A stretch of 64,000 nt of DNA from Rhizobium sp. ACO-34A. GTDB lineage: Bacteria; Pseudomonadota; Alphaproteobacteria; Rhizobiales; Rhizobiaceae. Both the position numbers and the translations under genes were made by a program. Under the pieces are notes generated by a model that had not been told where the DNA came from, made no database searches, and saw nothing but the letters and a program-made list of their open reading frames with translations. Shown piece by piece: positions 1 to 64,000 of the stretch (position 1 is its first letter; each line of letters starts with the position of its first letter). The stretch spans positions 3,475,001-3,539,000 of the forward strand of contig CP021371.1 of the NCBI GenBank assembly GCA_002600635.1. Direction: 5' to 3'.

Positions 1-563
1 CGGAAGTCTCCGTCGGCCACGTCGCCTATGACGATAAAGAGGACTCGGATGGTTACCGCCGCTCGGGTGATTTCTATGCCGCCAAGGCAGGCATTTCGGC
101 CGATTTCGGTGAAAAGCTGAGGGGTGAAGTCGGCCTGGGTTACCGTCAGCAGCAGTTCGACGACAATCGCCTGAAGGAAATCGGCGCGATGACCATCGAC
201 GGCAACGTCTACTGGTCTCCGCAGCAGGGCACCGACGTGAACCTCGGCCTGACCACCACCATCGATCCCTCGACCACCGCCGGCCTCAGCGGCTCGGTGA
301 TCTATGCCCTGACGGCCGAGGTCGAGCATCGCTTGCGCAGCAACCTCGTTGCCCGCCTGTCCGGCTCATCACGCTGGACCGAATATCAGGATGACACGGC
401 TCCGCCCGACACGGTGACCTATGCCACCGGCGCCGGGCTGACCTGGAATGTGAACCGCTATCTCGATCTGACGGCGGACCTCAGTTACGAAAGAACCGAG
501 TACAAGTCCGCCGCAGATAGCAATGTGATGCGCGCCATGGTCGGCCTGACCGCCAAGCGCTGA
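1..563 (+). CDS. Outer-membrane beta-barrel protein, C-terminal part (5' end outside window)
   Basis: The reading frame is open from base 3 of the window to a TGA at 561-563, so this is the last ~186 residues of a longer protein. It shows repeating amphipathic strands with alternating aromatic and polar residues (for example VGLGYRQQQF, LDLTADLSYERTEY) and ends with a short strand (MRAMVGLTAKR), as in outer-membrane barrels of the putative beta-barrel porin 2 (BBP2_2) type. That family is common in rhizobia and some members lie with polysaccharide genes. The part seen would lie in the outer membrane; signal peptide and N-terminal half are not visible. It converges with galU, with a hairpin between the stops. 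The family call is from pattern recognition, and the transported substrate, if any, is unknown. Confidence 0.7.
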   Translation, partial: EVSVGHVAYDDKEDSDGYRRSGDFYAAKAGISADFGEKLRGEVGLGYRQQQFDDNRLKEIGAMTIDGNVYWSPQQGTDVNLGLTTTIDPSTTAGLSGSVIYALTAEVEHRLRSNLVARLSGSSRWTEYQDDTAPPDTVTYATGAGLTWNVNRYLDLTADLSYERTEYKSAADSNVMRAMVGLTAKR

Positions 564-585
564 CGGCCCTCTTACTTGAGGGCCG
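564..585. terminator. Hairpin between convergent barrel gene and galU
   Basis: An 8-bp perfect stem (CGGCCCTC / GAGGGCCG) with a 6-base loop that contains the galU stop codon. It begins one base after the stop of the barrel gene. There is no long T tract on either side, so it is a possible bidirectional terminator or 3'-end stabiliser rather than a classical intrinsic terminator. Confidence 0.5.
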
Positions 586-1459
586 CAAGGAGAGCCTTGA
601 GCGGCTCTTCGACAGTCGGGCGGATTTCCGCACGATCAAGTGCAAAGGCGACGTTGGCGAGGATGAAACCATCCTTGGCGCCGCAGTCGAAGGTGTCGCC
701 CTTGAAGTGATAACCGGCAAACGCCTGTTCCTTGGCAAGCTTCAGCATGCCGTCGGTCAGCTGGATTTCATTGCCGGCGCCGCGTTCCTGGGTTTCGAGG
801 ATCGCGAAGATCTCGGGCTGCAGGATGTAGCGGCCGTTGATGAAGAAGTTGGAGGGTGCAGTTCCCTTGGCCGGCTTTTCGACCATCTCGGTAATGCGGA
901 AGCCGCCTTCCAGCATTTCGCCGACGCCGACGATACCGTATTTATGGGCCTGCTCGGGAGCGCATTCCTCAACGGCGATAACGTTGCCACCGGTCTTTTC
1001 GTAAAGCTCGACCATGCCCTTCATGCAACCCTTTTCGCCGCGCATGATCATGTCGGGCAGAAGCAGGGCAAAGGGATCGTTGCCGACGATGTCACGGGCG
1101 CACCATACGGCGTGGCCGAGACCGAGCGGCTCCTGCTGACGGGTGAAGCTCGCCGTACCCGCCTTGGGAAGCAGGCCGGAAAGCAGCGTCAGCTCGGCAT
1201 TCTTGTTGCGGCTCTTCAGGGTCTGTTCCAGTTCGAACTGGATATCGAAATAGTCTTCGATAACGCCCTTTCCGCGACCGGTGATGAAGACGAAATGCTC
1301 GATGCCGGCTTCAACTGCTTCATCGACAACGTATTGAATGACCGGTTTATCGACGACGGTCAGCATTTCTTTCGGAACGGCCTTGGTCGCGGGAAGGAAA
1401 CGCGTGCCCAGACCAGCGACGGGGAAAACAGCTTTGCGGAGTTTATTTCGTTGAACCAC
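572..1459 (-). CDS. galU: UTP-glucose-1-phosphate uridylyltransferase
   Basis: Makes UDP-glucose and pyrophosphate from UTP and glucose-1-phosphate in the cytoplasm, feeding exopolysaccharide, cyclic glucan and LPS synthesis. At 295 residues it has the usual length. The nucleotide-binding signature [18 protein letters not shown] is at residues ~16-33, followed by the [14 protein letters not shown] segment, both typical of bacterial GalU. The start is GTG at 1459: AGGAGG lies about 5 bases upstream, while the nearby ATG at 1463 is out of frame. The gene stands alone and faces the barrel gene. Its substrate glucose-1-phosphate is also handled by pgm and glgC further right. In rhizobia the orthologue is often called exoN; the sequence does not separate the two names. 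Confidence 0.93.
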
Positions 1460-1606
1460 ACATTCCTCCTGGAGGATAATTTACAGGCGCCTTCATTACG
1501 CCCTTGCCAACTAGTATATCTTTACTACCGTTTCGCAAAGGCTACCCTCGACAAGCGGTCGATGGTAAAGAATTTGTTGACGCTATAGCATTAACCTAGG
1601 GTGAAC

Positions 1607-1622
1607 AGCCGCAGCTGCGGCT
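1607..1622. repeat. 16-bp perfect palindrome before the transglycosylase gene
   Basis: AGCCGCAGCTGCGGCT is perfectly self-complementary and ends 36 bases before the ATG at 1659. It could be a protein-binding site or a short leader hairpin; nothing else indicates which. No convincing -10/-35 pair is visible next to it. Confidence 0.3.
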
Positions 1623-1658
1623 TGAAAGCGAACCGTAAATTCGACGGGGAGATGCCCA

Positions 1659-2870
1659 ATGAACAGGACCAGTCGCAAGCTTTTTGGAGCCCTTGCCTTT
1701 TCGATCCTCACCGGTCTTCTGCCGGTGGAAGCCCGTGCCGATGCCGGCTTCAAGAAGTGGATCAACGGCTTCTACGCCACGGCGGCCCAGAACGGAATCA
1801 GCCAGAAGACCTATAACCAGGCCTTCGCAGGCGTCAGCGAACCCGATGATTTCGTTCTCGAAAAGGCCCGTTATCAACCCGAATTCAAATCCCAGATCTG
1901 GGACTATGTCGATTCGCGCGTGAACCCTTACACCGTGAAGGTCGGCCGCGAGATGGCCGCCAAATACGGCCCGACGCTCGCTGCAATCGAGCGCCATTTC
2001 GGCGTCGACAAGCACATCCTTCTCGCAATCTGGTCGATGGAATCGAACTACGGCGCAGCCCTTGAGACGCCGGAAAGACTTCATCACGTCCCGCGTGCGC
2101 TGGCCACCCTCGCCTATGCGGATCCGAAGCGTTCCAAATATGCACAGAAGCAGCTGATCGCAGCGCTCAAGATGCTGCAGAACGGCGACGTGACCTCGAA
2201 AGGACTGATGGGATCCTGGGCCGGCGCCATGGGGCATACACAGTTTATTCCGTCCAGCTACCTTCTCTATGCGATCGATGCGGACGGTAACGGCAAGAAG
2301 GACATCTGGCATTCCGTCCCGGATGCACTCGCCACCTCCGCCAACCTCTTGCAGAAGAATGACTGGCAGAGCGGCAAGACCTGGGGTTACGAAATCGTCG
2401 TTCCGGCCGGCGGTGCTGCCCATGCCGGCAAGACCAAGACGCTGGCCCAGTGGGCGGCCCTCGGCTTTGCCCGTCCGAGCGGCAAGGGCTTCCGCAACGG
2501 TGCTGAACGCGCCGAACTGAAGATGCCCGGCGGTCCGAACGGTCCGGGCTTCCTGATGACCAAGAATTTCTTCGTCATCAAGCGCTACAACGCAGCCGAT
2601 TCCTATGCACTGGCAGTCGGCATGCTGGCCGACGAGATCGCCGGCTACGGCGGCATGCAGCAGGCATGGCCGCGCCCGCACAACACGCTCGACATCAAGG
2701 AAAAGTTCGAGCTGCAGACCCGCATGCAGGCGCTCGGCTATTACGACGGCAAGATCGACGGTAATTTCGGCTCCGGCTCCAAGGCGGCGATCGAGGCGAT
2801 CCAGTCGCGGCTCGGCATGTCGGTGGACGGACAGCCGTCGAAGGTATTGCTCAACGCCCTGCGGAATTGA
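1659..2870 (+). CDS. Lytic murein transglycosylase, MltB family, with C-terminal peptidoglycan-binding domain
   Basis: Cleaves the glycan strand of peptidoglycan to 1,6-anhydro-muropeptides in the periplasm. The protein has 403 residues: a Sec signal peptide at ~1-27 (basic start, hydrophobic core, VEARA-DA cleavage region), an MltB/SLT_2 catalytic domain to about residue 330, and a peptidoglycan-binding type 1 domain at ~345-400 (LQTRMQALGYYDGKIDG then AIEAIQSRLGMSVDGQ). The catalytic acid is probably E128 in WSMESNYG, matching the E-x-x-YG motif of the family. No lipobox is seen, so it is probably soluble or loosely attached rather than a lipoprotein. The start at 1659 gives a full signal peptide. 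The DUF459 gene follows after 74 bases in the same direction, so co-transcription is likely. Confidence 0.92.
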   Translation: MNRTSRKLFGALAFSILTGLLPVEARADAGFKKWINGFYATAAQNGISQKTYNQAFAGVSEPDDFVLEKARYQPEFKSQIWDYVDSRVNPYTVKVGREMAAKYGPTLAAIERHFGVDKHILLAIWSMESNYGAALETPERLHHVPRALATLAYADPKRSKYAQKQLIAALKMLQNGDVTSKGLMGSWAGAMGHTQFIPSSYLLYAIDADGNGKKDIWHSVPDALATSANLLQKNDWQSGKTWGYEIVVPAGGAAHAGKTKTLAQWAALGFARPSGKGFRNGAERAELKMPGGPNGPGFLMTKNFFVIKRYNAADSYALAVGMLADEIAGYGGMQQAWPRPHNTLDIKEKFELQTRMQALGYYDGKIDGNFGSGSKAAIEAIQSRLGMSVDGQPSKVLLNALRN

Positions 2871-2944
2871 CAACCGTCGCGACGCGTTTCACATATCGAA
2901 GCATCTCGCGACGGCGGTGAGGCAGGCAAGAGGCGACCCAAGGA

Positions 2945-4138
2945 ATGCGCGGGACAAACCAGCAAACGAAGACCCGGCAGAGGAAGATCGTCCTCGCCCT
3001 GTCGCTGGTTGCGTGCTTCTCGATGGTCGCCGAAATGGCCAGCGCGCAGCAATATGGCGAGCGGCGGAATCTGCTCGACCTGCTGTTCGGTCCGCGGGAG
3101 CCACGCTATGTGGAACCGCCGCCCATGCCGCGCAAGCAGACCAAGCCTCCCCGCGCCCGCAAGAAGCCGACGTCTACCAGCATCACCACCATTACGACGA
3201 CGGCGCCCGCGCCGCCTCCGCCCGCCGCCAAGCTTGAAGACGCGCGCAAGGTCCTCGTGATCGGCGATTTCATGGCAGACGGGCTCGCGGACGGTTTGAA
3301 GGATGCCTTCTCCGCCTCGCCGGGCGTCGCGATCGAGAAACGCAGCAACGGCTCGTCCGGGCTTGTCCGCGACGACTATTACGACTGGCACAACGAGCTT
3401 CCCGCTATCCTCGACGAAGTGAAGCCGGCCCTCGTCGTGATCGAAATCGGCGCCAATGATCGACAGCAAATCGAGACGGCGTCCGCCAAGCTGGATTTCC
3501 GTACGGACGCCTGGTTCAAGGAATATGAACGGCGCATCGCCGTTCTCGGCAACACCGTCAAACAGCGTCAGGTGCCGCTGATCTGGGTCGGTCTTCCGGC
3601 CTTCCGGCCGCAGGGCATGACCGCCGACGCCCTGACACTCAACGGTGTCTATCGGGCAGCCGCCGAGAAGATCGGCGCTGAATTCGTCGATGTCTGGGAT
3701 GGTTTCGTCGATCAGGATGGCCGCTTTATCGTCACCGGTTCGGATATCAACGGCCAACAGGTGCGACTGCGTGGCACCGACGGCATCGGCCTCACCGCTT
3801 CCGGCAAGCGCAAGCTCGCCTTTTATGTCGAAAAGGCCGCCCGCCGCCACCTCGGCGACATGACGAGCCCGGATCTCCTCAGGCTCGACGCCAGCAACCT
3901 GCCCGTCCTCATCGATCTGCCTCCGGCAGAAACGCAGAACCTCGTCAGGACTCAGCCGATCGATCTGTTCGACCCGGAACTCGATGGCTCAAGCGAACTG
4001 CTCGGCGCAACACCGCTGCCCGTCGCCAGCATCCCCTCCCCACGCGAACAATTGGTCAGGAACGGCGTCCTGCCCCCGCCACCCGCCGGCCGCGTGGACG
4101 ACCTGCGCATTCCCCCGACAGGTTCGACGGCGCCGTAA
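2945..4138 (+). CDS. DUF459 / SGNH-hydrolase-fold secreted protein, apparently lacking catalytic Ser and His
   Basis: A 397-residue protein with an N-terminal hydrophobic segment (residues ~15-35, ending ASAQQ) that fits a signal peptide or anchor, a Pro/Lys/Arg-rich linker (~50-95), and an SGNH-like domain at ~100-310: VLVIGDF at ~103-109, VVIEIGAND as the conserved N/D block, and DGIGLTASGKRKLAFYVEKAA near the end. In active SGNH enzymes the first block has a serine after GD; here it is F109. The last D-x-x-H motif reads D279-G-I-G282, so the histidine is also missing. The remaining tail is Pro-rich. It follows the MltB-type transglycosylase, which suggests a cell-wall or periplasmic role, possibly as a binding protein rather than an esterase. 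That role is inference. Confidence 0.75.
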   Translation: MRGTNQQTKTRQRKIVLALSLVACFSMVAEMASAQQYGERRNLLDLLFGPREPRYVEPPPMPRKQTKPPRARKKPTSTSITTITTTAPAPPPPAAKLEDARKVLVIGDFMADGLADGLKDAFSASPGVAIEKRSNGSSGLVRDDYYDWHNELPAILDEVKPALVVIEIGANDRQQIETASAKLDFRTDAWFKEYERRIAVLGNTVKQRQVPLIWVGLPAFRPQGMTADALTLNGVYRAAAEKIGAEFVDVWDGFVDQDGRFIVTGSDINGQQVRLRGTDGIGLTASGKRKLAFYVEKAARRHLGDMTSPDLLRLDASNLPVLIDLPPAETQNLVRTQPIDLFDPELDGSSELLGATPLPVASIPSPREQLVRNGVLPPPPAGRVDDLRIPPTGSTAP

Positions 4139-4253
4139 AGCGCATCGCGCTCTTTCAGCTTTTCAGCTTCGCTCCCTGCGCTTCAAGTCCTCGTTCTACG
4201 GCATGCCGTTGCCACGGGACCGCTGCACACTTTTGCCCGACATACCCCAGACG

Positions 4254-4278
4254 AAAAAGGGCCGCGTCACCGCAGCCC
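4254..4278 (-). terminator. Intrinsic terminator of the gltB-gltD operon
   Basis: On the minus strand an 8-bp stem (GGGCTGCG / CGCGGCCC, one G-T wobble, GTGA loop) is followed by TTTTT. It lies 26 bases after the gltD stop. Confidence 0.8.
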
Positions 4279-4303
4279 TCGTTCATTCCATATTCGTTGG
4301 CAA

Positions 4304-5758
4304 TCAGCGCGGCAGAACGCTCGATCCCATCAGTGCCTCGTCGATGGCGCGGGCGGCCTGGCGGCCTTCGCGGATGGCCCAGACCACCAGAGACTGGCCG
4401 CGACGCACGTCGCCCGCCGTCCAGAGCTTGTCGACCGAGGTCTTGTAGTCACTGGTGTTGGCAATGACGTTGGTCGAACCACGACTGTCGACGTTGAGGT
4501 TCAGCTTGCCGTCGAGCTCCTTCAGCACGCTGTCCTTGAACGGGCCGGAGAAGCCGATGGCGATGAAGCCGAGATCCGCCTTGATAATGAACTCCGTACC
4601 GGCAATCGGCTTGCGGCGATCATCCACCTGGCAGCACTTCACGCCGGTCAGCACACCGTCTTCACCGACGAACTCAAGGGTCGCAACCTGGAATTCGCGG
4701 ATCGCACCTTCGGCCTGCGAGGACGAGGTGCGCATGCGGGTGGCCCAGAACGGCCAAACCGCGAGCTTGTCTTCCTTTTCCGGCGGACGCGGACGGATGT
4801 CGAGCTGGGTAACCTTCACCGCACCCTGACGGAACGCAGTACCGACGCAGTCAGACGCCGTGTCACCACCGCCAACGACGACGACATGCTTGCCGCCGGC
4901 GAGGATCGGATCGGACGGCCAGCCGGTCGAGTCGATGTTTTCGCGGCCGACGCGGCGGTTCTGCTGAACCAGATAGGGCATGGCGTCATAGACACCGTGC
5001 AGGTCGACGCCGGGAATACCGGCCTCGCGCGGGGTTTCCGAACCGCCGCAATAGAGCACGGCGTCATAGTCCGCCAGCAGCGTCTCGACCTTGACGTCGA
5101 CACCGATATTGACACCGTAGTGGAAGGTGACGTTCTCGCCCTTCATCTGCTCGACGCGGCGGTCGATGAAGTTCTTCTCCATCTTGAAGTCCGGAATACC
5201 GTAGCGCAGAAGGCCGCCGGCCTTGGATTCGCGCTCGTAGACATGAACTTCGTGGCCGGCGCGACCGAGCTGCTGGGCAGCGGCGAGACCGGACGGACCC
5301 GAACCGATGATCGCAACCTTCTTGCCGGTGTGAACCGTCGCCGGCTGCGGCACGATGAAACCCAGTTCATAGGCCTTGTCGGCAATCGCCTGTTCGACGG
5401 TCTTGATGGCGACCGGCATGTCCTCGAGGTTCAGCGTGCAGGCTTCCTCACAGGGCGCCGGACAGACGCGACCGGTGAATTCCGGGAAGTTGTTGGTGGA
5501 ATGGAGGTTGCGGATCGCCTCTTCCCACTTGTTGTTGTAGACGAGGTCGTTCCAGTCCGGGATCTGGTTATGAACCGGGCAGCCGGTCGGACCGTGGCAA
5601 TAGGGAATGCCGCAGTCCATGCAGCGTGCGGCCTGCTTGGTGACCTCCGCGTCCGACATCGGAATGGTGAATTCGCGGAAGTGGCGGATACGGTCGGAGG
5701 CGGGCTGATACTTAGCCACCTGCCGGTCGATTTCCATGAAACCTGTAACCTTGCCCAT
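4304..5758 (-). CDS. gltD: Glutamate synthase (NADPH) small subunit
   Basis: The beta subunit of glutamate synthase passes electrons from NADPH through FAD and iron-sulfur clusters to the large subunit, which makes glutamate from glutamine and 2-oxoglutarate. At 484 residues it matches the family. N-terminal cysteines for [4Fe-4S] clusters are seen in CMDCGIPYCHGPTGCPVHN (~46-65) and in RVCPAPCEEACT. The FAD-binding motif is VAIIGSGPSGLAAA, the NADPH-binding motif VVVVGGGDTASDC, and the C-terminal FAD segment is WTAGDVRRGQSLVVWAIREGR. It is the last gene of the gltB operon and starts 11 bases after the YbjQ-like gene, with GGGAAAA upstream. A terminator follows. Confidence 0.96.
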   Translation of the reverse strand: MGKVTGFMEIDRQVAKYQPASDRIRHFREFTIPMSDAEVTKQAARCMDCGIPYCHGPTGCPVHNQIPDWNDLVYNNKWEEAIRNLHSTNNFPEFTGRVCPAPCEEACTLNLEDMPVAIKTVEQAIADKAYELGFIVPQPATVHTGKKVAIIGSGPSGLAAAQQLGRAGHEVHVYERESKAGGLLRYGIPDFKMEKNFIDRRVEQMKGENVTFHYGVNIGVDVKVETLLADYDAVLYCGGSETPREAGIPGVDLHGVYDAMPYLVQQNRRVGRENIDSTGWPSDPILAGGKHVVVVGGGDTASDCVGTAFRQGAVKVTQLDIRPRPPEKEDKLAVWPFWATRMRTSSSQAEGAIREFQVATLEFVGEDGVLTGVKCCQVDDRRKPIAGTEFIIKADLGFIAIGFSGPFKDSVLKELDGKLNLNVDSRGSTNVIANTSDYKTSVDKLWTAGDVRRGQSLVVWAIREGRQAARAIDEALMGSSVLPR

Positions 5759-5769
5759 CGTGTTTTCCC

Positions 5770-6101
5770 TTACCGTGTCACAACTGCGGTTCCGGATGCA
5801 GACACCATCAGCATGGAGCCGCTGGACCCGGTCGAAATGTTTTCATAATCGATGTCGACGCCAACCACTGCATTGGCGCCGAGGCTTCTCGCCTGCTCTT
5901 CGAGTTCGCGAAGGGCCGTTTCCCTCGCTTCGCGCAGAACCTGTTCGTAGGAAGCCGAACGGCCTCCCACCAGATCGCGGATGCCTGCGAACAGATCCCG
6001 GAAGATATTCGTTCCGAGGATCGCCTCGCCGGCGACGACGCCCTTGTATTCGACGATCGTCCTGCCCTCGAGTGTGTTCGTCGTGGAGATGGTCATCCCG
6101 C

Positions 6102-6105
<4 letters not shown>
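5770..6105 (-). CDS. YbjQ/UPF0145 family (heavy-metal-binding domain) protein
   Basis: A 111-residue cytoplasmic protein matching the UPF0145/YbjQ family: it starts [14 protein letters not shown], then [22 protein letters not shown], and has [14 protein letters not shown] near the end, all typical of this pentamer-forming family. The family is often labelled heavy-metal-binding, but a biochemical role is not settled. The start codon overlaps the gltB stop (ATGA), and gltD follows 11 bases later, so it is inside the glutamate synthase operon and probably translationally coupled to gltB. No signal peptide or membrane segment is seen. Its presence here suggests a role linked to glutamate synthase or nitrogen state, but that is inference. 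Confidence 0.85.
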
Positions 6106-10823
<4,718 letters not shown>

Positions 10824-11245
10824 TGCCTTCCCTCCTGTCAGCCCGGACATCCGGACGAAATCCACCAGAACCGCTGGCGCGACGACCGGCGCGGCCGCTC
10901 CAGTCTGGCAAGAACAGCTCTCACCAGCATGACAAGCGAACCGAACCGGCTCAAAACTTCCAAATAGGTCAATTGTTCTGACCTATTTTCTGCTTTTCTA
11001 TGACAGAAACCATATACGAGTGCAAGGGAGTGTAGCGAAAAATTAACGCCCTTCCGGACGCTAAGTTGCCACGATGCGGCAAGTAACGAAATTAAATTTC
11101 GCGACAGAATCAAATACAGCCCATTTTCTTGCGCTCTTAGGCGATGCGACATCTTTCGACGCTGAGTGGATTGATCGCATTTGCGAAATGCCTAATCTCG
11201 GCGACACCTCTCCCCCACTCCCAACCAGTCATTGGAAAATGTGAC
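10824..11245. other. Intergenic region between divergent gltB and the aldolase-family gene
   Basis: About 420 bases with no gene I can support. It contains the inverted repeat at 10962-10988 and a smaller palindrome at 11177-11191 (GCATTT, three bases, AAATGC). On the minus strand TTGACC overlaps the right half of the large repeat as a possible -35, but no good -10 follows. An in-frame start for the aldolase gene exists at 11144, but its extra N-terminal residues do not resemble the family. Confidence 0.5.
10962..10988. promoter_or_regulatory. Perfect 10-bp inverted repeat upstream of gltB (possible operator)
   Basis: AAATAGGTCA and its exact complement TGACCTATTT are separated by 7 bases. 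It lies about 140 bases before the gltB start in an A/T-rich stretch. Size and symmetry fit a dimeric regulator site, and a minus-strand TTGACC (possible -35) is within it. The cognate regulator is not identifiable from the sequence. Confidence 0.5.
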
Positions 11246-12301
11246 ATGTTTTTTGCCTCCGACAACTGGGCCGGCGCCCACCCCAAGATTGCCGAAAGCC
11301 TGACCCGTGAAGCGTCCGGTTATGCTGCAGCCTATGGGTCGAGCGACCTCGACAAGCGGATCGAAGCCCGTTTCAACGAACTTTTCGAGCGGGAAGTCTC
11401 TGTATTTTTTGTCGGTACGGGCACCGCGGCCAATTCGCTGGCGCTCGCAAGCGTCGCCCGCGCCGGCGGCGTTACCTTCTGTCACTTCGACGCCCATGTG
11501 AACTCCGACGAGGGCGGCGCGCCAGAATATCTGACCAGCGCCTGCCGGCTCTATCCCGTCGAGGGCGAAAACGGCAAGATGGACGCCGAAGCACTGCGCG
11601 GCCATGTCCACCGCTTCGACGTTCCCTCCGTCCATCAGGGCCGGCCGATGGCCGTCACCCTCACCCAGGCGACGGAATCCGGCACCATCTATACGCTCGA
11701 CGAGATTGCCGAGATCAGCGCCATCGCGAAATCGAAGAAGCTGCCGGTGCACATGGATGGCGCACGCTTCGCCAACGCGCTCGTCGCGCTCGACGCCACG
11801 CCGGCGGAAATGACTTGGAAACGCGGCGTCGACATTCTCTCCTTCGGCGGCACCAAGAATGGCTGCTGGTGCGCCGAGGCGATCATCTTCTTCGATCCCG
11901 AAATGGCCGAGGAAATGCCGTATATCCGCAAGCGCTCCGCCCAGCTCTTCTCCAAGACCCGCTTCGTATCCGCCCAGTTCGAAGCCTATCTCGAAGACGA
12001 CCTCTGGCTGGAGCTTGCCGGCCACGCCAACGCCATGGCGGATCGTCTGCGCTCCACGCTGAAGACCGGAAACCGCGCCCGCCTTGCATGGGAAACCCAG
12101 AGCAACGAAGTATTCGCGGTCTTCGACAAGGCGCTCGCAGACGAAGCGAAGGCCAAGGGCGCCAAGTTCTACGACTGGCTGGTTCCCCGCGACATGCCGC
12201 ATCTCGTCTCGGAAAACGAAGTGCTGGCTCGCCTCGTCACCAGCTTTGCCACCACGAACGAGGATGTCGACCGCTTCCTCGACATCTGCACCGGGGCCTG
12301 A
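11246..12301 (+). CDS. Low-specificity L-threonine aldolase / beta-eliminating lyase family, PLP enzyme
   Basis: A fold-type I PLP enzyme predicted to split L-threonine or allo-threonine to glycine and acetaldehyde. From ATG 11246 it has 351 residues. FFVGTGTAANSLAL at ~50 binds the cofactor phosphate, HMDGARFANAL carries the aspartate that contacts the pyridine ring, and the Schiff-base lysine is K204 in SFGGTKNG. The family usually begins near FASDNWAGAHP, which starts right after this ATG; the longer in-frame start at 11144 adds 34 residues of unlikely sequence. It converges with the LysR gene, the two stop codons abutting (TGATCA). Other beta-eliminating lyases of the family are possible, but threonine aldolase is the best fit. 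Confidence 0.88.
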   Translation: MFFASDNWAGAHPKIAESLTREASGYAAAYGSSDLDKRIEARFNELFEREVSVFFVGTGTAANSLALASVARAGGVTFCHFDAHVNSDEGGAPEYLTSACRLYPVEGENGKMDAEALRGHVHRFDVPSVHQGRPMAVTLTQATESGTIYTLDEIAEISAIAKSKKLPVHMDGARFANALVALDATPAEMTWKRGVDILSFGGTKNGCWCAEAIIFFDPEMAEEMPYIRKRSAQLFSKTRFVSAQFEAYLEDDLWLELAGHANAMADRLRSTLKTGNRARLAWETQSNEVFAVFDKALADEAKAKGAKFYDWLVPRDMPHLVSENEVLARLVTSFATTNEDVDRFLDICTGA

Positions 12302-12308
12302 TCAGGCC
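12295..12308. terminator. 14-bp perfect palindrome over two abutting stop codons
   Basis: GGCCTGATCAGGCC is centred on the adjoining TGA of the aldolase gene and TCA (TGA in reverse) of the LysR gene. It could act as a weak bidirectional terminator. There is no T tract and the loop would be tight, so the role is uncertain. Confidence 0.35.
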
Positions 12309-13162
12309 TCGCGTGACGGCGGCATGATACGGGAGCGGATCTGGCCCGACAGCGCCTCGACAAGGGCCTGATCCGCACCGCGCCGCGGCACCAGCACGAA
12401 CTCGACATCCTCGAGCGGCGGCAGGTCGCCTTCCATGATCTCCCGGAGACCAGAAGGCGCCATGCTGCGCGGCTGCACCAGAACGCCCATACCGGCATGC
12501 GCGGCGGCGGTCAAACCGCTGAGGCTGCCGCAGGTACACACCACCCGCCAGGCGATCCCCGCCCTGTCCAGCGCTTCCTGCGCCACCTTGCGGGTGATGC
12601 TCGGCGGCGGAAACGCGATCAGCGGCATGAAATCACTGCGCGACAGCACGAATTCCGGATCGCGCGCCAGCCACACCAGCGGCTCGCGATAGAGCAGCTT
12701 GCCATGCTGTTCATCCAGCCGGCGCTTGGCGAGAACCAGATCGAGTTCACCCGCCTCCTGCATCTGATAGAGCACGGCGCTCAGCGCCACCGTCAGCTCC
12801 AGATCGACCAGAGGATGGAGCCGCACGAAATCTTCCAGAATGCCGCTCAGGCGGTTTGCCACCACATCCTCGGAAATGCCGAATCGCAACCGTCCCCGGA
12901 GCCGGCTCTCGCCGAAAAGCGCGGTGACCTTGCCATTGATTTCCAGCATGCCGCGGGCATAGCCGAGCAGCGCCTCGCCTTCCGCCGTCAGGCTGACGCG
13001 GTGGGTATCGCGCGCGACGAGCTGCCGTCCCAGCGACTTTTCCAGCCGCTGGATATGCTGGCTGATGGTCGACTGACCGATACCGAGCCGCTCCGCAGCC
13101 AGCGTGAAACTGCCGGCCTGATGCAGCATGACGAAACTGGTGAGATGATGAAGGTTGAGCAT
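12302..13162 (-). CDS. LysR-family transcriptional regulator
   Basis: Predicted DNA-binding regulator of 286 residues. The N-terminal winged helix-turn-helix spans residues ~1-60 (LHHLTSFVMLHQAGSFTLAAERLGIGQST, then ISQHIQRLEKSLGRQL) and a periplasmic-binding-like effector domain fills ~88-286. Start ATG 13162 places the HTH at the usual distance from the N-terminus; a start 36 bases upstream is possible. It is divergent from the BASS-family transporter gene, the usual LysR arrangement, so control of that gene is likely. A near-perfect inverted repeat lies between them at 13197-13247. The effector is unknown. Confidence 0.88.
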   Translation of the reverse strand: MLNLHHLTSFVMLHQAGSFTLAAERLGIGQSTISQHIQRLEKSLGRQLVARDTHRVSLTAEGEALLGYARGMLEINGKVTALFGESRLRGRLRFGISEDVVANRLSGILEDFVRLHPLVDLELTVALSAVLYQMQEAGELDLVLAKRRLDEQHGKLLYREPLVWLARDPEFVLSRSDFMPLIAFPPPSITRKVAQEALDRAGIAWRVVCTCGSLSGLTAAAHAGMGVLVQPRSMAPSGLREIMEGDLPPLEDVEFVLVPRRGADQALVEALSGQIRSRIMPPSREA

Positions 13163-13196
13163 TTCATCACAATTCAGGATAACTGTTAGTGTTTGC

Positions 13197-13247
13197 ATCT
13201 TGCTTCATGATAACACATCAGTAAAGCCCGCTTGACTGATGCAAGAT
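13197..13247. promoter_or_regulatory. Inverted repeat between LysR gene and transporter gene (candidate LysR site)
   Basis: ATCTTGCTTC at 13197-13206 and GATGCAAGAT at 13238-13247 are complementary at 9 of 10 positions. A second inner pair (CATCAG / CTGATG) lies between them. The location, in the ~100-base divergent promoter region, fits a LysR binding region. No single T-N11-A site stands out. Confidence 0.4.
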
Positions 13248-13260
13248 ACAGGAACAGAAA

Positions 13261-14247
13261 ATGAAGCGCTTTCTGCCCGACCGCTTTACCGTCATGCTTG
13301 TCTGCACGGTGCTGCTCGCATCCGTGCTGCCGATCAGCGGCAAGGCGGCGGACTATTTCGGCATCGCCACCAACATAGCAATCGGTCTTCTCTTCTTCCT
13401 GCATGGCGCCCGCCTTTCGCGTGACGTCGTGCTCGCAGGCTTGTTGCACTGGCGGCTGCATCTGGCGATCCTCTGCACCACCTTCGTGCTGTTCCCGCTG
13501 ATGGGCCTTGCCGCCGGCCTCGTTCCCGAGAGCCTGCTCAATCCCTCGCTCTATGCGGGCATACTCTTTCTCTGCCTGCTGCCTTCCACGGTTCAGTCAT
13601 CCATCGCCTTCACCTCCATGGCGGGTGGCAATGTCTCGGCCGCCGTCTGCGCCGCCTCGGCATCGAGCCTTTTCGGCATGTTCTTTACGCCACTCCTCGT
13701 CGGCCTGACCATGTCCACCACGGGCAACAGCGGTTTCTCGCTGGATTCGCTGGAGAAGATCCTGCTGCAGCTGCTCGTTCCTTTCGTTGCCGGCCAGCTG
13801 CTGGAGCCGTGGATCGGCAAGTGGATCCGCGCCCGCAAGCAACTCCTCGCCCCGGTCGACCGAGGCTCCATCCTGATGGTGGTCTATCTCGCTTTCAGCG
13901 AAGCCGTCTCCGAAGGGCTCTGGCACACCTTCTCCGCGACCGACATCGCCGTCGTCATCGTACTCGACATGGTGCTGCTGGCGATTGCCCTGATCATAAC
14001 CATGTATGGCAGCCGTATTCTCGGCTTCTCCCGCGAAGACGAGATCGCCATCACCTTCTGCGGCTCGAAGAAGAGCCTCGCCAGCGGCGTGCCCATGGCC
14101 AATGCGATCTTCGCCGGCCAGAGCATCGGCGCCATCGTCCTGCCACTGATGCTGTTCCACCAAATCCAGCTGATGGCCTGCGCCGTCATCGCCCAGCGTT
14201 ACGCCGCTCATAAGGACAGGCGTGCTGCCATAACCGCGCAGGCCTGA
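13261..14247 (+). CDS. Bile acid:sodium symporter family (SBF-like) membrane transporter
   Basis: A 328-residue protein with about 10 hydrophobic segments (for example VMLVCTVLLASVLP, LHLAILCTTFVLFPLMGLA, AGILFLCLLPSTVQSS). The sequence TVQSSIAFTSMAGGNVSAA near residue 120 and GSKKSLASGVPMANAIF near 275 are the unwound-helix motifs of the SBF-like (YfeH-type) branch of the bile acid:sodium symporter family. It sits in the inner membrane; the substrate is not predictable and need not be a bile acid. Probably regulated by the divergent LysR gene. It converges with hsp20 over a strong terminator. Confidence 0.88.
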   Translation: MKRFLPDRFTVMLVCTVLLASVLPISGKAADYFGIATNIAIGLLFFLHGARLSRDVVLAGLLHWRLHLAILCTTFVLFPLMGLAAGLVPESLLNPSLYAGILFLCLLPSTVQSSIAFTSMAGGNVSAAVCAASASSLFGMFFTPLLVGLTMSTTGNSGFSLDSLEKILLQLLVPFVAGQLLEPWIGKWIRARKQLLAPVDRGSILMVVYLAFSEAVSEGLWHTFSATDIAVVIVLDMVLLAIALIITMYGSRILGFSREDEIAITFCGSKKSLASGVPMANAIFAGQSIGAIVLPLMLFHQIQLMACAVIAQRYAAHKDRRAAITAQA

Positions 14248-14271
14248 TCGAACGGAAATACTAGTCAAACG

Positions 14272-14300
14272 AAAAGCCCCGCTCGATGAAGCGGGGCTTT
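14272..14300. terminator. Bidirectional intrinsic terminator
   Basis: AAAGCCCCGCT and AGCGGGGCTTT flank a 6-base loop, giving an 11-bp stem with A and T runs at either side. It lies between the convergent BASS transporter and hsp20 genes and should work in both directions. Confidence 0.85.
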
Positions 14301-14323
14301 GAAAATTGCGGTGCCGGCAGGCC

Positions 14324-14791
14324 TTAGTTGATATGCGCCTCGATGGCCTTGGGCTGGGCGTTGGCCTCAGCGGTAATCGAGATGCGACGCGGCTTCATGG
14401 TCTCGGGAATGTTGCGCAGGAGATCGATGTGCAACAGGCCGTTCTTCAGCGAAGCGGCGGTGACTTCCACGTGATCGGCGAGCTGGAAGCGGCGTTCGAA
14501 GGCGCGCTTGGCAATGCCGCGGTAGAGGAATTCGGTCGGCTCGGCCTTGTCTTCCTCGGCCTTTTCACCTTTCACGGTGAGCACATGGGCATGGGCCTCG
14601 ATGGAAAGTTCGGTCTCATCGAAACCGGCAACGGCCATGGTGATGCGGTAGGTGTTCTCGCCGGTACGTTCGATATTGTAGGGCGGGTAGCTCTGGGCCT
14701 GTTCGGGCTGGCCGAGACTGTCGAGCATCGTGAACAGACGATCGAAGCCGACGGTGGAACGGTAGAGCGGGGAAAAATCAACGTGACGCAT
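14324..14791 (-). CDS. Small heat-shock protein, Hsp20 / IbpA family
   Basis: ATP-independent chaperone of 155 residues that holds unfolding proteins. The N-terminus RHVDFSPLYRSTVGFDRLF is that of class A rhizobial sHSPs, the alpha-crystallin domain spans ~38-135 (PPYNIERTGENTYRI, then FLYRGIAKRAFERRFQL), and the GLLHIDLLRNIPE strand with a short tail closes it. The upstream leader resembles a ROSE RNA thermometer (separate entry), so heat would raise translation. AAGGAGGA precedes the ATG with good spacing. The gene is monocistronic, ending in the bidirectional terminator. Confidence 0.93.
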   Translation of the reverse strand: MRHVDFSPLYRSTVGFDRLFTMLDSLGQPEQAQSYPPYNIERTGENTYRITMAVAGFDETELSIEAHAHVLTVKGEKAEEDKAEPTEFLYRGIAKRAFERRFQLADHVEVTAASLKNGLLHIDLLRNIPETMKPRRISITAEANAQPKAIEAHIN

Positions 14792-14795
14792 GGTG

Positions 14796-14880
14796 TCCTC
14801 CTTGGGAAGCGACGGATAGCGGTTTTCTCATCCGGCACCCCTTGCTGGCCGTGCCGGAACGGAACGCGGCCCCTTTCCGG
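14796..14880 (-). promoter_or_regulatory. ROSE-type RNA thermometer in the hsp20 leader
   Basis: Read on the minus strand, the leader ends with TCGCTTCCCAAGGAGGA: the U(U/C)GCU motif of ROSE elements followed by a UCC that can pair with the Shine-Dalgarno AAGGAGGA, 5 bases before ATG. Just upstream is a separate 8-bp perfect stem (TCCGGCAC / GTGCCGGA). This is the layout known for ROSE elements before rhizobial small heat-shock genes: upstream hairpins, then a labile hairpin masking the ribosome site. The motif is seen; heat-dependent opening is inferred. The 5' limit is approximate. Confidence 0.75.
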
Positions 14881-15198
14881 CGACCGCATCCATGAGATGG
14901 GAACGGCCTCCAGCCAATTCAAGCCCTCGCTGCTGCAAGCGATTGAAGACAAAGGTGAAGGGCGGATGAACAGCCATTTCAGTCCCCATTCAGCCCGGAG
15001 AATCTAGAACGACATTATCGGATGTCTCTAGACCGATGGCCGGAGAACATAGTCCCTTCCTCTCCGGTCCAGTTTTGCCGGAGCCGCCTGGCCTTACCAA
15101 AGCGGTTCCGGCTTTTTTCTTTGACCTCACACGGCCTTCATCCTATCCCAATCGCATATGGGGCGAGTGCGCCCGCTGACGATTCGGCAGATGCGAGC
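14881..15198. other. Intergenic region between divergent hsp20 and alpha/beta hydrolase genes
   Basis: Together with the hsp20 leader this makes about 400 bases without a supported gene. It should hold the hsp20 promoter on the minus strand and the hydrolase promoter. The hydrolase frame is open from ATG 15022, but the translated stretch before 15199 has no recognisable features. Confidence 0.4.
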
Positions 15199-16200
15199 AT
15201 GGACAAGATCCTACACGCCACCCCCCTATACCCCACTCCAGGAAACCCCGTTCCCGGAGAACCCATTACCGGCTTCTTCAAGGGGCATCGCGGCGTGATG
15301 CTGCGCTATGCCATCTTCCGCTCCGAGCTACCCGCCCGCGGCACAGTCGTCCTTCTCCATGGACGCAACGAAACGATCGAGAAATACTTCGAGACCATCC
15401 GCGACCTGAACGCCGCCGGTCTCTGGGTGGCGACCTATGACTTTCGCGGTCAGGGCGGCTCGCAGCGCCTTTTGAAGGACAGCCGCAAGGGGCATGTCCA
15501 CCGCTTCTCGGACTATATCCGCGACCTCGACATCTTTCTCGAACAGATCGTGCTTCCGGATACGCGCCTGCCCTTCTTCCTGCTGGCGCATTCGACCGGC
15601 GGACTGGTCGCGCTTTCGGCCGCGCCGCGTCTGGCGAACCGCATCGACCGCATGGTGCTGATGTCGCCCTTCATCGGGCTGGGAGGCCAGAAACTTTCCC
15701 CGAAGAATATTCATCGTCTCTCGACGGTAATGAGCTTCACCGGCTTCGGCCGCGTGTGCCTGACGGCAGACGAGCCGCTCAAACCCTTCGACGACAATCC
15801 ATTGACCTCGGATATGCAGCGTTTTCAGCGCAACAACGCGATCTTTACCGCTCACCCCGAATTCGCGCTCGGCCCGCCAACGGCGCGCTGGCTCTACGAG
15901 GCGCAGAAGACCATCGCGAAGGTCTCGAACCCGCGGCATCTCGCCTCGATCACGGTACCGACCGTCATCGTCGCGCCCGGCAACGATCCGATCGTCCCGT
16001 TCGCCTTTCCCGAAAAGCTGTCGCAGTATTTCCGCGCGGGCCAACTCGTGCCCGTTCCCGGCAGCCGTCACGAGATCCTGCATGAACGCGACCGCTATCG
16101 CGCCCAGGCGCTCGCGGCCTTCCACGCCTTCATCCCCGGCGGAGAAAGCGAACCGATGACGGACGCGGCGGAGACCAGTGCCGAGACGCTGGAGGAATGA
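15199..16200 (+). CDS. Alpha/beta hydrolase (serine aminopeptidase S33 / lysophospholipase-like)
   Basis: A 333-residue hydrolase of the monoglyceride-lipase/lysophospholipase L2 type. The HG motif VVLLHGRNET forms the oxyanion hole, the nucleophile serine is in LAHSTGGLVAL, the aspartate is probably in VAPGNDPIVPF, and the histidine is in SRHEILHERDRYR. No signal peptide is seen from this start. The frame is also open from ATG 15022, which would add 59 residues without family similarity, so I prefer 15199, though its ribosome site is weak. It converges with hisN and the stop codons share a 24-bp palindrome. The ester substrate, probably a lysolipid or monoglyceride, is inferred. Confidence 0.85.
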   Translation: MDKILHATPLYPTPGNPVPGEPITGFFKGHRGVMLRYAIFRSELPARGTVVLLHGRNETIEKYFETIRDLNAAGLWVATYDFRGQGGSQRLLKDSRKGHVHRFSDYIRDLDIFLEQIVLPDTRLPFFLLAHSTGGLVALSAAPRLANRIDRMVLMSPFIGLGGQKLSPKNIHRLSTVMSFTGFGRVCLTADEPLKPFDDNPLTSDMQRFQRNNAIFTAHPEFALGPPTARWLYEAQKTIAKVSNPRHLASITVPTVIVAPGNDPIVPFAFPEKLSQYFRAGQLVPVPGSRHEILHERDRYRAQALAAFHAFIPGGESEPMTDAAETSAETLEE

Positions 16201-16222
16201 TCCTCAACGGCCGTTGAGGATC
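16199..16222. terminator. 24-bp perfect palindrome across convergent gene ends
   Basis: From GATCCTCAACGG to its exact complement with no spacer. It covers the last bases of the hydrolase stop codon and the last codons and stop of hisN. As RNA it could fold with a tight loop from either strand. No T tract follows, so it may be a weak bidirectional terminator or a 3'-end barrier. Confidence 0.5.
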
Positions 16223-16980
16223 GCCATCGCCTGAGCATGCACGGCGGGCGAGCCGGCCGCGATGATGGAGCCGCCGTTTTCCGGTCGCCCGCCATCCCAT
16301 GTGGTCATCACACCACCGGCCTGTTCGACGATCGGGATCAGAGCGCCGACATCATAGGGCTTCAGAACGGTCTCGATCACCAGATCGATATGACCGGCAG
16401 CCAGCAGCGTGTAGGCGTAGCAATCGATGCCATAGCGGAAGAGCTTGACCTTGTCCTGAACGGACTGGAACCGCTCGACTTCCCAGCCCTTGAAGAGATG
16501 CGGAGAGGTGGTGAACAGGATCGCGTTTTCCAGCGAGCCGCAATCGCGCGTGCGGATCTGTCGCTCGCCATCCGGCCCGAAATACCAGGACTTTTCGCCA
16601 TCGGCGAAGTAACGCTCGCGGGTAAACGGCTGATCCATAAGCCCCATGCGGGCACGACCGTTCTGCTGGAAGCCGATCAGCGTACCCCAGACCGGAACGC
16701 CGGAGATGAAGGCGCGTGTACCGTCGATGGGATCGATCACCCAGACATTCTCGCGATCGACACCGACATTCTCGTGTTCTTCACCCAGAATTCCGTGATC
16801 GGGAAACTCCTTCTCGATCAACGCCCTGATGGCGATCTCCGCCCGCTGGTCGCCTTCCGTCACCGGATCGAAGCCGCCGGCCTCCTTGTTGACCACGGAA
16901 AGCGACGAACGAAAGCGCGGCAGGGTTTCCGCCTTGGCTGCTTCGGCGAGACGAAAGAAGAAATCGCGATCGGGGCGCAT
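16204..16980 (-). CDS. hisN: Histidinol-phosphate phosphatase, inositol-monophosphatase family
   Basis: Mg-dependent phosphatase of 258 residues predicted to remove phosphate from L-histidinol phosphate in histidine synthesis. Metal ligands of the family are visible: GEEHENVG (~E70), WVIDPIDGTRAF (D-x-I-D-G-T) near residue 82, and YDVGALIPIVEQAGG near residue 210 (the W/Y-D-x-A motif). Family members are also annotated as SuhB/inositol monophosphatase; the FISGVPVWGTLIG segment after the DG-T motif fits the HisN subgroup of actinobacteria and rhizobia better. It stands alone. The small RNA at 17297 lies upstream on the other strand. Confidence 0.85.
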   Translation of the reverse strand: MRPDRDFFFRLAEAAKAETLPRFRSSLSVVNKEAGGFDPVTEGDQRAEIAIRALIEKEFPDHGILGEEHENVGVDRENVWVIDPIDGTRAFISGVPVWGTLIGFQQNGRARMGLMDQPFTRERYFADGEKSWYFGPDGERQIRTRDCGSLENAILFTTSPHLFKGWEVERFQSVQDKVKLFRYGIDCYAYTLLAAGHIDLVIETVLKPYDVGALIPIVEQAGGVMTTWDGGRPENGGSIIAAGSPAVHAQAMAILNGR

Positions 16981-17296
16981 TCAAGAATATCCGGCTGACA
17001 GGAGAAAACAGGCTCGCACGTCTTAGAACATCGGCCCGGCAAATGAAACCGTCGCCCGCGGAATTTAAACCGATGTATCGCCTCGAAAATCGGGATCGTT
17101 TCTCGCAACGACCGATACGCAGATTCAAGATTATCGGGGCGCCCCATACTCGCCTGAATGAAGGCACGGCACTCGGATGAACAAGGCGTCAGCTATCGCT
17201 GTTTTCTTAATGGGCAAATTGCTCAATAAATAGCCATGCCCAAAAATAGGACAAATTATTCTTGACATTTGTGCGTTGCACCAATAGGGTCAATTT
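16981..17296. other. Intergenic region upstream of hisN
   Basis: No gene seen. The right end carries the small RNA promoter at 17262-17290. The hisN promoter should be near 17000-17100 on the minus strand but I see no clear match. Confidence 0.4.
17262..17290 (+). promoter_or_regulatory. Sigma-70 type promoter of the small RNA
   Basis: TTGACA at 17262-17267 and TAGGGT at 17285-17290 are separated by 17 bases. A start near 17297 follows. The -35 is a perfect consensus match; the -10 is weaker. Confidence 0.7.
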
Positions 17297-17374
17297 ACAG
17301 TCTTCTGACTGTAAATACCCTCCTTGGGTGTTTCCTCCCTAGACTTAGCCGCGCCATTGGGCGCGGTTTTTTTT
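17297..17374 (+). ncRNA. mmgR: Small trans-acting RNA, MmgR / alpha-r8 (suhB motif) family
   Basis: A compact transcript of about 78 bases with no reading frame. It has a good promoter, a first hairpin (ACAGTC, loop TTCT, GACTGT), a second small hairpin (ACCC, TCCT, GGGT) with the single-stranded pyrimidine motif TTTCCTCCCT after it, and an intrinsic terminator (CCGCGCC, ATTG, GGCGCGG, then eight T). Length, CU-rich anti-Shine-Dalgarno motif and terminator match my memory of Sinorhizobium MmgR, the Rfam suhB motif, and the neighbour hisN belongs to the same protein family as suhB. CU-rich motifs of this kind pair with ribosome sites of target mRNAs. MmgR has been linked to polyhydroxybutyrate control and nitrogen status in S. 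meliloti. Being an RNA gene is well supported; the family name is from memory. Confidence 0.75.
17349..17374 (+). terminator. Intrinsic terminator of the small RNA
   Basis: A 7-bp G/C stem (CCGCGCC / GGCGCGG), four-base loop, then eight T. It lies 26 bases beyond the end of the minus-strand N-formylglutamate amidohydrolase gene. Confidence 0.9.
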
Positions 17375-17400
17375 GTCTTCAGAAAACGTGAAAAAGGCTG

Positions 17401-18285
17401 CTACTCGGCAGCAAGCGCCGATGTGCCGGCATAATCGGCGACAAAGGCTGCCATCTGGCCCATGAAGACGGCGATGGAACCTGCAAGGGCATGGAAGTCG
17501 GCCCGCTTCTGCAGCGTCGTCTCATCGATATAGAGCGCCCGGTTCACCTCGATCTGCAGGGCATGCAGCCCCCGGGCCGGCCGCCCGTAATGCTCGGTGA
17601 TGAAACCGCCCGCATAGGGCTTGTTACGCACGGCCGTAAAGCCGAGATCCTCTAGCATCTGCAGCGCCGCATGGGACAGCTCGACAGAAGCGCTGGTGCC
17701 GTAACGGTCGCCGATGATGAAATCCGGACGGATGCCATTGCCCCCGATGCGGATATTACCGGGCATCGAATGGCAATCGATCAGCACCCCAAAACCGAAG
17801 CGGGCGTGGGTGCGGGCAATCAGCTGCCTCAGGCGGGCATGATACGGCTTGTAGATGTTTTCGATCCGCTCGAGTGCCACAGAGACCGGCATACGGCGCC
17901 CGTAGATCTCCATGTTCTCGGCAACGATTCGCGGGATCGTGCCAAGCCCTCCGGCGACTCGCACCGAATGGCTGTTTGCGAAAGGCGGCAGCGGATCGGA
18001 GAACATTCGCGGGTCGAGTTCATAGGGCTCGCGGTTCACATCGACGAAAGCGCGTGGAAAATGGGCCAGCAGCAGGGGTGCGCCAAAATCGGGCGCGGCT
18101 CCGAAGAGCTCGTCGACGAAATGATCCTCCGACCGGCGGATCGCCAGGCTGTCGAGTTGAGATTCGTCAAGGAATTCGACCGGATAGCGTCGGCCGCTAT
18201 GGGGCGAGTTGTAAACGAAGGGGATCGACTGCGTTTCAGGTTCGCGGACTTCGAACAGCTCGCAATCGTCTGTCATTCCGTTCAC
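17401..18285 (-). CDS. N-formylglutamate amidohydrolase family protein
   Basis: Predicted zinc hydrolase of 294 residues that converts N-formyl-L-glutamate to glutamate and formate, the last step of one histidine-degradation route. Family marks are VYNSPHSGRRYP at ~24-35, the acidic RRSEDHFVDELF block, AFVDVNREPYELD, LIDCHSMPG with metal-binding H, and ITEHYGRPARGLHALQIEVNR near the end. The start is GTG at 18285, with GAAGGGA about 5 bases upstream; an ATG at 18276 is less well placed. No other histidine-use genes are nearby, so activity on other N-formyl or N-acyl amino acids is possible. It diverges from cpdR and runs toward the small RNA. Confidence 0.88.
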   Translation of the reverse strand: MNGMTDDCELFEVREPETQSIPFVYNSPHSGRRYPVEFLDESQLDSLAIRRSEDHFVDELFGAAPDFGAPLLLAHFPRAFVDVNREPYELDPRMFSDPLPPFANSHSVRVAGGLGTIPRIVAENMEIYGRRMPVSVALERIENIYKPYHARLRQLIARTHARFGFGVLIDCHSMPGNIRIGGNGIRPDFIIGDRYGTSASVELSHAALQMLEDLGFTAVRNKPYAGGFITEHYGRPARGLHALQIEVNRALYIDETTLQKRADFHALAGSIAVFMGQMAAFVADYAGTSALAAE

Positions 18286-18473
18286 GCTGTCCCTTCTTTA
18301 CCACGTCACAAACTTGTTGTGGAACCATGTTGCCAGTTGGGCATGCGGAAGTCCATACTGCCATAAATGGCGATATAAGCCGTTATAAGGTTCTTCACCG
18401 GATGTTTACTGGGAAAGACCTACCCTAATCGGCCGAAAGCCATAACCAAAATACAGTGATCAGCGGTTCCCCA

Positions 18474-18836
18474 ATGAGTCAGAAAATCCTTCTCGCCGAA
18501 GACGACAACGATATGCGCCGGTTCCTCGTGAAGGCGCTCGAAAAGGCGGGCTACAAGGTCTCTTCCTTCGACAACGGCGCAAGCGCCTATGACAGGCTGC
18601 GCGAGGAACCCTTCTCGCTTCTCCTGACCGATATCGTCATGCCGGAAATGGACGGCATCGAGCTGGCGCGTCGCGCCACCGAACTCGATCCGGACCTCAA
18701 GGTGATGTTCATCACCGGCTTCGCAGCCGTCGCGCTCAACGCCGACTCGCAGGCTCCGAAGGACGCAAAGGTCCTTTCCAAGCCTTTCCACCTTCGCGAC
18801 CTCGTCGACGAAGTCAACAAACTCCTTGCTGCGTAA
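18474..18836 (+). CDS. cpdR: Single-domain response regulator CpdR
   Basis: A 120-residue receiver domain without an output domain. In Caulobacter and Sinorhizobium, unphosphorylated CpdR brings ClpXP to the cell pole and primes it for degrading cell-cycle proteins such as CtrA regulators. The acidic pocket is AEDDNDMRR (D10-D11), the phosphoacceptor is D53 in LLTDIVMPEMDG, and the conserved Thr and Lys are in MFITGFAA and LSKPFHLRDLV. The start at 18474 fits the family; an in-frame start 18 bases upstream adds MISGSP. Identification rests on the length and the close match I recall to CpdR1. A tRNA-Val follows. Confidence 0.85.
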   Translation: MSQKILLAEDDNDMRRFLVKALEKAGYKVSSFDNGASAYDRLREEPFSLLLTDIVMPEMDGIELARRATELDPDLKVMFITGFAAVALNADSQAPKDAKVLSKPFHLRDLVDEVNKLLAA

Positions 18837-18887
18837 GGGGTTTCGAAGCGGCTGTAAAAAAGTCTTCACAAAACTCCAAAATCCCTA

Positions 18888-18917
18888 TTGACGGGACCAA
18901 GGGTTTTGTGGTCTTAA
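18888..18917 (+). promoter_or_regulatory. Likely promoter of tRNA-Val
   Basis: TTGACG at 18888 and TCTTAA at 18912, 18 bases apart, 14 bases before the tRNA. Spacing is slightly long, but position and boxes fit a strong stable-RNA promoter. Confidence 0.5.
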
Positions 18918-18930
18918 GCCGCCATCGGAT

Positions 18931-19005
<75 letters not shown>

Positions 19006-19024
19006 TCCAAGTTTCTGATATAAA

Positions 19025-19055
19025 AGGCCTTTCGAGAAATCGAGAGGCCTTTTTG
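19025..19055 (+). terminator. Intrinsic terminator after tRNA-Val
   Basis: An 11-bp stem (AGGCCTTTCGA / TCGAGAGGCCT, one G-T wobble) with a GAAA loop followed by TTTT, 20 bases after the tRNA. Confidence 0.85.
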
Positions 19056-19137
19056 CATAGCGGCCCGTCGGTTCAACGAACCTCGGAATAAACCTGACAA
19101 GCCCCCTTTTCCCTGTATCGAAACGAGCCACCTCAAC

Positions 19138-19353
19138 TCAGGACGATGGCTTGTTCGCATCCGGAATATTGGGCCATTGCGCGGTGGCAAACACCCACAG
19201 GCCGATCAGGTTTGCCAGCGGCACGAAAATCAGAAGCACCCACCAGCCGGAATAACCCGCCTTCCGCAGAATTTTCGAAATCGGCCAGCCGAACAGCAGG
19301 AACCAGAAGGCAATGGCCAAAAGCCAATTCCAGAGATTGAAATACTCCGTCAT
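19138..19353 (-). CDS. Small inner-membrane protein of unknown function
   Basis: A 71-residue protein with two hydrophobic segments (WLLAIAFWFLLFGW at ~10-23 and GWWVLLIFVPLANLIGLWVF at ~36-55), joined by a short basic loop (SKILRKAGYS) that should face the cytoplasm. GGGGG lies a few bases before the ATG at 19353. The motif of a basic loop then GYSGWW is common in small membrane proteins of rhizobia. Function unknown. It faces the tRNA terminator and may be in one unit with the YkgJ-like gene upstream (120 bases apart). Confidence 0.7.
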   Translation of the reverse strand: MTEYFNLWNWLLAIAFWFLLFGWPISKILRKAGYSGWWVLLIFVPLANLIGLWVFATAQWPNIPDANKPSS

Positions 19354-19473
19354 GAAACCCCCATCATCTTGAAACTCTCCAGAAAGCCGAAGGCCTTGCG
19401 GGCCCCGGCACCGGAAGAGTTGCCGAAGGAGGGGAGGACGTCAATGACAGGGAAGGAAGATGCCCTCGGGGCG

Positions 19474-19896
19474 TCAATCGGCCTCGATCACGGACAGTGC
19501 TTCGCCGGCATAAACGATGACATAGCCACCATCCGCCCGCGCCTCCCTCGCCCACCGGTGCAGACTGTCCCGATAAGGCTCACGGAGCCACGCCTCGGGA
19601 TACTCAGGGTCTACGAGAACCGTGATCTGCTTTCCCTGCCTGTAGACCATCATGTGACAGCGGGAGGGCTCCCAGGCATCGTCGAGCAGCGGATTGGACA
19701 TCCATGCGCAGAGGAAATCGCGACAGGTGGCAGGCCTCGTCTCATAGGACGAGCAGCCGTTGCCGACGATGCAGTGCCGACAGAACGTGTTGGCGGGTTT
19801 GTCGAGTTCATCGATATCGGGCAGGTAGCAGCAGAGCGTGCAGGAGCCGCAGGCGCGTTCCTTCACGGCAAGCGCCGCATCCATAACCATCGTCAT
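19474..19896 (-). CDS. YkgJ-family cysteine cluster protein (zinc/iron-chelating domain)
   Basis: A 140-residue protein with eight or more clustered cysteines in the N-terminal half: CGSCTLCC (~16-23), CRHC, NGCSSYETRPATCRDFLCAW. This matches the YkgJ/UPF0153 domain, predicted to hold a metal ion or Fe-S centre. The role is not established. The C-terminal half (~80-140) has no cysteine. GAGAGGGGAT precedes the ATG at 19896. It is separated from the alcohol dehydrogenase gene by 60 bases, so it might be the end of that long transcript. Confidence 0.85.
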   Translation of the reverse strand: MTMVMDAALAVKERACGSCTLCCYLPDIDELDKPANTFCRHCIVGNGCSSYETRPATCRDFLCAWMSNPLLDDAWEPSRCHMMVYRQGKQITVLVDPEYPEAWLREPYRDSLHRWAREARADGGYVIVYAGEALSVIEAD

Positions 19897-19956
19897 TGAT
19901 CCCCTCTCCCGCTCACGAACGGATGCGCCAAAACCGGCACGTAGGGGGAAGCCTTA

Positions 19957-21132
19957 TCAGAAGCGGCCGGCGATGGCAGCCCGCAGGATCAGCGCAAGCT
20001 TGTCCGTATCAAGCCGGACCGGATTTCCGCCTGCGCAAGGATCGACCGCCGCCATGGTGGCCACCCGCTCCACGTCGATGCTGGCAAGCCCGATATCGCC
20101 AAGCGTCGCGCCGATACCGACGTCCCGACGCATCGCATGCAACCATTCTACCACGGCTCCTGCCCCTTCACCGGGCAGATCGAGGAAACGGGCCAGCAAG
20201 GCCAGCTTGTCGCCAATCGCCGGCGCATTGAATTCCAACACATAGGGCATCAGAACCGCGTTCAGCAGGCCGTGGTGGGCATCGTAGAGGGCACCTAACG
20301 GATGGGCGAGCGCATGCACCGCGCCAAGCCCCTTCTGCAGGGCAACGCAGCCCATGCCGGAGGCGACAAGCATCTGCGAGCGCGCCTCGATGTTCGAACC
20401 GTCCGCGACCGCGACAGGCAACCATTGGCGAATGATGCGCAGCGCATTGAGGGCCACCCCCTCCGCCATGGGATGGAAGGACGACGCGGAGAAGGCCTCC
20501 AGCGAATGGCTGAGCGCATCCATGCCGGTCGCTGCCGTAATGTGCGCAGGCAGGCCTATCGTCAGCTCCGGATCCATGATGACCGCGACCGGCATCATGC
20601 GGGGATGGAAGATGATGACCTTGCGATGCCCGCTCTCATCGGTGATGACGGAGGAACGCCCGAGTTCGGAACCTGTGCCAGCCGTCGTCGGAATGGCGAT
20701 GACGGGAATGAGACGCGAGGTATCTACCCGTTGCCAATTGTCGCCGATATCCTCGAAATCCCAGATCGGCCGTTCCTGCGTCGCCATCAGGGCGATGGCC
20801 TTGGCAGCATCCAGCGCGCTTCCGCCGCCGACGGCCACGACACAATCGTAGCCGCCCGCCCTGAGCTTGGCGACACCGTTCTCGACATTGGTGCCCGTCG
20901 GATTGGGCTTCACCTCCGTGAAGAAGCCCGGCCCCAGTCCCGCGCAAATCAGCGTGGAAAGCGTCGCATCGACCGGAGGCAGAAGCTTCAGCCCTTCGTC
21001 GGTCACCACCAGCGGCCGCGATAATCCCAGTTCAGAAAGCATCGACCCCAGTTCCGCTATGCGGCCCGGGCCGAACCGCACGACGGTCGGAAAACTCCAG
21101 TTGGCGGGATGCGAAAAAGGCACCTCTGGCAT
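19957..21132 (-). CDS. Iron-containing alcohol dehydrogenase
   Basis: A 391-residue group III (Fe-dependent) alcohol dehydrogenase acting with NAD(P). Cofactor motif GGGSALDAAKAI is at ~102-113 and TTAGTGSE near ~149. Metal ligands are the usual D and three H in the helical half: DP-E-LTIG region then GMDALSHSLEAF, and GAVHALAHPLGALYDAHHGLLNA. The tail VDPCAGGNP is the family ending motif. It is the last gene of the ligase/ABC-transporter operon, 28 bases after the permease gene, and so probably oxidises or reduces an alcohol or aldehyde in the degradation of the imported amine. That substrate is inferred. Confidence 0.9.
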   Translation of the reverse strand: MPEVPFSHPANWSFPTVVRFGPGRIAELGSMLSELGLSRPLVVTDEGLKLLPPVDATLSTLICAGLGPGFFTEVKPNPTGTNVENGVAKLRAGGYDCVVAVGGGSALDAAKAIALMATQERPIWDFEDIGDNWQRVDTSRLIPVIAIPTTAGTGSELGRSSVITDESGHRKVIIFHPRMMPVAVIMDPELTIGLPAHITAATGMDALSHSLEAFSASSFHPMAEGVALNALRIIRQWLPVAVADGSNIEARSQMLVASGMGCVALQKGLGAVHALAHPLGALYDAHHGLLNAVLMPYVLEFNAPAIGDKLALLARFLDLPGEGAGAVVEWLHAMRRDVGIGATLGDIGLASIDVERVATMAAVDPCAGGNPVRLDTDKLALILRAAIAGRF

Positions 21133-21160
21133 GATGCACGTCTCCTCCGGTTACGCAGTA

Positions 21161-21997
21161 CTACTCGCTCGCTCCGACGAACTCCTGTCGTTTGAGCGCG
21201 CGCCGACGCATCACCTCGGCAAAGGCGACCAGGCCGAGAGCTGGCAGGAAATTCAATGTGGCAAGCGCAGGATAGATCGGAGACGATCCGACGGCGATTC
21301 CGCTGTACACGAACACCGGAAGCGTTCTCGCAGTTCCGGCCAAAGAGTAGGACACATAAAAATTTCCCCATGACAGCAGGAAGGCGAAGGTCGCGGCGGA
21401 AAGAATGCCCGGCCAGAGCAGCGGGAACGTCACCTCGCGAAACACTTCGTAGCCCGTCGCTCCGGCATCGCGAGCCGCATCCTCCAGCGTATCGTCGAAA
21501 CCGTAGACCTGCACCGCAACGACGACCAGCGCGAACGGGGTAATATAGACGACATGGCCAATCACCACGGTCGCAAGCCCCGTGGAAAAGCCGAGCCAGC
21601 TGCCAAGCACCGAAAACCACAAGAGCATGACAACGCCAAGCAGCAGCTGCGGGAACAGCAGAGGCGCGAAGGTCAGCGCCTGAAAGGCCCGCTGCATGCG
21701 GAAGCGATAGCGTATCCATGCGATCGCACCAGCCGTTCCGAGCAGTGTCGCGAACACCGTGGTGATGATCGCAACGATGGCAGAGTTGGTGACCGCCGGG
21801 AGGAAATCCGGCTTCCTCCACAATTCGCCATACCACTCCAGCGAAAAGCTCTCGATGGGCAGCGTCAGCACGCGGCTGCCGGTGAAGGAGAACACCACCA
21901 GCGTCACGATCGGAATATAGAGGAAAACAAGCAGCGCCAGCATCGAGCCGATGAGCAGCGCACTGACGGTCCGGTTCTTGAAATGCTCCGACATCAC
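21161..21997 (-). CDS. ABC transporter permease, spermidine/putrescine (PotC) type
   Basis: A 278-residue inner-membrane permease with six hydrophobic segments, starting with FLYIPIVTLVVFSF. The loop that contacts the ATPase (EAA motif) reads LEDAARDAGATGYEVFREVTFPLL near residue 180. Its start overlaps the end of the preceding permease gene by 4 bases, showing coupling. It forms a heterodimer with that permease. The polyamine or amino-compound substrate is inferred from family and neighbours. Confidence 0.9.
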   Translation of the reverse strand: MMSEHFKNRTVSALLIGSMLALLVFLYIPIVTLVVFSFTGSRVLTLPIESFSLEWYGELWRKPDFLPAVTNSAIVAIITTVFATLLGTAGAIAWIRYRFRMQRAFQALTFAPLLFPQLLLGVVMLLWFSVLGSWLGFSTGLATVVIGHVVYITPFALVVVAVQVYGFDDTLEDAARDAGATGYEVFREVTFPLLWPGILSAATFAFLLSWGNFYVSYSLAGTARTLPVFVYSGIAVGSSPIYPALATLNFLPALGLVAFAEVMRRRALKRQEFVGASE

Positions 21998-22868
21998 GCA
22001 GGCACCTCCACGTTGCGCACTTGACGCAGCTTGAGAATGGCGAGCACCAGCATCAGGGACAGCGCGCCGATGGCGATCAGCACCAGCGTCAGTGCGGCAC
22101 CGAGCGGCCAGTTGACGCGGGTCTCGAAGCTCTGCCGGATCAGTTCCGACGCCAGCGGCGACGTGCCGCCACCAAGAACCTTCGGCTCGAGGAAGACACC
22201 AAGGCTGAGAACGAACACCAAGACCGCACCGGAATAGAGCCCCGGACGCGACAGCGGCAGCGTCACCTCGAAGAAGGTGCGGATGCGCGAGGCACCGGCG
22301 TCATAGGACGCCAGCATCAGGTCGCGGTCGATCCTCACCAGAGACAGATAGATCGTGAAGACGGGATAGACCGCGAGGTTATAGACCATGCCGATCATCG
22401 TCGCCGTCTCGGTGAACAGCAGGTTCGTCGCCTCCGGTCCGAAGCCGATATGGGCCAGCAGCCAGTTCAGCACGCCGTTCTTGTCCAGCACCAGGATCCA
22501 GCCGAAAGTCTTCAGCACGGCATCCGTCAGGAAGGCGAAGATGATCAGGATCTGGATCTGCGCATTATACGCCTTGAGACGGGTCGCCAGCGCATAGGCC
22601 GCGGGATAGGCGATGAGCAGGCACAGCACGACGCAGAGAAGCGCCATGCCCACCGTGCGCATCATGATCGTCCAGTAGTGCGGCTTGGAAAATACCTCCG
22701 TCCACACCTTGAGATCCCAGGTCCAGTTGAGGCGATAGAACTGCGTCGTCTGGAAGGACAGGACCGCGGTCATGGCCAGCGGAATGATGAAGAAGACGAC
22801 CATCACGATCGCCAGCGGCGCAACGGCTGCGATCAGAACCGGATCGTTCCAGGTCTTGGCGTGTGTCT

Positions 22869-22872
<4 letters not shown>
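21994..22872 (-). CDS. ABC transporter permease, spermidine/putrescine (PotB) type
   Basis: A 292-residue permease with an N-terminal LIAAVAPLAIVMVVFFIIPL membrane segment and further helices; the EAA loop is MLASYDAGASRIRTFFEVTLPLS near residue 190. The ATG overlaps the end of the ATPase gene by 4 bases and its own end overlaps the next permease gene by 4, so ATPase and both permeases are a tightly coupled unit. The substrate is as for the whole transporter: a cationic amine or amino compound, by inference. Confidence 0.9.
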
Positions 22873-23972
<1,100 letters not shown>

Positions 23973-24118
23973 ACTTCAGCTTCCCTGTCTCTGGAGCATC
24001 TGCGGGTGAAACGGTGTTCCCCCGAGCTTCTCCATCTCCTTGTTTCTGCGCAATACCGGACGATAAGTCGCAGCGGACTTTTCCGGGTTTCAGCACTGTA
24101 TCTCGGGCAAATGGAACA

Positions 24119-24148
24119 CGACCTGCGGCGATAGACCACCGCAGGTCG
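24119..24148 (-). repeat. Stable hairpin between binding-protein and ATPase genes
   Basis: On the minus strand, CGACCTGCGG and CCGCAGGTCG form a 10-bp perfect stem with a 10-base loop, 15 bases after the binding-protein stop. There is no T tract, so it is more likely a 3'-end protector of an abundant binding-protein message, or a partial terminator, than a full stop. Such hairpins are common after binding-protein genes. Confidence 0.6.
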
Positions 24149-24163
24149 CAATTGTCGAAGAGC

Positions 24164-25321
24164 TTAGCGCGCGGCGAGCTCTTCCTGCCAGATGGCCAGC
24201 ATGTCATCGACATTCGGCGCAACGGTGTGGAACTGGCTGTTGTCCCAGGCCGTCCACATGTAGTCCATCTGCAGGGCCTTCTTCTCGGCGTCGGAGAAGA
24301 GAGCTTCGGCCTTCTGGTTCGGCACGAGGTTGCAGGTCGCTTCCGTGATCGCGAGCTGCTTGGCGACATCAGGCGAAACGATGTACTTCAGGAAGTCGGC
24401 CGCGACCTTGCTGTCCTTGCCGTTCTCGATGAGGCCGGTCGCCTCCATCCAGATGATACCCTGCTTCAGGCCGTTCTTCGGCTCCGGCACGATCGACTGG
24501 ATGTAGTCGTGGCCCTGAAGGCGAAGCGACGAGGTGCAATAGGTGCCGCCGCCGATCAGCGCGCGGAACGAACCGTCGATCAGGCCCTTCTGGGCGACCG
24601 CGAGGTCGGCGACGATAGCGCGGGTGTTCTTGAAGGCTGCGCGCAGCACCTTGCGAACTTCGTCGAGCGCCGCCTGGTCGAGTTCCTCGTAAGGATTGAC
24701 GCCAGCATAGAGAGCGAGCGGCATGATCGGCCAATCACCCCAGTCGAGAAGGCAAATCTTGTCCTTGTAGGCGCTGTCGAACACCGGTGCATAGGACGAC
24801 CAGCTTTCGAGCTTGTCGAACTTGGTGTTGACGGTCGGACCGACCCAGCCCCAGCGCGTCGGCAGACCGGTGGTCTTGCCATCGAACTGCAGCGGCTGGA
24901 AGGGTGCGCGGAACTGCGGGTAGAATTCCGCATACTGGTCGGCGAACTCGGCATCGTCGATGTAACGGCAAATGCCGGCAGGCCCCATGCGCGCAATCCA
25001 CGGGCTGTCGGAGGAAACGAGGTCGAAATCCTTCGACGCGCCGGCTGCGAGCTTGGCAAAGCCGCCGGCAGAGTCGGTGATCAGGTCGACCGAGATGGAA
25101 ACGCCCTTTTCCTTCTGGAAGGGCTCGAGAATGGACGGCGCGTTATAGCCTTCCCAGCACATGTAGTTGATGCTGTCGGCCGCCTGTGCGCCGCGCGGCA
25201 TGCCGAGAAGACCGCCGCCTGCCGCGGCGAGGCCGAGACCGCCCATGCCCTTGAGCACGGACCGACGGGAGACTGAGCCCGCCATCAAAGAATTGCCGAT
25301 GTCTGCTGTTCCTTTTGTCAT
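24164..25321 (-). CDS. ABC transporter substrate-binding protein, PotD type, Tat-exported
   Basis: A 385-residue periplasmic binding protein. The N-terminus has a twin-arginine signal (SRRSVLKGMGGLGLAAAGG, ending PRGAQAAD at ~49), and the mature part begins INYMCWEGYNAPSILEPFQ, matching the polyamine-binding PotD/PotF group. Further motifs are DLVSSDSPWIARM and LDWGDWPIMPLALYAG. AGAGGG and AAGGA precede the ATG. It follows the glutamine-synthetase-like gene by 54 bases and is separated from the ATPase gene by the hairpin. The ligand could be putrescine, spermidine or another amine; the sequence alone does not decide. Confidence 0.9.
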   Translation of the reverse strand: MTKGTADIGNSLMAGSVSRRSVLKGMGGLGLAAAGGGLLGMPRGAQAADSINYMCWEGYNAPSILEPFQKEKGVSISVDLITDSAGGFAKLAAGASKDFDLVSSDSPWIARMGPAGICRYIDDAEFADQYAEFYPQFRAPFQPLQFDGKTTGLPTRWGWVGPTVNTKFDKLESWSSYAPVFDSAYKDKICLLDWGDWPIMPLALYAGVNPYEELDQAALDEVRKVLRAAFKNTRAIVADLAVAQKGLIDGSFRALIGGGTYCTSSLRLQGHDYIQSIVPEPKNGLKQGIIWMEATGLIENGKDSKVAADFLKYIVSPDVAKQLAITEATCNLVPNQKAEALFSDAEKKALQMDYMWTAWDNSQFHTVAPNVDDMLAIWQEELAAR

Positions 25322-25375
25322 TGTCCTTTTCCCTCTTCTTAAAAATTCAACACTGTGTTCGCTGCCTGCCGGATC

Positions 25376-26719
25376 TCAGACGATGCCGAGATATCGTCTG
25401 ATCTCCCATTCGCTGACCTGCTTCTGGTATTCCCTGTATTCGAACCGGCGACCGGTCACGAAACTGTCGACGAAGGCGTCGCCGAAGATCTCCCGCGCGA
25501 TAACGCTGCGGTCGAGGCGATCTGCTGCCTGTCCGAGATCGCTCGGGAAGACGGCATGCGGCTCGGGCGTGGAAAGATAGAAATTCTCGTCGCTTGCCGC
25601 CGGCGGCTCGATCTCGTTACGAATGCCGTAGAGACCCGCGCCCAGACACATGGACAGGGCGAGGTACGGATTGGCGTCGGCCGACGGCACGCGGAATTCC
25701 ACGCGGGTCGCCTCCGGGCTGTCATTGATGATGCGAACGGCCGAGGTACGGTTTTGCACGCCCCAGTTCGCGGCCGTCGGCGCCCAGGCACCCGGCACCA
25801 GACGTTTGTAGGCGTTGACCGTGTGCGAGCACATAGCCAGCATTTCCGGCATCAGCTTCAGCAGGCCGCCGACGAAATGCCGGCCCGTGCGGCTGAGACC
25901 ATCCGGCGAATCCGCGTCCGAGAACGCCGGATTGCCGTTCCGGTCGCGCATCGAGACATGCAGATGGCCCGACTGCCCCGGGAGATCGGGAGAAAGCTTC
26001 GACATGAAGCCGGCCGTCAGCCCGTTACGGGAGAAATAGGCCTTGGCGAAATTCTTGAAGAGCACCGCGTCATCGGGCGACTTGATGCCCTTGGCGTAAG
26101 TCAGCGGCACTTCGAAACAGCCCGGTCCAAGCTCGGTGTGGATGGCGTCGAGCTTGATCTCCATCGCATTCATCGCCTGCGCCAGCCCATCCAGCAGTTC
26201 GCCATGGAGAGCGGAGGTCTGCAGCGAATAGGTGCGGTTGCCCTGCGCGAAATTGGTGAGGTCGCGATACTTCTTGGCCTTCAGTGTCTCGGGCGTCTCG
26301 GAAAACAGGAAGAACTCGTATTCGAAGGCGGAAGCCACCGAAAAGCCCATGCTGTCGGCCTCGTCCAGAAGACGAAGGCAGAGGTTGCGCGGGGAGCGTT
26401 CACCGAACTCTCCGGAAAAATCCGCGATGCAGAGCGCGGATGCCGGGGAGAAAGGGTAGACACGCAGCGTGTCGGTGAAGATCTCGGCCGGGCGGTCGAT
26501 GAAGGCGCTTTCCGCATAGGTCTTCTCGGCAATATCCCAGAAGTAGAGCACTTCACAGAAAGGATAGCCGGACTTGGCGAGCTTGACCGCCTTGTCGGCC
26601 TGGACCAGCTTGTCGCGGAATTCACCTTCCGGATCGATCATGCCGACGTGAACGGACTTGGCGCCCATCTCGGAAAGGGCCGCCTCGAACTCAACCGAAT
26701 TGTTTCGGGCCTTGTGCAT
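25376..26719 (-). CDS. Glutamine synthetase family ligase (gamma-glutamyl-amine synthetase-like)
   Basis: A 447-residue ligase of the glutamine synthetase fold. Visible catalytic blocks are EYEFFLF (~134, glutamates for metal), ELGPGCFEVPL, the metal histidine in SGHLHVSM, NAYKRLVPG and NRTSAVRI for ATP and glutamate, and RVEFRVPSADANPY with the last metal glutamate. The N-terminal beta-grasp part is short and unlike GlnA, as in PuuA-type enzymes that join glutamate to putrescine or other amines. Being first in an operon with a polyamine-type transporter and an alcohol dehydrogenase supports gamma-glutamylation of an imported amine. The exact amine is not known. The gene is divergent from the LuxR regulator. 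Confidence 0.87.
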   Translation of the reverse strand: MHKARNNSVEFEAALSEMGAKSVHVGMIDPEGEFRDKLVQADKAVKLAKSGYPFCEVLYFWDIAEKTYAESAFIDRPAEIFTDTLRVYPFSPASALCIADFSGEFGERSPRNLCLRLLDEADSMGFSVASAFEYEFFLFSETPETLKAKKYRDLTNFAQGNRTYSLQTSALHGELLDGLAQAMNAMEIKLDAIHTELGPGCFEVPLTYAKGIKSPDDAVLFKNFAKAYFSRNGLTAGFMSKLSPDLPGQSGHLHVSMRDRNGNPAFSDADSPDGLSRTGRHFVGGLLKLMPEMLAMCSHTVNAYKRLVPGAWAPTAANWGVQNRTSAVRIINDSPEATRVEFRVPSADANPYLALSMCLGAGLYGIRNEIEPPAASDENFYLSTPEPHAVFPSDLGQAADRLDRSVIAREIFGDAFVDSFVTGRRFEYREYQKQVSEWEIRRYLGIV

Positions 26720-26776
26720 CAGGTTCCTGCCATTATTGTTTTGTCGAACGCTACCGCTCGAAAAGAAGACAAGAAA

Positions 26777-26792
26777 TATCCCGTTAGGGATA
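26777..26792. promoter_or_regulatory. Palindrome between ligase operon and LuxR gene (candidate operator)
   Basis: TATCCC and GGGATA with a 4-base spacer form a perfect 6-bp-arm palindrome, 58 bases from the ligase start and 50 bases from the regulator start. The central position in a 122-base divergent region is right for a shared operator, and the TCCC-N4-GGGA form is plausible for a GerE-type HTH dimer. Binding is inferred. Confidence 0.45.
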
Positions 26793-26841
26793 GACAGGGC
26801 TAAATGTCGGCACGGAGGGCGTTACCGCGGGGCTGGGAGGT

Positions 26842-27636
26842 ATGGTGAAAAACGAATTTGCAAGATGGAATGAAAATGTGGGCGGCTTCATCCGGGCCAT
26901 CGGAACACCGGAGCTGCCTCGCAAGCTTTCGACCGCAATTGCCGACGAAATGCCTTTCGACATCGCCATGGTGTTCGCCTATCAGGGCACAGAGAACCCC
27001 GTCTGCCTCTACCACAACCTAGATGAAGAACGGGCGGCGACCGTCATTACCGCCTATGCCAAGGGACCCTACCTGCTCGACCCGTTCTATCTCGCCGCGA
27101 TCGATCCGAAGATCACCGGCGTGCGCCACCTGCGCAAGATGGCGCCGGACCAGTTCTACAGCACGGAATACTATCGCCAGCATTATGGCCGGACCCGCAT
27201 CCGCGACGAGATCGGCATCGTCTGCCGCCCTCCGGGCGCCGGCGCTGTCGTCATCAGCTTCACCCGTCCGGGAGACGCGCCCTTCTTCGGTCGCCGCGAT
27301 TTCAACGCCATGCGGGCCATCGAGCCGGTCGTGCGCGCCGTTATCGAGGGGCATTGGTGCGACGGGCGGGCCGGCGGAAGCGACACCACGAAACGCGCTG
27401 CCGAAGACCCGATCAACGAAACGCTCGACGTCATGGCCGACGGCATCCTCACCCGGCGTGAAATCGAGATCACCTCTCTCATCCTGCGCGGCCACTCCAG
27501 CCGTTCCATCGCGGAAACGCTGAGCATCGCCGAGGGTACGGTGAAGATCCACCGGAAGAACATCTACCAGAAGCTCGGAGCCTCAAGCCAATCCGAGCTC
27601 TTCTCCATGTTCATCGTGCAGCTGTCGAAACAGTAA
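26842..27636 (+). CDS. LuxR-family transcriptional regulator
   Basis: A 264-residue regulator with a C-terminal GerE/LuxR helix-turn-helix at ~205-260 (LTRREIEITSLILRGHSSRS, then IAETLSIAEGTVKIHRKNIYQKLG). The N-terminal ~180 residues look like a small-molecule sensing domain (GAF-like mixed alpha/beta), without the tryptophan/aspartate pattern typical of acyl-homoserine-lactone binding and without a receiver domain. So it is probably a metabolite-sensing LuxR protein, and its divergent position makes the ligase/transport operon its likely target. It converges with the coiled-coil gene over a terminator. Confidence 0.87.
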   Translation: MVKNEFARWNENVGGFIRAIGTPELPRKLSTAIADEMPFDIAMVFAYQGTENPVCLYHNLDEERAATVITAYAKGPYLLDPFYLAAIDPKITGVRHLRKMAPDQFYSTEYYRQHYGRTRIRDEIGIVCRPPGAGAVVISFTRPGDAPFFGRRDFNAMRAIEPVVRAVIEGHWCDGRAGGSDTTKRAAEDPINETLDVMADGILTRREIEITSLILRGHSSRSIAETLSIAEGTVKIHRKNIYQKLGASSQSELFSMFIVQLSKQ

Positions 27637-27695
27637 CCCCAAACAGGCATCCGAGACGCATCACGCGGCTTTGCGGAAAGGATATGCCAAGGCAA

Positions 27696-27742
27696 AGAAA
27701 AAGCACCCGGGCGAAAAGGAAACGCCACGGGTGCTTTATTTC
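27696..27742. terminator. Bidirectional intrinsic terminator
   Basis: A long stem: AAAGCACCCG plus GGCG on the left, CGCC plus CGGGTGCTTT on the right, with one bulged A and a 9-base A-rich loop, then TATTT. It lies between the convergent LuxR and coiled-coil genes and has A and T runs for both directions. Confidence 0.85.
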
Positions 27743-27800
27743 TTGCTGGCCACTAAAAGCCCGGACGCCAGGTCGCGAGGGTATTTGCTGCCAACGCCGA

Positions 27801-29288
27801 TCAGAAGTCGACGATGGCCTTGGGCATGCGCAGCGATTTCTCGGAAATCTCGATGATCGGCTTTGCAGCGGCCTGTTCAGGCACCGGAGGAACCCAGCTG
27901 TCGGTGACCGACGCTGCCGGAGCAGACGCGCTGGCCTGAGCCCCCTGCTGACGGTCATTGCGGGCGAATTCGAGCTGTCCCGTGAGAATGGCGATTTCCG
28001 AGCGAAGCTGGCGGATCTCGGCCTTGGAGACCTCCGCGCTGCTGCGCAGCTGGCGGATTTCCTCCTGATCGGCGAAGCTGCGCTGGTCGAAGTCGCGCTT
28101 CATCGTTTCCGCATCACGGTCACGCTTGTTGCGCGCATTCTCCGCGTCGCGCAGGCGCATGGTCATCTCGGCAACCTGCAGCGACATTTCGCGGCGACCG
28201 GCTTCGTTTTCCGAGGTGCTGGCGCGAGCGGTTGCAAGCTCCTGCGCCAGACGGTCGGCGCGAAGCGTCGTGGTCGAAAGCTCGGCCTTCGCCTGCTTCA
28301 GCTCGGTGCGCATGCCCTGCATCTCGTCCTCGACCAGCTTGACCCGGCCGCGCGCGGTGACCAGCAGCTTCTCCACCAGTTCGGCCTTGGAGCTGATCGC
28401 CTCGTGCCGGGTCGAAAGCTGCGACATTTCCACGGCCATCGCGCTCTGCTGGTTTTCGAGTTCCGACTGCAGGCGCTTGAGCTTTTCCTGGCTGAACAAA
28501 TCCTCCTGCTTGAGCGTGGTGACCTCTCCAAGCAGATTGCGGGAAATCGTTTCCTGATGCTCCAGCCCGCTCTTCAGCCGGCCCCGCTCTTCCGTGAGGC
28601 GGGCGATTTCGCGCGACTGGGCATCGGCCTCGCGGCGCGACGTCTCGATCAGCACCTGATGCTGGGTCCGCTCGGTCTCGTATTTCTCGCGCATCATCGC
28701 CAGATCGCGGCTGCGCTGGTCGAGATCCTGATGCGCGCGCCGCAGCAGGGCGGCCGTTTCGTCATACTGAGCGATGCGTTCATCGAGTTCACGACCGACG
28801 TCGTGCAGACGCCGCTGAACGATCTCGAGATCCTGTGCGTTGGCGTCATGGAGCGCCTGAAGCTTGATCAGCTTTTCGCGGGACTCTTCCGTCTCCGCGC
28901 GAAGCTGCGCGTTCTCGGCGCGCAGCTCCTTCGCCTCGGCAAGCGACCTCTGGCTTTCGCCATCGAGCCGGCGGCGGGCCGTGCTTTCATAATCGAGCAG
29001 CGAGGCAATACGCGCCCGCTCGGCGCGAAGTGCCGCAAGCTCGTTCAGTGCTTCGCCATGAGCCCCGAGCAGCGAGGAAACGCGCTCTTGGAGGAAACCG
29101 AAACCGGAAAGCAGTTCTTCCGACGACATGTGGCTCTCCTCGATCACCGAACCGAAAGTCTGGTCGCCGATCTCGCTGCGCCCCTGCGTTGCCTGAGAGT
29201 AGGAAGCAGTCCCGGATTGCCCATCAACGATCGATGCACCGCCCACTGCAGTTCGTGCCGGCTCGTCGCCCCGGCGGAAAAAGCTCAT
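27801..29288 (-). CDS. Long coiled-coil protein of unknown function (filament/crescentin-like?)
   Basis: A 495-residue protein. After a flexible ~50-residue N-terminus beginning MSFFRRGDE, residues ~60-430 are nearly continuous heptads rich in Leu, Glu, Arg, Ala and Gln (for example ELAALRAERARIASLLDYES, AELVEKLLVTARGRVKLVE) with no transmembrane segment or signal peptide. The C-terminal ~65 residues are Ala/Pro-rich and end SLRMPKAIVDF. The length and single long coil with short ends resemble bacterial intermediate-filament-like proteins such as crescentin, but coiled coils look alike, so this is only a suggestion. Start ATG 29288 follows AGGATGG. A 7-bp hairpin (29347-29370) lies in its leader. 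Cytoplasmic, monocistronic. Confidence 0.65.
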   Translation of the reverse strand: MSFFRRGDEPARTAVGGASIVDGQSGTASYSQATQGRSEIGDQTFGSVIEESHMSSEELLSGFGFLQERVSSLLGAHGEALNELAALRAERARIASLLDYESTARRRLDGESQRSLAEAKELRAENAQLRAETEESREKLIKLQALHDANAQDLEIVQRRLHDVGRELDERIAQYDETAALLRRAHQDLDQRSRDLAMMREKYETERTQHQVLIETSRREADAQSREIARLTEERGRLKSGLEHQETISRNLLGEVTTLKQEDLFSQEKLKRLQSELENQQSAMAVEMSQLSTRHEAISSKAELVEKLLVTARGRVKLVEDEMQGMRTELKQAKAELSTTTLRADRLAQELATARASTSENEAGRREMSLQVAEMTMRLRDAENARNKRDRDAETMKRDFDQRSFADQEEIRQLRSSAEVSKAEIRQLRSEIAILTGQLEFARNDRQQGAQASASAPAASVTDSWVPPVPEQAAAKPIIEISEKSLRMPKAIVDF

Positions 29289-29570
29289 GACCATCCTGAC
29301 CCCCAATCCGGTCTAAAGACTTAAAACACACATTTCGAATGCTTCTGGCAGGCCACCACATTTGCCTGCCGGTCTTCCCCAATGATGATTGCGAGGATCA
29401 GACAGGGAGTGACATTCGTCAAAGGAAACTTTCGGCCCTCTCCGAGGCACCAGCAGATTCCAACAACTTTCTGGTAATAATTTTCGGGATCTTATTAATG
29501 CAATTCTAATATATTGATCACTCAGCGCTTTTCGAAGCCGTTCGCCTCCCCAAAAATTGCGGGACGCGTC

Positions 29571-30932
29571 TTATCTCAGAGCGACGGTCCGCCGTGCCTC
29601 AGCGACAGAATCCCGAATCGCCCGGGACAGGATCGAGACGACTTCCCCGAGTTCTTCCTCGCTCGCGTTGTAGGGCGGCGCGAGGATGACGGTATCGCCT
29701 GCCACCCCTCCGACATTGCCGGCGCAGGGATAGCAGATCAGCCCCGCCTCGAAGGCCCGGCGACCGATCGCGGCATGAAGGCTGGCATAGGAGGGAAAAG
29801 GCTCCTTGCTGACGGGATCGGCAACCATCTCCAGTCCGATGAAGAACCCTCGACCGCGAATGTCCCCAACCTCGCCGACATCGGCAAGTGCCGCGCGCAG
29901 TTCCTGTTGCAGGATCGGACCCCTTGTCCGCACCCGGTCGAGCAGCCCGTCCCGCGTCACGATCTTCTGGACAGCAACGCCCGCAGCACAGGCGGATGTA
30001 TGCCCGGTAAAGGTATGGCCGGTCATAGCGCCGCCATGGGCCGCCATAAGGACCTCATGGACATTACCGCTGTAGAGAGCAGCGCCGAGCGGCTGGTAAC
30101 CGGCGGCAAGCCCCTTGGCGATGCTCATGATATCCGGCACTACCCCGTCTTCGGCCAAGGCACGCCACGTGCCCGTGCGACCAGAACCGCACATCACCTC
30201 GTCGCTGATCAGAAGGACACCATGGCGACGGCAAACGGCCGCGACCGCCTTCGCATAACCTTCCGGAGCCGGTACGACACCGCCGGCAGCGCCCACCACC
30301 GGCTCGAAGATAAAGGCAGCGACCTTTTCGGCACCGACCTTGAGGATCTCTTCCTCGAGTTCGTTCGCGAGATAGGTTACCAGCCCCTCCGCATCCGCGC
30401 CCTCCGGTAATCGGTAGGCATTGGCACTGGAGACGAAGGAAACATCCAGCAGGCTGCCCTCGAAAGCCTCCCGCCGTATCTTGAAGTCCGAAACGGAGAG
30501 AGCGCCGAGCGTGTTTCCATGCCAGGAACGCCGGCGGGAAATGAAGCGGCGGCGGCTCTTCTCGCCGCGTGCCGTGTGGTACTGCAGCGCGATCTTCAGG
30601 CAGGATTCCACTGCTTCCGACCCGCTGGTGACAAAGACGATGTTGCCGAAATGGCCATCCGTATTGTAGCGGATGATCTCGGTCAGTTCCTCCATCGCAT
30701 CCGAGGTGAAGAGATAGCGGTAACCATGCGCCACCCGGTCGAGCTGTTCCTTGACCGCCTCCGTGACCTCCGGGTGCGCATGACCGAGGCAGTAGACGGC
30801 CGGCCCGCCCGATCCGTCGAGATAGCGCTTGCCATTCGCATCGTAGAGATAGCTTCCCCGACCGTAGGCGATCTTCGGAAGGGCCTGCACCCCATAGCTG
30901 CTGCCGGTAGAGGTGGTCCTGGGCGACGACAT
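29571..30932 (-). CDS. Class-III PLP aminotransferase (omega-amino acid / diamine type)
   Basis: A 453-residue fold-type I aminotransferase of the class-III family, which uses pyruvate or 2-oxoglutarate as acceptor. Phosphate-binding motif is VTSGSEAVESCLKIA, the ring-contacting aspartate is in LLISDEVMCGSGRTG, and the Schiff-base lysine is in SIAKGLAAGYQPLGA. The insert EPVVGAAGGVVPAPEGY is typical of the branch annotated as aspartate aminotransferase family protein, often acting on taurine, beta-alanine, putrescine or related omega-amines. AAGGGAAA precedes the ATG. It follows the amino-acid binding-protein gene by 45 bases, so both are probably one transcript under the TetR operator. Confidence 0.88.
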   Translation of the reverse strand: MSSPRTTSTGSSYGVQALPKIAYGRGSYLYDANGKRYLDGSGGPAVYCLGHAHPEVTEAVKEQLDRVAHGYRYLFTSDAMEELTEIIRYNTDGHFGNIVFVTSGSEAVESCLKIALQYHTARGEKSRRRFISRRRSWHGNTLGALSVSDFKIRREAFEGSLLDVSFVSSANAYRLPEGADAEGLVTYLANELEEEILKVGAEKVAAFIFEPVVGAAGGVVPAPEGYAKAVAAVCRRHGVLLISDEVMCGSGRTGTWRALAEDGVVPDIMSIAKGLAAGYQPLGAALYSGNVHEVLMAAHGGAMTGHTFTGHTSACAAGVAVQKIVTRDGLLDRVRTRGPILQQELRAALADVGEVGDIRGRGFFIGLEMVADPVSKEPFPSYASLHAAIGRRAFEAGLICYPCAGNVGGVAGDTVILAPPYNASEEELGEVVSILSRAIRDSVAEARRTVALR

Positions 30933-30977
30933 GGCATTTCCCTTCGACGGAATCAGGCTGCGGGGATCGAGTGAAAG

Positions 30978-31760
30978 CTACTTGCGGGGAAGTCCGTAAA
31001 TGTCGAAATCGAAATAGGGTTTCGCCAGATGATCATAGCCGCCATTGGCGAGCAGCGTCGCAATCGCGGCATTGACCTCCCCGGTCAGCGCCTTGTCTTC
31101 CTTGCGCAGACCGGCCCCGACCTTGGTGACCCCCCGTTCGCCGGGCGGCACGTCGGCAAGGATGGCGAGCCCTGAGGCCTGCGGTTCCTTCAGGAACTCG
31201 GCTAGCGCCACCTTGTCGGCAAGCACGACATCGACACGCTTTGCCACCAGTTCGTCATTCGCTTCCTCCTGCGTCTGATAGGTGCGAATGGTAGCCACGT
31301 CGCCGAACTTGCTCTGCACATCGGCGGCATGGGTGGTCGAGCCTTGCACGCCGATGACCTTGCCCTTCATTCCTTCCGGCGTCAGCACGAGGACGCTACC
31401 CTTGCTCCCCATGAAGGCGGCCGCCGTCGAATAATAGGGAATGGAGAAATCGATGACCTTCCTGCGCTCGTCCGTGATCACCATGGAACTCATGATCATG
31501 TCGATCTTCTTCGCCGTCAGCGCATGGATGAGGTCGTTCCACTCCGTATCCACGGTAACGCATGGCATCTTGATCGCGGCGCAGATCGCCATCGACAGGT
31601 CGATTTCAAAACCCCTCCATTTCCCGTCAGGCTCCTTCCAGGTGAAGGGCGGATAAGGCTCGTCGGCAACGCCGATCTTCAAGGGTTCCATTGCGAAGGC
31701 AGAAGCAGGCAATGCCATGAAAAGGCATGCGGCCAGACCGATGCGCAGCAACGACTTCAC
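30978..31760 (-). CDS. Periplasmic amino-acid-binding protein (ABC transporter), orphan
   Basis: A 260-residue type-II binding protein of the polar amino acid (Lys/Arg/Orn/His) family. Signal peptide at 1-23 (LRIGLAACLFMALPASAFA-M), then LKIGVADEPYPPFTW and GFEIDLSMAICAAI, the signature of the family, and later IGVQGSTTHAADVQ. The start is GTG at 31760 with AAGGGGAA upstream. No permease or ATPase gene is next to it, so it must use a transporter from elsewhere or act as a sensor ligand. It is the first gene after the TetR operator and is followed by the aminotransferase, suggesting uptake and transamination of the same amino compound. Confidence 0.87.
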   Translation of the reverse strand: MKSLLRIGLAACLFMALPASAFAMEPLKIGVADEPYPPFTWKEPDGKWRGFEIDLSMAICAAIKMPCVTVDTEWNDLIHALTAKKIDMIMSSMVITDERRKVIDFSIPYYSTAAAFMGSKGSVLVLTPEGMKGKVIGVQGSTTHAADVQSKFGDVATIRTYQTQEEANDELVAKRVDVVLADKVALAEFLKEPQASGLAILADVPPGERGVTKVGAGLRKEDKALTGEVNAAIATLLANGGYDHLAKPYFDFDIYGLPRK

Positions 31761-31841
31761 GAATATTCCCCTTCATTATTCGGCGGAAGGAAGAGATTTC
31801 CCGGACACAACGCCCGACATCCGCCGATTGAAAATGCGATC

Positions 31842-31869
31842 ATGATACAAACCGGTAGCAGCAAGACAA
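31842..31869 (-). promoter_or_regulatory. Promoter of the binding-protein/aminotransferase operon
   Basis: On the minus strand TTGTCT and TATCAT are separated by 16 bases, about 80 bases before the GTG start at 31760. The -10 is one base from consensus. The palindrome at 31871-31896 lies directly upstream of the -35. Confidence 0.45.
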
Positions 31870-31870
31870 G

Positions 31871-31896
31871 GGAAATTTAACGACCGTTCAATTTCC
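31871..31896. promoter_or_regulatory. 26-bp palindromic operator, probably for the adjacent TetR-family regulator
   Basis: The site begins GGAAATTTAACG and ends its mirror CGTTCAATTTCC with two bases between; it matches its own reverse complement at 22 of 26 positions. It has the core AACGACCGTT, a form common for TetR-family operators. It lies between the TetR-like gene and the binding-protein gene, 2 bases upstream of a candidate -35. Binding by the neighbouring regulator is inferred. Confidence 0.65.
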
Positions 31897-31903
31897 TTGA
31901 TAT

Positions 31904-32536
31904 TCACGATGTCGCGCGAGGCGCGGACGCATTGAGGAACACATCGGCCCAGCGCTCGCAAAGCCCGATCGCCTCTTCAGGCGTGAAGATTTCCGGGTTG
32001 AGGCACCATTCCAGCCACAGCCCGTCGAGCATAGCAACGATACCGATCGCCGCAAGCCTGACATCCGGCTCCGGCCAGCCACGCGAAGCAAAGAAGTCCT
32101 TCAGCAGGGCCGAAAGCAGACGACGATATTCGGCATAGGTGCGATCATGCACGTCCGTCATTGCCGGAGAGTTCTCGATCATTCCCCAGAACACCACCCA
32201 GGTCCGGAGCGTGCTTCTCTCCATGACGGGCGCGGAAAGCGATGCGCGGAAATAGGCGCTCAGCCTGGCCCGCGGATCATCTCCTGCTGCGGCCACCATG
32301 GTTTCTATGTTTTCGAGCAGCGCAAGAGACATCGTCTCATAGGCATGACCGACCAGTTCATCCTTGCCGCTATAGTGATGATTGATGAGGCCGATCGAGA
32401 TACCGGCCTCCTTGCTGATCTTGCGAATCGAAAGCCCAGCATGACCTTCCCGGGCGAGACACGCAAGCGTCGCCTCGATCAGCGTACGGCGCCGATCCTC
32501 GGGTAACTTGCGTTCGAATTTGCCGAGTTCCGCCAT
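31904..32536 (-). CDS. TetR/AcrR-family (BetI-like) transcriptional regulator
   Basis: A 210-residue regulator. The N-terminal HTH spans ~15-60 (RRTLIEATLACLAREGHAGL, then SIRKISKEAGISIGLINHHYSGKDELV), and the C-terminal ligand domain with WVVFWGMIENSPAM and LDGLWLEWCLNPE resembles the BetI C-terminal domain. I start at ATG 32536, MAELGKFERK; the frame is open 60 bases further up but with unlikely residues. The gene precedes the binding-protein and aminotransferase genes in the same direction, with the palindromic operator in between, so these are its probable targets. The ligand is unknown and need not be choline. Confidence 0.87.
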   Translation of the reverse strand: MAELGKFERKLPEDRRRTLIEATLACLAREGHAGLSIRKISKEAGISIGLINHHYSGKDELVGHAYETMSLALLENIETMVAAAGDDPRARLSAYFRASLSAPVMERSTLRTWVVFWGMIENSPAMTDVHDRTYAEYRRLLSALLKDFFASRGWPEPDVRLAAIGIVAMLDGLWLEWCLNPEIFTPEEAIGLCERWADVFLNASAPRATS

Positions 32537-32630
32537 GCTGCGAATCGAATTCCATCCATTTTCCAAGGATGTAGCATGTTTACGGTCCCGACACATGAAT
32601 GCGAATGAAAATGACGCTTTCAGGCTAGCC

Positions 32631-33335
32631 TTACTCGGCAGGCCCGATCGTCAGCGCGAGGTCGCGCAGCCCGTCGATTCCACCGGTAATGACATCGCCC
32701 GCCACCACCGGACCGACGCCGGCCGGTGTTCCGGTATAGATCAGGTCTCCGGGCGCAAGATGATAGAAGCGCGACAGGTGGCTGACGATTTCCGGAACCG
32801 ACCAGACCATGTCAGACAGATGCGAATCCTGCTTCACCTCGTCTCCGACCTTCAGCCAGATGCGCTGCTCGCCGATGGCCGGGAAATCCCTTGCCCGCGT
32901 GATGTCCGAAATGATTGCCGACCGTTCGAAGGCCTTGCCGAAATCCCACGGCCTCTGCTTCACGCGGGAAGCCTGCTGCAGGTCGCGCCGGGTCATGTCG
33001 AGACCGCATGCGTAACCGTAGACGGCCTTGGGCGCCTCCTCCACCGACACCCGGAATGCCGGAGCGCCGATGGCGATCACCAGTTCCATCTCGTAGTGGA
33101 AATTCTCCGTGCCCGGCGGATAGGGAATGGTCGAGCCCGTCGGCGTGATCGCGCTTGCCGGCTTGGTGAAGTAGAAGGGCTCCTCGCGGTCGACTTCGAC
33201 ACCCATCTCCGCCGCATGGGCGGCATAATTGCGCCCGACGCAGAAGATCCTGTGGACAGGATATCCTCCGGCCTCACCCCTGACCGGGACCAGAGGGGTA
33301 GCGGGAATTTCGAAAAGTGGCTCAAGCGTGCTCAA
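32631..33335 (-). CDS. Fumarylacetoacetate hydrolase (FAH) family protein
   Basis: A 234-residue member of the FAH superfamily, which hydrolyses or decarboxylates beta-diketo acids (acylpyruvases, oxaloacetate decarboxylases, catechol-pathway isomerases). Motifs: IFCVGRNYAAHAAEMG at the N-terminus, the metal glutamates in FHYEMELVIAIG, DMTRRDLQ, and GDLIYTGTPAGVGPV near the end. The start appears to be TTG at 33335 since the only nearby ATG is out of frame and stops at once. It probably acts as an acylpyruvate hydrolase; the substrate is inferred. The gene is divergent from the MarR gene and lies 94 bases upstream of the TetR gene. Confidence 0.87.
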   Translation of the reverse strand: MSTLEPLFEIPATPLVPVRGEAGGYPVHRIFCVGRNYAAHAAEMGVEVDREEPFYFTKPASAITPTGSTIPYPPGTENFHYEMELVIAIGAPAFRVSVEEAPKAVYGYACGLDMTRRDLQQASRVKQRPWDFGKAFERSAIISDITRARDFPAIGEQRIWLKVGDEVKQDSHLSDMVWSVPEIVSHLSRFYHLAPGDLIYTGTPAGVGPVVAGDVITGGIDGLRDLALTIGPAE

Positions 33336-33605
33336 CGCATTCTCTCCTCGTCATGGCCGGCCCGATCCCGATGCGCCGCATCGAAACGGGTTTCGGCAAG
33401 TATCATCACTGCTTAAGTCGATAGGCCGGTTGCCGCAAGGTCGGGCAAGGAGGCCGCCGCAGCAATGTTTTGCCGCCACTCGCGCAGAATTGTCTGCCTA
33501 TGGGCGTACCAATCTCCTAACCCGGAATGAGCCCTTTTTTGCCAATCGGATAAGCGCTAGAGAAGGCGGGCCAAGGCATCTGTTTGCGAGGGGGAGCGCA
33601 TCTTC

Positions 33606-34064
33606 ATGCTGGAAATATACGAAATGCCCGGACACCTGATCCGGAGACTGAACCAGACGTCCGTTTCCGTCTTCATGGACGAAACCGGCAAGAAGGGCTT
33701 CGATCTGACGCCCGTGCAGTATGCGGCGCTCAACGCCATCGAAGCAACGCCCGGGCTCGATCAGGCAACGCTTGCCAGCCACATTGCCTATGACCGTGTG
33801 ACCATCGGCGGAGTGGTCGACCGGTTGGAGCAGAAGGACTGGGTGCGCCGGGAAACGAACCCGAAGGACCGGCGGGCTCGCACCCTTTACCTCACCGACA
33901 AGGGCAGCGAGACGCTTGCGGAAATTCGCCCGATCGTCCGGGAAACCCAGGCCCTGCTGCTGAGCGGGTTGACCTCCACCGAACGCGAGCAGTTCGTCGG
34001 CCTTCTGCAGAAGGCATGCGAAGCGGTCAACGAACGCAGCCGCGCGCCCTTGCGCATCACCTGA
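33606..34064 (+). CDS. MarR-family transcriptional regulator
   Basis: A 152-residue winged-helix regulator. The HTH is LDQATLASHIAYDRVTIGGV followed by VDRLEQKDWVRRETNPKDRRARTLYLTDKG, the recognition helix and basic wing of MarR proteins. GAGGGGGAG lies about 8 bases before ATG 33606. It is divergent from the FAH gene (270-base gap) and converges with the Zn-alcohol dehydrogenase gene, so it may regulate either. MarR proteins of this size often sense phenolic compounds, which would suit an FAH enzyme, but this is inference. Confidence 0.9.
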   Translation: MLEIYEMPGHLIRRLNQTSVSVFMDETGKKGFDLTPVQYAALNAIEATPGLDQATLASHIAYDRVTIGGVVDRLEQKDWVRRETNPKDRRARTLYLTDKGSETLAEIRPIVRETQALLLSGLTSTEREQFVGLLQKACEAVNERSRAPLRIT

Positions 34065-34079
34065 ACCACTCGATTGAGA

Positions 34080-35063
34080 TCACGGAACCAGCACCGCCGC
34101 GCCCTGAAACCGGCCGGCACGCAGGTCGTCCAGCGCCTCGTTCGCCCTTTCCAGCGGATAGACCGTCGTCGTGGTCTTCACCCCGGCGCGCGGCGCGAGA
34201 TCGAGGAACTCCACGGCATCCGCCCGGGTGAGATTGGCAACCGACAGGATCTGCCTCTCACCCCACAGGATCGAGTAGGGAAACTGCGGGATATCGCTCA
34301 TATGGATGCCGCCGCACACCACGCGTCCGCCCTTGGCGACGGCGCGGAGCGCGGCCGGCACCAGCGCGCCCACGGGCGCGAAGATGATGGCGGCGTCGAG
34401 CGCCTTCGGCGGAACCTCCTCCGAGCTACCCGCCCAGACGGCTCCCAGCGATCCGGCCATGGCCTGTGCCGCATGGTCACCCTTGCGGGTGAATGCATAG
34501 ACCTCCCGTCCCTGATGAACGCAGACCTGCGCGATGATATGAGCCGCCGCCCCGAAACCGTAGATCCCGATACGGCGCGCCTCCCCCGCCATCTTGAGCG
34601 ACCTCCAGCCGATCAGCCCGGCACACATCAACGGCGCGGCGGCAACGGGATCGGAAAAGCCGTCGAGCGGAAAGGCATAGGATGCGTCGGCCACCACATG
34701 GCTGGCGAAACCGCCATCCCGGGTGTAGCCGGTGAAACCGGGTGTGTCGCAGAGGTTCTCCCGACCGCTCTCGCAATAGCTGCAACAGCCGCAGGTATGC
34801 CCGAGCCACGGAATGCCGACCCGCCGCCCCGGCAGAAGACTGGAGACGCCCTCCCCGCATCGCTCCACGATGCCGACGATTTCGTGCCCCGGAACAAGCG
34901 GCAGCTTCGGATCGGTAAGGTCGCCATCAACCACATGCAGATCCGTGCGGCAGACGGCGCAGGCCTCTACCCGCACAAGGATCTCGCCCATGCCCGGTTG
35001 CGGGTCTGGCCGCTCTTCGAACCGCAAGGGCTGTCCGACGGCGTGAAGCACCATGGCTTTCAT
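34080..35063 (-). CDS. Zinc-dependent alcohol dehydrogenase, MDR superfamily
   Basis: A 327-residue medium-chain dehydrogenase. Catalytic zinc ligands are C37 in CAVCRTDLH and H in VPGHEIVG with the later C; structural zinc cysteines are in CGCCSYCESGRENLC. The cofactor motif GIYGFGAAAH is near residue 165; in it the usual GxGGxG is changed to GFGAAAH, as in AdhA-like enzymes that carry GFGASAH. It probably interconverts an alcohol and an aldehyde with NAD(P). AAGGAG precedes ATG 35063. It converges with the MarR gene and diverges from mgtA. Confidence 0.9.
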   Translation of the reverse strand: MKAMVLHAVGQPLRFEERPDPQPGMGEILVRVEACAVCRTDLHVVDGDLTDPKLPLVPGHEIVGIVERCGEGVSSLLPGRRVGIPWLGHTCGCCSYCESGRENLCDTPGFTGYTRDGGFASHVVADASYAFPLDGFSDPVAAAPLMCAGLIGWRSLKMAGEARRIGIYGFGAAAHIIAQVCVHQGREVYAFTRKGDHAAQAMAGSLGAVWAGSSEEVPPKALDAAIIFAPVGALVPAALRAVAKGGRVVCGGIHMSDIPQFPYSILWGERQILSVANLTRADAVEFLDLAPRAGVKTTTTVYPLERANEALDDLRAGRFQGAAVLVP

Positions 35064-35193
35064 TTTTCACGATCTCCTTCTTCGCATGCGATGACGATGT
35101 CGCGGGGATCGACTATGCTCCCGCCCGCACGGCAATCTCAAGGCCGCGACAGCTTGCGTCTTCCATTGCCTGCCCAGCCCAAACGGACCACCC

Positions 35194-37827
35194 ATGTCTC
35201 TCATCCCCGACAATTCTGCAGACGGCAACTCCCACCGGAACAGCTACTGGAGCCTGCCGCTCGATACGCTGTTCAGCCAGTTTCATTCCGGAAAGCAGGG
35301 CCTGACAAGCGCGGAAGCCGCCGAACGGCTGCGGCATTTCGGCCCCAACTCGCTGAAGGACGAAAACCGCTGGAGCGCCCTGCGCATCTTCCTCTCCCAG
35401 TTTGAAAGCCCGCTGGTGCTGATCCTCGTGGCCGCCGCGGCGATTTCAATCGTGGTCGGGGAGTGGCGCGAAGCCATCATCATCTCGCTGATCGTTCTCG
35501 CAAGCTGTATCCTGAGCTTCTACCAGGAGTATTCCGCATCCGTCGCGGTCGAGAAACTGAAGGAGCGCATCGGCTTCAAGGCCCGGGTGCGCCGGGACGG
35601 GCAATTCATCTCCATAGCCGCAGCAGAGGTCGTGCCCGGCGACATCGTTGCCGTCTCTGCCGGCGACCTCATCCCGGCCGATGCCATCCTGATTTCGGCA
35701 ACCGATCTCTTCGTCAGCCAGTCGGCCCTGACGGGCGAGACCTTTCCGGTCGAGAAACGTCCGGGCGAGCTTCCAGCCGACACCGCACTGGCCAATCGCG
35801 CCAGCATGCTCTTCACAGGAGCCTCCGTCCGCAGCGGCATGGGTGAGGCCATGGTCGTCGAGACCGGCGTCGAAACCGAATTCGGCAAGATCACCGCCCA
35901 CCTTCAGGAAGAGACACCGGAAACCGATTTCGCCCGGGGCATCCGCCGGTTCGGTTATCTCATGACGCGCGTCGCGCTGATCATGGTGGTGGTGATCTTC
36001 GCCGGCAATGTCCTGCTTCAACGCCCGCTGGTCGACTCGCTGCTCTTCTCCCTGGCCATCGCCGTCGGCATCACGCCCGAGCTGTTACCCGCGATCGTCA
36101 GCCTCACGCTGTCGAGCGGTGCCCGCCGCATGGCCGCCGGCGGCGTTATCGTGCGGCGGCTGGCCTCGATCGAAAATCTCGGCAGCATGAACCTGCTATG
36201 CACCGACAAGACCGGAACCCTTACCGAAGGCGTCGTCAGCCTCGACCGCGTCGAGGGACCGCTGGACGGCAGCACCCCGGAGAGGCTGCTCCGGCTTGCC
36301 GCCCTCAACGCCCGCCTGCAGAACGGCATGGCGAACCCGCTGGACGACGCCATCGACAAGGCCGCCACTGCCGCAGCCATTCAGACGGACGCCTCGTCCA
36401 AGGTCGGCGAGATCCCCTATGATTTCATCCGCAAACGCCTCTCGGTGATCGTTCGCGAAAAAGACGGCGACCTGCTGATCGCGAAGGGAGCCGTCGCCAA
36501 CATTCTCGAGGTCTCGAGCCATGTCATGCATGGGGATGAACCGAAGCCACTGGACGACGAAGCGCGTACGGCGCTTGCGAAGCGCTACGCCGATTGGAGC
36601 GATGAAGGCTTTCGCGTACTCGGCATCGCCATCCGTCATTTTGCGCCATCGCGGGAACGCTACGGGCATGACGACGAAACCGGCCTCGCCTTTGCCGGCT
36701 TCCTGCTGTTCAGCGATCCGCCGAAGAGCGGTATCGCCGAAACGCTGGCGGCGATGGCCGAGCGCGGCGTCAAGGTGAAGGTGATCTCAGGCGACAACCG
36801 TTTCGTGGCCGCCCATCTCGCCCGCACGATAGGGCTGGCCTCGGCCCATATACTGACCGGCGAGGAACTGTCGAAACTGACGGACGAGGCGTTGGCGGCA
36901 CGCGCCGTTCGCACCGATCTCTTCGTCGAGATCGACCCGAACCAGAAACAGCGCATCGTCGCGGCACTTCGCGGCCGCGGCCATGTGGTCGGTTATCTTG
37001 GCGACGGCATCAACGATGCACCCGCCCTGCACGAAGCCGATATCGGCATTTCCGTCGAAGGCGCCGCCGATGTCGCCCAGCAGGCCGCCGACATGGTGCT
37101 GGTCGACAAGAGTCTCGATGTACTGCTGGAAGGTATCGACAACGGACGCAGGACCTTCGCCAACACGATGAAATACGTGTCCTGCGCGATCAGTTCCAAT
37201 TTCGGCAACATGATCAGCATGTCCTTTGCATCATTCCTGTTGCCGTTTCAGCCCCTGCTCGCCAAGCAGATCCTGCTCAACAACTTCCTGGCCGACATTC
37301 CCTCCATGGCAATCGCCGGCGACAATGTCGATCCGGCGGCGGTGATGCATCCGCAGCGCTGGAACATCGCCTATGTCCAGCGCTTCATGATCGTCTTCGG
37401 CCTGATCAGCACGCTTTTCGATTTCCTGACCTTCGGCTTCCTGCTCGCATTGACCGGCGAACACGCGGCGATCTTCCAGACGGGCTGGTTCGTGGAATCC
37501 CTCGTCACCCAGCTCGCGACCGTTCTCATCATCCGCACAAGAGCGCCCTTTTTCAGGAGCCGCCCGGGCCGCTGGCTCCTGCTCTCGACGCTCGTCATAT
37601 CCGCGCTCGCCATTGCGCTGCCCTACATTCCCGGATCGGAATGGTTCGGCTTCGTGCATCTGCCCGTCGGCGTGCTCATTGGCCTCGCCGGCATCACCTT
37701 CGCCTATCTGGCGAGTACGGAAATCGCCAAGCACTGGTTCTTCAGCAAACCCCATGACCGACTTTTTCACAGGAAGCGTCAGCGCAGGGGCGCGATGTCC
37801 GTTTCCGGCCCCAGAAACCGGCGATAG
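35194..37827 (+). CDS. mgtA: Magnesium-translocating P-type ATPase
   Basis: An 877-residue inner-membrane P-ATPase (type IIIB) that imports Mg2+ under low magnesium. It has a cation-ATPase N-domain at ~15-80, the actuator TGE loop (ALTGETFPVEK), phosphorylation site D338 in CTDKTGTLTEG, the N-domain, the hinge GDGINDAPALHEAD near residue 605, and about ten membrane helices in all (for example LVLILVAAAAISIVVG; LVTQLATVLIIRT). The N-terminal MgtA motif SWxLP is seen as YWSLPLD. Length and motifs also fit MgtB. No MgtC gene or leader peptide is visible next to it, and the 130 bases upstream hold no recognisable Mg riboswitch. Confidence 0.9.
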   Translation: MSLIPDNSADGNSHRNSYWSLPLDTLFSQFHSGKQGLTSAEAAERLRHFGPNSLKDENRWSALRIFLSQFESPLVLILVAAAAISIVVGEWREAIIISLIVLASCILSFYQEYSASVAVEKLKERIGFKARVRRDGQFISIAAAEVVPGDIVAVSAGDLIPADAILISATDLFVSQSALTGETFPVEKRPGELPADTALANRASMLFTGASVRSGMGEAMVVETGVETEFGKITAHLQEETPETDFARGIRRFGYLMTRVALIMVVVIFAGNVLLQRPLVDSLLFSLAIAVGITPELLPAIVSLTLSSGARRMAAGGVIVRRLASIENLGSMNLLCTDKTGTLTEGVVSLDRVEGPLDGSTPERLLRLAALNARLQNGMANPLDDAIDKAATAAAIQTDASSKVGEIPYDFIRKRLSVIVREKDGDLLIAKGAVANILEVSSHVMHGDEPKPLDDEARTALAKRYADWSDEGFRVLGIAIRHFAPSRERYGHDDETGLAFAGFLLFSDPPKSGIAETLAAMAERGVKVKVISGDNRFVAAHLARTIGLASAHILTGEELSKLTDEALAARAVRTDLFVEIDPNQKQRIVAALRGRGHVVGYLGDGINDAPALHEADIGISVEGAADVAQQAADMVLVDKSLDVLLEGIDNGRRTFANTMKYVSCAISSNFGNMISMSFASFLLPFQPLLAKQILLNNFLADIPSMAIAGDNVDPAAVMHPQRWNIAYVQRFMIVFGLISTLFDFLTFGFLLALTGEHAAIFQTGWFVESLVTQLATVLIIRTRAPFFRSRPGRWLLLSTLVISALAIALPYIPGSEWFGFVHLPVGVLIGLAGITFAYLASTEIAKHWFFSKPHDRLFHRKRQRRGAMSVSGPRNRR

Positions 37828-38242
37828 ATGGTCGACAACGGAAAATTGCAAAAAGGCTGCTGAATTCTTCGCCGGGCGGAACAAATCTCGCGACAGAACG
37901 TTTGAGCGGCGACTGAAATTTACAAAACGGGTAAATGGCTGCCATGCGTGTCGTTTCCGTCACCTTTATCTATGAAACCACCGATTCCGGCGGAGAACCC
38001 CCAGCGGAAGTATCCCCTTCTCCCGCCAGCACGGGCCCTGACATGGCTGTTTTTGCCCCTTGGACTATCCAGCCATGTGGCCTATGGGCTTGGAAAACCG
38101 GGCAAAAAATGCCACAAGCCATATCGACGCAAGGTAGAGCGTCCCAGTCGGATGCCGATGGGCCTGCGCCCCGGAGAAAGACCGCTTTCTGAGCTCTGCC
38201 TTCTCACCGTCACAGGCGCCCAAACCGAAAGGCAAAGCAGAA
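37828..38242. other. 415-base region with no supported gene
   Basis: Several short frames are open here but none has a good ribosome site or a familiar sequence. It contains small stems such as AGAAAG, ACCG, CTTTCT near 38190 and is less A/T-rich than other promoter regions. It should contain the promoter of the GDP-mannose gene. I see no terminator with a T tract after mgtA. Confidence 0.4.
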
Positions 38243-39670
38243 ATGACCTTGAAGATCGTACCCGTCATCATGGCTGGCGGAAAGGGAACGCGTCTCTGGC
38301 CGCTGTCACGCGCGGCGGCTGCGAAGCAGTTCATCCGTTTCGTCGGCGACAAGACCCTGTTCCAGGGTACGCTGCTTCGAGTAGAGGACGATCATCTCTA
38401 CGAACCCGCGCTGGTTATCACCAATGAGGAATTCCGCTTCCTCGTCGCAGAACAGGCACGCGAACTGGATGCGAAGCTCTCCGGCATCGTTCTGGAACCC
38501 GAGGCCCGCAACACCGCCGCCGCGGTCGCGGCAGCCGCCGTGATCGTGTCCGATCTCTATGGCGAGGACGCCATCATCCAGATCCTGCCGTCCGACCACG
38601 ATATCGTCGTCGACGATACCTATCGCAACTGTGTGAAGGCAGCCGCCAAGGCTGCCCATGCCGGCAAGATCGTCACCTTCGGCATCACCCCGACCGAACC
38701 TGCAACCGGGTACGGCTATATTGAACTCGGCAAGGAACTCGGAGACGGCGCCTTTGCCGTCAAGCGCTTCGTCGAGAAGCCGAAAACCGAGGCCGCGGAG
38801 AAGATGCTCGAGGCCGGCAACTTCTACTGGAACTCCGGCATGTTCGTCTTTTCCGCGAGCCAGATCGTCGCGGAACTCGAAAAATTCGCACCCGAAGTTC
38901 TGGCTGCTGCCCAGGCATCGGCAGAAAAGGCCACCAAGGATCTGGACTTCACCCGTCTCGACAAGGACACCTTCGTCAACAGCCCAAGCATCTCGATCGA
39001 CTATGCGGTGATGGAAAAGACCCCGAATGCCGCCGTCATCCCCTCCCCGATCACATGGTCGGATCTCGGGAGCTGGGATGCCGTCTGGAAGATCGGTCAG
39101 CCGGATGCGGACGGCAACGTCGTGCACGGCAATGCGACGGTGATCGGCACCCGCAACTCGCTCGTCATGTCACGCAACAGTCACCTTGCAGTGCAGGGCA
39201 TGGACGGCGTCGCCGTCATCGCCAGCGAAGATGCCGTCTATGTCGGACGTCTGGACGAAAGCCAGAAGGTCGGCGATCTCGTGAAGCTTCTGGCGTCGCG
39301 CAAGGAAACCGCCAACCTGACGGAAAACCACCCGACATCGTTCCGTCCCTGGGGCGGCTACACCTCCGTGCTCAATGGCGAACGCTTCCAGGTGAAGCGC
39401 CTCTTCGTCCATCCCGGCAAGAAGCTGTCATTGCAGAAGCATCACCACCGCGCGGAGCACTGGGTATGCGTCCGCGGCACAGCGGAAGTCACTATCGACG
39501 ACAAGGTGACGATCTTGCACGAGAATCAGTCGATCTACATTCCGCAAGGCTCGGTGCACCGGCTTGCCAACCCCGGAAAGATCCAGCTCGAGATGATCGA
39601 GATCCAGACGGGCTCCTATCTCGGCGAAGACGACATCATTCGTCTGGTCGACGAATTCGGCCGGAGCTGA
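38243..39670 (+). CDS. Mannose-1-phosphate guanylyltransferase / mannose-6-phosphate isomerase, bifunctional
   Basis: A 475-residue type-II enzyme that makes mannose-6-phosphate from fructose-6-phosphate and GDP-mannose from mannose-1-phosphate, for surface polysaccharides, LPS and Nod-factor fucose. The N-terminal nucleotidyltransferase has MAGGKGTRLWPLSR at ~9-22 and FVEKP near ~177; the linker then leads to the C-terminal cupin isomerase (RPWGGYTSVLNG, then HPGKKLSLQKHHHRAEHWV) with its zinc histidines. Known names in different species are manC, xanB, algA, noeJ; I cannot choose between them. The phosphomannomutase needed between the two reactions is not in the window; pgm-type enzymes could serve. 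A terminator follows. Confidence 0.93.
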   Translation: MTLKIVPVIMAGGKGTRLWPLSRAAAAKQFIRFVGDKTLFQGTLLRVEDDHLYEPALVITNEEFRFLVAEQARELDAKLSGIVLEPEARNTAAAVAAAAVIVSDLYGEDAIIQILPSDHDIVVDDTYRNCVKAAAKAAHAGKIVTFGITPTEPATGYGYIELGKELGDGAFAVKRFVEKPKTEAAEKMLEAGNFYWNSGMFVFSASQIVAELEKFAPEVLAAAQASAEKATKDLDFTRLDKDTFVNSPSISIDYAVMEKTPNAAVIPSPITWSDLGSWDAVWKIGQPDADGNVVHGNATVIGTRNSLVMSRNSHLAVQGMDGVAVIASEDAVYVGRLDESQKVGDLVKLLASRKETANLTENHPTSFRPWGGYTSVLNGERFQVKRLFVHPGKKLSLQKHHHRAEHWVCVRGTAEVTIDDKVTILHENQSIYIPQGSVHRLANPGKIQLEMIEIQTGSYLGEDDIIRLVDEFGRS

Positions 39671-39710
39671 CGTCTACAACCGAAATGACATGACATCTGC
39701 GAAAAACACG

Positions 39711-39739
39711 AGGCCCCGGACGCTTATGCGCCGGGGCCT
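39711..39739 (+). terminator. Terminator after the GDP-mannose gene
   Basis: A 9-bp stem (AGGCCCCGG / CCGGGGCCT) with an 11-base loop, followed by GCTTGCTTTAT. The T tract is broken, so efficiency is uncertain. Confidence 0.65.
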
Positions 39740-39822
39740 GCTTGCTTTATGCCGCTGCATTGCACAAGATTGATTTTAACCCGGAAAACGGGATCGATAA
39801 GGGAACAGGGCAAGCAGCACGA

Positions 39823-42800
39823 ATGTCGATCAAGGCCAGTATCTATCACCTCACCCATTATCAATATGACAATCCGGTGAGGCTGGGGCCGCAGATCATC
39901 CGCCTGAAACCGGCCGCACATTCGCGCACCAAGGTGCTCAGTCACTCGCTGAAGGTGACTCCGGCCAATCATTTCGTGAACCTGCAGCAGGATCCCTACG
40001 GCAACTATCTCGCCCGCTTCGTCTTTCCGGACCCGGTGACCGAGTTCAAGATCGAGGTCGATCTTGTCGCCGACATGACGGTCTACAACCCCTTCGACTT
40101 CTTCACCGAAGAAGAAGCGGTGAAATGGCCCTTCGAATACCCTGTAGACATTCGCGAGGACCTCGCGATCTACATGAAGCCCGAGCCGGATTGCCCGGCA
40201 CTCGACGCCTATATGGAAACCGTCGACAAGACGCCGGATCAGGGCACGGTCGACATGGTGGTCGGCCTGAATGCCCGCCTGCAACAGGAAATCGGCTACG
40301 TCATCCGTATGGAGCCCGGCGTACAGCAACCCGACGAAACGCTGACGCTTGCCAGGGGTTCATGCCGCGACACAAGCTGGCTGCTGGTCCAGATCCTGCG
40401 ACGTCTCGGCCTCGCCGCGCGCTTCGTCTCCGGTTACCTGATCCAGCTCACCCCCGACCTCAAGGCGCTGGATGGTCCTTCCGGCACGGAAGTGGATTTC
40501 ACCGACCTCCATGCCTGGGCGGAAGTCTACATTCCGGGCGCGGGCTGGATCGGCCTCGACCCGACATCGGGCCTCCTGACCGGCGAAAGCCATATCCCGC
40601 TCGCGGCAACGCCGCATTACAAGAACGCCGCCCCCATTTCCGGCGGGTATATAGGCCAGGCCAAGACCGAATTCGCCTTCGACATGCAGGTGAAGCGCGT
40701 TTCGGAGCATCCGCGCATTACCAAGCCCTTTTCCGATGAAAGCTGGGATGCGCTGCATGCTCTCGGCCAGAAGGTCGACCGATCGCTCCTTGCCGGCGAC
40801 GTGCGGCTCACCATGGGCGGTGAGCCGACCTTCGTCTCGATCGACGACTTCCAGTCCGACGAGTGGAACACCGCAGCCGTTGGCCCGACCAAGCGGGAGA
40901 AGGCCGACGATCTCATCCGCCGCCTTCAGCAGCGCTTCGCTCCGGGCGGTTTCCTGCATTACGGTCAGGGCAAGTGGTATCCCGGCGAAAGCCTGCCGCG
41001 CTGGACCTTCTCGCTCTACTGGCGCCGCGACGGCCTGCCGATCTGGAAGAACCCGGACCTGATCGCCGTCGAAAGCCGCGATCACAAGGTCACCCACGAG
41101 GACGCCTCGCGCCTTCTGCAGGCAATCGCCGTCGAACTCGACATCGAGCCCGAGAATGTTGCGGCGGCCTACGAGGACCCTGCCGAATGGGTCGTCAAGG
41201 AGGCGAACCTTCCCGAAAACGTCGATCCGTCCAATTCGAAGCTCAAGGACCCGGAAGAACGCAGCCGCATCGCCAAGGTTTTCGCCAATGGCCTGACCAC
41301 CCCGGCCGGCTATGTCCTGCCGGTGCAGGCCTGGCAGACGCGCGCATCGGGTCGCACCTGGGTCAGCGAAAAGTGGCGCACCCGCCGCGGCCGCCTTTAT
41401 CTCATTCCCGGCGACAGCCCGGTCGGTTTCCGCCTGCCGCTGAACTCGCTGCCCTACATTTCGCCATCCTGGTACCCCTACATCAACCCGGTCGATCCGA
41501 CCGTGGAAAAATCGCCCCTGCCCGATTTTGCGACCGACAAGGGCCGCGGCATGCCGGAACACTCCTTCCAGCGGGACATCGCCCAGCAGACACGCGTGCC
41601 ACAGTCCTATGAGGAAATCGGCGGCCATGTGCGCACCGCGATCTCGGTGGAAGTCCGTGACGGCCGCCTCTGCATCTTCATGCCGCCGACCGAGGCGCTG
41701 GAGGAATACCTCGATCTTCTGGCTTCCGCCGAGCGCGCAGCGGCATCGCTGAACCTGCCGGTTCACATCGAGGGTTACACACCGCCCCATGACGAGCGGC
41801 TGAACGTCATCCGCGTCGCGCCGGATCCGGGCGTCATCGAGGTCAACATCCACCCGGCCTATAACTGGCAGGATTGCGTCGACACCACCGCCGCGATCTA
41901 CGAGGAAGCGCGGCAGTCGCGTCTCGGCGCCGACAAGTTCATGATCGACGGACGCCACACCGGCACCGGAGGCGGCAACCACGTCGTCGTCGGCGGTGCG
42001 ACGACCAACGACAGCCCCTTCCTGCGACGCCCGGACCTGCTGAAGAGCCTCGTGCTGCACTGGCAGCGGCATCCGTCGCTGTCCTATCTGTTCTCCGGCA
42101 TGTTCATCGGCCCGACCAGCCAGGCGCCACGCATCGATGAAGCCCGCCACGACAGCCTCTACGAACTGGAAATCGCGCTCGCCCAGATCCCTATGCCGGG
42201 CAATGGCCAGTTGCCACCCCTGCCGTGGCTGGTCGACCGGCTGTTCCGCAACCTGCTGATCGACGTCACCGGCAACACGCACCGCTCGGAAATCTGCATC
42301 GACAAGCTGTTTTCACCGGATGGACCGACGGGGCGCCTCGGCCTCGTCGAGTTCCGCGGCTTTGAAATGCCGCCGAATGCACGCATGTCGCTTGCCCAGC
42401 AGCTTCTCATCCGCGCGCTGATTGCCCGCTTCTGGAAGAACCCCATCACCGGCAATTTCGTCCGCTGGGGCACGGCGCTGCACGATCGTTTCATGCTGCC
42501 CTACTACGTCTGGCAGGATTTCCTCGAAGTACTCGCCGACCTGCGCGATAACGGCTTCGACTTCAAGCCGGAATGGTTCGAAGCCCAGCTCGAATTCCGT
42601 TTCCCCTTCTATGGCGAGGTGGAATACGGCGATTCGCGGCTGGAACTGCGTCAGGCGCTGGAACCATGGCACGTCATGGGTGAGCAGGGCGCGATTGGCG
42701 GCACAGTGCGTTACGTCGATTCGTCGGTGGAACGGCTTCAGGTGAAGCTCGACACGCCCAATCCGGCCCGGTTCGCCGTTGCCTGCAACGGCCGCCGCGT

Positions 42801-43149
42801 ACCCCTGACCCCGACGCGCACCAACGGCGTGGCGGTCGCCGGCGTACGCTACAAGGCCTGGCAGCCGGCCTCGGGGCTGCATCCCGTCCTGCCGGTCAAC
42901 ACACCGCTAACATTTGACATTTACGATACATGGTCCGGCCGTTCGATCGGTGGGTGCGTGTATCATGTGGCCCATCCCGGTGGCCGGAGTTACGACACCT
43001 TCCCCGTGAACGGGAACGAAGCGGAAGCGAGACGACTTGCACGTTTCGAGCCTTGGGGCCATACAGCGGGCAATTATCCCTTGTGGCCGGAAACCATCGC
43101 ACCGGAATTCCCGCATACATTGGACCTTAGAAGACCGCAGGGCATGTGA
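39823..43149 (+). CDS. Transglutaminase-like plus DUF2126 protein (predicted peptide-modification enzyme)
   Basis: A 1108-residue cytoplasmic protein. Residues ~1-90 are a bacterial transglutaminase-like N-terminal domain ([18 protein letters not shown]), and ~150-275 a transglutaminase/papain-fold core with catalytic C181 in [12 protein letters not shown] in [10 protein letters not shown] and D in [10 protein letters not shown]. From ~300 to the end is DUF2126, with [34 protein letters not shown] and [15 protein letters not shown] as conserved blocks; related families are predicted COOH-NH2 ligases of glutamine-synthetase type. The start at ATG 39823 gives the family N-terminus. The next gene overlaps by 4 bases. 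Together the operon is predicted to build or hydrolyse amide or isopeptide bonds; no product is known to me. Confidence 0.88.
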
Positions 43150-45566
43150 AAGAGGATATGACGAACCAGACGGTGGCCGAACAGCTGGAAGACGAAATCA
43201 GCGAGGCGCGCAGCGTGAGTTATCGAGCATTGCCGGGCGCAGCCGACGAGATGCTGGATAACAACGGCGCCATTCGTCCCGTGTGGCAGCGATTCGTGAA
43301 TTCCATCGACCGGTTGTCCGAGCACGAGCTGCACGAGCGCTTTGCCCGCGCCGACCGCTATCTGCGCGATGCGGGCGTATTCTACCGTGCCTATGGCGCC
43401 AACGGTTCGAGCGACCGGGCCTGGCCCTTCTCCCATATTCCGGTCCTGATTGCCGAAAAGGAATGGCAGGTGCTGGCCGAGGGTCTGGTGCAGCGCGCCA
43501 ACCTGCTGGAAGCGGTCGTCTCTGACATCTACAACGACAACCGGCTGGTTCAGGAAGGCTTTCTGCCGCCGCAGCTGATCGCCGGAAATCCGGAATTCCT
43601 GCGTCCCCTGGTGGGGGTCAAGCCGGCCGGCGGACACTATCTTCATTTCTGTTCGTTCGAGATCGGTCGCGGGCCTGACGGTAACTGGTGGGTGCTGGCC
43701 GACCGCACGCAGGCACCATCAGGCGCGGGCTTCGCGCTGGAAAACCGCGTTGCGACCACCCGCGCCTTCTCCGACATTTATGCCGAGACGCATGTCCATC
43801 GCCTCGCCTCCTTCTTCGGGGCATTCCGCGACGCGCTGCAGTCCCGCAAGCAGCATGCGGACGACCGTATCGCCGTGCTCTCCCCCGGCCCGGCCAATGA
43901 AACCTATTTCGAACACGCCTACATCGCCCGCTATCTCGGCGTCATGCTGCTGGAAGGCGAGGATCTGGCGGTCGTCAACGGCCGGGTCATGGTGCGCACC
44001 GTCGCCGGCCTGAAGCCGATCAGCGTCCTCTGGCGTCGCCTGGATGCCGCCTATTCCGATCCGCTGGAACTCAACCAGAACTCCCATATCGGCACGCCCG
44101 GAATGGTTCAGGCACTGCGCAACGGCGCGGTGACCTTCGTCAACGCCCTTGGTTCCGGCATTCTGGAAACCCGGGCGATGCTCGCCTTCATGCCGACCAT
44201 CTGTCGTCATCTGCTCGGTGAGGATCTGGCCCTTCCCTCCATCGCAACCTGGTGGTGCGGCCAGAAATCCGAGCGCGAGCATGTGGCCCGCAACCTCGAT
44301 CGCATGGTGATCGGCCCCGCCTATTCCCGGCTTCCCTTCTTCGACGACAGCGGCCGCTCTCAGCTCGGCGACTCGCTGTCGAAAGCACAGCGCCTGTCCA
44401 TGCTGGAACGCATGGAAGCAGAAGGCGGCAAGCTGGTCGGCCAGGAGGTCGTCACTCTCTCTACGACGCCTGCCTTCATTGGCGGCAAGCTGACGCCGCG
44501 TCCGATGAGCCTACGTGTCTATGCCGCTCGTACCCGCGACGGCTGGCAGATCATGCCCGGCGGCTTCGCCCGCATCGGCAGCGGCGATGACGTTTCGGCC
44601 ATCGCCATGCAATCCGGTGGCAGCGCCGCCGACGTCTGGATCGTCTCCGAAAAGCCGGTCGACCGCACTTCGCTCCTTCCGGCGGAAGAAAGCTTCACCC
44701 GCAACATGCCGGGCAGCCTGCCGAGCCGGGCGGCCGACAACCTCTACTGGCTCGGCCGCTACATCGAGCGGGCCGAAGGCGCATTGCGCATTCTTCGCGC
44801 ATGGCACGGACGCTTCGCCGAATCGGCGGACCCCGAGCAGCCGCTTCTGGCCTATGTGGCGCGCTATCTGTCCGACCTCGACGTCGACATGAAGCACGGC
44901 GTGCCGGAAAGCATGATGCGCAACATCGACAGCGCGGTCTATTCGGCCAGCAATATCCGCGACCGCTTCTCGCCGGACGGCTGGCTGGCATTGACCGACC
45001 TAGCCAAGACCGCACGCCGCTTCCACGATACCGTCAAGCATGGCGACGACGCCGCCCATGCGATGACCATTCTTTTGCGAAAGCTCGCGGGCTTCGCCGG
45101 TCTGGTGCATGAAAACATGTACCGCTTCACCGGCTGGCGCTTTCTGACCGTCGGCCGCTTCCTCGAACGCGGGCTGCACATGACACGGCTGCTCGGCCAC
45201 ATGAGCGCCGACGCGGCACCCGATGGTTCGCTCGACATGCTGCTGGAGATTGGCGACAACGTCATGACCCATCGCCGCCGCTACAATGTCAACACGGCCA
45301 AGCTGACCGTGACCGACCTGCTGGCGCTAGACCCGCTGAACCCGCGTTCCATTCTGTTCCAGCTCAACGAAATCCGTACCGAACTGGAGCAACTGCCGAA
45401 CGCCTTCGTCAACGGCCAGATGTCGCCGCTCTACCGCGAGGCGATGCGCCTTCATTCCGGCCTGGCGGTGATGACGCCGGAGACGATGACGCCGGAAATC
45501 TACGCCACCCTCGAACGCGAGCTCGAGAAACTGTCCGACATCCTTGCCAACACCTATCTCGGATAG
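43146..45566 (+). CDS. Circularly permuted ATP-grasp type 2 fused to alpha-E domain
   Basis: An 806-residue protein. Residues ~30-500 are a circularly permuted ATP-grasp ligase ([67 protein letters not shown]). From ~525 to the end is the helical alpha-E domain, beginning [19 protein letters not shown]. These two domains are separate neighbouring genes in many bacteria; here they are one chain. ATP-grasp enzymes join a carboxylate to an amine through an acyl phosphate. GTG at 43146 overlaps the preceding stop; ATG at 43158 is an alternative start. It sits between two transglutaminase genes with almost no spacing, so all three should act together. Confidence 0.9.
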
Positions 45567-45570
45567 TCCG

Positions 45571-46449
45571 ATGCTCTACGATCTCACGCTTCATATCGGC
45601 TATACCTACGACGTTCCGGTTTCGGGATCGCACCACGTCCTGCGCGTGCTGCCGCTATCCCTGTCCGACCGCCAGAGGCTCGTCGCCGGTGCCGTCAGGA
45701 TCGATCCGCAGCCGGACGAAACCAGCAACTTCGTCGATTTCTTCCAGCATCCCGCAACCTCCATCATGCTGCGGGCCCAGCACGAGAAGCTCGATATCCG
45801 CATGCAGGCCCGCGTCATGGTGCAGCCGCAGGCGATCACCGCGGACTTCTCCCCGATCCTGGAAAAACTGCCGGAAGAACTTGCCGATTACTGGTCCGTC
45901 GAACCGGATTCGCCGCATCATTTCCTCGGTGTAAGCCCCCGTCTCAGCGAAGTCCCGGAAATTGCGGCCTATGCGGCAAAGGCCATCAAACCTGGCCTGA
46001 CGTTACGTCAGATCGCCGAGACGCTCTGCGCCCGGATTCACTCGGACTTCAAATACGACCCCGATGCCACGACGGTAGATTCCACGCCTGCGGAAGCGTT
46101 TGCGCTGAAACGCGGCGTCTGCCAGGATTTTTCCCATGTGATGATCATCGCGCTCAGAAGCCTCGGCATTCCCGCCGGCTATGTCAGCGGCTTCCTGCGC
46201 ACGATCCCGCCACCGGGCAAGGAACGCCTCGAGGGCGCTGACGCCATGCATGCCTGGGTACGTGTCTGGTGCGGTGAAACCATGGGCTGGATCGAACTCG
46301 ACCCCACCAACAACATCGTCGTCAGCAGCGATCATGTCGTGGTCGCCTATGGCCGGGACTATTCCGATGTCGCTCCGGTCATCGGCGTGCTGAAGAGCTA
46401 CGGCAGCCACCAGACCGTGCAGGCGGTAGACGTGATCCCGGTGAAATGA
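45571..46449 (+). CDS. Transglutaminase-like cysteine protease-fold protein
   Basis: A 292-residue cytoplasmic protein with a bacterial transglutaminase N-terminal region (YDLTLHIGYTYDVPVSGSHH) and a core at ~155-265: catalytic C184 in RGVCQDFSHVMI, H in MHAWVRVW and D in WIELDPTNN. It starts at ATG 45571, four bases after the stop of the ATP-grasp/alpha-E gene. In related operons this gene is often followed by an Anbu (proteasome-like) peptidase; here it is not. The predicted activity is to make or break amide bonds of the molecule processed by the other two proteins. Confidence 0.9.
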   Translation: MLYDLTLHIGYTYDVPVSGSHHVLRVLPLSLSDRQRLVAGAVRIDPQPDETSNFVDFFQHPATSIMLRAQHEKLDIRMQARVMVQPQAITADFSPILEKLPEELADYWSVEPDSPHHFLGVSPRLSEVPEIAAYAAKAIKPGLTLRQIAETLCARIHSDFKYDPDATTVDSTPAEAFALKRGVCQDFSHVMIIALRSLGIPAGYVSGFLRTIPPPGKERLEGADAMHAWVRVWCGETMGWIELDPTNNIVVSSDHVVVAYGRDYSDVAPVIGVLKSYGSHQTVQAVDVIPVK

Positions 46450-46450
46450 A

Positions 46451-46477
46451 GATTAGCCCGCGATTACCGCGGGAATC
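46451..46477 (+). terminator. Hairpin after the transglutaminase operon
   Basis: GATT-AG-CCCGCG, five-base loop, CGCGGG-AATC: a 6-bp G/C stem extended by four base pairs after a bulge, starting one base after the stop. There is no T tract, so termination efficiency is uncertain. Confidence 0.45.
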
Positions 46478-46561
46478 GCTAAAATCCTAGTAATTCGCTT
46501 AAGTCGAATATCAGCTTTTTCGGATATCCACGCATCAAGATACTCCATCGAGTGGGGCGAG

Positions 46562-47794
46562 ATGATGACTGGTTTCGAAAAGAGAAACATTGCTATACGC
46601 CGGTTCGCGACAGACCGGAGCGGTAATTTCGGCATGATGACGGCAATATTGCTGCCGGTAACGCTCGCCATCGCAGGGCTGGCGATGGATATGACGCAGG
46701 TCATACAGGTCCGGTCCGCCCTTCAGGATGCCGCCGACTCTGCGGCCCTTTCCGCGGCTGCGGCGCTCGCCGGCAATGAACAGTTGACCGATGCGGAAGC
46801 CATCGCACAGGCAAAGCTTTTCATGGCCTCCCAGTTCACGAATATCAACGGTACCAGCGACGGCAACGTTGACCCGACTGCCCAACAGCAATCGCAGGCG
46901 GAAGTGGCGGAAGGCGCAGTAGCAAGCGTGCAGCGCACGAACGGCGCCGGCAACGGTAAAACCTTCGATGTCACGATCAGCGGCCATTACGACGTGTCGA
47001 TGAACGCCCTCACGCGACTGCTGGGTTACGATACGATGCGCGTCAGCGTCTCCAGCACCTCCCAAAGCACGACGGAAAGCAAGAATGCGCTGTCGATGTT
47101 CTTGGTCCTCGACCGTTCCGGCTCAATGGCAGACGACACCAGCACCGTGAACACGGCTCAGCCGGAGAAAACGGTTACCTACGACTGCGGTACCTGGAGA
47201 GAGAAGAAAACCTGCAGCTATACTCAGACCAACTACTATACAAAGATCGAGGCATTGAAGCTCGCAGTCGCGGACCTCACAACCCAGCTCGACACCGCTG
47301 ACCCTGACAAGATGTATGTACGCACGGCCGCAGTCTCCTACAACGCATCGATGCAGACTGCGACCGCCTTCGAATGGGGGACTTCCAAGGCCCTTACCTA
47401 TGTGAAGGCCCTGACCGCGACCGGCGGCACGGACTCCTCCGGCGCCATGAAGGAAGCCTATACCAAGGTAACTGCGGCAAGCGAACTGACTGCCCACAAA
47501 ACGAAGAACGGCCAGGAGTCTCCGGGCAAGTTTATCATCTTCATGACCGATGGCGACAACAACTATACAAGCGCGGACACCTCCACCAGGGCCACATGCA
47601 CCAGCGCCAAAGCGGCAGCCGTGGAAATCTATACAGTGGCCTTCATGGCGCCCCAGCGCGGCAGGGAACTGCTGCAGGACTGCGCCACGGACACTTCGCA
47701 TTACTATGATGCCAACAACGCTGCCGAACTCGTTGCAGCCTTCAAGGAGATCGGCGAAAAGGCGGCAGCAGCAGCCACTCGCCTGACCAATTGA
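46562..47794 (+). CDS. TadG-like pilus-assembly / von Willebrand factor A domain protein
   Basis: A 410-residue protein with a TadE/TadG-like N-terminus (residues ~15-60: RSGNFGMMTAILLPVTLAIA, one membrane anchor, then VRSALQDAADSAALSAAAAL) and a von Willebrand A domain from ~178 to 400. The metal-ion-dependent adhesion site is intact: DRSGSM, the Thr of GGTDSS and the Asp of MTDGDNN. It is exported and probably faces the periplasm or surface. Members of the family belong to tight-adherence pilus systems, yet no other tad or cpa gene is nearby, so this is a solitary paralogue. GGGGCGAG precedes the ATG. A strong terminator follows. Confidence 0.87.
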   Translation: MMTGFEKRNIAIRRFATDRSGNFGMMTAILLPVTLAIAGLAMDMTQVIQVRSALQDAADSAALSAAAALAGNEQLTDAEAIAQAKLFMASQFTNINGTSDGNVDPTAQQQSQAEVAEGAVASVQRTNGAGNGKTFDVTISGHYDVSMNALTRLLGYDTMRVSVSSTSQSTTESKNALSMFLVLDRSGSMADDTSTVNTAQPEKTVTYDCGTWREKKTCSYTQTNYYTKIEALKLAVADLTTQLDTADPDKMYVRTAAVSYNASMQTATAFEWGTSKALTYVKALTATGGTDSSGAMKEAYTKVTAASELTAHKTKNGQESPGKFIIFMTDGDNNYTSADTSTRATCTSAKAAAVEIYTVAFMAPQRGRELLQDCATDTSHYYDANNAAELVAAFKEIGEKAAAAATRLTN

Positions 47795-47828
47795 TGGCAA
47801 GGCGGACGAACAACCGCTCCAGATCGAG

Positions 47829-47858
47829 AGCCGTGGCGACAAACGCCACGGCTTTTTT
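47829..47858 (+). terminator. Intrinsic terminator after the TadG-like gene
   Basis: A 10-bp perfect stem (AGCCGTGGCG / CGCCACGGCT) with a five-base ACAAA loop, followed by a run of T. Confidence 0.92.
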
Positions 47859-48065
47859 GTTCAAAAATGCATGCAGTGACATAAATCCTGAAAATTCAGC
47901 AATTTATAAAGAACACACAGTCCACGCCCCAATCCGGCATTTGCCGATTTCCTGTGTTGCAAGTGTTTCATAACGGTGCGTAAACTGCGAAAAATCGACC
48001 ATGCGCCGATGCTCCCAGAATCGGCGAAGCACCCCGTTAAAGCTGCTCCAACCTTAGGCGGAACC

Positions 48066-50528
48066 ATGATCAAGACCCTCAGCAAAGCGGACCTGCCCTT
48101 GCCGAAGCCACGCGTTTCCGACCCGGAAGTGCTGGCCGCCGAAATCATCGAGCGATTGACTTACGGCATCGGTAAGGATGCCAAGGTGGCGACACCGCAT
48201 GACTGGCTGACGGCAACGATCCTCGTGGTGCGCGACCGCATCATCGACAAGTGGATGGAATCGACCCGCGCCACCTACGCCAACAACGCCAAGCGCGTCT
48301 ATTATCTATCGCTGGAATTCCTGATCGGTCGCCTGATGCGCGACGCCATGTCCAATCTCGGCCTGATGGACGAAATCCGGGAGGCGCTCGGATCGCTCGG
48401 CGTCGAACTCGACGTCATCGCCGGCCTCGAACCCGATGCAGCGCTGGGCAACGGCGGCCTCGGCCGCCTCGCCGCCTGCTTCATGGAATCGCTCGCGACC
48501 GTCGATATCCCGGCCTATGGCTACGGCATCCGTTACGTCCACGGCCTCTTCCGGCAGCAGATGGCGGACGGCTGGCAGGTCGAACTGCCTGAAACCTGGC
48601 TCGCTCATGGCAACCCATGGGAATTCGAACGACGCGAAAGCTCCTACGAAATCGGCTTCGGCGGCGGCGTCGAGACGGTCAATGGCCAGAACGACGAAGT
48701 GCGCTTCGTGTGGAAGCCCAGCGAGCGCATGATTGCGACCGCCTATGACACACCCGTCGTCGGCTGGCGCGGCGAACGGGTGAACACGCTTCGCCTCTGG
48801 TCGGCCCAGCCGATCGACCCCATTCTCCTCGATGCCTTCAATGCCGGCGACCACATCGGCGCACTGCGCGAAAGCAACAAGGCCGAAACGCTGACCCGCG
48901 TGCTTTATCCGGCTGACGCGAACGCCGCCGGTCAGGAACTGCGTCTCCGTCAGGAATATTTCTTCTGTTCCGCATCGCTGCAGGACATTCTGCGCCGCCA
49001 CCTGCAGCAGGGCAACCAGCTCTCCGCTCTGCCCGACAAGGTTTCGATCCAGCTGAACGACACCCATCCGGCCGTCTCGGTCGCGGAGCTGATGCGGCTC
49101 CTCTGCGATATCCACGGCGTCGACTTCGACACCGCCTGGGAAATCACCTGGAAGACTTTCTCCTATACCAACCACACGCTTCTGCCCGAAGCGCTGGAGA
49201 GCTGGCCCGTTCCGCTGTTCGAACGTCTTCTGCCCCGCCACATGCAGCTGGTCTACGCCATCAATGCCAAGATCCTGGTCGACGCACGCAAGAACCGGTC
49301 CTTCTCCGACACCGAAATCCGCCACATCTCCCTGATCGACGAAAGCGGCGACCGGCGCGTGCGTATGGGCAATCTTGCCTTCATCGGCTCGCACAGCATC
49401 AACGGCGTTTCCGCCCTGCATACGGAACTTATGAAGGAAACGGTTTTCGCCGACCTTCACAGGCTCTATCCCGACCGCATCAACAACAAGACCAACGGCA
49501 TCACGCCGCGCCGCTGGCTGATGCAGTGCAATCCGCAGCTGACCTCGCTGGTGCGGGAAGCGATCGGCGACGACTTCCTCGACGATGCCGGCAAGCTGAC
49601 CGCGCTCGACGCCTTTGCCGACGATGCGTCGTTCCAGGAGAAGTTTGCCGCCGTCAAACGCGCCAACAAGGAGCGCCTGTCCAATCTGGTCGCAAGCCGC
49701 ATGGGGATCCGCCTGGACCCCTCGGCCATGTTCGACATCCAGATCAAGCGCATCCACGAATACAAGCGCCAGCTTCTCAACATCATCGAGACCGTTGCGC
49801 TGTTCGACCAGATCCGCTCCCATCCGGAGCGGGACTGGGTGCCGCGCGTCAAGCTCTTCGCCGGCAAGGCGGCGCCGAGTTATCACAACGCCAAGCTTAT
49901 CATCAAGCTCGCCAACGACGTCGCCCGCGTGGTCAACAACGATCCTTCCGTGCGCGGACTGCTCAAGGTGGTCTTCATTCCGAACTACAACGTCTCGCTC
50001 GCCGAAGTCATGGTGCCGGCCGCCGATCTTTCCGAACAGATCTCCACGGCCGGCATGGAAGCCTCGGGAACCGGCAACATGAAGTTCGCGTTGAACGGTG
50101 CGCTTACCATCGGCACACTGGATGGCGCGAATGTGGAAATGCGCGACCATGTCGGTGAGGAAAACATCGTGATCTTCGGCAAGACGGCAGAGGAAGTCGG
50201 CAAGGCCCGCGCAGACGGTTACAATCCGCGTGCGACCATCGAGGGCTCGCGCGAGCTCTCGCAGGCGCTTTCGGCCATCGCCTCCGGCGTGTTCTCGCCG
50301 GATGACCGCGGTCGCTTCTCCTCCCTGATGAACGGCATCTACCAGCATGACTGGTTCATGGTCGCCGAGGACTTCGATTCCTACGCCAAGGCCCAGCGCG
50401 ATGTCGACACGATCTGGACCGATCCCGCGAACTGGTATGGCAAGACCATCCGCAACACCGCCCGCATGGGCTGGTTCTCGTCCGACCGTACGATCCGTCA
50501 GTACAACTCCGACATCTGGAGAGCCTGA
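48066..50528 (+). CDS. glgP: Glycogen phosphorylase
   Basis: An 820-residue PLP enzyme that releases glucose-1-phosphate from the ends of glycogen chains. It contains the N-terminal LSLEFLIGRLM, ALGNGGLGRLAACF, QLNDTHPAVSVAELMR, and the cofactor segment EASGTGNMKFALNGALTIG whose lysine carries PLP. AGGCGGA precedes ATG 48066; an in-frame ATG at 47976 lacks family sequence. As first gene of the operon with glgB, glgC, glgA, pgm and glgX it allows breakdown and synthesis to be made together, as known in Agrobacterium. The 200 bases upstream should hold the operon promoter, but I see no clear consensus boxes. Confidence 0.96.
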   Translation: MIKTLSKADLPLPKPRVSDPEVLAAEIIERLTYGIGKDAKVATPHDWLTATILVVRDRIIDKWMESTRATYANNAKRVYYLSLEFLIGRLMRDAMSNLGLMDEIREALGSLGVELDVIAGLEPDAALGNGGLGRLAACFMESLATVDIPAYGYGIRYVHGLFRQQMADGWQVELPETWLAHGNPWEFERRESSYEIGFGGGVETVNGQNDEVRFVWKPSERMIATAYDTPVVGWRGERVNTLRLWSAQPIDPILLDAFNAGDHIGALRESNKAETLTRVLYPADANAAGQELRLRQEYFFCSASLQDILRRHLQQGNQLSALPDKVSIQLNDTHPAVSVAELMRLLCDIHGVDFDTAWEITWKTFSYTNHTLLPEALESWPVPLFERLLPRHMQLVYAINAKILVDARKNRSFSDTEIRHISLIDESGDRRVRMGNLAFIGSHSINGVSALHTELMKETVFADLHRLYPDRINNKTNGITPRRWLMQCNPQLTSLVREAIGDDFLDDAGKLTALDAFADDASFQEKFAAVKRANKERLSNLVASRMGIRLDPSAMFDIQIKRIHEYKRQLLNIIETVALFDQIRSHPERDWVPRVKLFAGKAAPSYHNAKLIIKLANDVARVVNNDPSVRGLLKVVFIPNYNVSLAEVMVPAADLSEQISTAGMEASGTGNMKFALNGALTIGTLDGANVEMRDHVGEENIVIFGKTAEEVGKARADGYNPRATIEGSRELSQALSAIASGVFSPDDRGRFSSLMNGIYQHDWFMVAEDFDSYAKAQRDVDTIWTDPANWYGKTIRNTARMGWFSSDRTIRQYNSDIWRA

Positions 50529-52741
50529 TGGCGAAGTCACCGAAGACCATCGGTGATGCCCTCCAGCCGGAGATCCCTCCGGCACCGGAGGTTGCGGCCA
50601 TTATCGCGGGCACCCATGGCGATCCCTTCGCGGTGCTCGGCATCCATCAGACTGACAAGGGGTATTGCGCCCGCTGCTTCATTCCCGGTGCCGAAACAGT
50701 TACCGCAGTAGCGCTCAACGGCTCGGACCTCGGTGAACTGCGCCAGATCGATCCGGCGGGATTTTTCGCCGGACCGGTGGCGATCGGCGGCTTCCACCCG
50801 CTCCGCTACCGCGCTTGCCGCGGCGATGCCGAATGGACGGTCACCGACCCCTACAGCTTCGGCCCGGTGCTCGGCCCGATGGACGATTACTTCGTTCGCG
50901 AGGGCTCGCACCTCAGGCTCTTCGACAAGATGGGCGCCCATCCGCTGAAGCACCAGGGCGTCGACGGTTTCCATTTCGCGGTGTGGGCGCCAAACGCCGA
51001 GCGCGTCTCGGTCGTCGGCGATTTCAACGAGTGGGACGGCCGGCGGCACGTCATGCGGCTTCGCCGCGACACCGGCATCTGGGAAATCTTCGCCCCCGAT
51101 GTCCGTCCGGGCGCCGCTTACAAGTTCGAGATCATTGGCAAGGACGGCGTGTTGCAGCCGCTGAAAGCCGACCCCTATGCGCGCCGCGCCGAACTGCGGC
51201 CGAAGAATGCCTCAATCACTGCGCCCGAGCTGGAGCAGGAGTGGGAGGACGATGCCCATCGCGAGCATTGGGCAAACGCAGACCAGCGTCGCCAGCCGAT
51301 CAGCATCTACGAGGTGCATGCCGGCTCGTGGCAGCGGCGTGACGATGGCTCGCTTCTGAGCTGGGATGAGCTGGCCGATCGCCTGATCCCCTATTGCTCG
51401 GACATGGGCTTCACCCATATCGAGTTTCTTCCGATCAGCGAACACCCCTATGATCCGTCATGGGGCTATCAGACAACCGGGCTTTATGCGCCCACCGCCC
51501 GTTTCGGCGAACCGGAGGGCTTCGCCCGCTTCGTCAACGGCTGCCACAAGGTCGGCATCGGCGTCATTCTCGACTGGGTGCCCGCCCATTTCCCGACAGA
51601 CGCCCACGGCCTGCGCTGGTTCGATGGCACCGCCCTTTATGAGCATGCCGATCCCCGTCAGGGTTTCCATCCGGACTGGAACACAGCGATCTACAATTTC
51701 GGCCGCAGCGAGGTCCTGTCCTACCTCATCAACAATGCACTCTACTGGACGGAAAAGTTCCACCTCGACGGCCTGCGCGTCGATGCGGTCGCCTCGATGC
51801 TCTACCTCGACTATTCCCGCAAGGAAGGCGAATGGGTGCCCAACGAGTATGGCGGGCGCGAAAACCTCGAAGCCGTACGCTTCCTGCAGAATATGAACCG
51901 GCTGGTTTATGGCGCCCACCCCGGTGTGATGACCATCGCGGAGGAATCCACCTCCTGGCCCAAGGTCTCGCAGCCGGTCCACGAAGGCGGCCTCGGCTTC
52001 GGCTTCAAGTGGAACATGGGCTTCATGCACGACACGCTGAGTTATTTCGCGCGTGAACCGGTGCACCGCAAGTTCCACCATCAGGAGATCACCTTCGGGC
52101 TTCTCTATGCCTTTTCCGAGAATTTCGTGCTGCCGATCTCGCATGACGAGGTGGTGCACGGAAAGGGCTCGATGATCGCCAAGATGTCGGGCGACGACTG
52201 GCAAAAATTTGCCAATCTCCGAAGCTACTACGCCTTCATGTGGGGCTATCCCGGCAAGAAGCTGCTGTTCATGGGGCAGGAATTCGCTCAGTGGAGCGAA
52301 TGGAGCGAAAGCCGCCCGCTCGACTGGAACCTGCTCCAGTATGCCCTTCACGAAGGCATGCGGCGTCTCGTACGCGACCTCAATTTCACTTACCGCTCCA
52401 AGCCCGCGCTTCACGCCCGTGACTGCGAGGGCGATGGCTTCGAATGGCTGATCGTCGACGACCATGACAATTCGGTCTTCGGCTGGCTGCGCAAGGCGCC
52501 GGGCCAGAAACCGATCGCGGTCATCTGCAACTTCACGCCCGTCTATCACGAGCGTTACACCGTGTCGCTGCCCGCCGCGGGCCGCTGGCGGGAGATCCTG
52601 AATACCGATGCCGAGATCTACGGCGGCAGCGGCAAGGGCAATGGTGGCCGCGCGGAAGCCCGCGCCGGTGCCGATGGTCGCGCAACGGCAACCATCACCC
52701 TGCCGCCGCTCGCCGTCATCATGCTCGAACAAGAAAATTGA
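50528..52741 (+). CDS. glgB: 1,4-alpha-glucan branching enzyme
   Basis: A 737-residue GH13 enzyme that moves chain ends to alpha-1,6 positions on glycogen. It has an N-terminal GlgB domain and CBM48 ([22 protein letters not shown]) to ~230, then the barrel with YEVHAGSW, the nucleophile Asp in [15 protein letters not shown], the acid Glu in [10 protein letters not shown] and the HD in [13 protein letters not shown], and a C-terminal beta domain. The ATG overlaps the glgP stop by one base (TGATG), so translation is coupled. The family usually has about 730 residues, which fits. Confidence 0.96.
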
Positions 52742-52755
52742 TGCGGGAGGACAAA

Positions 52756-54018
52756 ATGACGGAAAAGCGGATCCAGCCATTGGCGCGTGATGCCATGGCC
52801 TATGTTCTCGCAGGGGGGCGGGGCAGCCGGCTGAAGGAACTGACGGACCGGCGCGCAAAGCCTGCGGTCTATTTCGGCGGCAAGGCCAGGATTATCGACT
52901 TCGCACTGTCGAATGCGCTCAATTCCGGCATCCGCCGCATCGGGGTCGCCACCCAGTACAAGGCCCATTCGCTCATCCGTCACCTGCAGCACGGTTGGAA
53001 CTTCTTCCGCCCGGAACGCAATGAAAGCTTCGACGTCCTGCCCGCTTCGCAGCGCGTCTCGGAGACCCAGTGGTATGAAGGCACGGCCGACGCCGTCTAC
53101 CAGAACATCGACATCATCGAGTCCTACGGCCCGGAATACATGGTGATCCTGGCCGGCGACCATATCTATAAAATGGACTACGAGCAGATGCTCCAGCAGC
53201 ACGTCGATTCCGGCGCCGACGTGACGATCGGCTGCCTGGAAGTGCCGCGCGAGGAAGCGACCGGCTTCGGCGTCATGCATGTCGACGAAAAGGACGATAT
53301 CATTGCCTTCGTCGAGAAGCCGGCCGACCCGCCGGGTATTCCGGGCAATGAGGACTTCGCGCTTGCCTCGATGGGCATCTATGTCTTCCAGACGAGCTTC
53401 CTGATGGATGTTCTACGCCGCGATGCTGCCGACCCGACATCGAGCCGGGATTTCGGCAAGGACATCATCCCCTACATCGTTTCGAACGGTAAGGCCGTCG
53501 CCCACCGGTTCGCTCGCTCCTGCGTCCGCTCCGATTTCGAGCGCACACCCTACTGGCGCGACGTCGGCACGATCGACGCCTACTGGCAGGCCAATATCGA
53601 CTTGACGGACGTCGTTCCCGATCTCGACCTCTACGACAAGACCTGGCCGATCTGGAGCTATGCCGAGATCACGCCACCGGCGAAGTTCGTCCATGACGAC
53701 GAGGGCCGCCGCGGTTCCGCGATTTCCTCGCTGGTTTCCGGCGACTGCATCATTTCAGGCTCGACACTGTTGAAGAGCCTGCTGTTCACCGGCGTGCGCG
53801 CCAATTCCTATTCCCGCCTTGAAGGCGCAGTCATCCTTCCGAAAGTCCAGATCGGACGTCACGCCCGCCTGACCAACGTCGTCATCGACCATGGGGTGGT
53901 GATTCCCGAAGGTCTGGTGGTCGGGGAGGATCCGGAAATCGACGCCCGTCGGTTCCGCCGCTCCGAGAACGGTGTCTGCCTGATTACCCAGACGATGATC
54001 GACAAACTGGATCTGTGA
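52756..54018 (+). CDS. glgC: Glucose-1-phosphate adenylyltransferase (ADP-glucose pyrophosphorylase)
   Basis: A 420-residue enzyme that makes ADP-glucose from ATP and glucose-1-phosphate, the control step of glycogen synthesis. Motifs: [20 protein letters not shown] near residue 16-35, [20 protein letters not shown], the catalytic Asp in [11 protein letters not shown], and EKPADPPG; a C-terminal beta-helix domain follows. The length and sequence are those of the Agrobacterium enzyme, which is activated by fructose-6-phosphate and pyruvate. GGGAGGA five bases before ATG 52756 fixes the start, although an in-frame ATG at 52738 overlaps glgB. Confidence 0.97.
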
Positions 54019-54023
54019 CCCTG

Positions 54024-57099
<3,076 letters not shown>

Positions 57100-57112
57100 T
57101 CGCGACGGCTCC

Positions 57113-59080
57113 ATGAACCCGATCGAAAGCCGGCATGGCGGAGTAGTTCTCACCGACACAGGCGCGGATTTCGCCGTCTGGTCCCGCCATGCCGAGCAGA
57201 TCGATCTTTGCCTTTACGAAATCAATGGCGGCGCAGAAATCTGCCGCCTTCCCATGACGCGCGGTGAAGGCGACGTGCATCGCCTGCATGTCGAAGGCGT
57301 AACCGAAGGCGCCCATTACGGCTATCGCGCCCATGGGCATTACGCCCCGGACCATGGCTTGTGGTTCGATCCGTCCAAGCTGCTTGTCGATCCCTATGCC
57401 AGGGAGCTGAACCGGCCCTTCGTGCACGATATCAGGCTCTCGACATTCGGCGTCGATACCGCTCCCCTCGTTCCGAAATCGGTCGTGACGCGTGACCGGC
57501 TGGCGCGACCGATGATGCCGCTCGTGCCCAAGGGCGGCTTCATCTACGAGGTCGCGGTGAAACCCTTCACCATCCGCCACCCGGATGTGCCGAAGAACCT
57601 GCGCGGTACCGTCGCGGCACTTGCCCATCCGGCGGTGATCGATCATCTGAAACGGCTCGGCGTCGATGCAATCGAACTGATGCCGATCGTCGCCTGGATC
57701 GATGAGCGGCATCTGCCGCCGCTCGGTCTGACCAATGGCTGGGGCTACAACCCGGTCGCCTTCATGGCGCTCGATCCCCGCATCGTGCCGGGCGGCGTCG
57801 CCGAACTGCGCAACACCGTAGCGGCCCTGCATGCCGCAGGGATCAGCGTCATTCTCGATCTGGTCTTCAACCATACCGGAGAAAGCGACCGGCTCGGCAC
57901 CACGCTTTCGCTGCGCGGATTGGACAACCTCTCGTTCTACCGCCATCTCTCCGACAATCCCGGCGTTCTGGTGAACGACACCGGCACCGGCAACACGCTG
58001 GCCTGCGATCATCCACACGTCCGCCAGCTGATCGTCAGCACCCTGCGGCATTTCGTTGTTCATTCCGGCATCGACGGTTTCCGCTTCGATCTGGCGCCCA
58101 TCCTCGGCCGCTCCACGCGCGGATTTCATTCGAATTCGAGAACGCTGCAGGCGATCCTGCAGGACGATATTCTGGAGGATCGGGTGATGATCGCCGAACC
58201 CTGGGACATCGGTCCCGGCGGCTATCAGCTCGGAAATTTCCCGCCGCCCTATCTCGAATGGAACGACCGCGCGCGCGACAATATCCGGCGCTACTGGCGC
58301 GGCGATGCGCATATGACCGGCACGCTCGCAACCGCGCTTGCCGGCTCTTCCGACGTGTTCGCCCGGGATGGAGCAACGACCACCCGCAGCGTCAACTTCA
58401 TTGCCGCCCATGACGGCTTCACGCTGTTCGACCTCGTCTCCCACAGCCACAAGCGCAACGGCAAGAACGGCGAGAACAACCGAGACGGCCACGACGAGAA
58501 CTACTCGTGGAACAATGGCGTGGAGGGCGAAACCCATAACCGCACGGTTCGCCGCCAGCGCCGGCAGGACGTCATCGCTCTCCTGTCCACCCTCTTTGCC
58601 AGCCGCGGAGCGATCATGCTGACGGCAGGCGACGAGTTCGGCCGCACCCAGCACGGCAACAACAACGCCTACTGCCAGGACAATGAAATGACCTGGCTGA
58701 ACTGGGAGGGGCTGGACGAGGAACTGCTGGACGCCACGATTAAGCTTTCCGCCATGCGCAAGCGCTTCTCGGTATTTTCGCAGACCGAGTTCTTCAACGG
58801 CGGCGGCGACGTCGAATGGATTTCCGCAAGGGGCGCTCCCATGACGGTCGCGGACTGGGAAGAGGCCGATGGCGGAACGCTCGGCATGATCCTCTCCACC
58901 TGGGACACGAAGCTCAACGCCGCGGTTCGCCTTGCGATCCTCTTCAATCGTTCGCATTCGGCGCAGGATTTCGCCCTGCAGCCCGCCGCCGGCCGGAAAT
59001 GGCGCAAGCTGTCATCGGGCCGTAGCGCTCCGTCGATCCATTTGAAACCGCGATCGGTGGAGTTTTACCTCGAGTCCTGA
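57113..59080 (+). CDS. glgX: Glycogen debranching enzyme
   Basis: A 655-residue GH13 (isoamylase-type) enzyme that cuts alpha-1,6 branches of limit dextrin left by GlgP. It has a CBM48 at ~10-95 (GGVVLTDTGADFAVWSRHAE), then the barrel: VILDLVFNHTGE, nucleophile Asp in GFRFDLAPILG, acid Glu in MIAEPWDIGPGGYQ, and FIAAHDGFTLFDLV. ATG 57113 is 13 bases after pgm and fits the family N-terminus; the open frame further up overlaps pgm in another frame and is not family-like. The ribosome site is weak, so translation may depend on pgm translation. It ends the operon. Confidence 0.95.
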   Translation: MNPIESRHGGVVLTDTGADFAVWSRHAEQIDLCLYEINGGAEICRLPMTRGEGDVHRLHVEGVTEGAHYGYRAHGHYAPDHGLWFDPSKLLVDPYARELNRPFVHDIRLSTFGVDTAPLVPKSVVTRDRLARPMMPLVPKGGFIYEVAVKPFTIRHPDVPKNLRGTVAALAHPAVIDHLKRLGVDAIELMPIVAWIDERHLPPLGLTNGWGYNPVAFMALDPRIVPGGVAELRNTVAALHAAGISVILDLVFNHTGESDRLGTTLSLRGLDNLSFYRHLSDNPGVLVNDTGTGNTLACDHPHVRQLIVSTLRHFVVHSGIDGFRFDLAPILGRSTRGFHSNSRTLQAILQDDILEDRVMIAEPWDIGPGGYQLGNFPPPYLEWNDRARDNIRRYWRGDAHMTGTLATALAGSSDVFARDGATTTRSVNFIAAHDGFTLFDLVSHSHKRNGKNGENNRDGHDENYSWNNGVEGETHNRTVRRQRRQDVIALLSTLFASRGAIMLTAGDEFGRTQHGNNNAYCQDNEMTWLNWEGLDEELLDATIKLSAMRKRFSVFSQTEFFNGGGDVEWISARGAPMTVADWEEADGGTLGMILSTWDTKLNAAVRLAILFNRSHSAQDFALQPAAGRKWRKLSSGRSAPSIHLKPRSVEFYLES

Positions 59081-59167
59081 TTATTCTGTCCATGCAGTCC
59101 GAGCCTATGGTAGGAAACCCGCCAAGCCGCTGTAAGCATTCTGATTTATCAATTCGATGAGGTTCTC

Positions 59168-59656
59168 GTGCCCGTTGAGATTTCATTGTCGGAAATCCCC
59201 GGTCTGGTCGGAAAGGAGATCGGGCTTTCCAGCTGGATCACCGTCGATCAGACGATGATCGACGCCTTTGCCAGCGCAACCAACGATCATCAGTTCATTC
59301 ATGTCGATCCCGCTCGCGCAGCCGCCGAGACCTCGTTCGGCGGCACCATCGCCCACGGATTCCTCACGCTCTCGCTGCTTTCCGCGATGAACTACGACTG
59401 CCTGCCCAAGATCCGCGAGCAGACGATGGGCATCAACTACGGCTTCGAGAAGATCCGGTTCATGTCGCCCGTCCGCTGCGGCAAGCGCATTCGCGGCCAC
59501 TTCGTGCTGTCCGAAGCGCGCTTCCGCGGCGCTGGCATGGTGATGACCACCTATGACGTCAGCATCGAGATCGAGGACGAGAAGAAGCCGGCGCTGACCG
59601 CCACGTGGATCACCATCGTCCAGTTCGACCCGAAGGATCGCCCCGAGGGAGTGTGA
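59168..59656 (+). CDS. MaoC/NodN-like (R)-hydratase family protein
   Basis: A 162-residue hotdog-fold protein of the MaoC/NodN group, which includes (R)-specific enoyl-CoA hydratases. The catalytic Asp and His are in ATNDHQFIHVDPARA (the D-x-x-x-x-H pattern of the hydratase motif), followed by FGGTIAHGFLTLSLLSAM. NodN in rhizobia has this form but its role in nodulation is unclear. The start is GTG at 59168 with GATGAGG just before it. It may supply (R)-3-hydroxyacyl-CoA for polyhydroxybutyrate, which would fit beside glycogen genes, but this is inference. The DUF2332 gene begins 2 bases after its stop. Confidence 0.87.
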   Translation: MPVEISLSEIPGLVGKEIGLSSWITVDQTMIDAFASATNDHQFIHVDPARAAAETSFGGTIAHGFLTLSLLSAMNYDCLPKIREQTMGINYGFEKIRFMSPVRCGKRIRGHFVLSEARFRGAGMVMTTYDVSIEIEDEKKPALTATWITIVQFDPKDRPEGV

Positions 59657-59658
59657 CC

Positions 59659-60732
59659 ATGGCAGAGGCCGATATCGTTCGTCAGTCCTTCCTGCGTCAG
59701 GCGAAGGCATGCGGCGATCTCGGCTCTCCCTTCACCGCGCGGCTCTGCACCCTGCTGGCCGAAAGGCTGGATGAAGACACCTCTGTCGGAAAGCTCATCC
59801 TGAACTGGCCGGGCGACCCGACCGGCACCGGCGACGCGGTCGCCTTGCGCCTTGCAGGCTCCCTTCATGCTCTGGTGCTCTCCGGTTCGGACAGCTCTCT
59901 CGTCGCAGCCTATCCGCCCAACATCGTCGGCGACGAAATCCTGTGGCAAGCCTGCCGGTCAGCCTTCGAGCGTGACGCGGCATTCATCCTGCAACGCCTG
60001 CGCTCCGCCCCGCAAACCAACGAGGTGCGCCGCTCGGCTGCCCTCCTGCCGGGGTTCCTGACGATTGCACGACTGTTCGACAAGCCGCTCGTCCTGTCCG
60101 AAGTCGGCGCAAGCGCCGGCCTCAACCTGCAATGGGACCGTTATTCCTATGGCCTCGGCGACTTCACCTGGGGACCGGAATCATCCGTATCGCTGACGCC
60201 GGAATGGCAGGGACCTCCCCCTCCCCGAGCCGAAATCCATGTCGCGGAACGCTCCGGATGCGATCTCAATCCGCTCGACCCGGCCTCGCCCGAAGACCGG
60301 CTTCGCCTGATGTCCTATATCTGGGCCGACCAGAACGACCGTCTGGAACGCACTCAGCACGCCCTTGAAATCGCCGTGGAAAATCGCCTCACCGTCGAAA
60401 AGACCGATGCGATCGAATGGCTGGAAGAGCGGCTCGTGACCTCGCGGCCTCGAACAGTTCATGTGGTCTATCACACGATTGCCTGGCAATATCTGCCGGA
60501 AGAGCTGAAACGCCGGGGAGAAGCCCTGATATCGGAGGCCGGTTCCCGCGCCACCGACGATGCGCCTGTCGCGCGATTGCAGCTGGAAGCCGATGGCAGA
60601 CCGGACGGCGCGGCCATCACATTGCAGGTCTGGCCGGGGCAGGTCTGGCCGGACGGCGAAAAATACGAGATCGGCCGCGCCGATTTTCATGGCCGCTGGA
60701 TCAAATGGAAAGGCTGGCCGGGTCTCCTGTAG
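59659..60732 (+). CDS. DUF2332 family protein
   Basis: A 357-residue cytoplasmic protein matching DUF2332: QSFLRQAKACGDLGSPFTA at the start, TARLFDKPL-like then LVLSEVGASAGLNLQWDRYSY in the middle (a glycine-rich segment like an S-adenosylmethionine-binding loop), and VVYHTIAWQYLPEELK near residue 270. The loop suggests a Rossmann-like methyltransferase fold, but no function is known to me. ATG 59659 follows GAGGGAG and lies 2 bases after the MaoC-like stop, so the two are co-transcribed. It converges with soxG, and a hairpin covers its 3' end. Confidence 0.82.
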   Translation: MAEADIVRQSFLRQAKACGDLGSPFTARLCTLLAERLDEDTSVGKLILNWPGDPTGTGDAVALRLAGSLHALVLSGSDSSLVAAYPPNIVGDEILWQACRSAFERDAAFILQRLRSAPQTNEVRRSAALLPGFLTIARLFDKPLVLSEVGASAGLNLQWDRYSYGLGDFTWGPESSVSLTPEWQGPPPPRAEIHVAERSGCDLNPLDPASPEDRLRLMSYIWADQNDRLERTQHALEIAVENRLTVEKTDAIEWLEERLVTSRPRTVHVVYHTIAWQYLPEELKRRGEALISEAGSRATDDAPVARLQLEADGRPDGAAITLQVWPGQVWPDGEKYEIGRADFHGRWIKWKGWPGLL

Positions 60733-60746
60733 ATCCCCGGCCAGCC
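60712..60746. terminator. Hairpin at the convergent DUF2332 / soxG ends
   Basis: An 11-bp stem (GGCTGGCCGGG / CCCGGCCAGCC) with a loop that includes the DUF2332 stop codon. There is only a short A/T-rich run after it, so it is a likely but imperfect bidirectional terminator. Confidence 0.6.
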
Positions 60747-60765
60747 CGAAAATTCTTGCAGTTTG

Positions 60766-61317
60766 TCAGGCCGCGTCTTCGGCGGCTTCGGCCAGCAGGC
60801 CGAAGGCATATTCCGCAAACGAACGCCAGCACTCGACCCGGAAGGTCTCCTCGTCGATCCGGTAAAGCACGATCTCGATCTTGCCGAACACCGTGCGGCT
60901 GACGGCGCCGACCGGGAAGATGGCAAGCGAAAGATCCTGCGGGCAGCCGGCATTGAGCGCATTCGCAGCACCCTTGCCGGAGACGATGATCGCCGTGTTG
61001 CGATGGGAGACGTCGGTCGCCGAGTGAGCGACGCCAGAAGCCGCGCAATCGGCCATCAGGTCTTCGCCCTTCTCGTCGATCAGCAACCACTCGTCCGGGC
61101 CGAGCCAGAAGGCGAGCCGTCCCTTGCCCGAGGCGGATGTCTTGGGCTTGACCGGCAGCTTGACGCCGAGGCTCCTGGAAAGAGCCGCGACCTCGTCCGC
61201 GCCGGCGCGAAGTGCGACACGGGCGGCAGGTTCGGCGGGCGTCAGCTTGACCAGAGGCGAACCGCCATGGAAGCCGGAAAGAACGGTCTTGCGTTCAGCA
61301 ACGGTAGCATCAGCCAT
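60766..61317 (-). CDS. soxG: Sarcosine oxidase gamma subunit
   Basis: A 183-residue subunit of the heterotetrameric sarcosine oxidase, which demethylates sarcosine to glycine with tetrahydrofolate. The sequence FWLGPDEWLLIDEKGEDL, then VAHSATDVSHRNTAIIVSGKGAANALNAGCPQ split by short variable parts, is typical of SoxG. The likely start ATG 61317 overlaps the end of soxA by 8 bases, as in other rhizobial soxBDAG operons; an in-frame start 24 bases upstream is possible. It ends the operon and faces the DUF2332 gene. Confidence 0.93.
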   Translation of the reverse strand: MADATVAERKTVLSGFHGGSPLVKLTPAEPAARVALRAGADEVAALSRSLGVKLPVKPKTSASGKGRLAFWLGPDEWLLIDEKGEDLMADCAASGVAHSATDVSHRNTAIIVSGKGAANALNAGCPQDLSLAIFPVGAVSRTVFGKIEIVLYRIDEETFRVECWRSFAEYAFGLLAEAAEDAA

Positions 61318-64000
61318 TGATGCGTCCCCCTTCCTTGTCAAAGAATACCGTGTCGGTCACTTCGACCGCGATGGTCTTGTCCTTCATCGGCACGTACAGC
61401 GTTTCGCCCTTCCTGGCGCGACCGTCGACGACGACGGCAAGCGCGATCGAACGGCCGAGATTTTCCGACCAGTAGGACGATGTGACGTGACCGAGCATGG
61501 TCATCGGCTTCGGCTGGTTCGGATTGGCGACGATCTGGCCGCCCTCCTCCAGCACTTCCTTCGGATCCTTGGTCAGAAGGCCGACGAGCTGCTTGCGGCC
61601 CGCCCGGACAAGGTCGGGACGCTTGAGACCGCGAATACCGACGAAGTCCTTCTTCTTCTTGGAGACCGCCCAGCCATAGCCGGCGTCGTCAGGCGTGACC
61701 GTACCGTCGGTATCCTGACCGACGATGAGGTAACCCTTTTCGGCGCGCAGGACGTGCATGGTCTCGGTGCCATAGAGGCAGGCGCCGAGGCTTTCCGCAC
61801 GCTTCCAGATCGCCTCGAACACGGCCGAACCGTAATCGGCCGGAACGTTGATTTCGAAACCGACTTCGCCGGTGAACGACACACGGAAGAGACGGGTCGG
61901 CACGCCGCAGAACTTGCCCTCGGCAATGCTCATGTGCGGGAAGGCCTCGTTCGAGATGTCGATGCCTTCGACGAAGGGCGCGATGATGTCGCGTGCCTTC
62001 GGGCCCTGAACGGCGATGACCGCCCACTGCTCGGTCGCAGACGTCAGCCACACCTTGAGATGCGGGAATTCGGTCTGCAGATAATCTTCCATGTGGTTCA
62101 GCACGCGCGGCGCGCCGCCGGTCGTGGTCGTCACATGGAAGCGGTCTTCGGCGAGACGTCCGACGACACCGTCGTCATAAACGAAGCCGTCGTCGCGGGT
62201 CATGATGCCGTAGCGGCACTTGCCGGGCTTCAGCGTATCCCAGGCATTGGTGTACATCAGGTTCAGGAACTCGGCCGCATCCGGGCCGACAACCTCGATT
62301 TTGCCGAGCGTGGTCGCGTTGAACACACCGGCGGTCTCGCGAACTGTCTTGCACTCGCGGTTGACGGCGGCATGCATGTCTTCACCCGGACGCGGATAGT
62401 ACCAGGCGCGCTTCCAGTTGCCGACGTCCTCAAACTCGGCGCCGAGCGACGTTTCGAGATCGTGCATCGGCGTCTTGCGGGTGGGGTCGAACAGATCGCC
62501 ACGCGAATGGTTGATCAGCGTACCGAAGGTCACCGGCGTATAGGGAGCGCGGAAGGTGGTGAGACCGACCTTCGGGATTTCCTTGCCGAGCATTTCCGCA
62601 GCGATGGCAAGGCCATGCATGTTGGAAAGCTTGCCCTGATCCGACGCCATGCCGTTGGTGGTGAAGCGCTTGATGTGCTCGATCGAGTGCATGCCCTCGC
62701 GAACGGCGAGACGGATGTCCTTGGCGCAGACGTCGTGCTGGAAGTCGATGAACGCCTTGACGTTGCTGTCGCGTCCCGCCCCTTCCGCAGCCCCGATCAT
62801 GCCGCCGGTCCAGCCGTAAGCGTTGACGCCGGTGGGAGCCTGCGGAGCCGAACCGGTCGCGCCGGCGGCCTTGGCCATGGCGGCGCCTGCGGCCGAGCCC
62901 TCATCGAGGATCGCCTGCAGATCGTCGACACCGTTGCAGGTGCCGATGCAGATGCTGTCCTGAACGTAGACGTCCGGCAGGAAGCGATCGTTGATCGCAT
63001 CGAACTTCAGCTTGCCGCGCGACTGCGAGAACAGGTGGACGGAAGGCGTCCAGCCGGCTGAAACGATCAGCGCATCGACCTCGATCTTGCGGGCGGAACC
63101 ACCGCCATTGCGCTTGACCGACATGGAACGGACGCGGAGACGCCCGGAGGTGTCGGCGACGTAGTGGCCGGTCAGCACCTCGATGCCGAGCGAACGGGCT
63201 TCCGTCAGCACCTTTTCGCCGGGCTTTTCGCGGCAATCGACGATCGCAGCGACGGTCACGCCCGCCTTGCGCAGGTCGATGGCGGTTTCATAGGCCGAGT
63301 CGTGCGCGGCATAGACGCCGACTTTCGCACCGACGGCGACGCCGTAGTGGTTGAGGTAGGTGCGAGCGGCCGAAGCCAGCATGATGCCGGGACGGTCGTT
63401 GTTTGCGAAGACCATATGGCGTTCGATCGAACCGGTGGCGAGAACCACTTTCTTCGTCCGCACCTGCCAGAGCCGCTCGCGCGGCGTCTTTTTCGACGGC
63501 CTGGCGACGTGATCGGTCACGCGCTCGGCAAGACCGACGAAATTGTGGTTGTAGTAGCCGAAGGCCGTCGTGCGGGTCAGGACCTGAACGTTCGGCATGG
63601 CCTTCAGCCGGGCCGCCGTCGCCTGAGCCCAGTCATAGCCGCCCTGGCCATCGACGGTTGCGCCGGTGTCGTAATGGAAAGCGCCGCCGACTTCGGGCTG
63701 TTCGTCGCAGAGGATAACCTTCGCGCCGGTTTCGGCAGCAGCAACTGCCGCAGAAAGGCCTGCCGCGCCGCCACCGACGACGAGAACGTCGCAATGCACG
63801 TAACGGGTGGAATAGTGATCCGTATCTTCTTCCTTTGGCGCAACGCCGAGACCGGCAGCGCGACGGATGAAAGGCTCGTAGACCGAGTGCCAGAAGCTCT
63901 TCGGCCACATGAAGGTCTTGTAGTAGAAGCCGGCTGCGAAGAAGGGCGAGAAGAAGTCGTTGATCTCACCGATGTCGAGCGACAGCGACGGCCAGCGGTT
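61310..64000 (-). CDS. soxA: Sarcosine oxidase alpha subunit (N-terminus outside window)
   Basis: The frame stays open through the window end, so only the C-terminal ~897 of about 990 residues are here. An internal ATG at 63910 is not the start, because the residues before it (SLDIGEINDFFSPFF) are SoxA-like. The subunit binds NAD in the GGGAAGLSAAVAAAE motif region (~50 residues after MWPKSFW), has a second Rossmann part (VGVYAAHDSAYE), and a C-terminal aminomethyltransferase-like folate domain (FNATTLGKIEVVGPDAAEFLN, FTGEVGFEINVPADY). It forms the complex with SoxB, SoxD and SoxG and oxidises sarcosine from betaine or creatinine. soxB and soxD should lie just right of the window. Confidence 0.95.
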   Translation of the reverse strand, partial: NRWPSLSLDIGEINDFFSPFFAAGFYYKTFMWPKSFWHSVYEPFIRRAAGLGVAPKEEDTDHYSTRYVHCDVLVVGGGAAGLSAAVAAAETGAKVILCDEQPEVGGAFHYDTGATVDGQGGYDWAQATAARLKAMPNVQVLTRTTAFGYYNHNFVGLAERVTDHVARPSKKTPRERLWQVRTKKVVLATGSIERHMVFANNDRPGIMLASAARTYLNHYGVAVGAKVGVYAAHDSAYETAIDLRKAGVTVAAIVDCREKPGEKVLTEARSLGIEVLTGHYVADTSGRLRVRSMSVKRNGGGSARKIEVDALIVSAGWTPSVHLFSQSRGKLKFDAINDRFLPDVYVQDSICIGTCNGVDDLQAILDEGSAAGAAMAKAAGATGSAPQAPTGVNAYGWTGGMIGAAEGAGRDSNVKAFIDFQHDVCAKDIRLAVREGMHSIEHIKRFTTNGMASDQGKLSNMHGLAIAAEMLGKEIPKVGLTTFRAPYTPVTFGTLINHSRGDLFDPTRKTPMHDLETSLGAEFEDVGNWKRAWYYPRPGEDMHAAVNRECKTVRETAGVFNATTLGKIEVVGPDAAEFLNLMYTNAWDTLKPGKCRYGIMTRDDGFVYDDGVVGRLAEDRFHVTTTTGGAPRVLNHMEDYLQTEFPHLKVWLTSATEQWAVIAVQGPKARDIIAPFVEGIDISNEAFPHMSIAEGKFCGVPTRLFRVSFTGEVGFEINVPADYGSAVFEAIWKRAESLGACLYGTETMHVLRAEKGYLIVGQDTDGTVTPDDAGYGWAVSKKKKDFVGIRGLKRPDLVRAGRKQLVGLLTKDPKEVLEEGGQIVANPNQPKPMTMLGHVTSSYWSENLGRSIALAVVVDGRARKGETLYVPMKDKTIAVEVTDTVFFDKEGGRING

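Follow-up and report, generated by a model that had tools for sequence, protein, structure and literature searches.

In a peptide-tagging system predicted by Iyer et al. in 2009, circularly permuted ATP-grasp and glutamine synthetase (GS)-like ligases are reportedly joined by a peptidase of the NTN class and by an alpha-helical domain. The set examined here resembles that system in having a circularly permuted ATP-grasp, the GS-like DUF2126, Alpha-E and transglutaminase (TG)-like proteins in conserved neighbourhoods, but differs in that the genome lacks Anbu and the ATP-grasp of the operon has an eroded ATP site. The Anbu operon of Pseudomonas, Yersinia and Hyphomicrobium encodes an ATP-grasp, Alpha-E, a TG and Anbu (PMC5666114 and PMC6376114). 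According to PMC6376114, the Yersinia ATP-grasp releases phosphate from ATP, Yersinia Anbu cleaved none of the peptidase substrates tried, and pull-downs with proteins of the operon gave no specific interactions. Given these descriptions, an earlier note went too far in naming the locus a candidate for an undescribed system. Its family-level reading, a predicted amidoligase system with no proven substrate, stands; our literature search, which reached few subscription journals, found no substrate for these families.

Organization of the operon

The operon lies on the + strand of the window, a stretch of 64,000 nucleotides from Rhizobium sp. ACO-34A. P1 (39823..43149), assigned from Pfam matches, residue alignment and a structural model, consists of Bact_transglu_N, Transglut_core and DUF2126, the last matched at 1339.9 bits. 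P2 (43146..45566) is a circularly permuted ATP-grasp (residues ~30-501; CP_ATPgrasp_2, 465.8 bits) fused to Alpha-E (~525-806; 197.3 bits), and P3 (45571..46449), a predicted TG-like cysteine amidase/transferase, has Bact_transglu_N and Transglut_core matches. The P1 stop and P2 start overlap by 4 bases (43146..43149) and another 4 bases separate P2 from P3 (45567..45570); the P2 start codon is GTG at 43146, with an alternative ATG at 43158. The layout, the domain composition and the presence of ATP-grasp and Alpha-E on one polypeptide all agree with what had been noted before. We refer to neighbouring genes with these domains in the order P1-P2-P3, as found in the window, as module 2. Compared with the Anbu operon, the window operon has DUF2126 and the ATP-grasp/Alpha-E fusion and is without Anbu.

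P2 lacks the ATP-site residues of an ATP-grasp

To evaluate P2, we compared residues of 93 fused ATP-grasps of the P2 family with those of 36 unfused ATP-grasps of a second set, module 1 (see below). The Asn, the Glu, both Lys and the Gly-rich loop were invariant in 36/36 unfused proteins, whereas among the fused proteins the Asn was kept in 0/93, the Glu in 2/93, K351 in 1/93 and K398 in 8/93, and residues of the Gly-rich loop in only 1-17 of 93. We take the Glu and Asn of the ExN motif to be the metal motif of ATP-grasps, and the two Lys and Gly-rich loop to be their ATP-contacting elements. P2 of the window has A185 and R187 where the ExN motif has Glu and Asn. It is also without both of the module-1 motifs, VVKEVQGSGGYG and LEDNLRTPSG, that are present in 3n6x, a putative glutathionylspermidine synthase of Methylobacillus flagellatus. 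The model of P2 nevertheless retains the glutathione-synthetase-type ATP-grasp fold, and the ER motif of Alpha-E is kept. Since the ATP-site residues are lost and the fold is kept, we regard P2 as a conserved pseudo-ligase that very probably has no ATP-grasp ligase activity. In Granulicella and in other classes, certain fused proteins keep K497 (13/93) or K398 (8/93), so that partial ATP binding is conceivable.

DUF2126 is a candidate ligase

The triads of both TG-like proteins are intact: C181/H230/D246 of P1 was identical in 102/102 aligned relatives and C184/H227/D244 of P3 in 90/90. The earlier statement that all three proteins keep their catalytic residues thus holds for P1 and P3 and fails for P2, whose ATP-grasp is missing the ExN Glu and Asn, the two Lys and the Gly-rich loop. 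In DUF2126, E334, E389, E673, H720, R821, E823, E843 and R845 were likewise identical in 102/102. This part of P1 models as a GS fold, in a model with weak stretches for which plain Foldseek places glutamine synthetase only at E 0.03; a search of the PDB found no sequence match to P1. DUF2126 is therefore predicted from its model, with that qualification, to be a GS-fold amidoligase, and would be a likelier ligase of the window operon than P2. It is distant from glutamine synthetase and GmaS (gamma-glutamylmethylamide synthetase), with ~10% identity, and its family spans 826 positions and is joined to a TG domain. P1 may also be likened to E. coli GspSA (bifunctional glutathionylspermidine synthetase/amidase), as a works-like analogy only: the GspSA ligase has an ATP-grasp fold whereas that of P1 is modelled as a GS fold, and P1 as modelled does not show the GspSA-type combination of papain-like cysteine amidase and ATP-grasp ligase in one chain.

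The operon is widespread and accompanies module 1

The operon is real, and its arrangement is common: a P2 match follows P1 in 72/80 named loci of relatives (in two of them the contig end truncates it), an acidobacterium has the identical P1-P2-P3 order, and at least 585 DUF2126 loci were confirmed in one scan. Among the 8/80 loci without P2 behind P1, three (L103, L111 and L124) have <550 bases of contig left, and P2 is truly absent from the other five (L081, L087, L098, L112 and L128). Clustering of neighbouring ORFs missed P1 itself in 16/81 sets because of antisense shadow ORFs, and may therefore overlook neighbours.

A search for a second ATP-grasp/Alpha-E/TG set, which the earlier note had recommended, located one in the same genome (G000:C1, ~3.213 Mb; L003 8193-11496). 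This module 1 has an intact ATP-grasp motif and corresponds to the first three genes of the Anbu operon in the same order; in other genomes, module 1 comprises ATP-grasp, Alpha-E and TG, usually plus Anbu, which is missing here. It is a distinct module and not a redundant copy, and we rejected the notion of a mere second copy, as the two modules are set apart by active site, by fusion and by clade. Across 299 genomes of the phylum, an ATP-grasp of the module-1/P2 family was present in 84/84 genomes with DUF2126. Exceptions to the pairing were 10 genomes with at least two PF14403 matches and no DUF2126, and five with DUF2126 and a single PF14403 match; Fisher p values take no account of shared descent. 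We infer that module 2 cooperates with module 1.

Anbu is absent from the genome

The earlier observation that Anbu is not adjacent to the operon was borne out, and the genome search it called for points to genome-wide absence, not a relocated gene. Anbu profile A2 gave 0 matches in the genome (12 candidates scored), the sole PF00227 match reads as HslV beside HslU, and the Anbu proteasome-type NTN hydrolase gene of an Anbu operon is accordingly missing from the genome. Anbu occurred together with PF14403 in 94 of 109 genomes of the order and turned up in none without PF14403. By profile A2, Anbu was present in 51/63 genomes with DUF2126 and 43/47 without (p 0.17, shared descent ignored). A weak negative Anbu-DUF2126 association based on PF00227 (31/63 versus 33/47, p 0.03, shared descent ignored), a second match to which was found in 66/150 genomes, was withdrawn because 94 genomes proved to have Anbu when searched with profile A2. 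At the family level, Anbu was absent from 27/59 genomes with at least two PF14403 matches versus 2/41 with one. On a 41-tip tree with tips picked from those family genomes, its distribution required one change, indicating a single loss event in the sampled family clade and not repeated replacement.

The upstream region of P1

The gap 5´ of P1 (39671..39822) follows a mannose-1-phosphate guanylyltransferase-type gene (38243-39670) and contains, at ~39714-39748, an inverted repeat rich in G+C and, behind it, a T-rich run, both found by eye and not listed by the terminator scan. The sigma70 scan found no sigma70-like site in 39671..39822, and no sigma54/NtrC site was found upstream of the operon, leaving sigma54/NtrC control of the window operon unsupported. 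A sigma54 match with two mismatches occurred in 10/81 P1 upstream regions versus 5% in shuffles; with no site at the window operon, nitrogen control of rhizobial module 2 is unsupported as well. In stretches from other classes, sigma54 matches with ≤1 mismatch were present in 2/19 P1 upstream regions and the NtrC palindrome in 0/19. Upstream of the module-1 ATP-grasp, 7 of 21 loci of the rhizobial order, our genome included, had a sigma54 match with ≤2 mismatches. A scan of ATP-grasp upstream regions failed to tell module 1 from P2 and was left out of the counts. The amide-bond system is most likely linked to nitrogen status in some relatives, at least Burkholderia and Pseudomonas.

Possible functions of the operon

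We considered whether the operon might instead belong to protein tagging and degradation, with ligases adding a peptide tag, TG domains removing it and Anbu degrading whatever proteins carry it (a model of Iyer 2009 and of Valas and Bourne 2008, cited by PMC5666114 and PMC6376114). The restriction of Anbu to genomes with PF14403 is in keeping with such a role. We nonetheless consider it unlikely, as this genome and its clade keep both modules without Anbu, although tagging could proceed without Anbu, and the Yersinia enzyme was inactive on the tested peptidase substrates (PMC6376114). That all three proteins are fully active, with P1 and P2 as independent ATP-dependent ligases and P2 using non-canonical residues, would fit the retained fold, 27 positions that are ≥97% identical in fused and unfused groups alike, and the occasional K398 and K497; the near-complete loss of the Asn, Glu, K351 and Gly-rich loop from the 93 fused proteins, against intact motifs in all 36 unfused ones, makes it improbable.

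Slightly more doubtful still, and quite improbable, is that P1 and P3 are true transglutaminases, cross-linking proteins or attaching amines to Gln, with the ligases as auxiliaries. Their Cys-His-Asp triad is intact in every aligned sequence, but hydrolases use the same triad, which fits hydrolase and transferase equally, and the most closely related solved structures are TgpA (6g49) and 3isr, the latter a putative cysteine protease. A part in glycogen/trehalose metabolism could be imagined from glgP, glgB and further glycogen genes behind the operon in the window, glgP and glgB clustering with counterparts at 14 and 13 other loci, respectively. These loci are nearly all rhizobial (one glgB is in Mangrovicella, L112), and in the ORF clustering neighbours of this kind do not recur elsewhere among the 80 loci. 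Inherited gene order therefore suffices as an explanation, and we think this role extremely improbable.

The reading we favor, and consider evenly poised between right and wrong, is that the operon is the accessory half of a two-part, probably cytosolic amide ligase/amidase system, with P1 as ligase/amidase and P2 as pseudo-ligase. The GS-fold part of P1 would join a carboxylate to an amine using ATP, and its TG-like cysteine domain would cut or transfer the same type of bond, as in the ligase-amidase pairing of E. coli GspSA; P3 would be a second TG-like amidase. We infer this chemistry, as well as the role of P2, which would most likely bind substrate or partner enzymes. Module 2 would act together with module 1 (intact ATP-grasp, Alpha-E and TG, here without Anbu); the Yersinia pull-down result (PMC6376114) counts against the favored reading.

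With slightly less than even confidence, we tentatively propose that the fused family arose by one ancient duplication and lost ATP catalysis once. Several classes of Pseudomonadota, and at least one acidobacterium, would have retained it as a pseudo-ligase that presents either an acyl or peptide substrate or the enzymes of module 1 to the GS-fold ligase/amidase P1. Module 2 would then be an extension dependent on module 1, with the pair being Anbu-free in this clade.

In this common gene set, the module-1 enzyme alone among the ATP-grasps, together with DUF2126, looks active and P2 does not, which narrows the possible chemistry. The Anbu-free relatives provide a natural setting for ligase/amidase function apart from the proteasome relative and, if the proposed history is true, their clade would separate amide-bond chemistry from the proteasome-like protease.

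Conservation of the operon and of the ATP-grasp–Alpha-E fusion

The window (G000:C1:3475001-3539000 in the 6.28-Mb, five-contig genome of Rhizobium sp. ACO-34A) carries three genes on the forward strand, encoding P1 (39823-43149; Pfam Bact_transglu_N, Transglut_core and DUF2126), P2 (43146-45566; CP_ATPgrasp_2/CP_ATPgrasp_1 and Alpha-E) and P3 (45571-46449; Bact_transglu_N and Transglut_core). The gene coordinates confirm the 4-base P1/P2 overlap and 4-base P2/P3 gap described in the earlier note. Among the matches listed, the closest named relative of P1 is from Ciceribacter sichuanensis S101 (98%). On the strand opposite P1, an open frame of 640 codons (40360-42282) was taken as a shadow of P1 codon use. 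We also noted a Tad (TadE/G-like)+VWA protein (46562-47794) between the operon and glycogen genes, which groups with 13 rhizobial loci.

A scan of named genomes that used 16 aligned P1 proteins as its query confirmed at least 585 loci; the best 80 were kept, all from named Alphaproteobacteria or unplaced MAGs. The gene-order comparison proposed earlier gave a P2 match behind P1 in 72 of these 80 best loci (two of them cut by a contig end), and the same order as in the window on a plasmid of the acidobacterium Granulicella tundricola. Among the remaining eight, L103, L111 and L124 have fewer than 550 bases left behind P1, and a P2 match is absent behind P1 in L081, L087, L098, L112 and L128. 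Whole-genome searches detected a long ATP-grasp ORF elsewhere in the genomes of L081 and L087 and only the short type in those of L098, L103, L112 and L128. A protein search (8000 candidates scored) yielded at least 120 P2 relatives, each with ATP-grasp and Alpha-E domains. The fusion, which had been said to stand out, is indeed one polypeptide but is a family trait rather than unusual. The operon is real, widely conserved, and of a predicted but uncharacterised kind.

Association with a second, unfused gene set

PF14403, the family of these ATP-grasps, and Alpha-E each have two matches in the genome. The search for a second ATP-grasp/Alpha-E/transglutaminase-like (TG) set located one at 8193-11496 of L003, another stretch of the same contig, but with separate, unfused genes (module 1; ATP-grasp start probably 8289). 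Behind it, at L003 13021-16335, a tRNA-Arg (CCG) followed by integrase-like and recombinase-like ORFs resembles an integrated element.

Across 150 genomes of the order, DUF2126 occurs in 63 and PF14403 in 109. PF14403 is present in 62 of the 63 DUF2126 genomes, with at least two matches in 60; completeness is 56, 78 and 84% for the three that fall short. A single match was found in each of the 47 genomes that carry PF14403 but lack DUF2126. Among 299 genomes of the phylum, all 84 with DUF2126 have PF14403 (161 genomes in total, 157 over the family cut-off), 79 of them with at least two matches. A strict rule is contradicted by ten genomes with two or more matches and without DUF2126; 67 others lacking DUF2126 have one. 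Fisher p values for co-occurrence (8e-11 for the order, 4e-29 for the phylum) ignore shared descent. A further 20 stretches surrounding DUF2126, each 13-20 kb long, comprise 19 from other classes of the phylum and one from the order; 12 of them include a module-1-type ATP-grasp and 17 include P2. Module 1 and the window-type operon (module 2) adjoin in Caballeronia sp. M1242 and on an Enterobacter roggenkampii plasmid.

On that plasmid (NZ_CP116251.1, 90 kb) the modules are contiguous (L160 2150-11341); arsC precedes them by ~2 kb, and an IS26-family transposase follows ~5 kb behind. The plasmid was the sole near-identical record among 72,556 plasmids. L158 (7103-10100) encodes a divergent P1-like protein in two pieces (33-34% identity), with other module parts absent within the 18-kb stretch.

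Loss of ATP-grasp residues in P2

The claim that all three proteins keep their catalytic residues held for the TG triads of P1 (102/102 aligned) and P3 (90/90), but not for the P2 ATP-grasp. DUF2126 residues E334, E389, E673, H720, R821, E823, E843 and R845 are kept in 102/102 and H712 in 99/102; the Alpha-E ER motif positions are kept in 94, 93 and 94 of 94. Of 21 module-1 TG proteins from the collected loci, 20 have the catalytic Cys and one has Ser in its place.

From the collected loci, 36 unfused (module-1) ATP-grasps were aligned with 93 fused ones; lost positions are numbered along the 504-residue ORF at L003 8193. The two groups split cleanly in a tree (support 1.0). Conservation of at least 95% in module 1 is seen at 130 columns, of which 52 reach 90% identity or more in module 2. 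Residues present in 36/36 module-1 proteins are kept in few of the 93 fused ones: E190 in 2, N192 in 0, K351 in 1, K398 in 8, G404, G405, Y406 and G407 in 11, 16, 1 and 17, and N489, Q492 and K497 in 1, 7 and 13. The module-1 motifs are present in the solved relative 3n6x. We take LEDNxRxPSG to correspond to the ExN metal motif that occurs in D-Ala ligase and in glutathione synthetase; K398 and the glycines are presumably the ATP lysine and Gly-rich loop. Since the eight K398 keepers are Granulicella, Enterobacter and six genomes of other classes, erosion of the ATP site went further in the order of Rhizobium sp. ACO-34A. The replaced site is itself conserved in the fused group (R187 89/93, G195 92/93, E341 92/93). 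The reading that suits P2 best is that of a conserved pseudo-ligase.

A single loss of Anbu

The genome-wide search suggested for Anbu, a proteasome-type hydrolase, did not detect it: no Anbu ORF was found behind module 1, a profile built from 12 Anbu proteins of relatives' loci (A2) had 0 matches in the genome, and the sole PF00227 match, beside HslU, reads as HslV. A2 finds Anbu in 94/150 order genomes, all with PF14403; it is missing in 15 of the 109 PF14403 genomes, 11 of which have DUF2126. Within the family, Anbu is present in 71/121 genomes and absent from 27/59 with at least two PF14403 matches versus 2/41 with one. On a P2 tree of 40 of these genomes, the window and two outgroups (22 tips without Anbu, 19 with), its distribution requires one change (500 label shuffles: mean 13.9, minimum 8). 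Anbu was lost a single time in the clade of Rhizobium sp. ACO-34A, where both modules were retained.

L145 and L148, which combine P1 with module 1 and Anbu and have no P2, represent a form of the gene set lacking the putative pseudo-ligase. One genome (G116) without DUF2126 has two Anbu genes (C15:53215 and C1:20512), one on a different contig from its ATP-grasp.

Nitrogen regulation in other organisms

Published work links related genes to nitrogen. In a Burkholderia cenocepacia H111 ntrC mutant, I35_5080-5083, annotated in order as DUF404/407 (ATP-grasp), DUF403 (Alpha-E), TG-like and large TG-like, were down 8.2-, 9.4-, 9.4- and 6.0-fold (PMC5491218). In another B. cenocepacia strain (L231), module 1, P1, P2 and P3 are co-directional and are preceded by a perfect NtrC palindrome together with a sigma54 site that has one mismatch; because of this gene order, the large H111 protein is by position DUF2126-type. 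Pseudomonas putida PP_2685 (Anbu) and PP_2688 (ATP-grasp) rose by 4.44 and 3.99 log2 on nitrate versus ammonium (PMC8050072), and PP2685-2687 6.6- to 11.1-fold under nitrogen limitation (PMC3325844). Urea genes were associated with these domains in marine metagenomes (PMC3597751), COG3484, a proteasome-type protease, was listed in a predicted sigma54 regulon for the alpha, beta and gamma classes (PMC12316311), and nodule competitiveness in Sinorhizobium meliloti was associated with a regulatory region of a COG2308 gene (PMC8407117). A further study describes Anbu-operon genes as non-essential without stress and their expression as unchanged across various conditions, except nitrogen limitation in P. 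putida (PMC5666114). A search for a sigma54/NtrC site upstream of the window operon found none, and the nitrogen evidence from other organisms does not reach this operon. In the literature collection searched, the word DUF2126 occurred in no paper, and one paper named at least two of Rv2566, Rv2567, Rv2568c and Rv2569c.

A proposed ligase, cutter and holder scheme

For modules 1 and 2 together, a scheme of ligases, cutters and a holder is most likely. P1 would form an amide in an ATP-dependent manner at a glutamine synthetase-fold site predicted by modelling, and its TG domain would undo or transfer the same amide. P3 would act as a second cutter, P2 may hold the substrate or partners, and the module-1 ATP-grasp would be the other active ligase. 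The data show the gene content, residues, folds at the model level and co-occurrence; the chemistry and the cooperation of the modules are inferred. The most useful correction to the earlier note is that the fused ATP-grasp of this operon is probably not a ligase.
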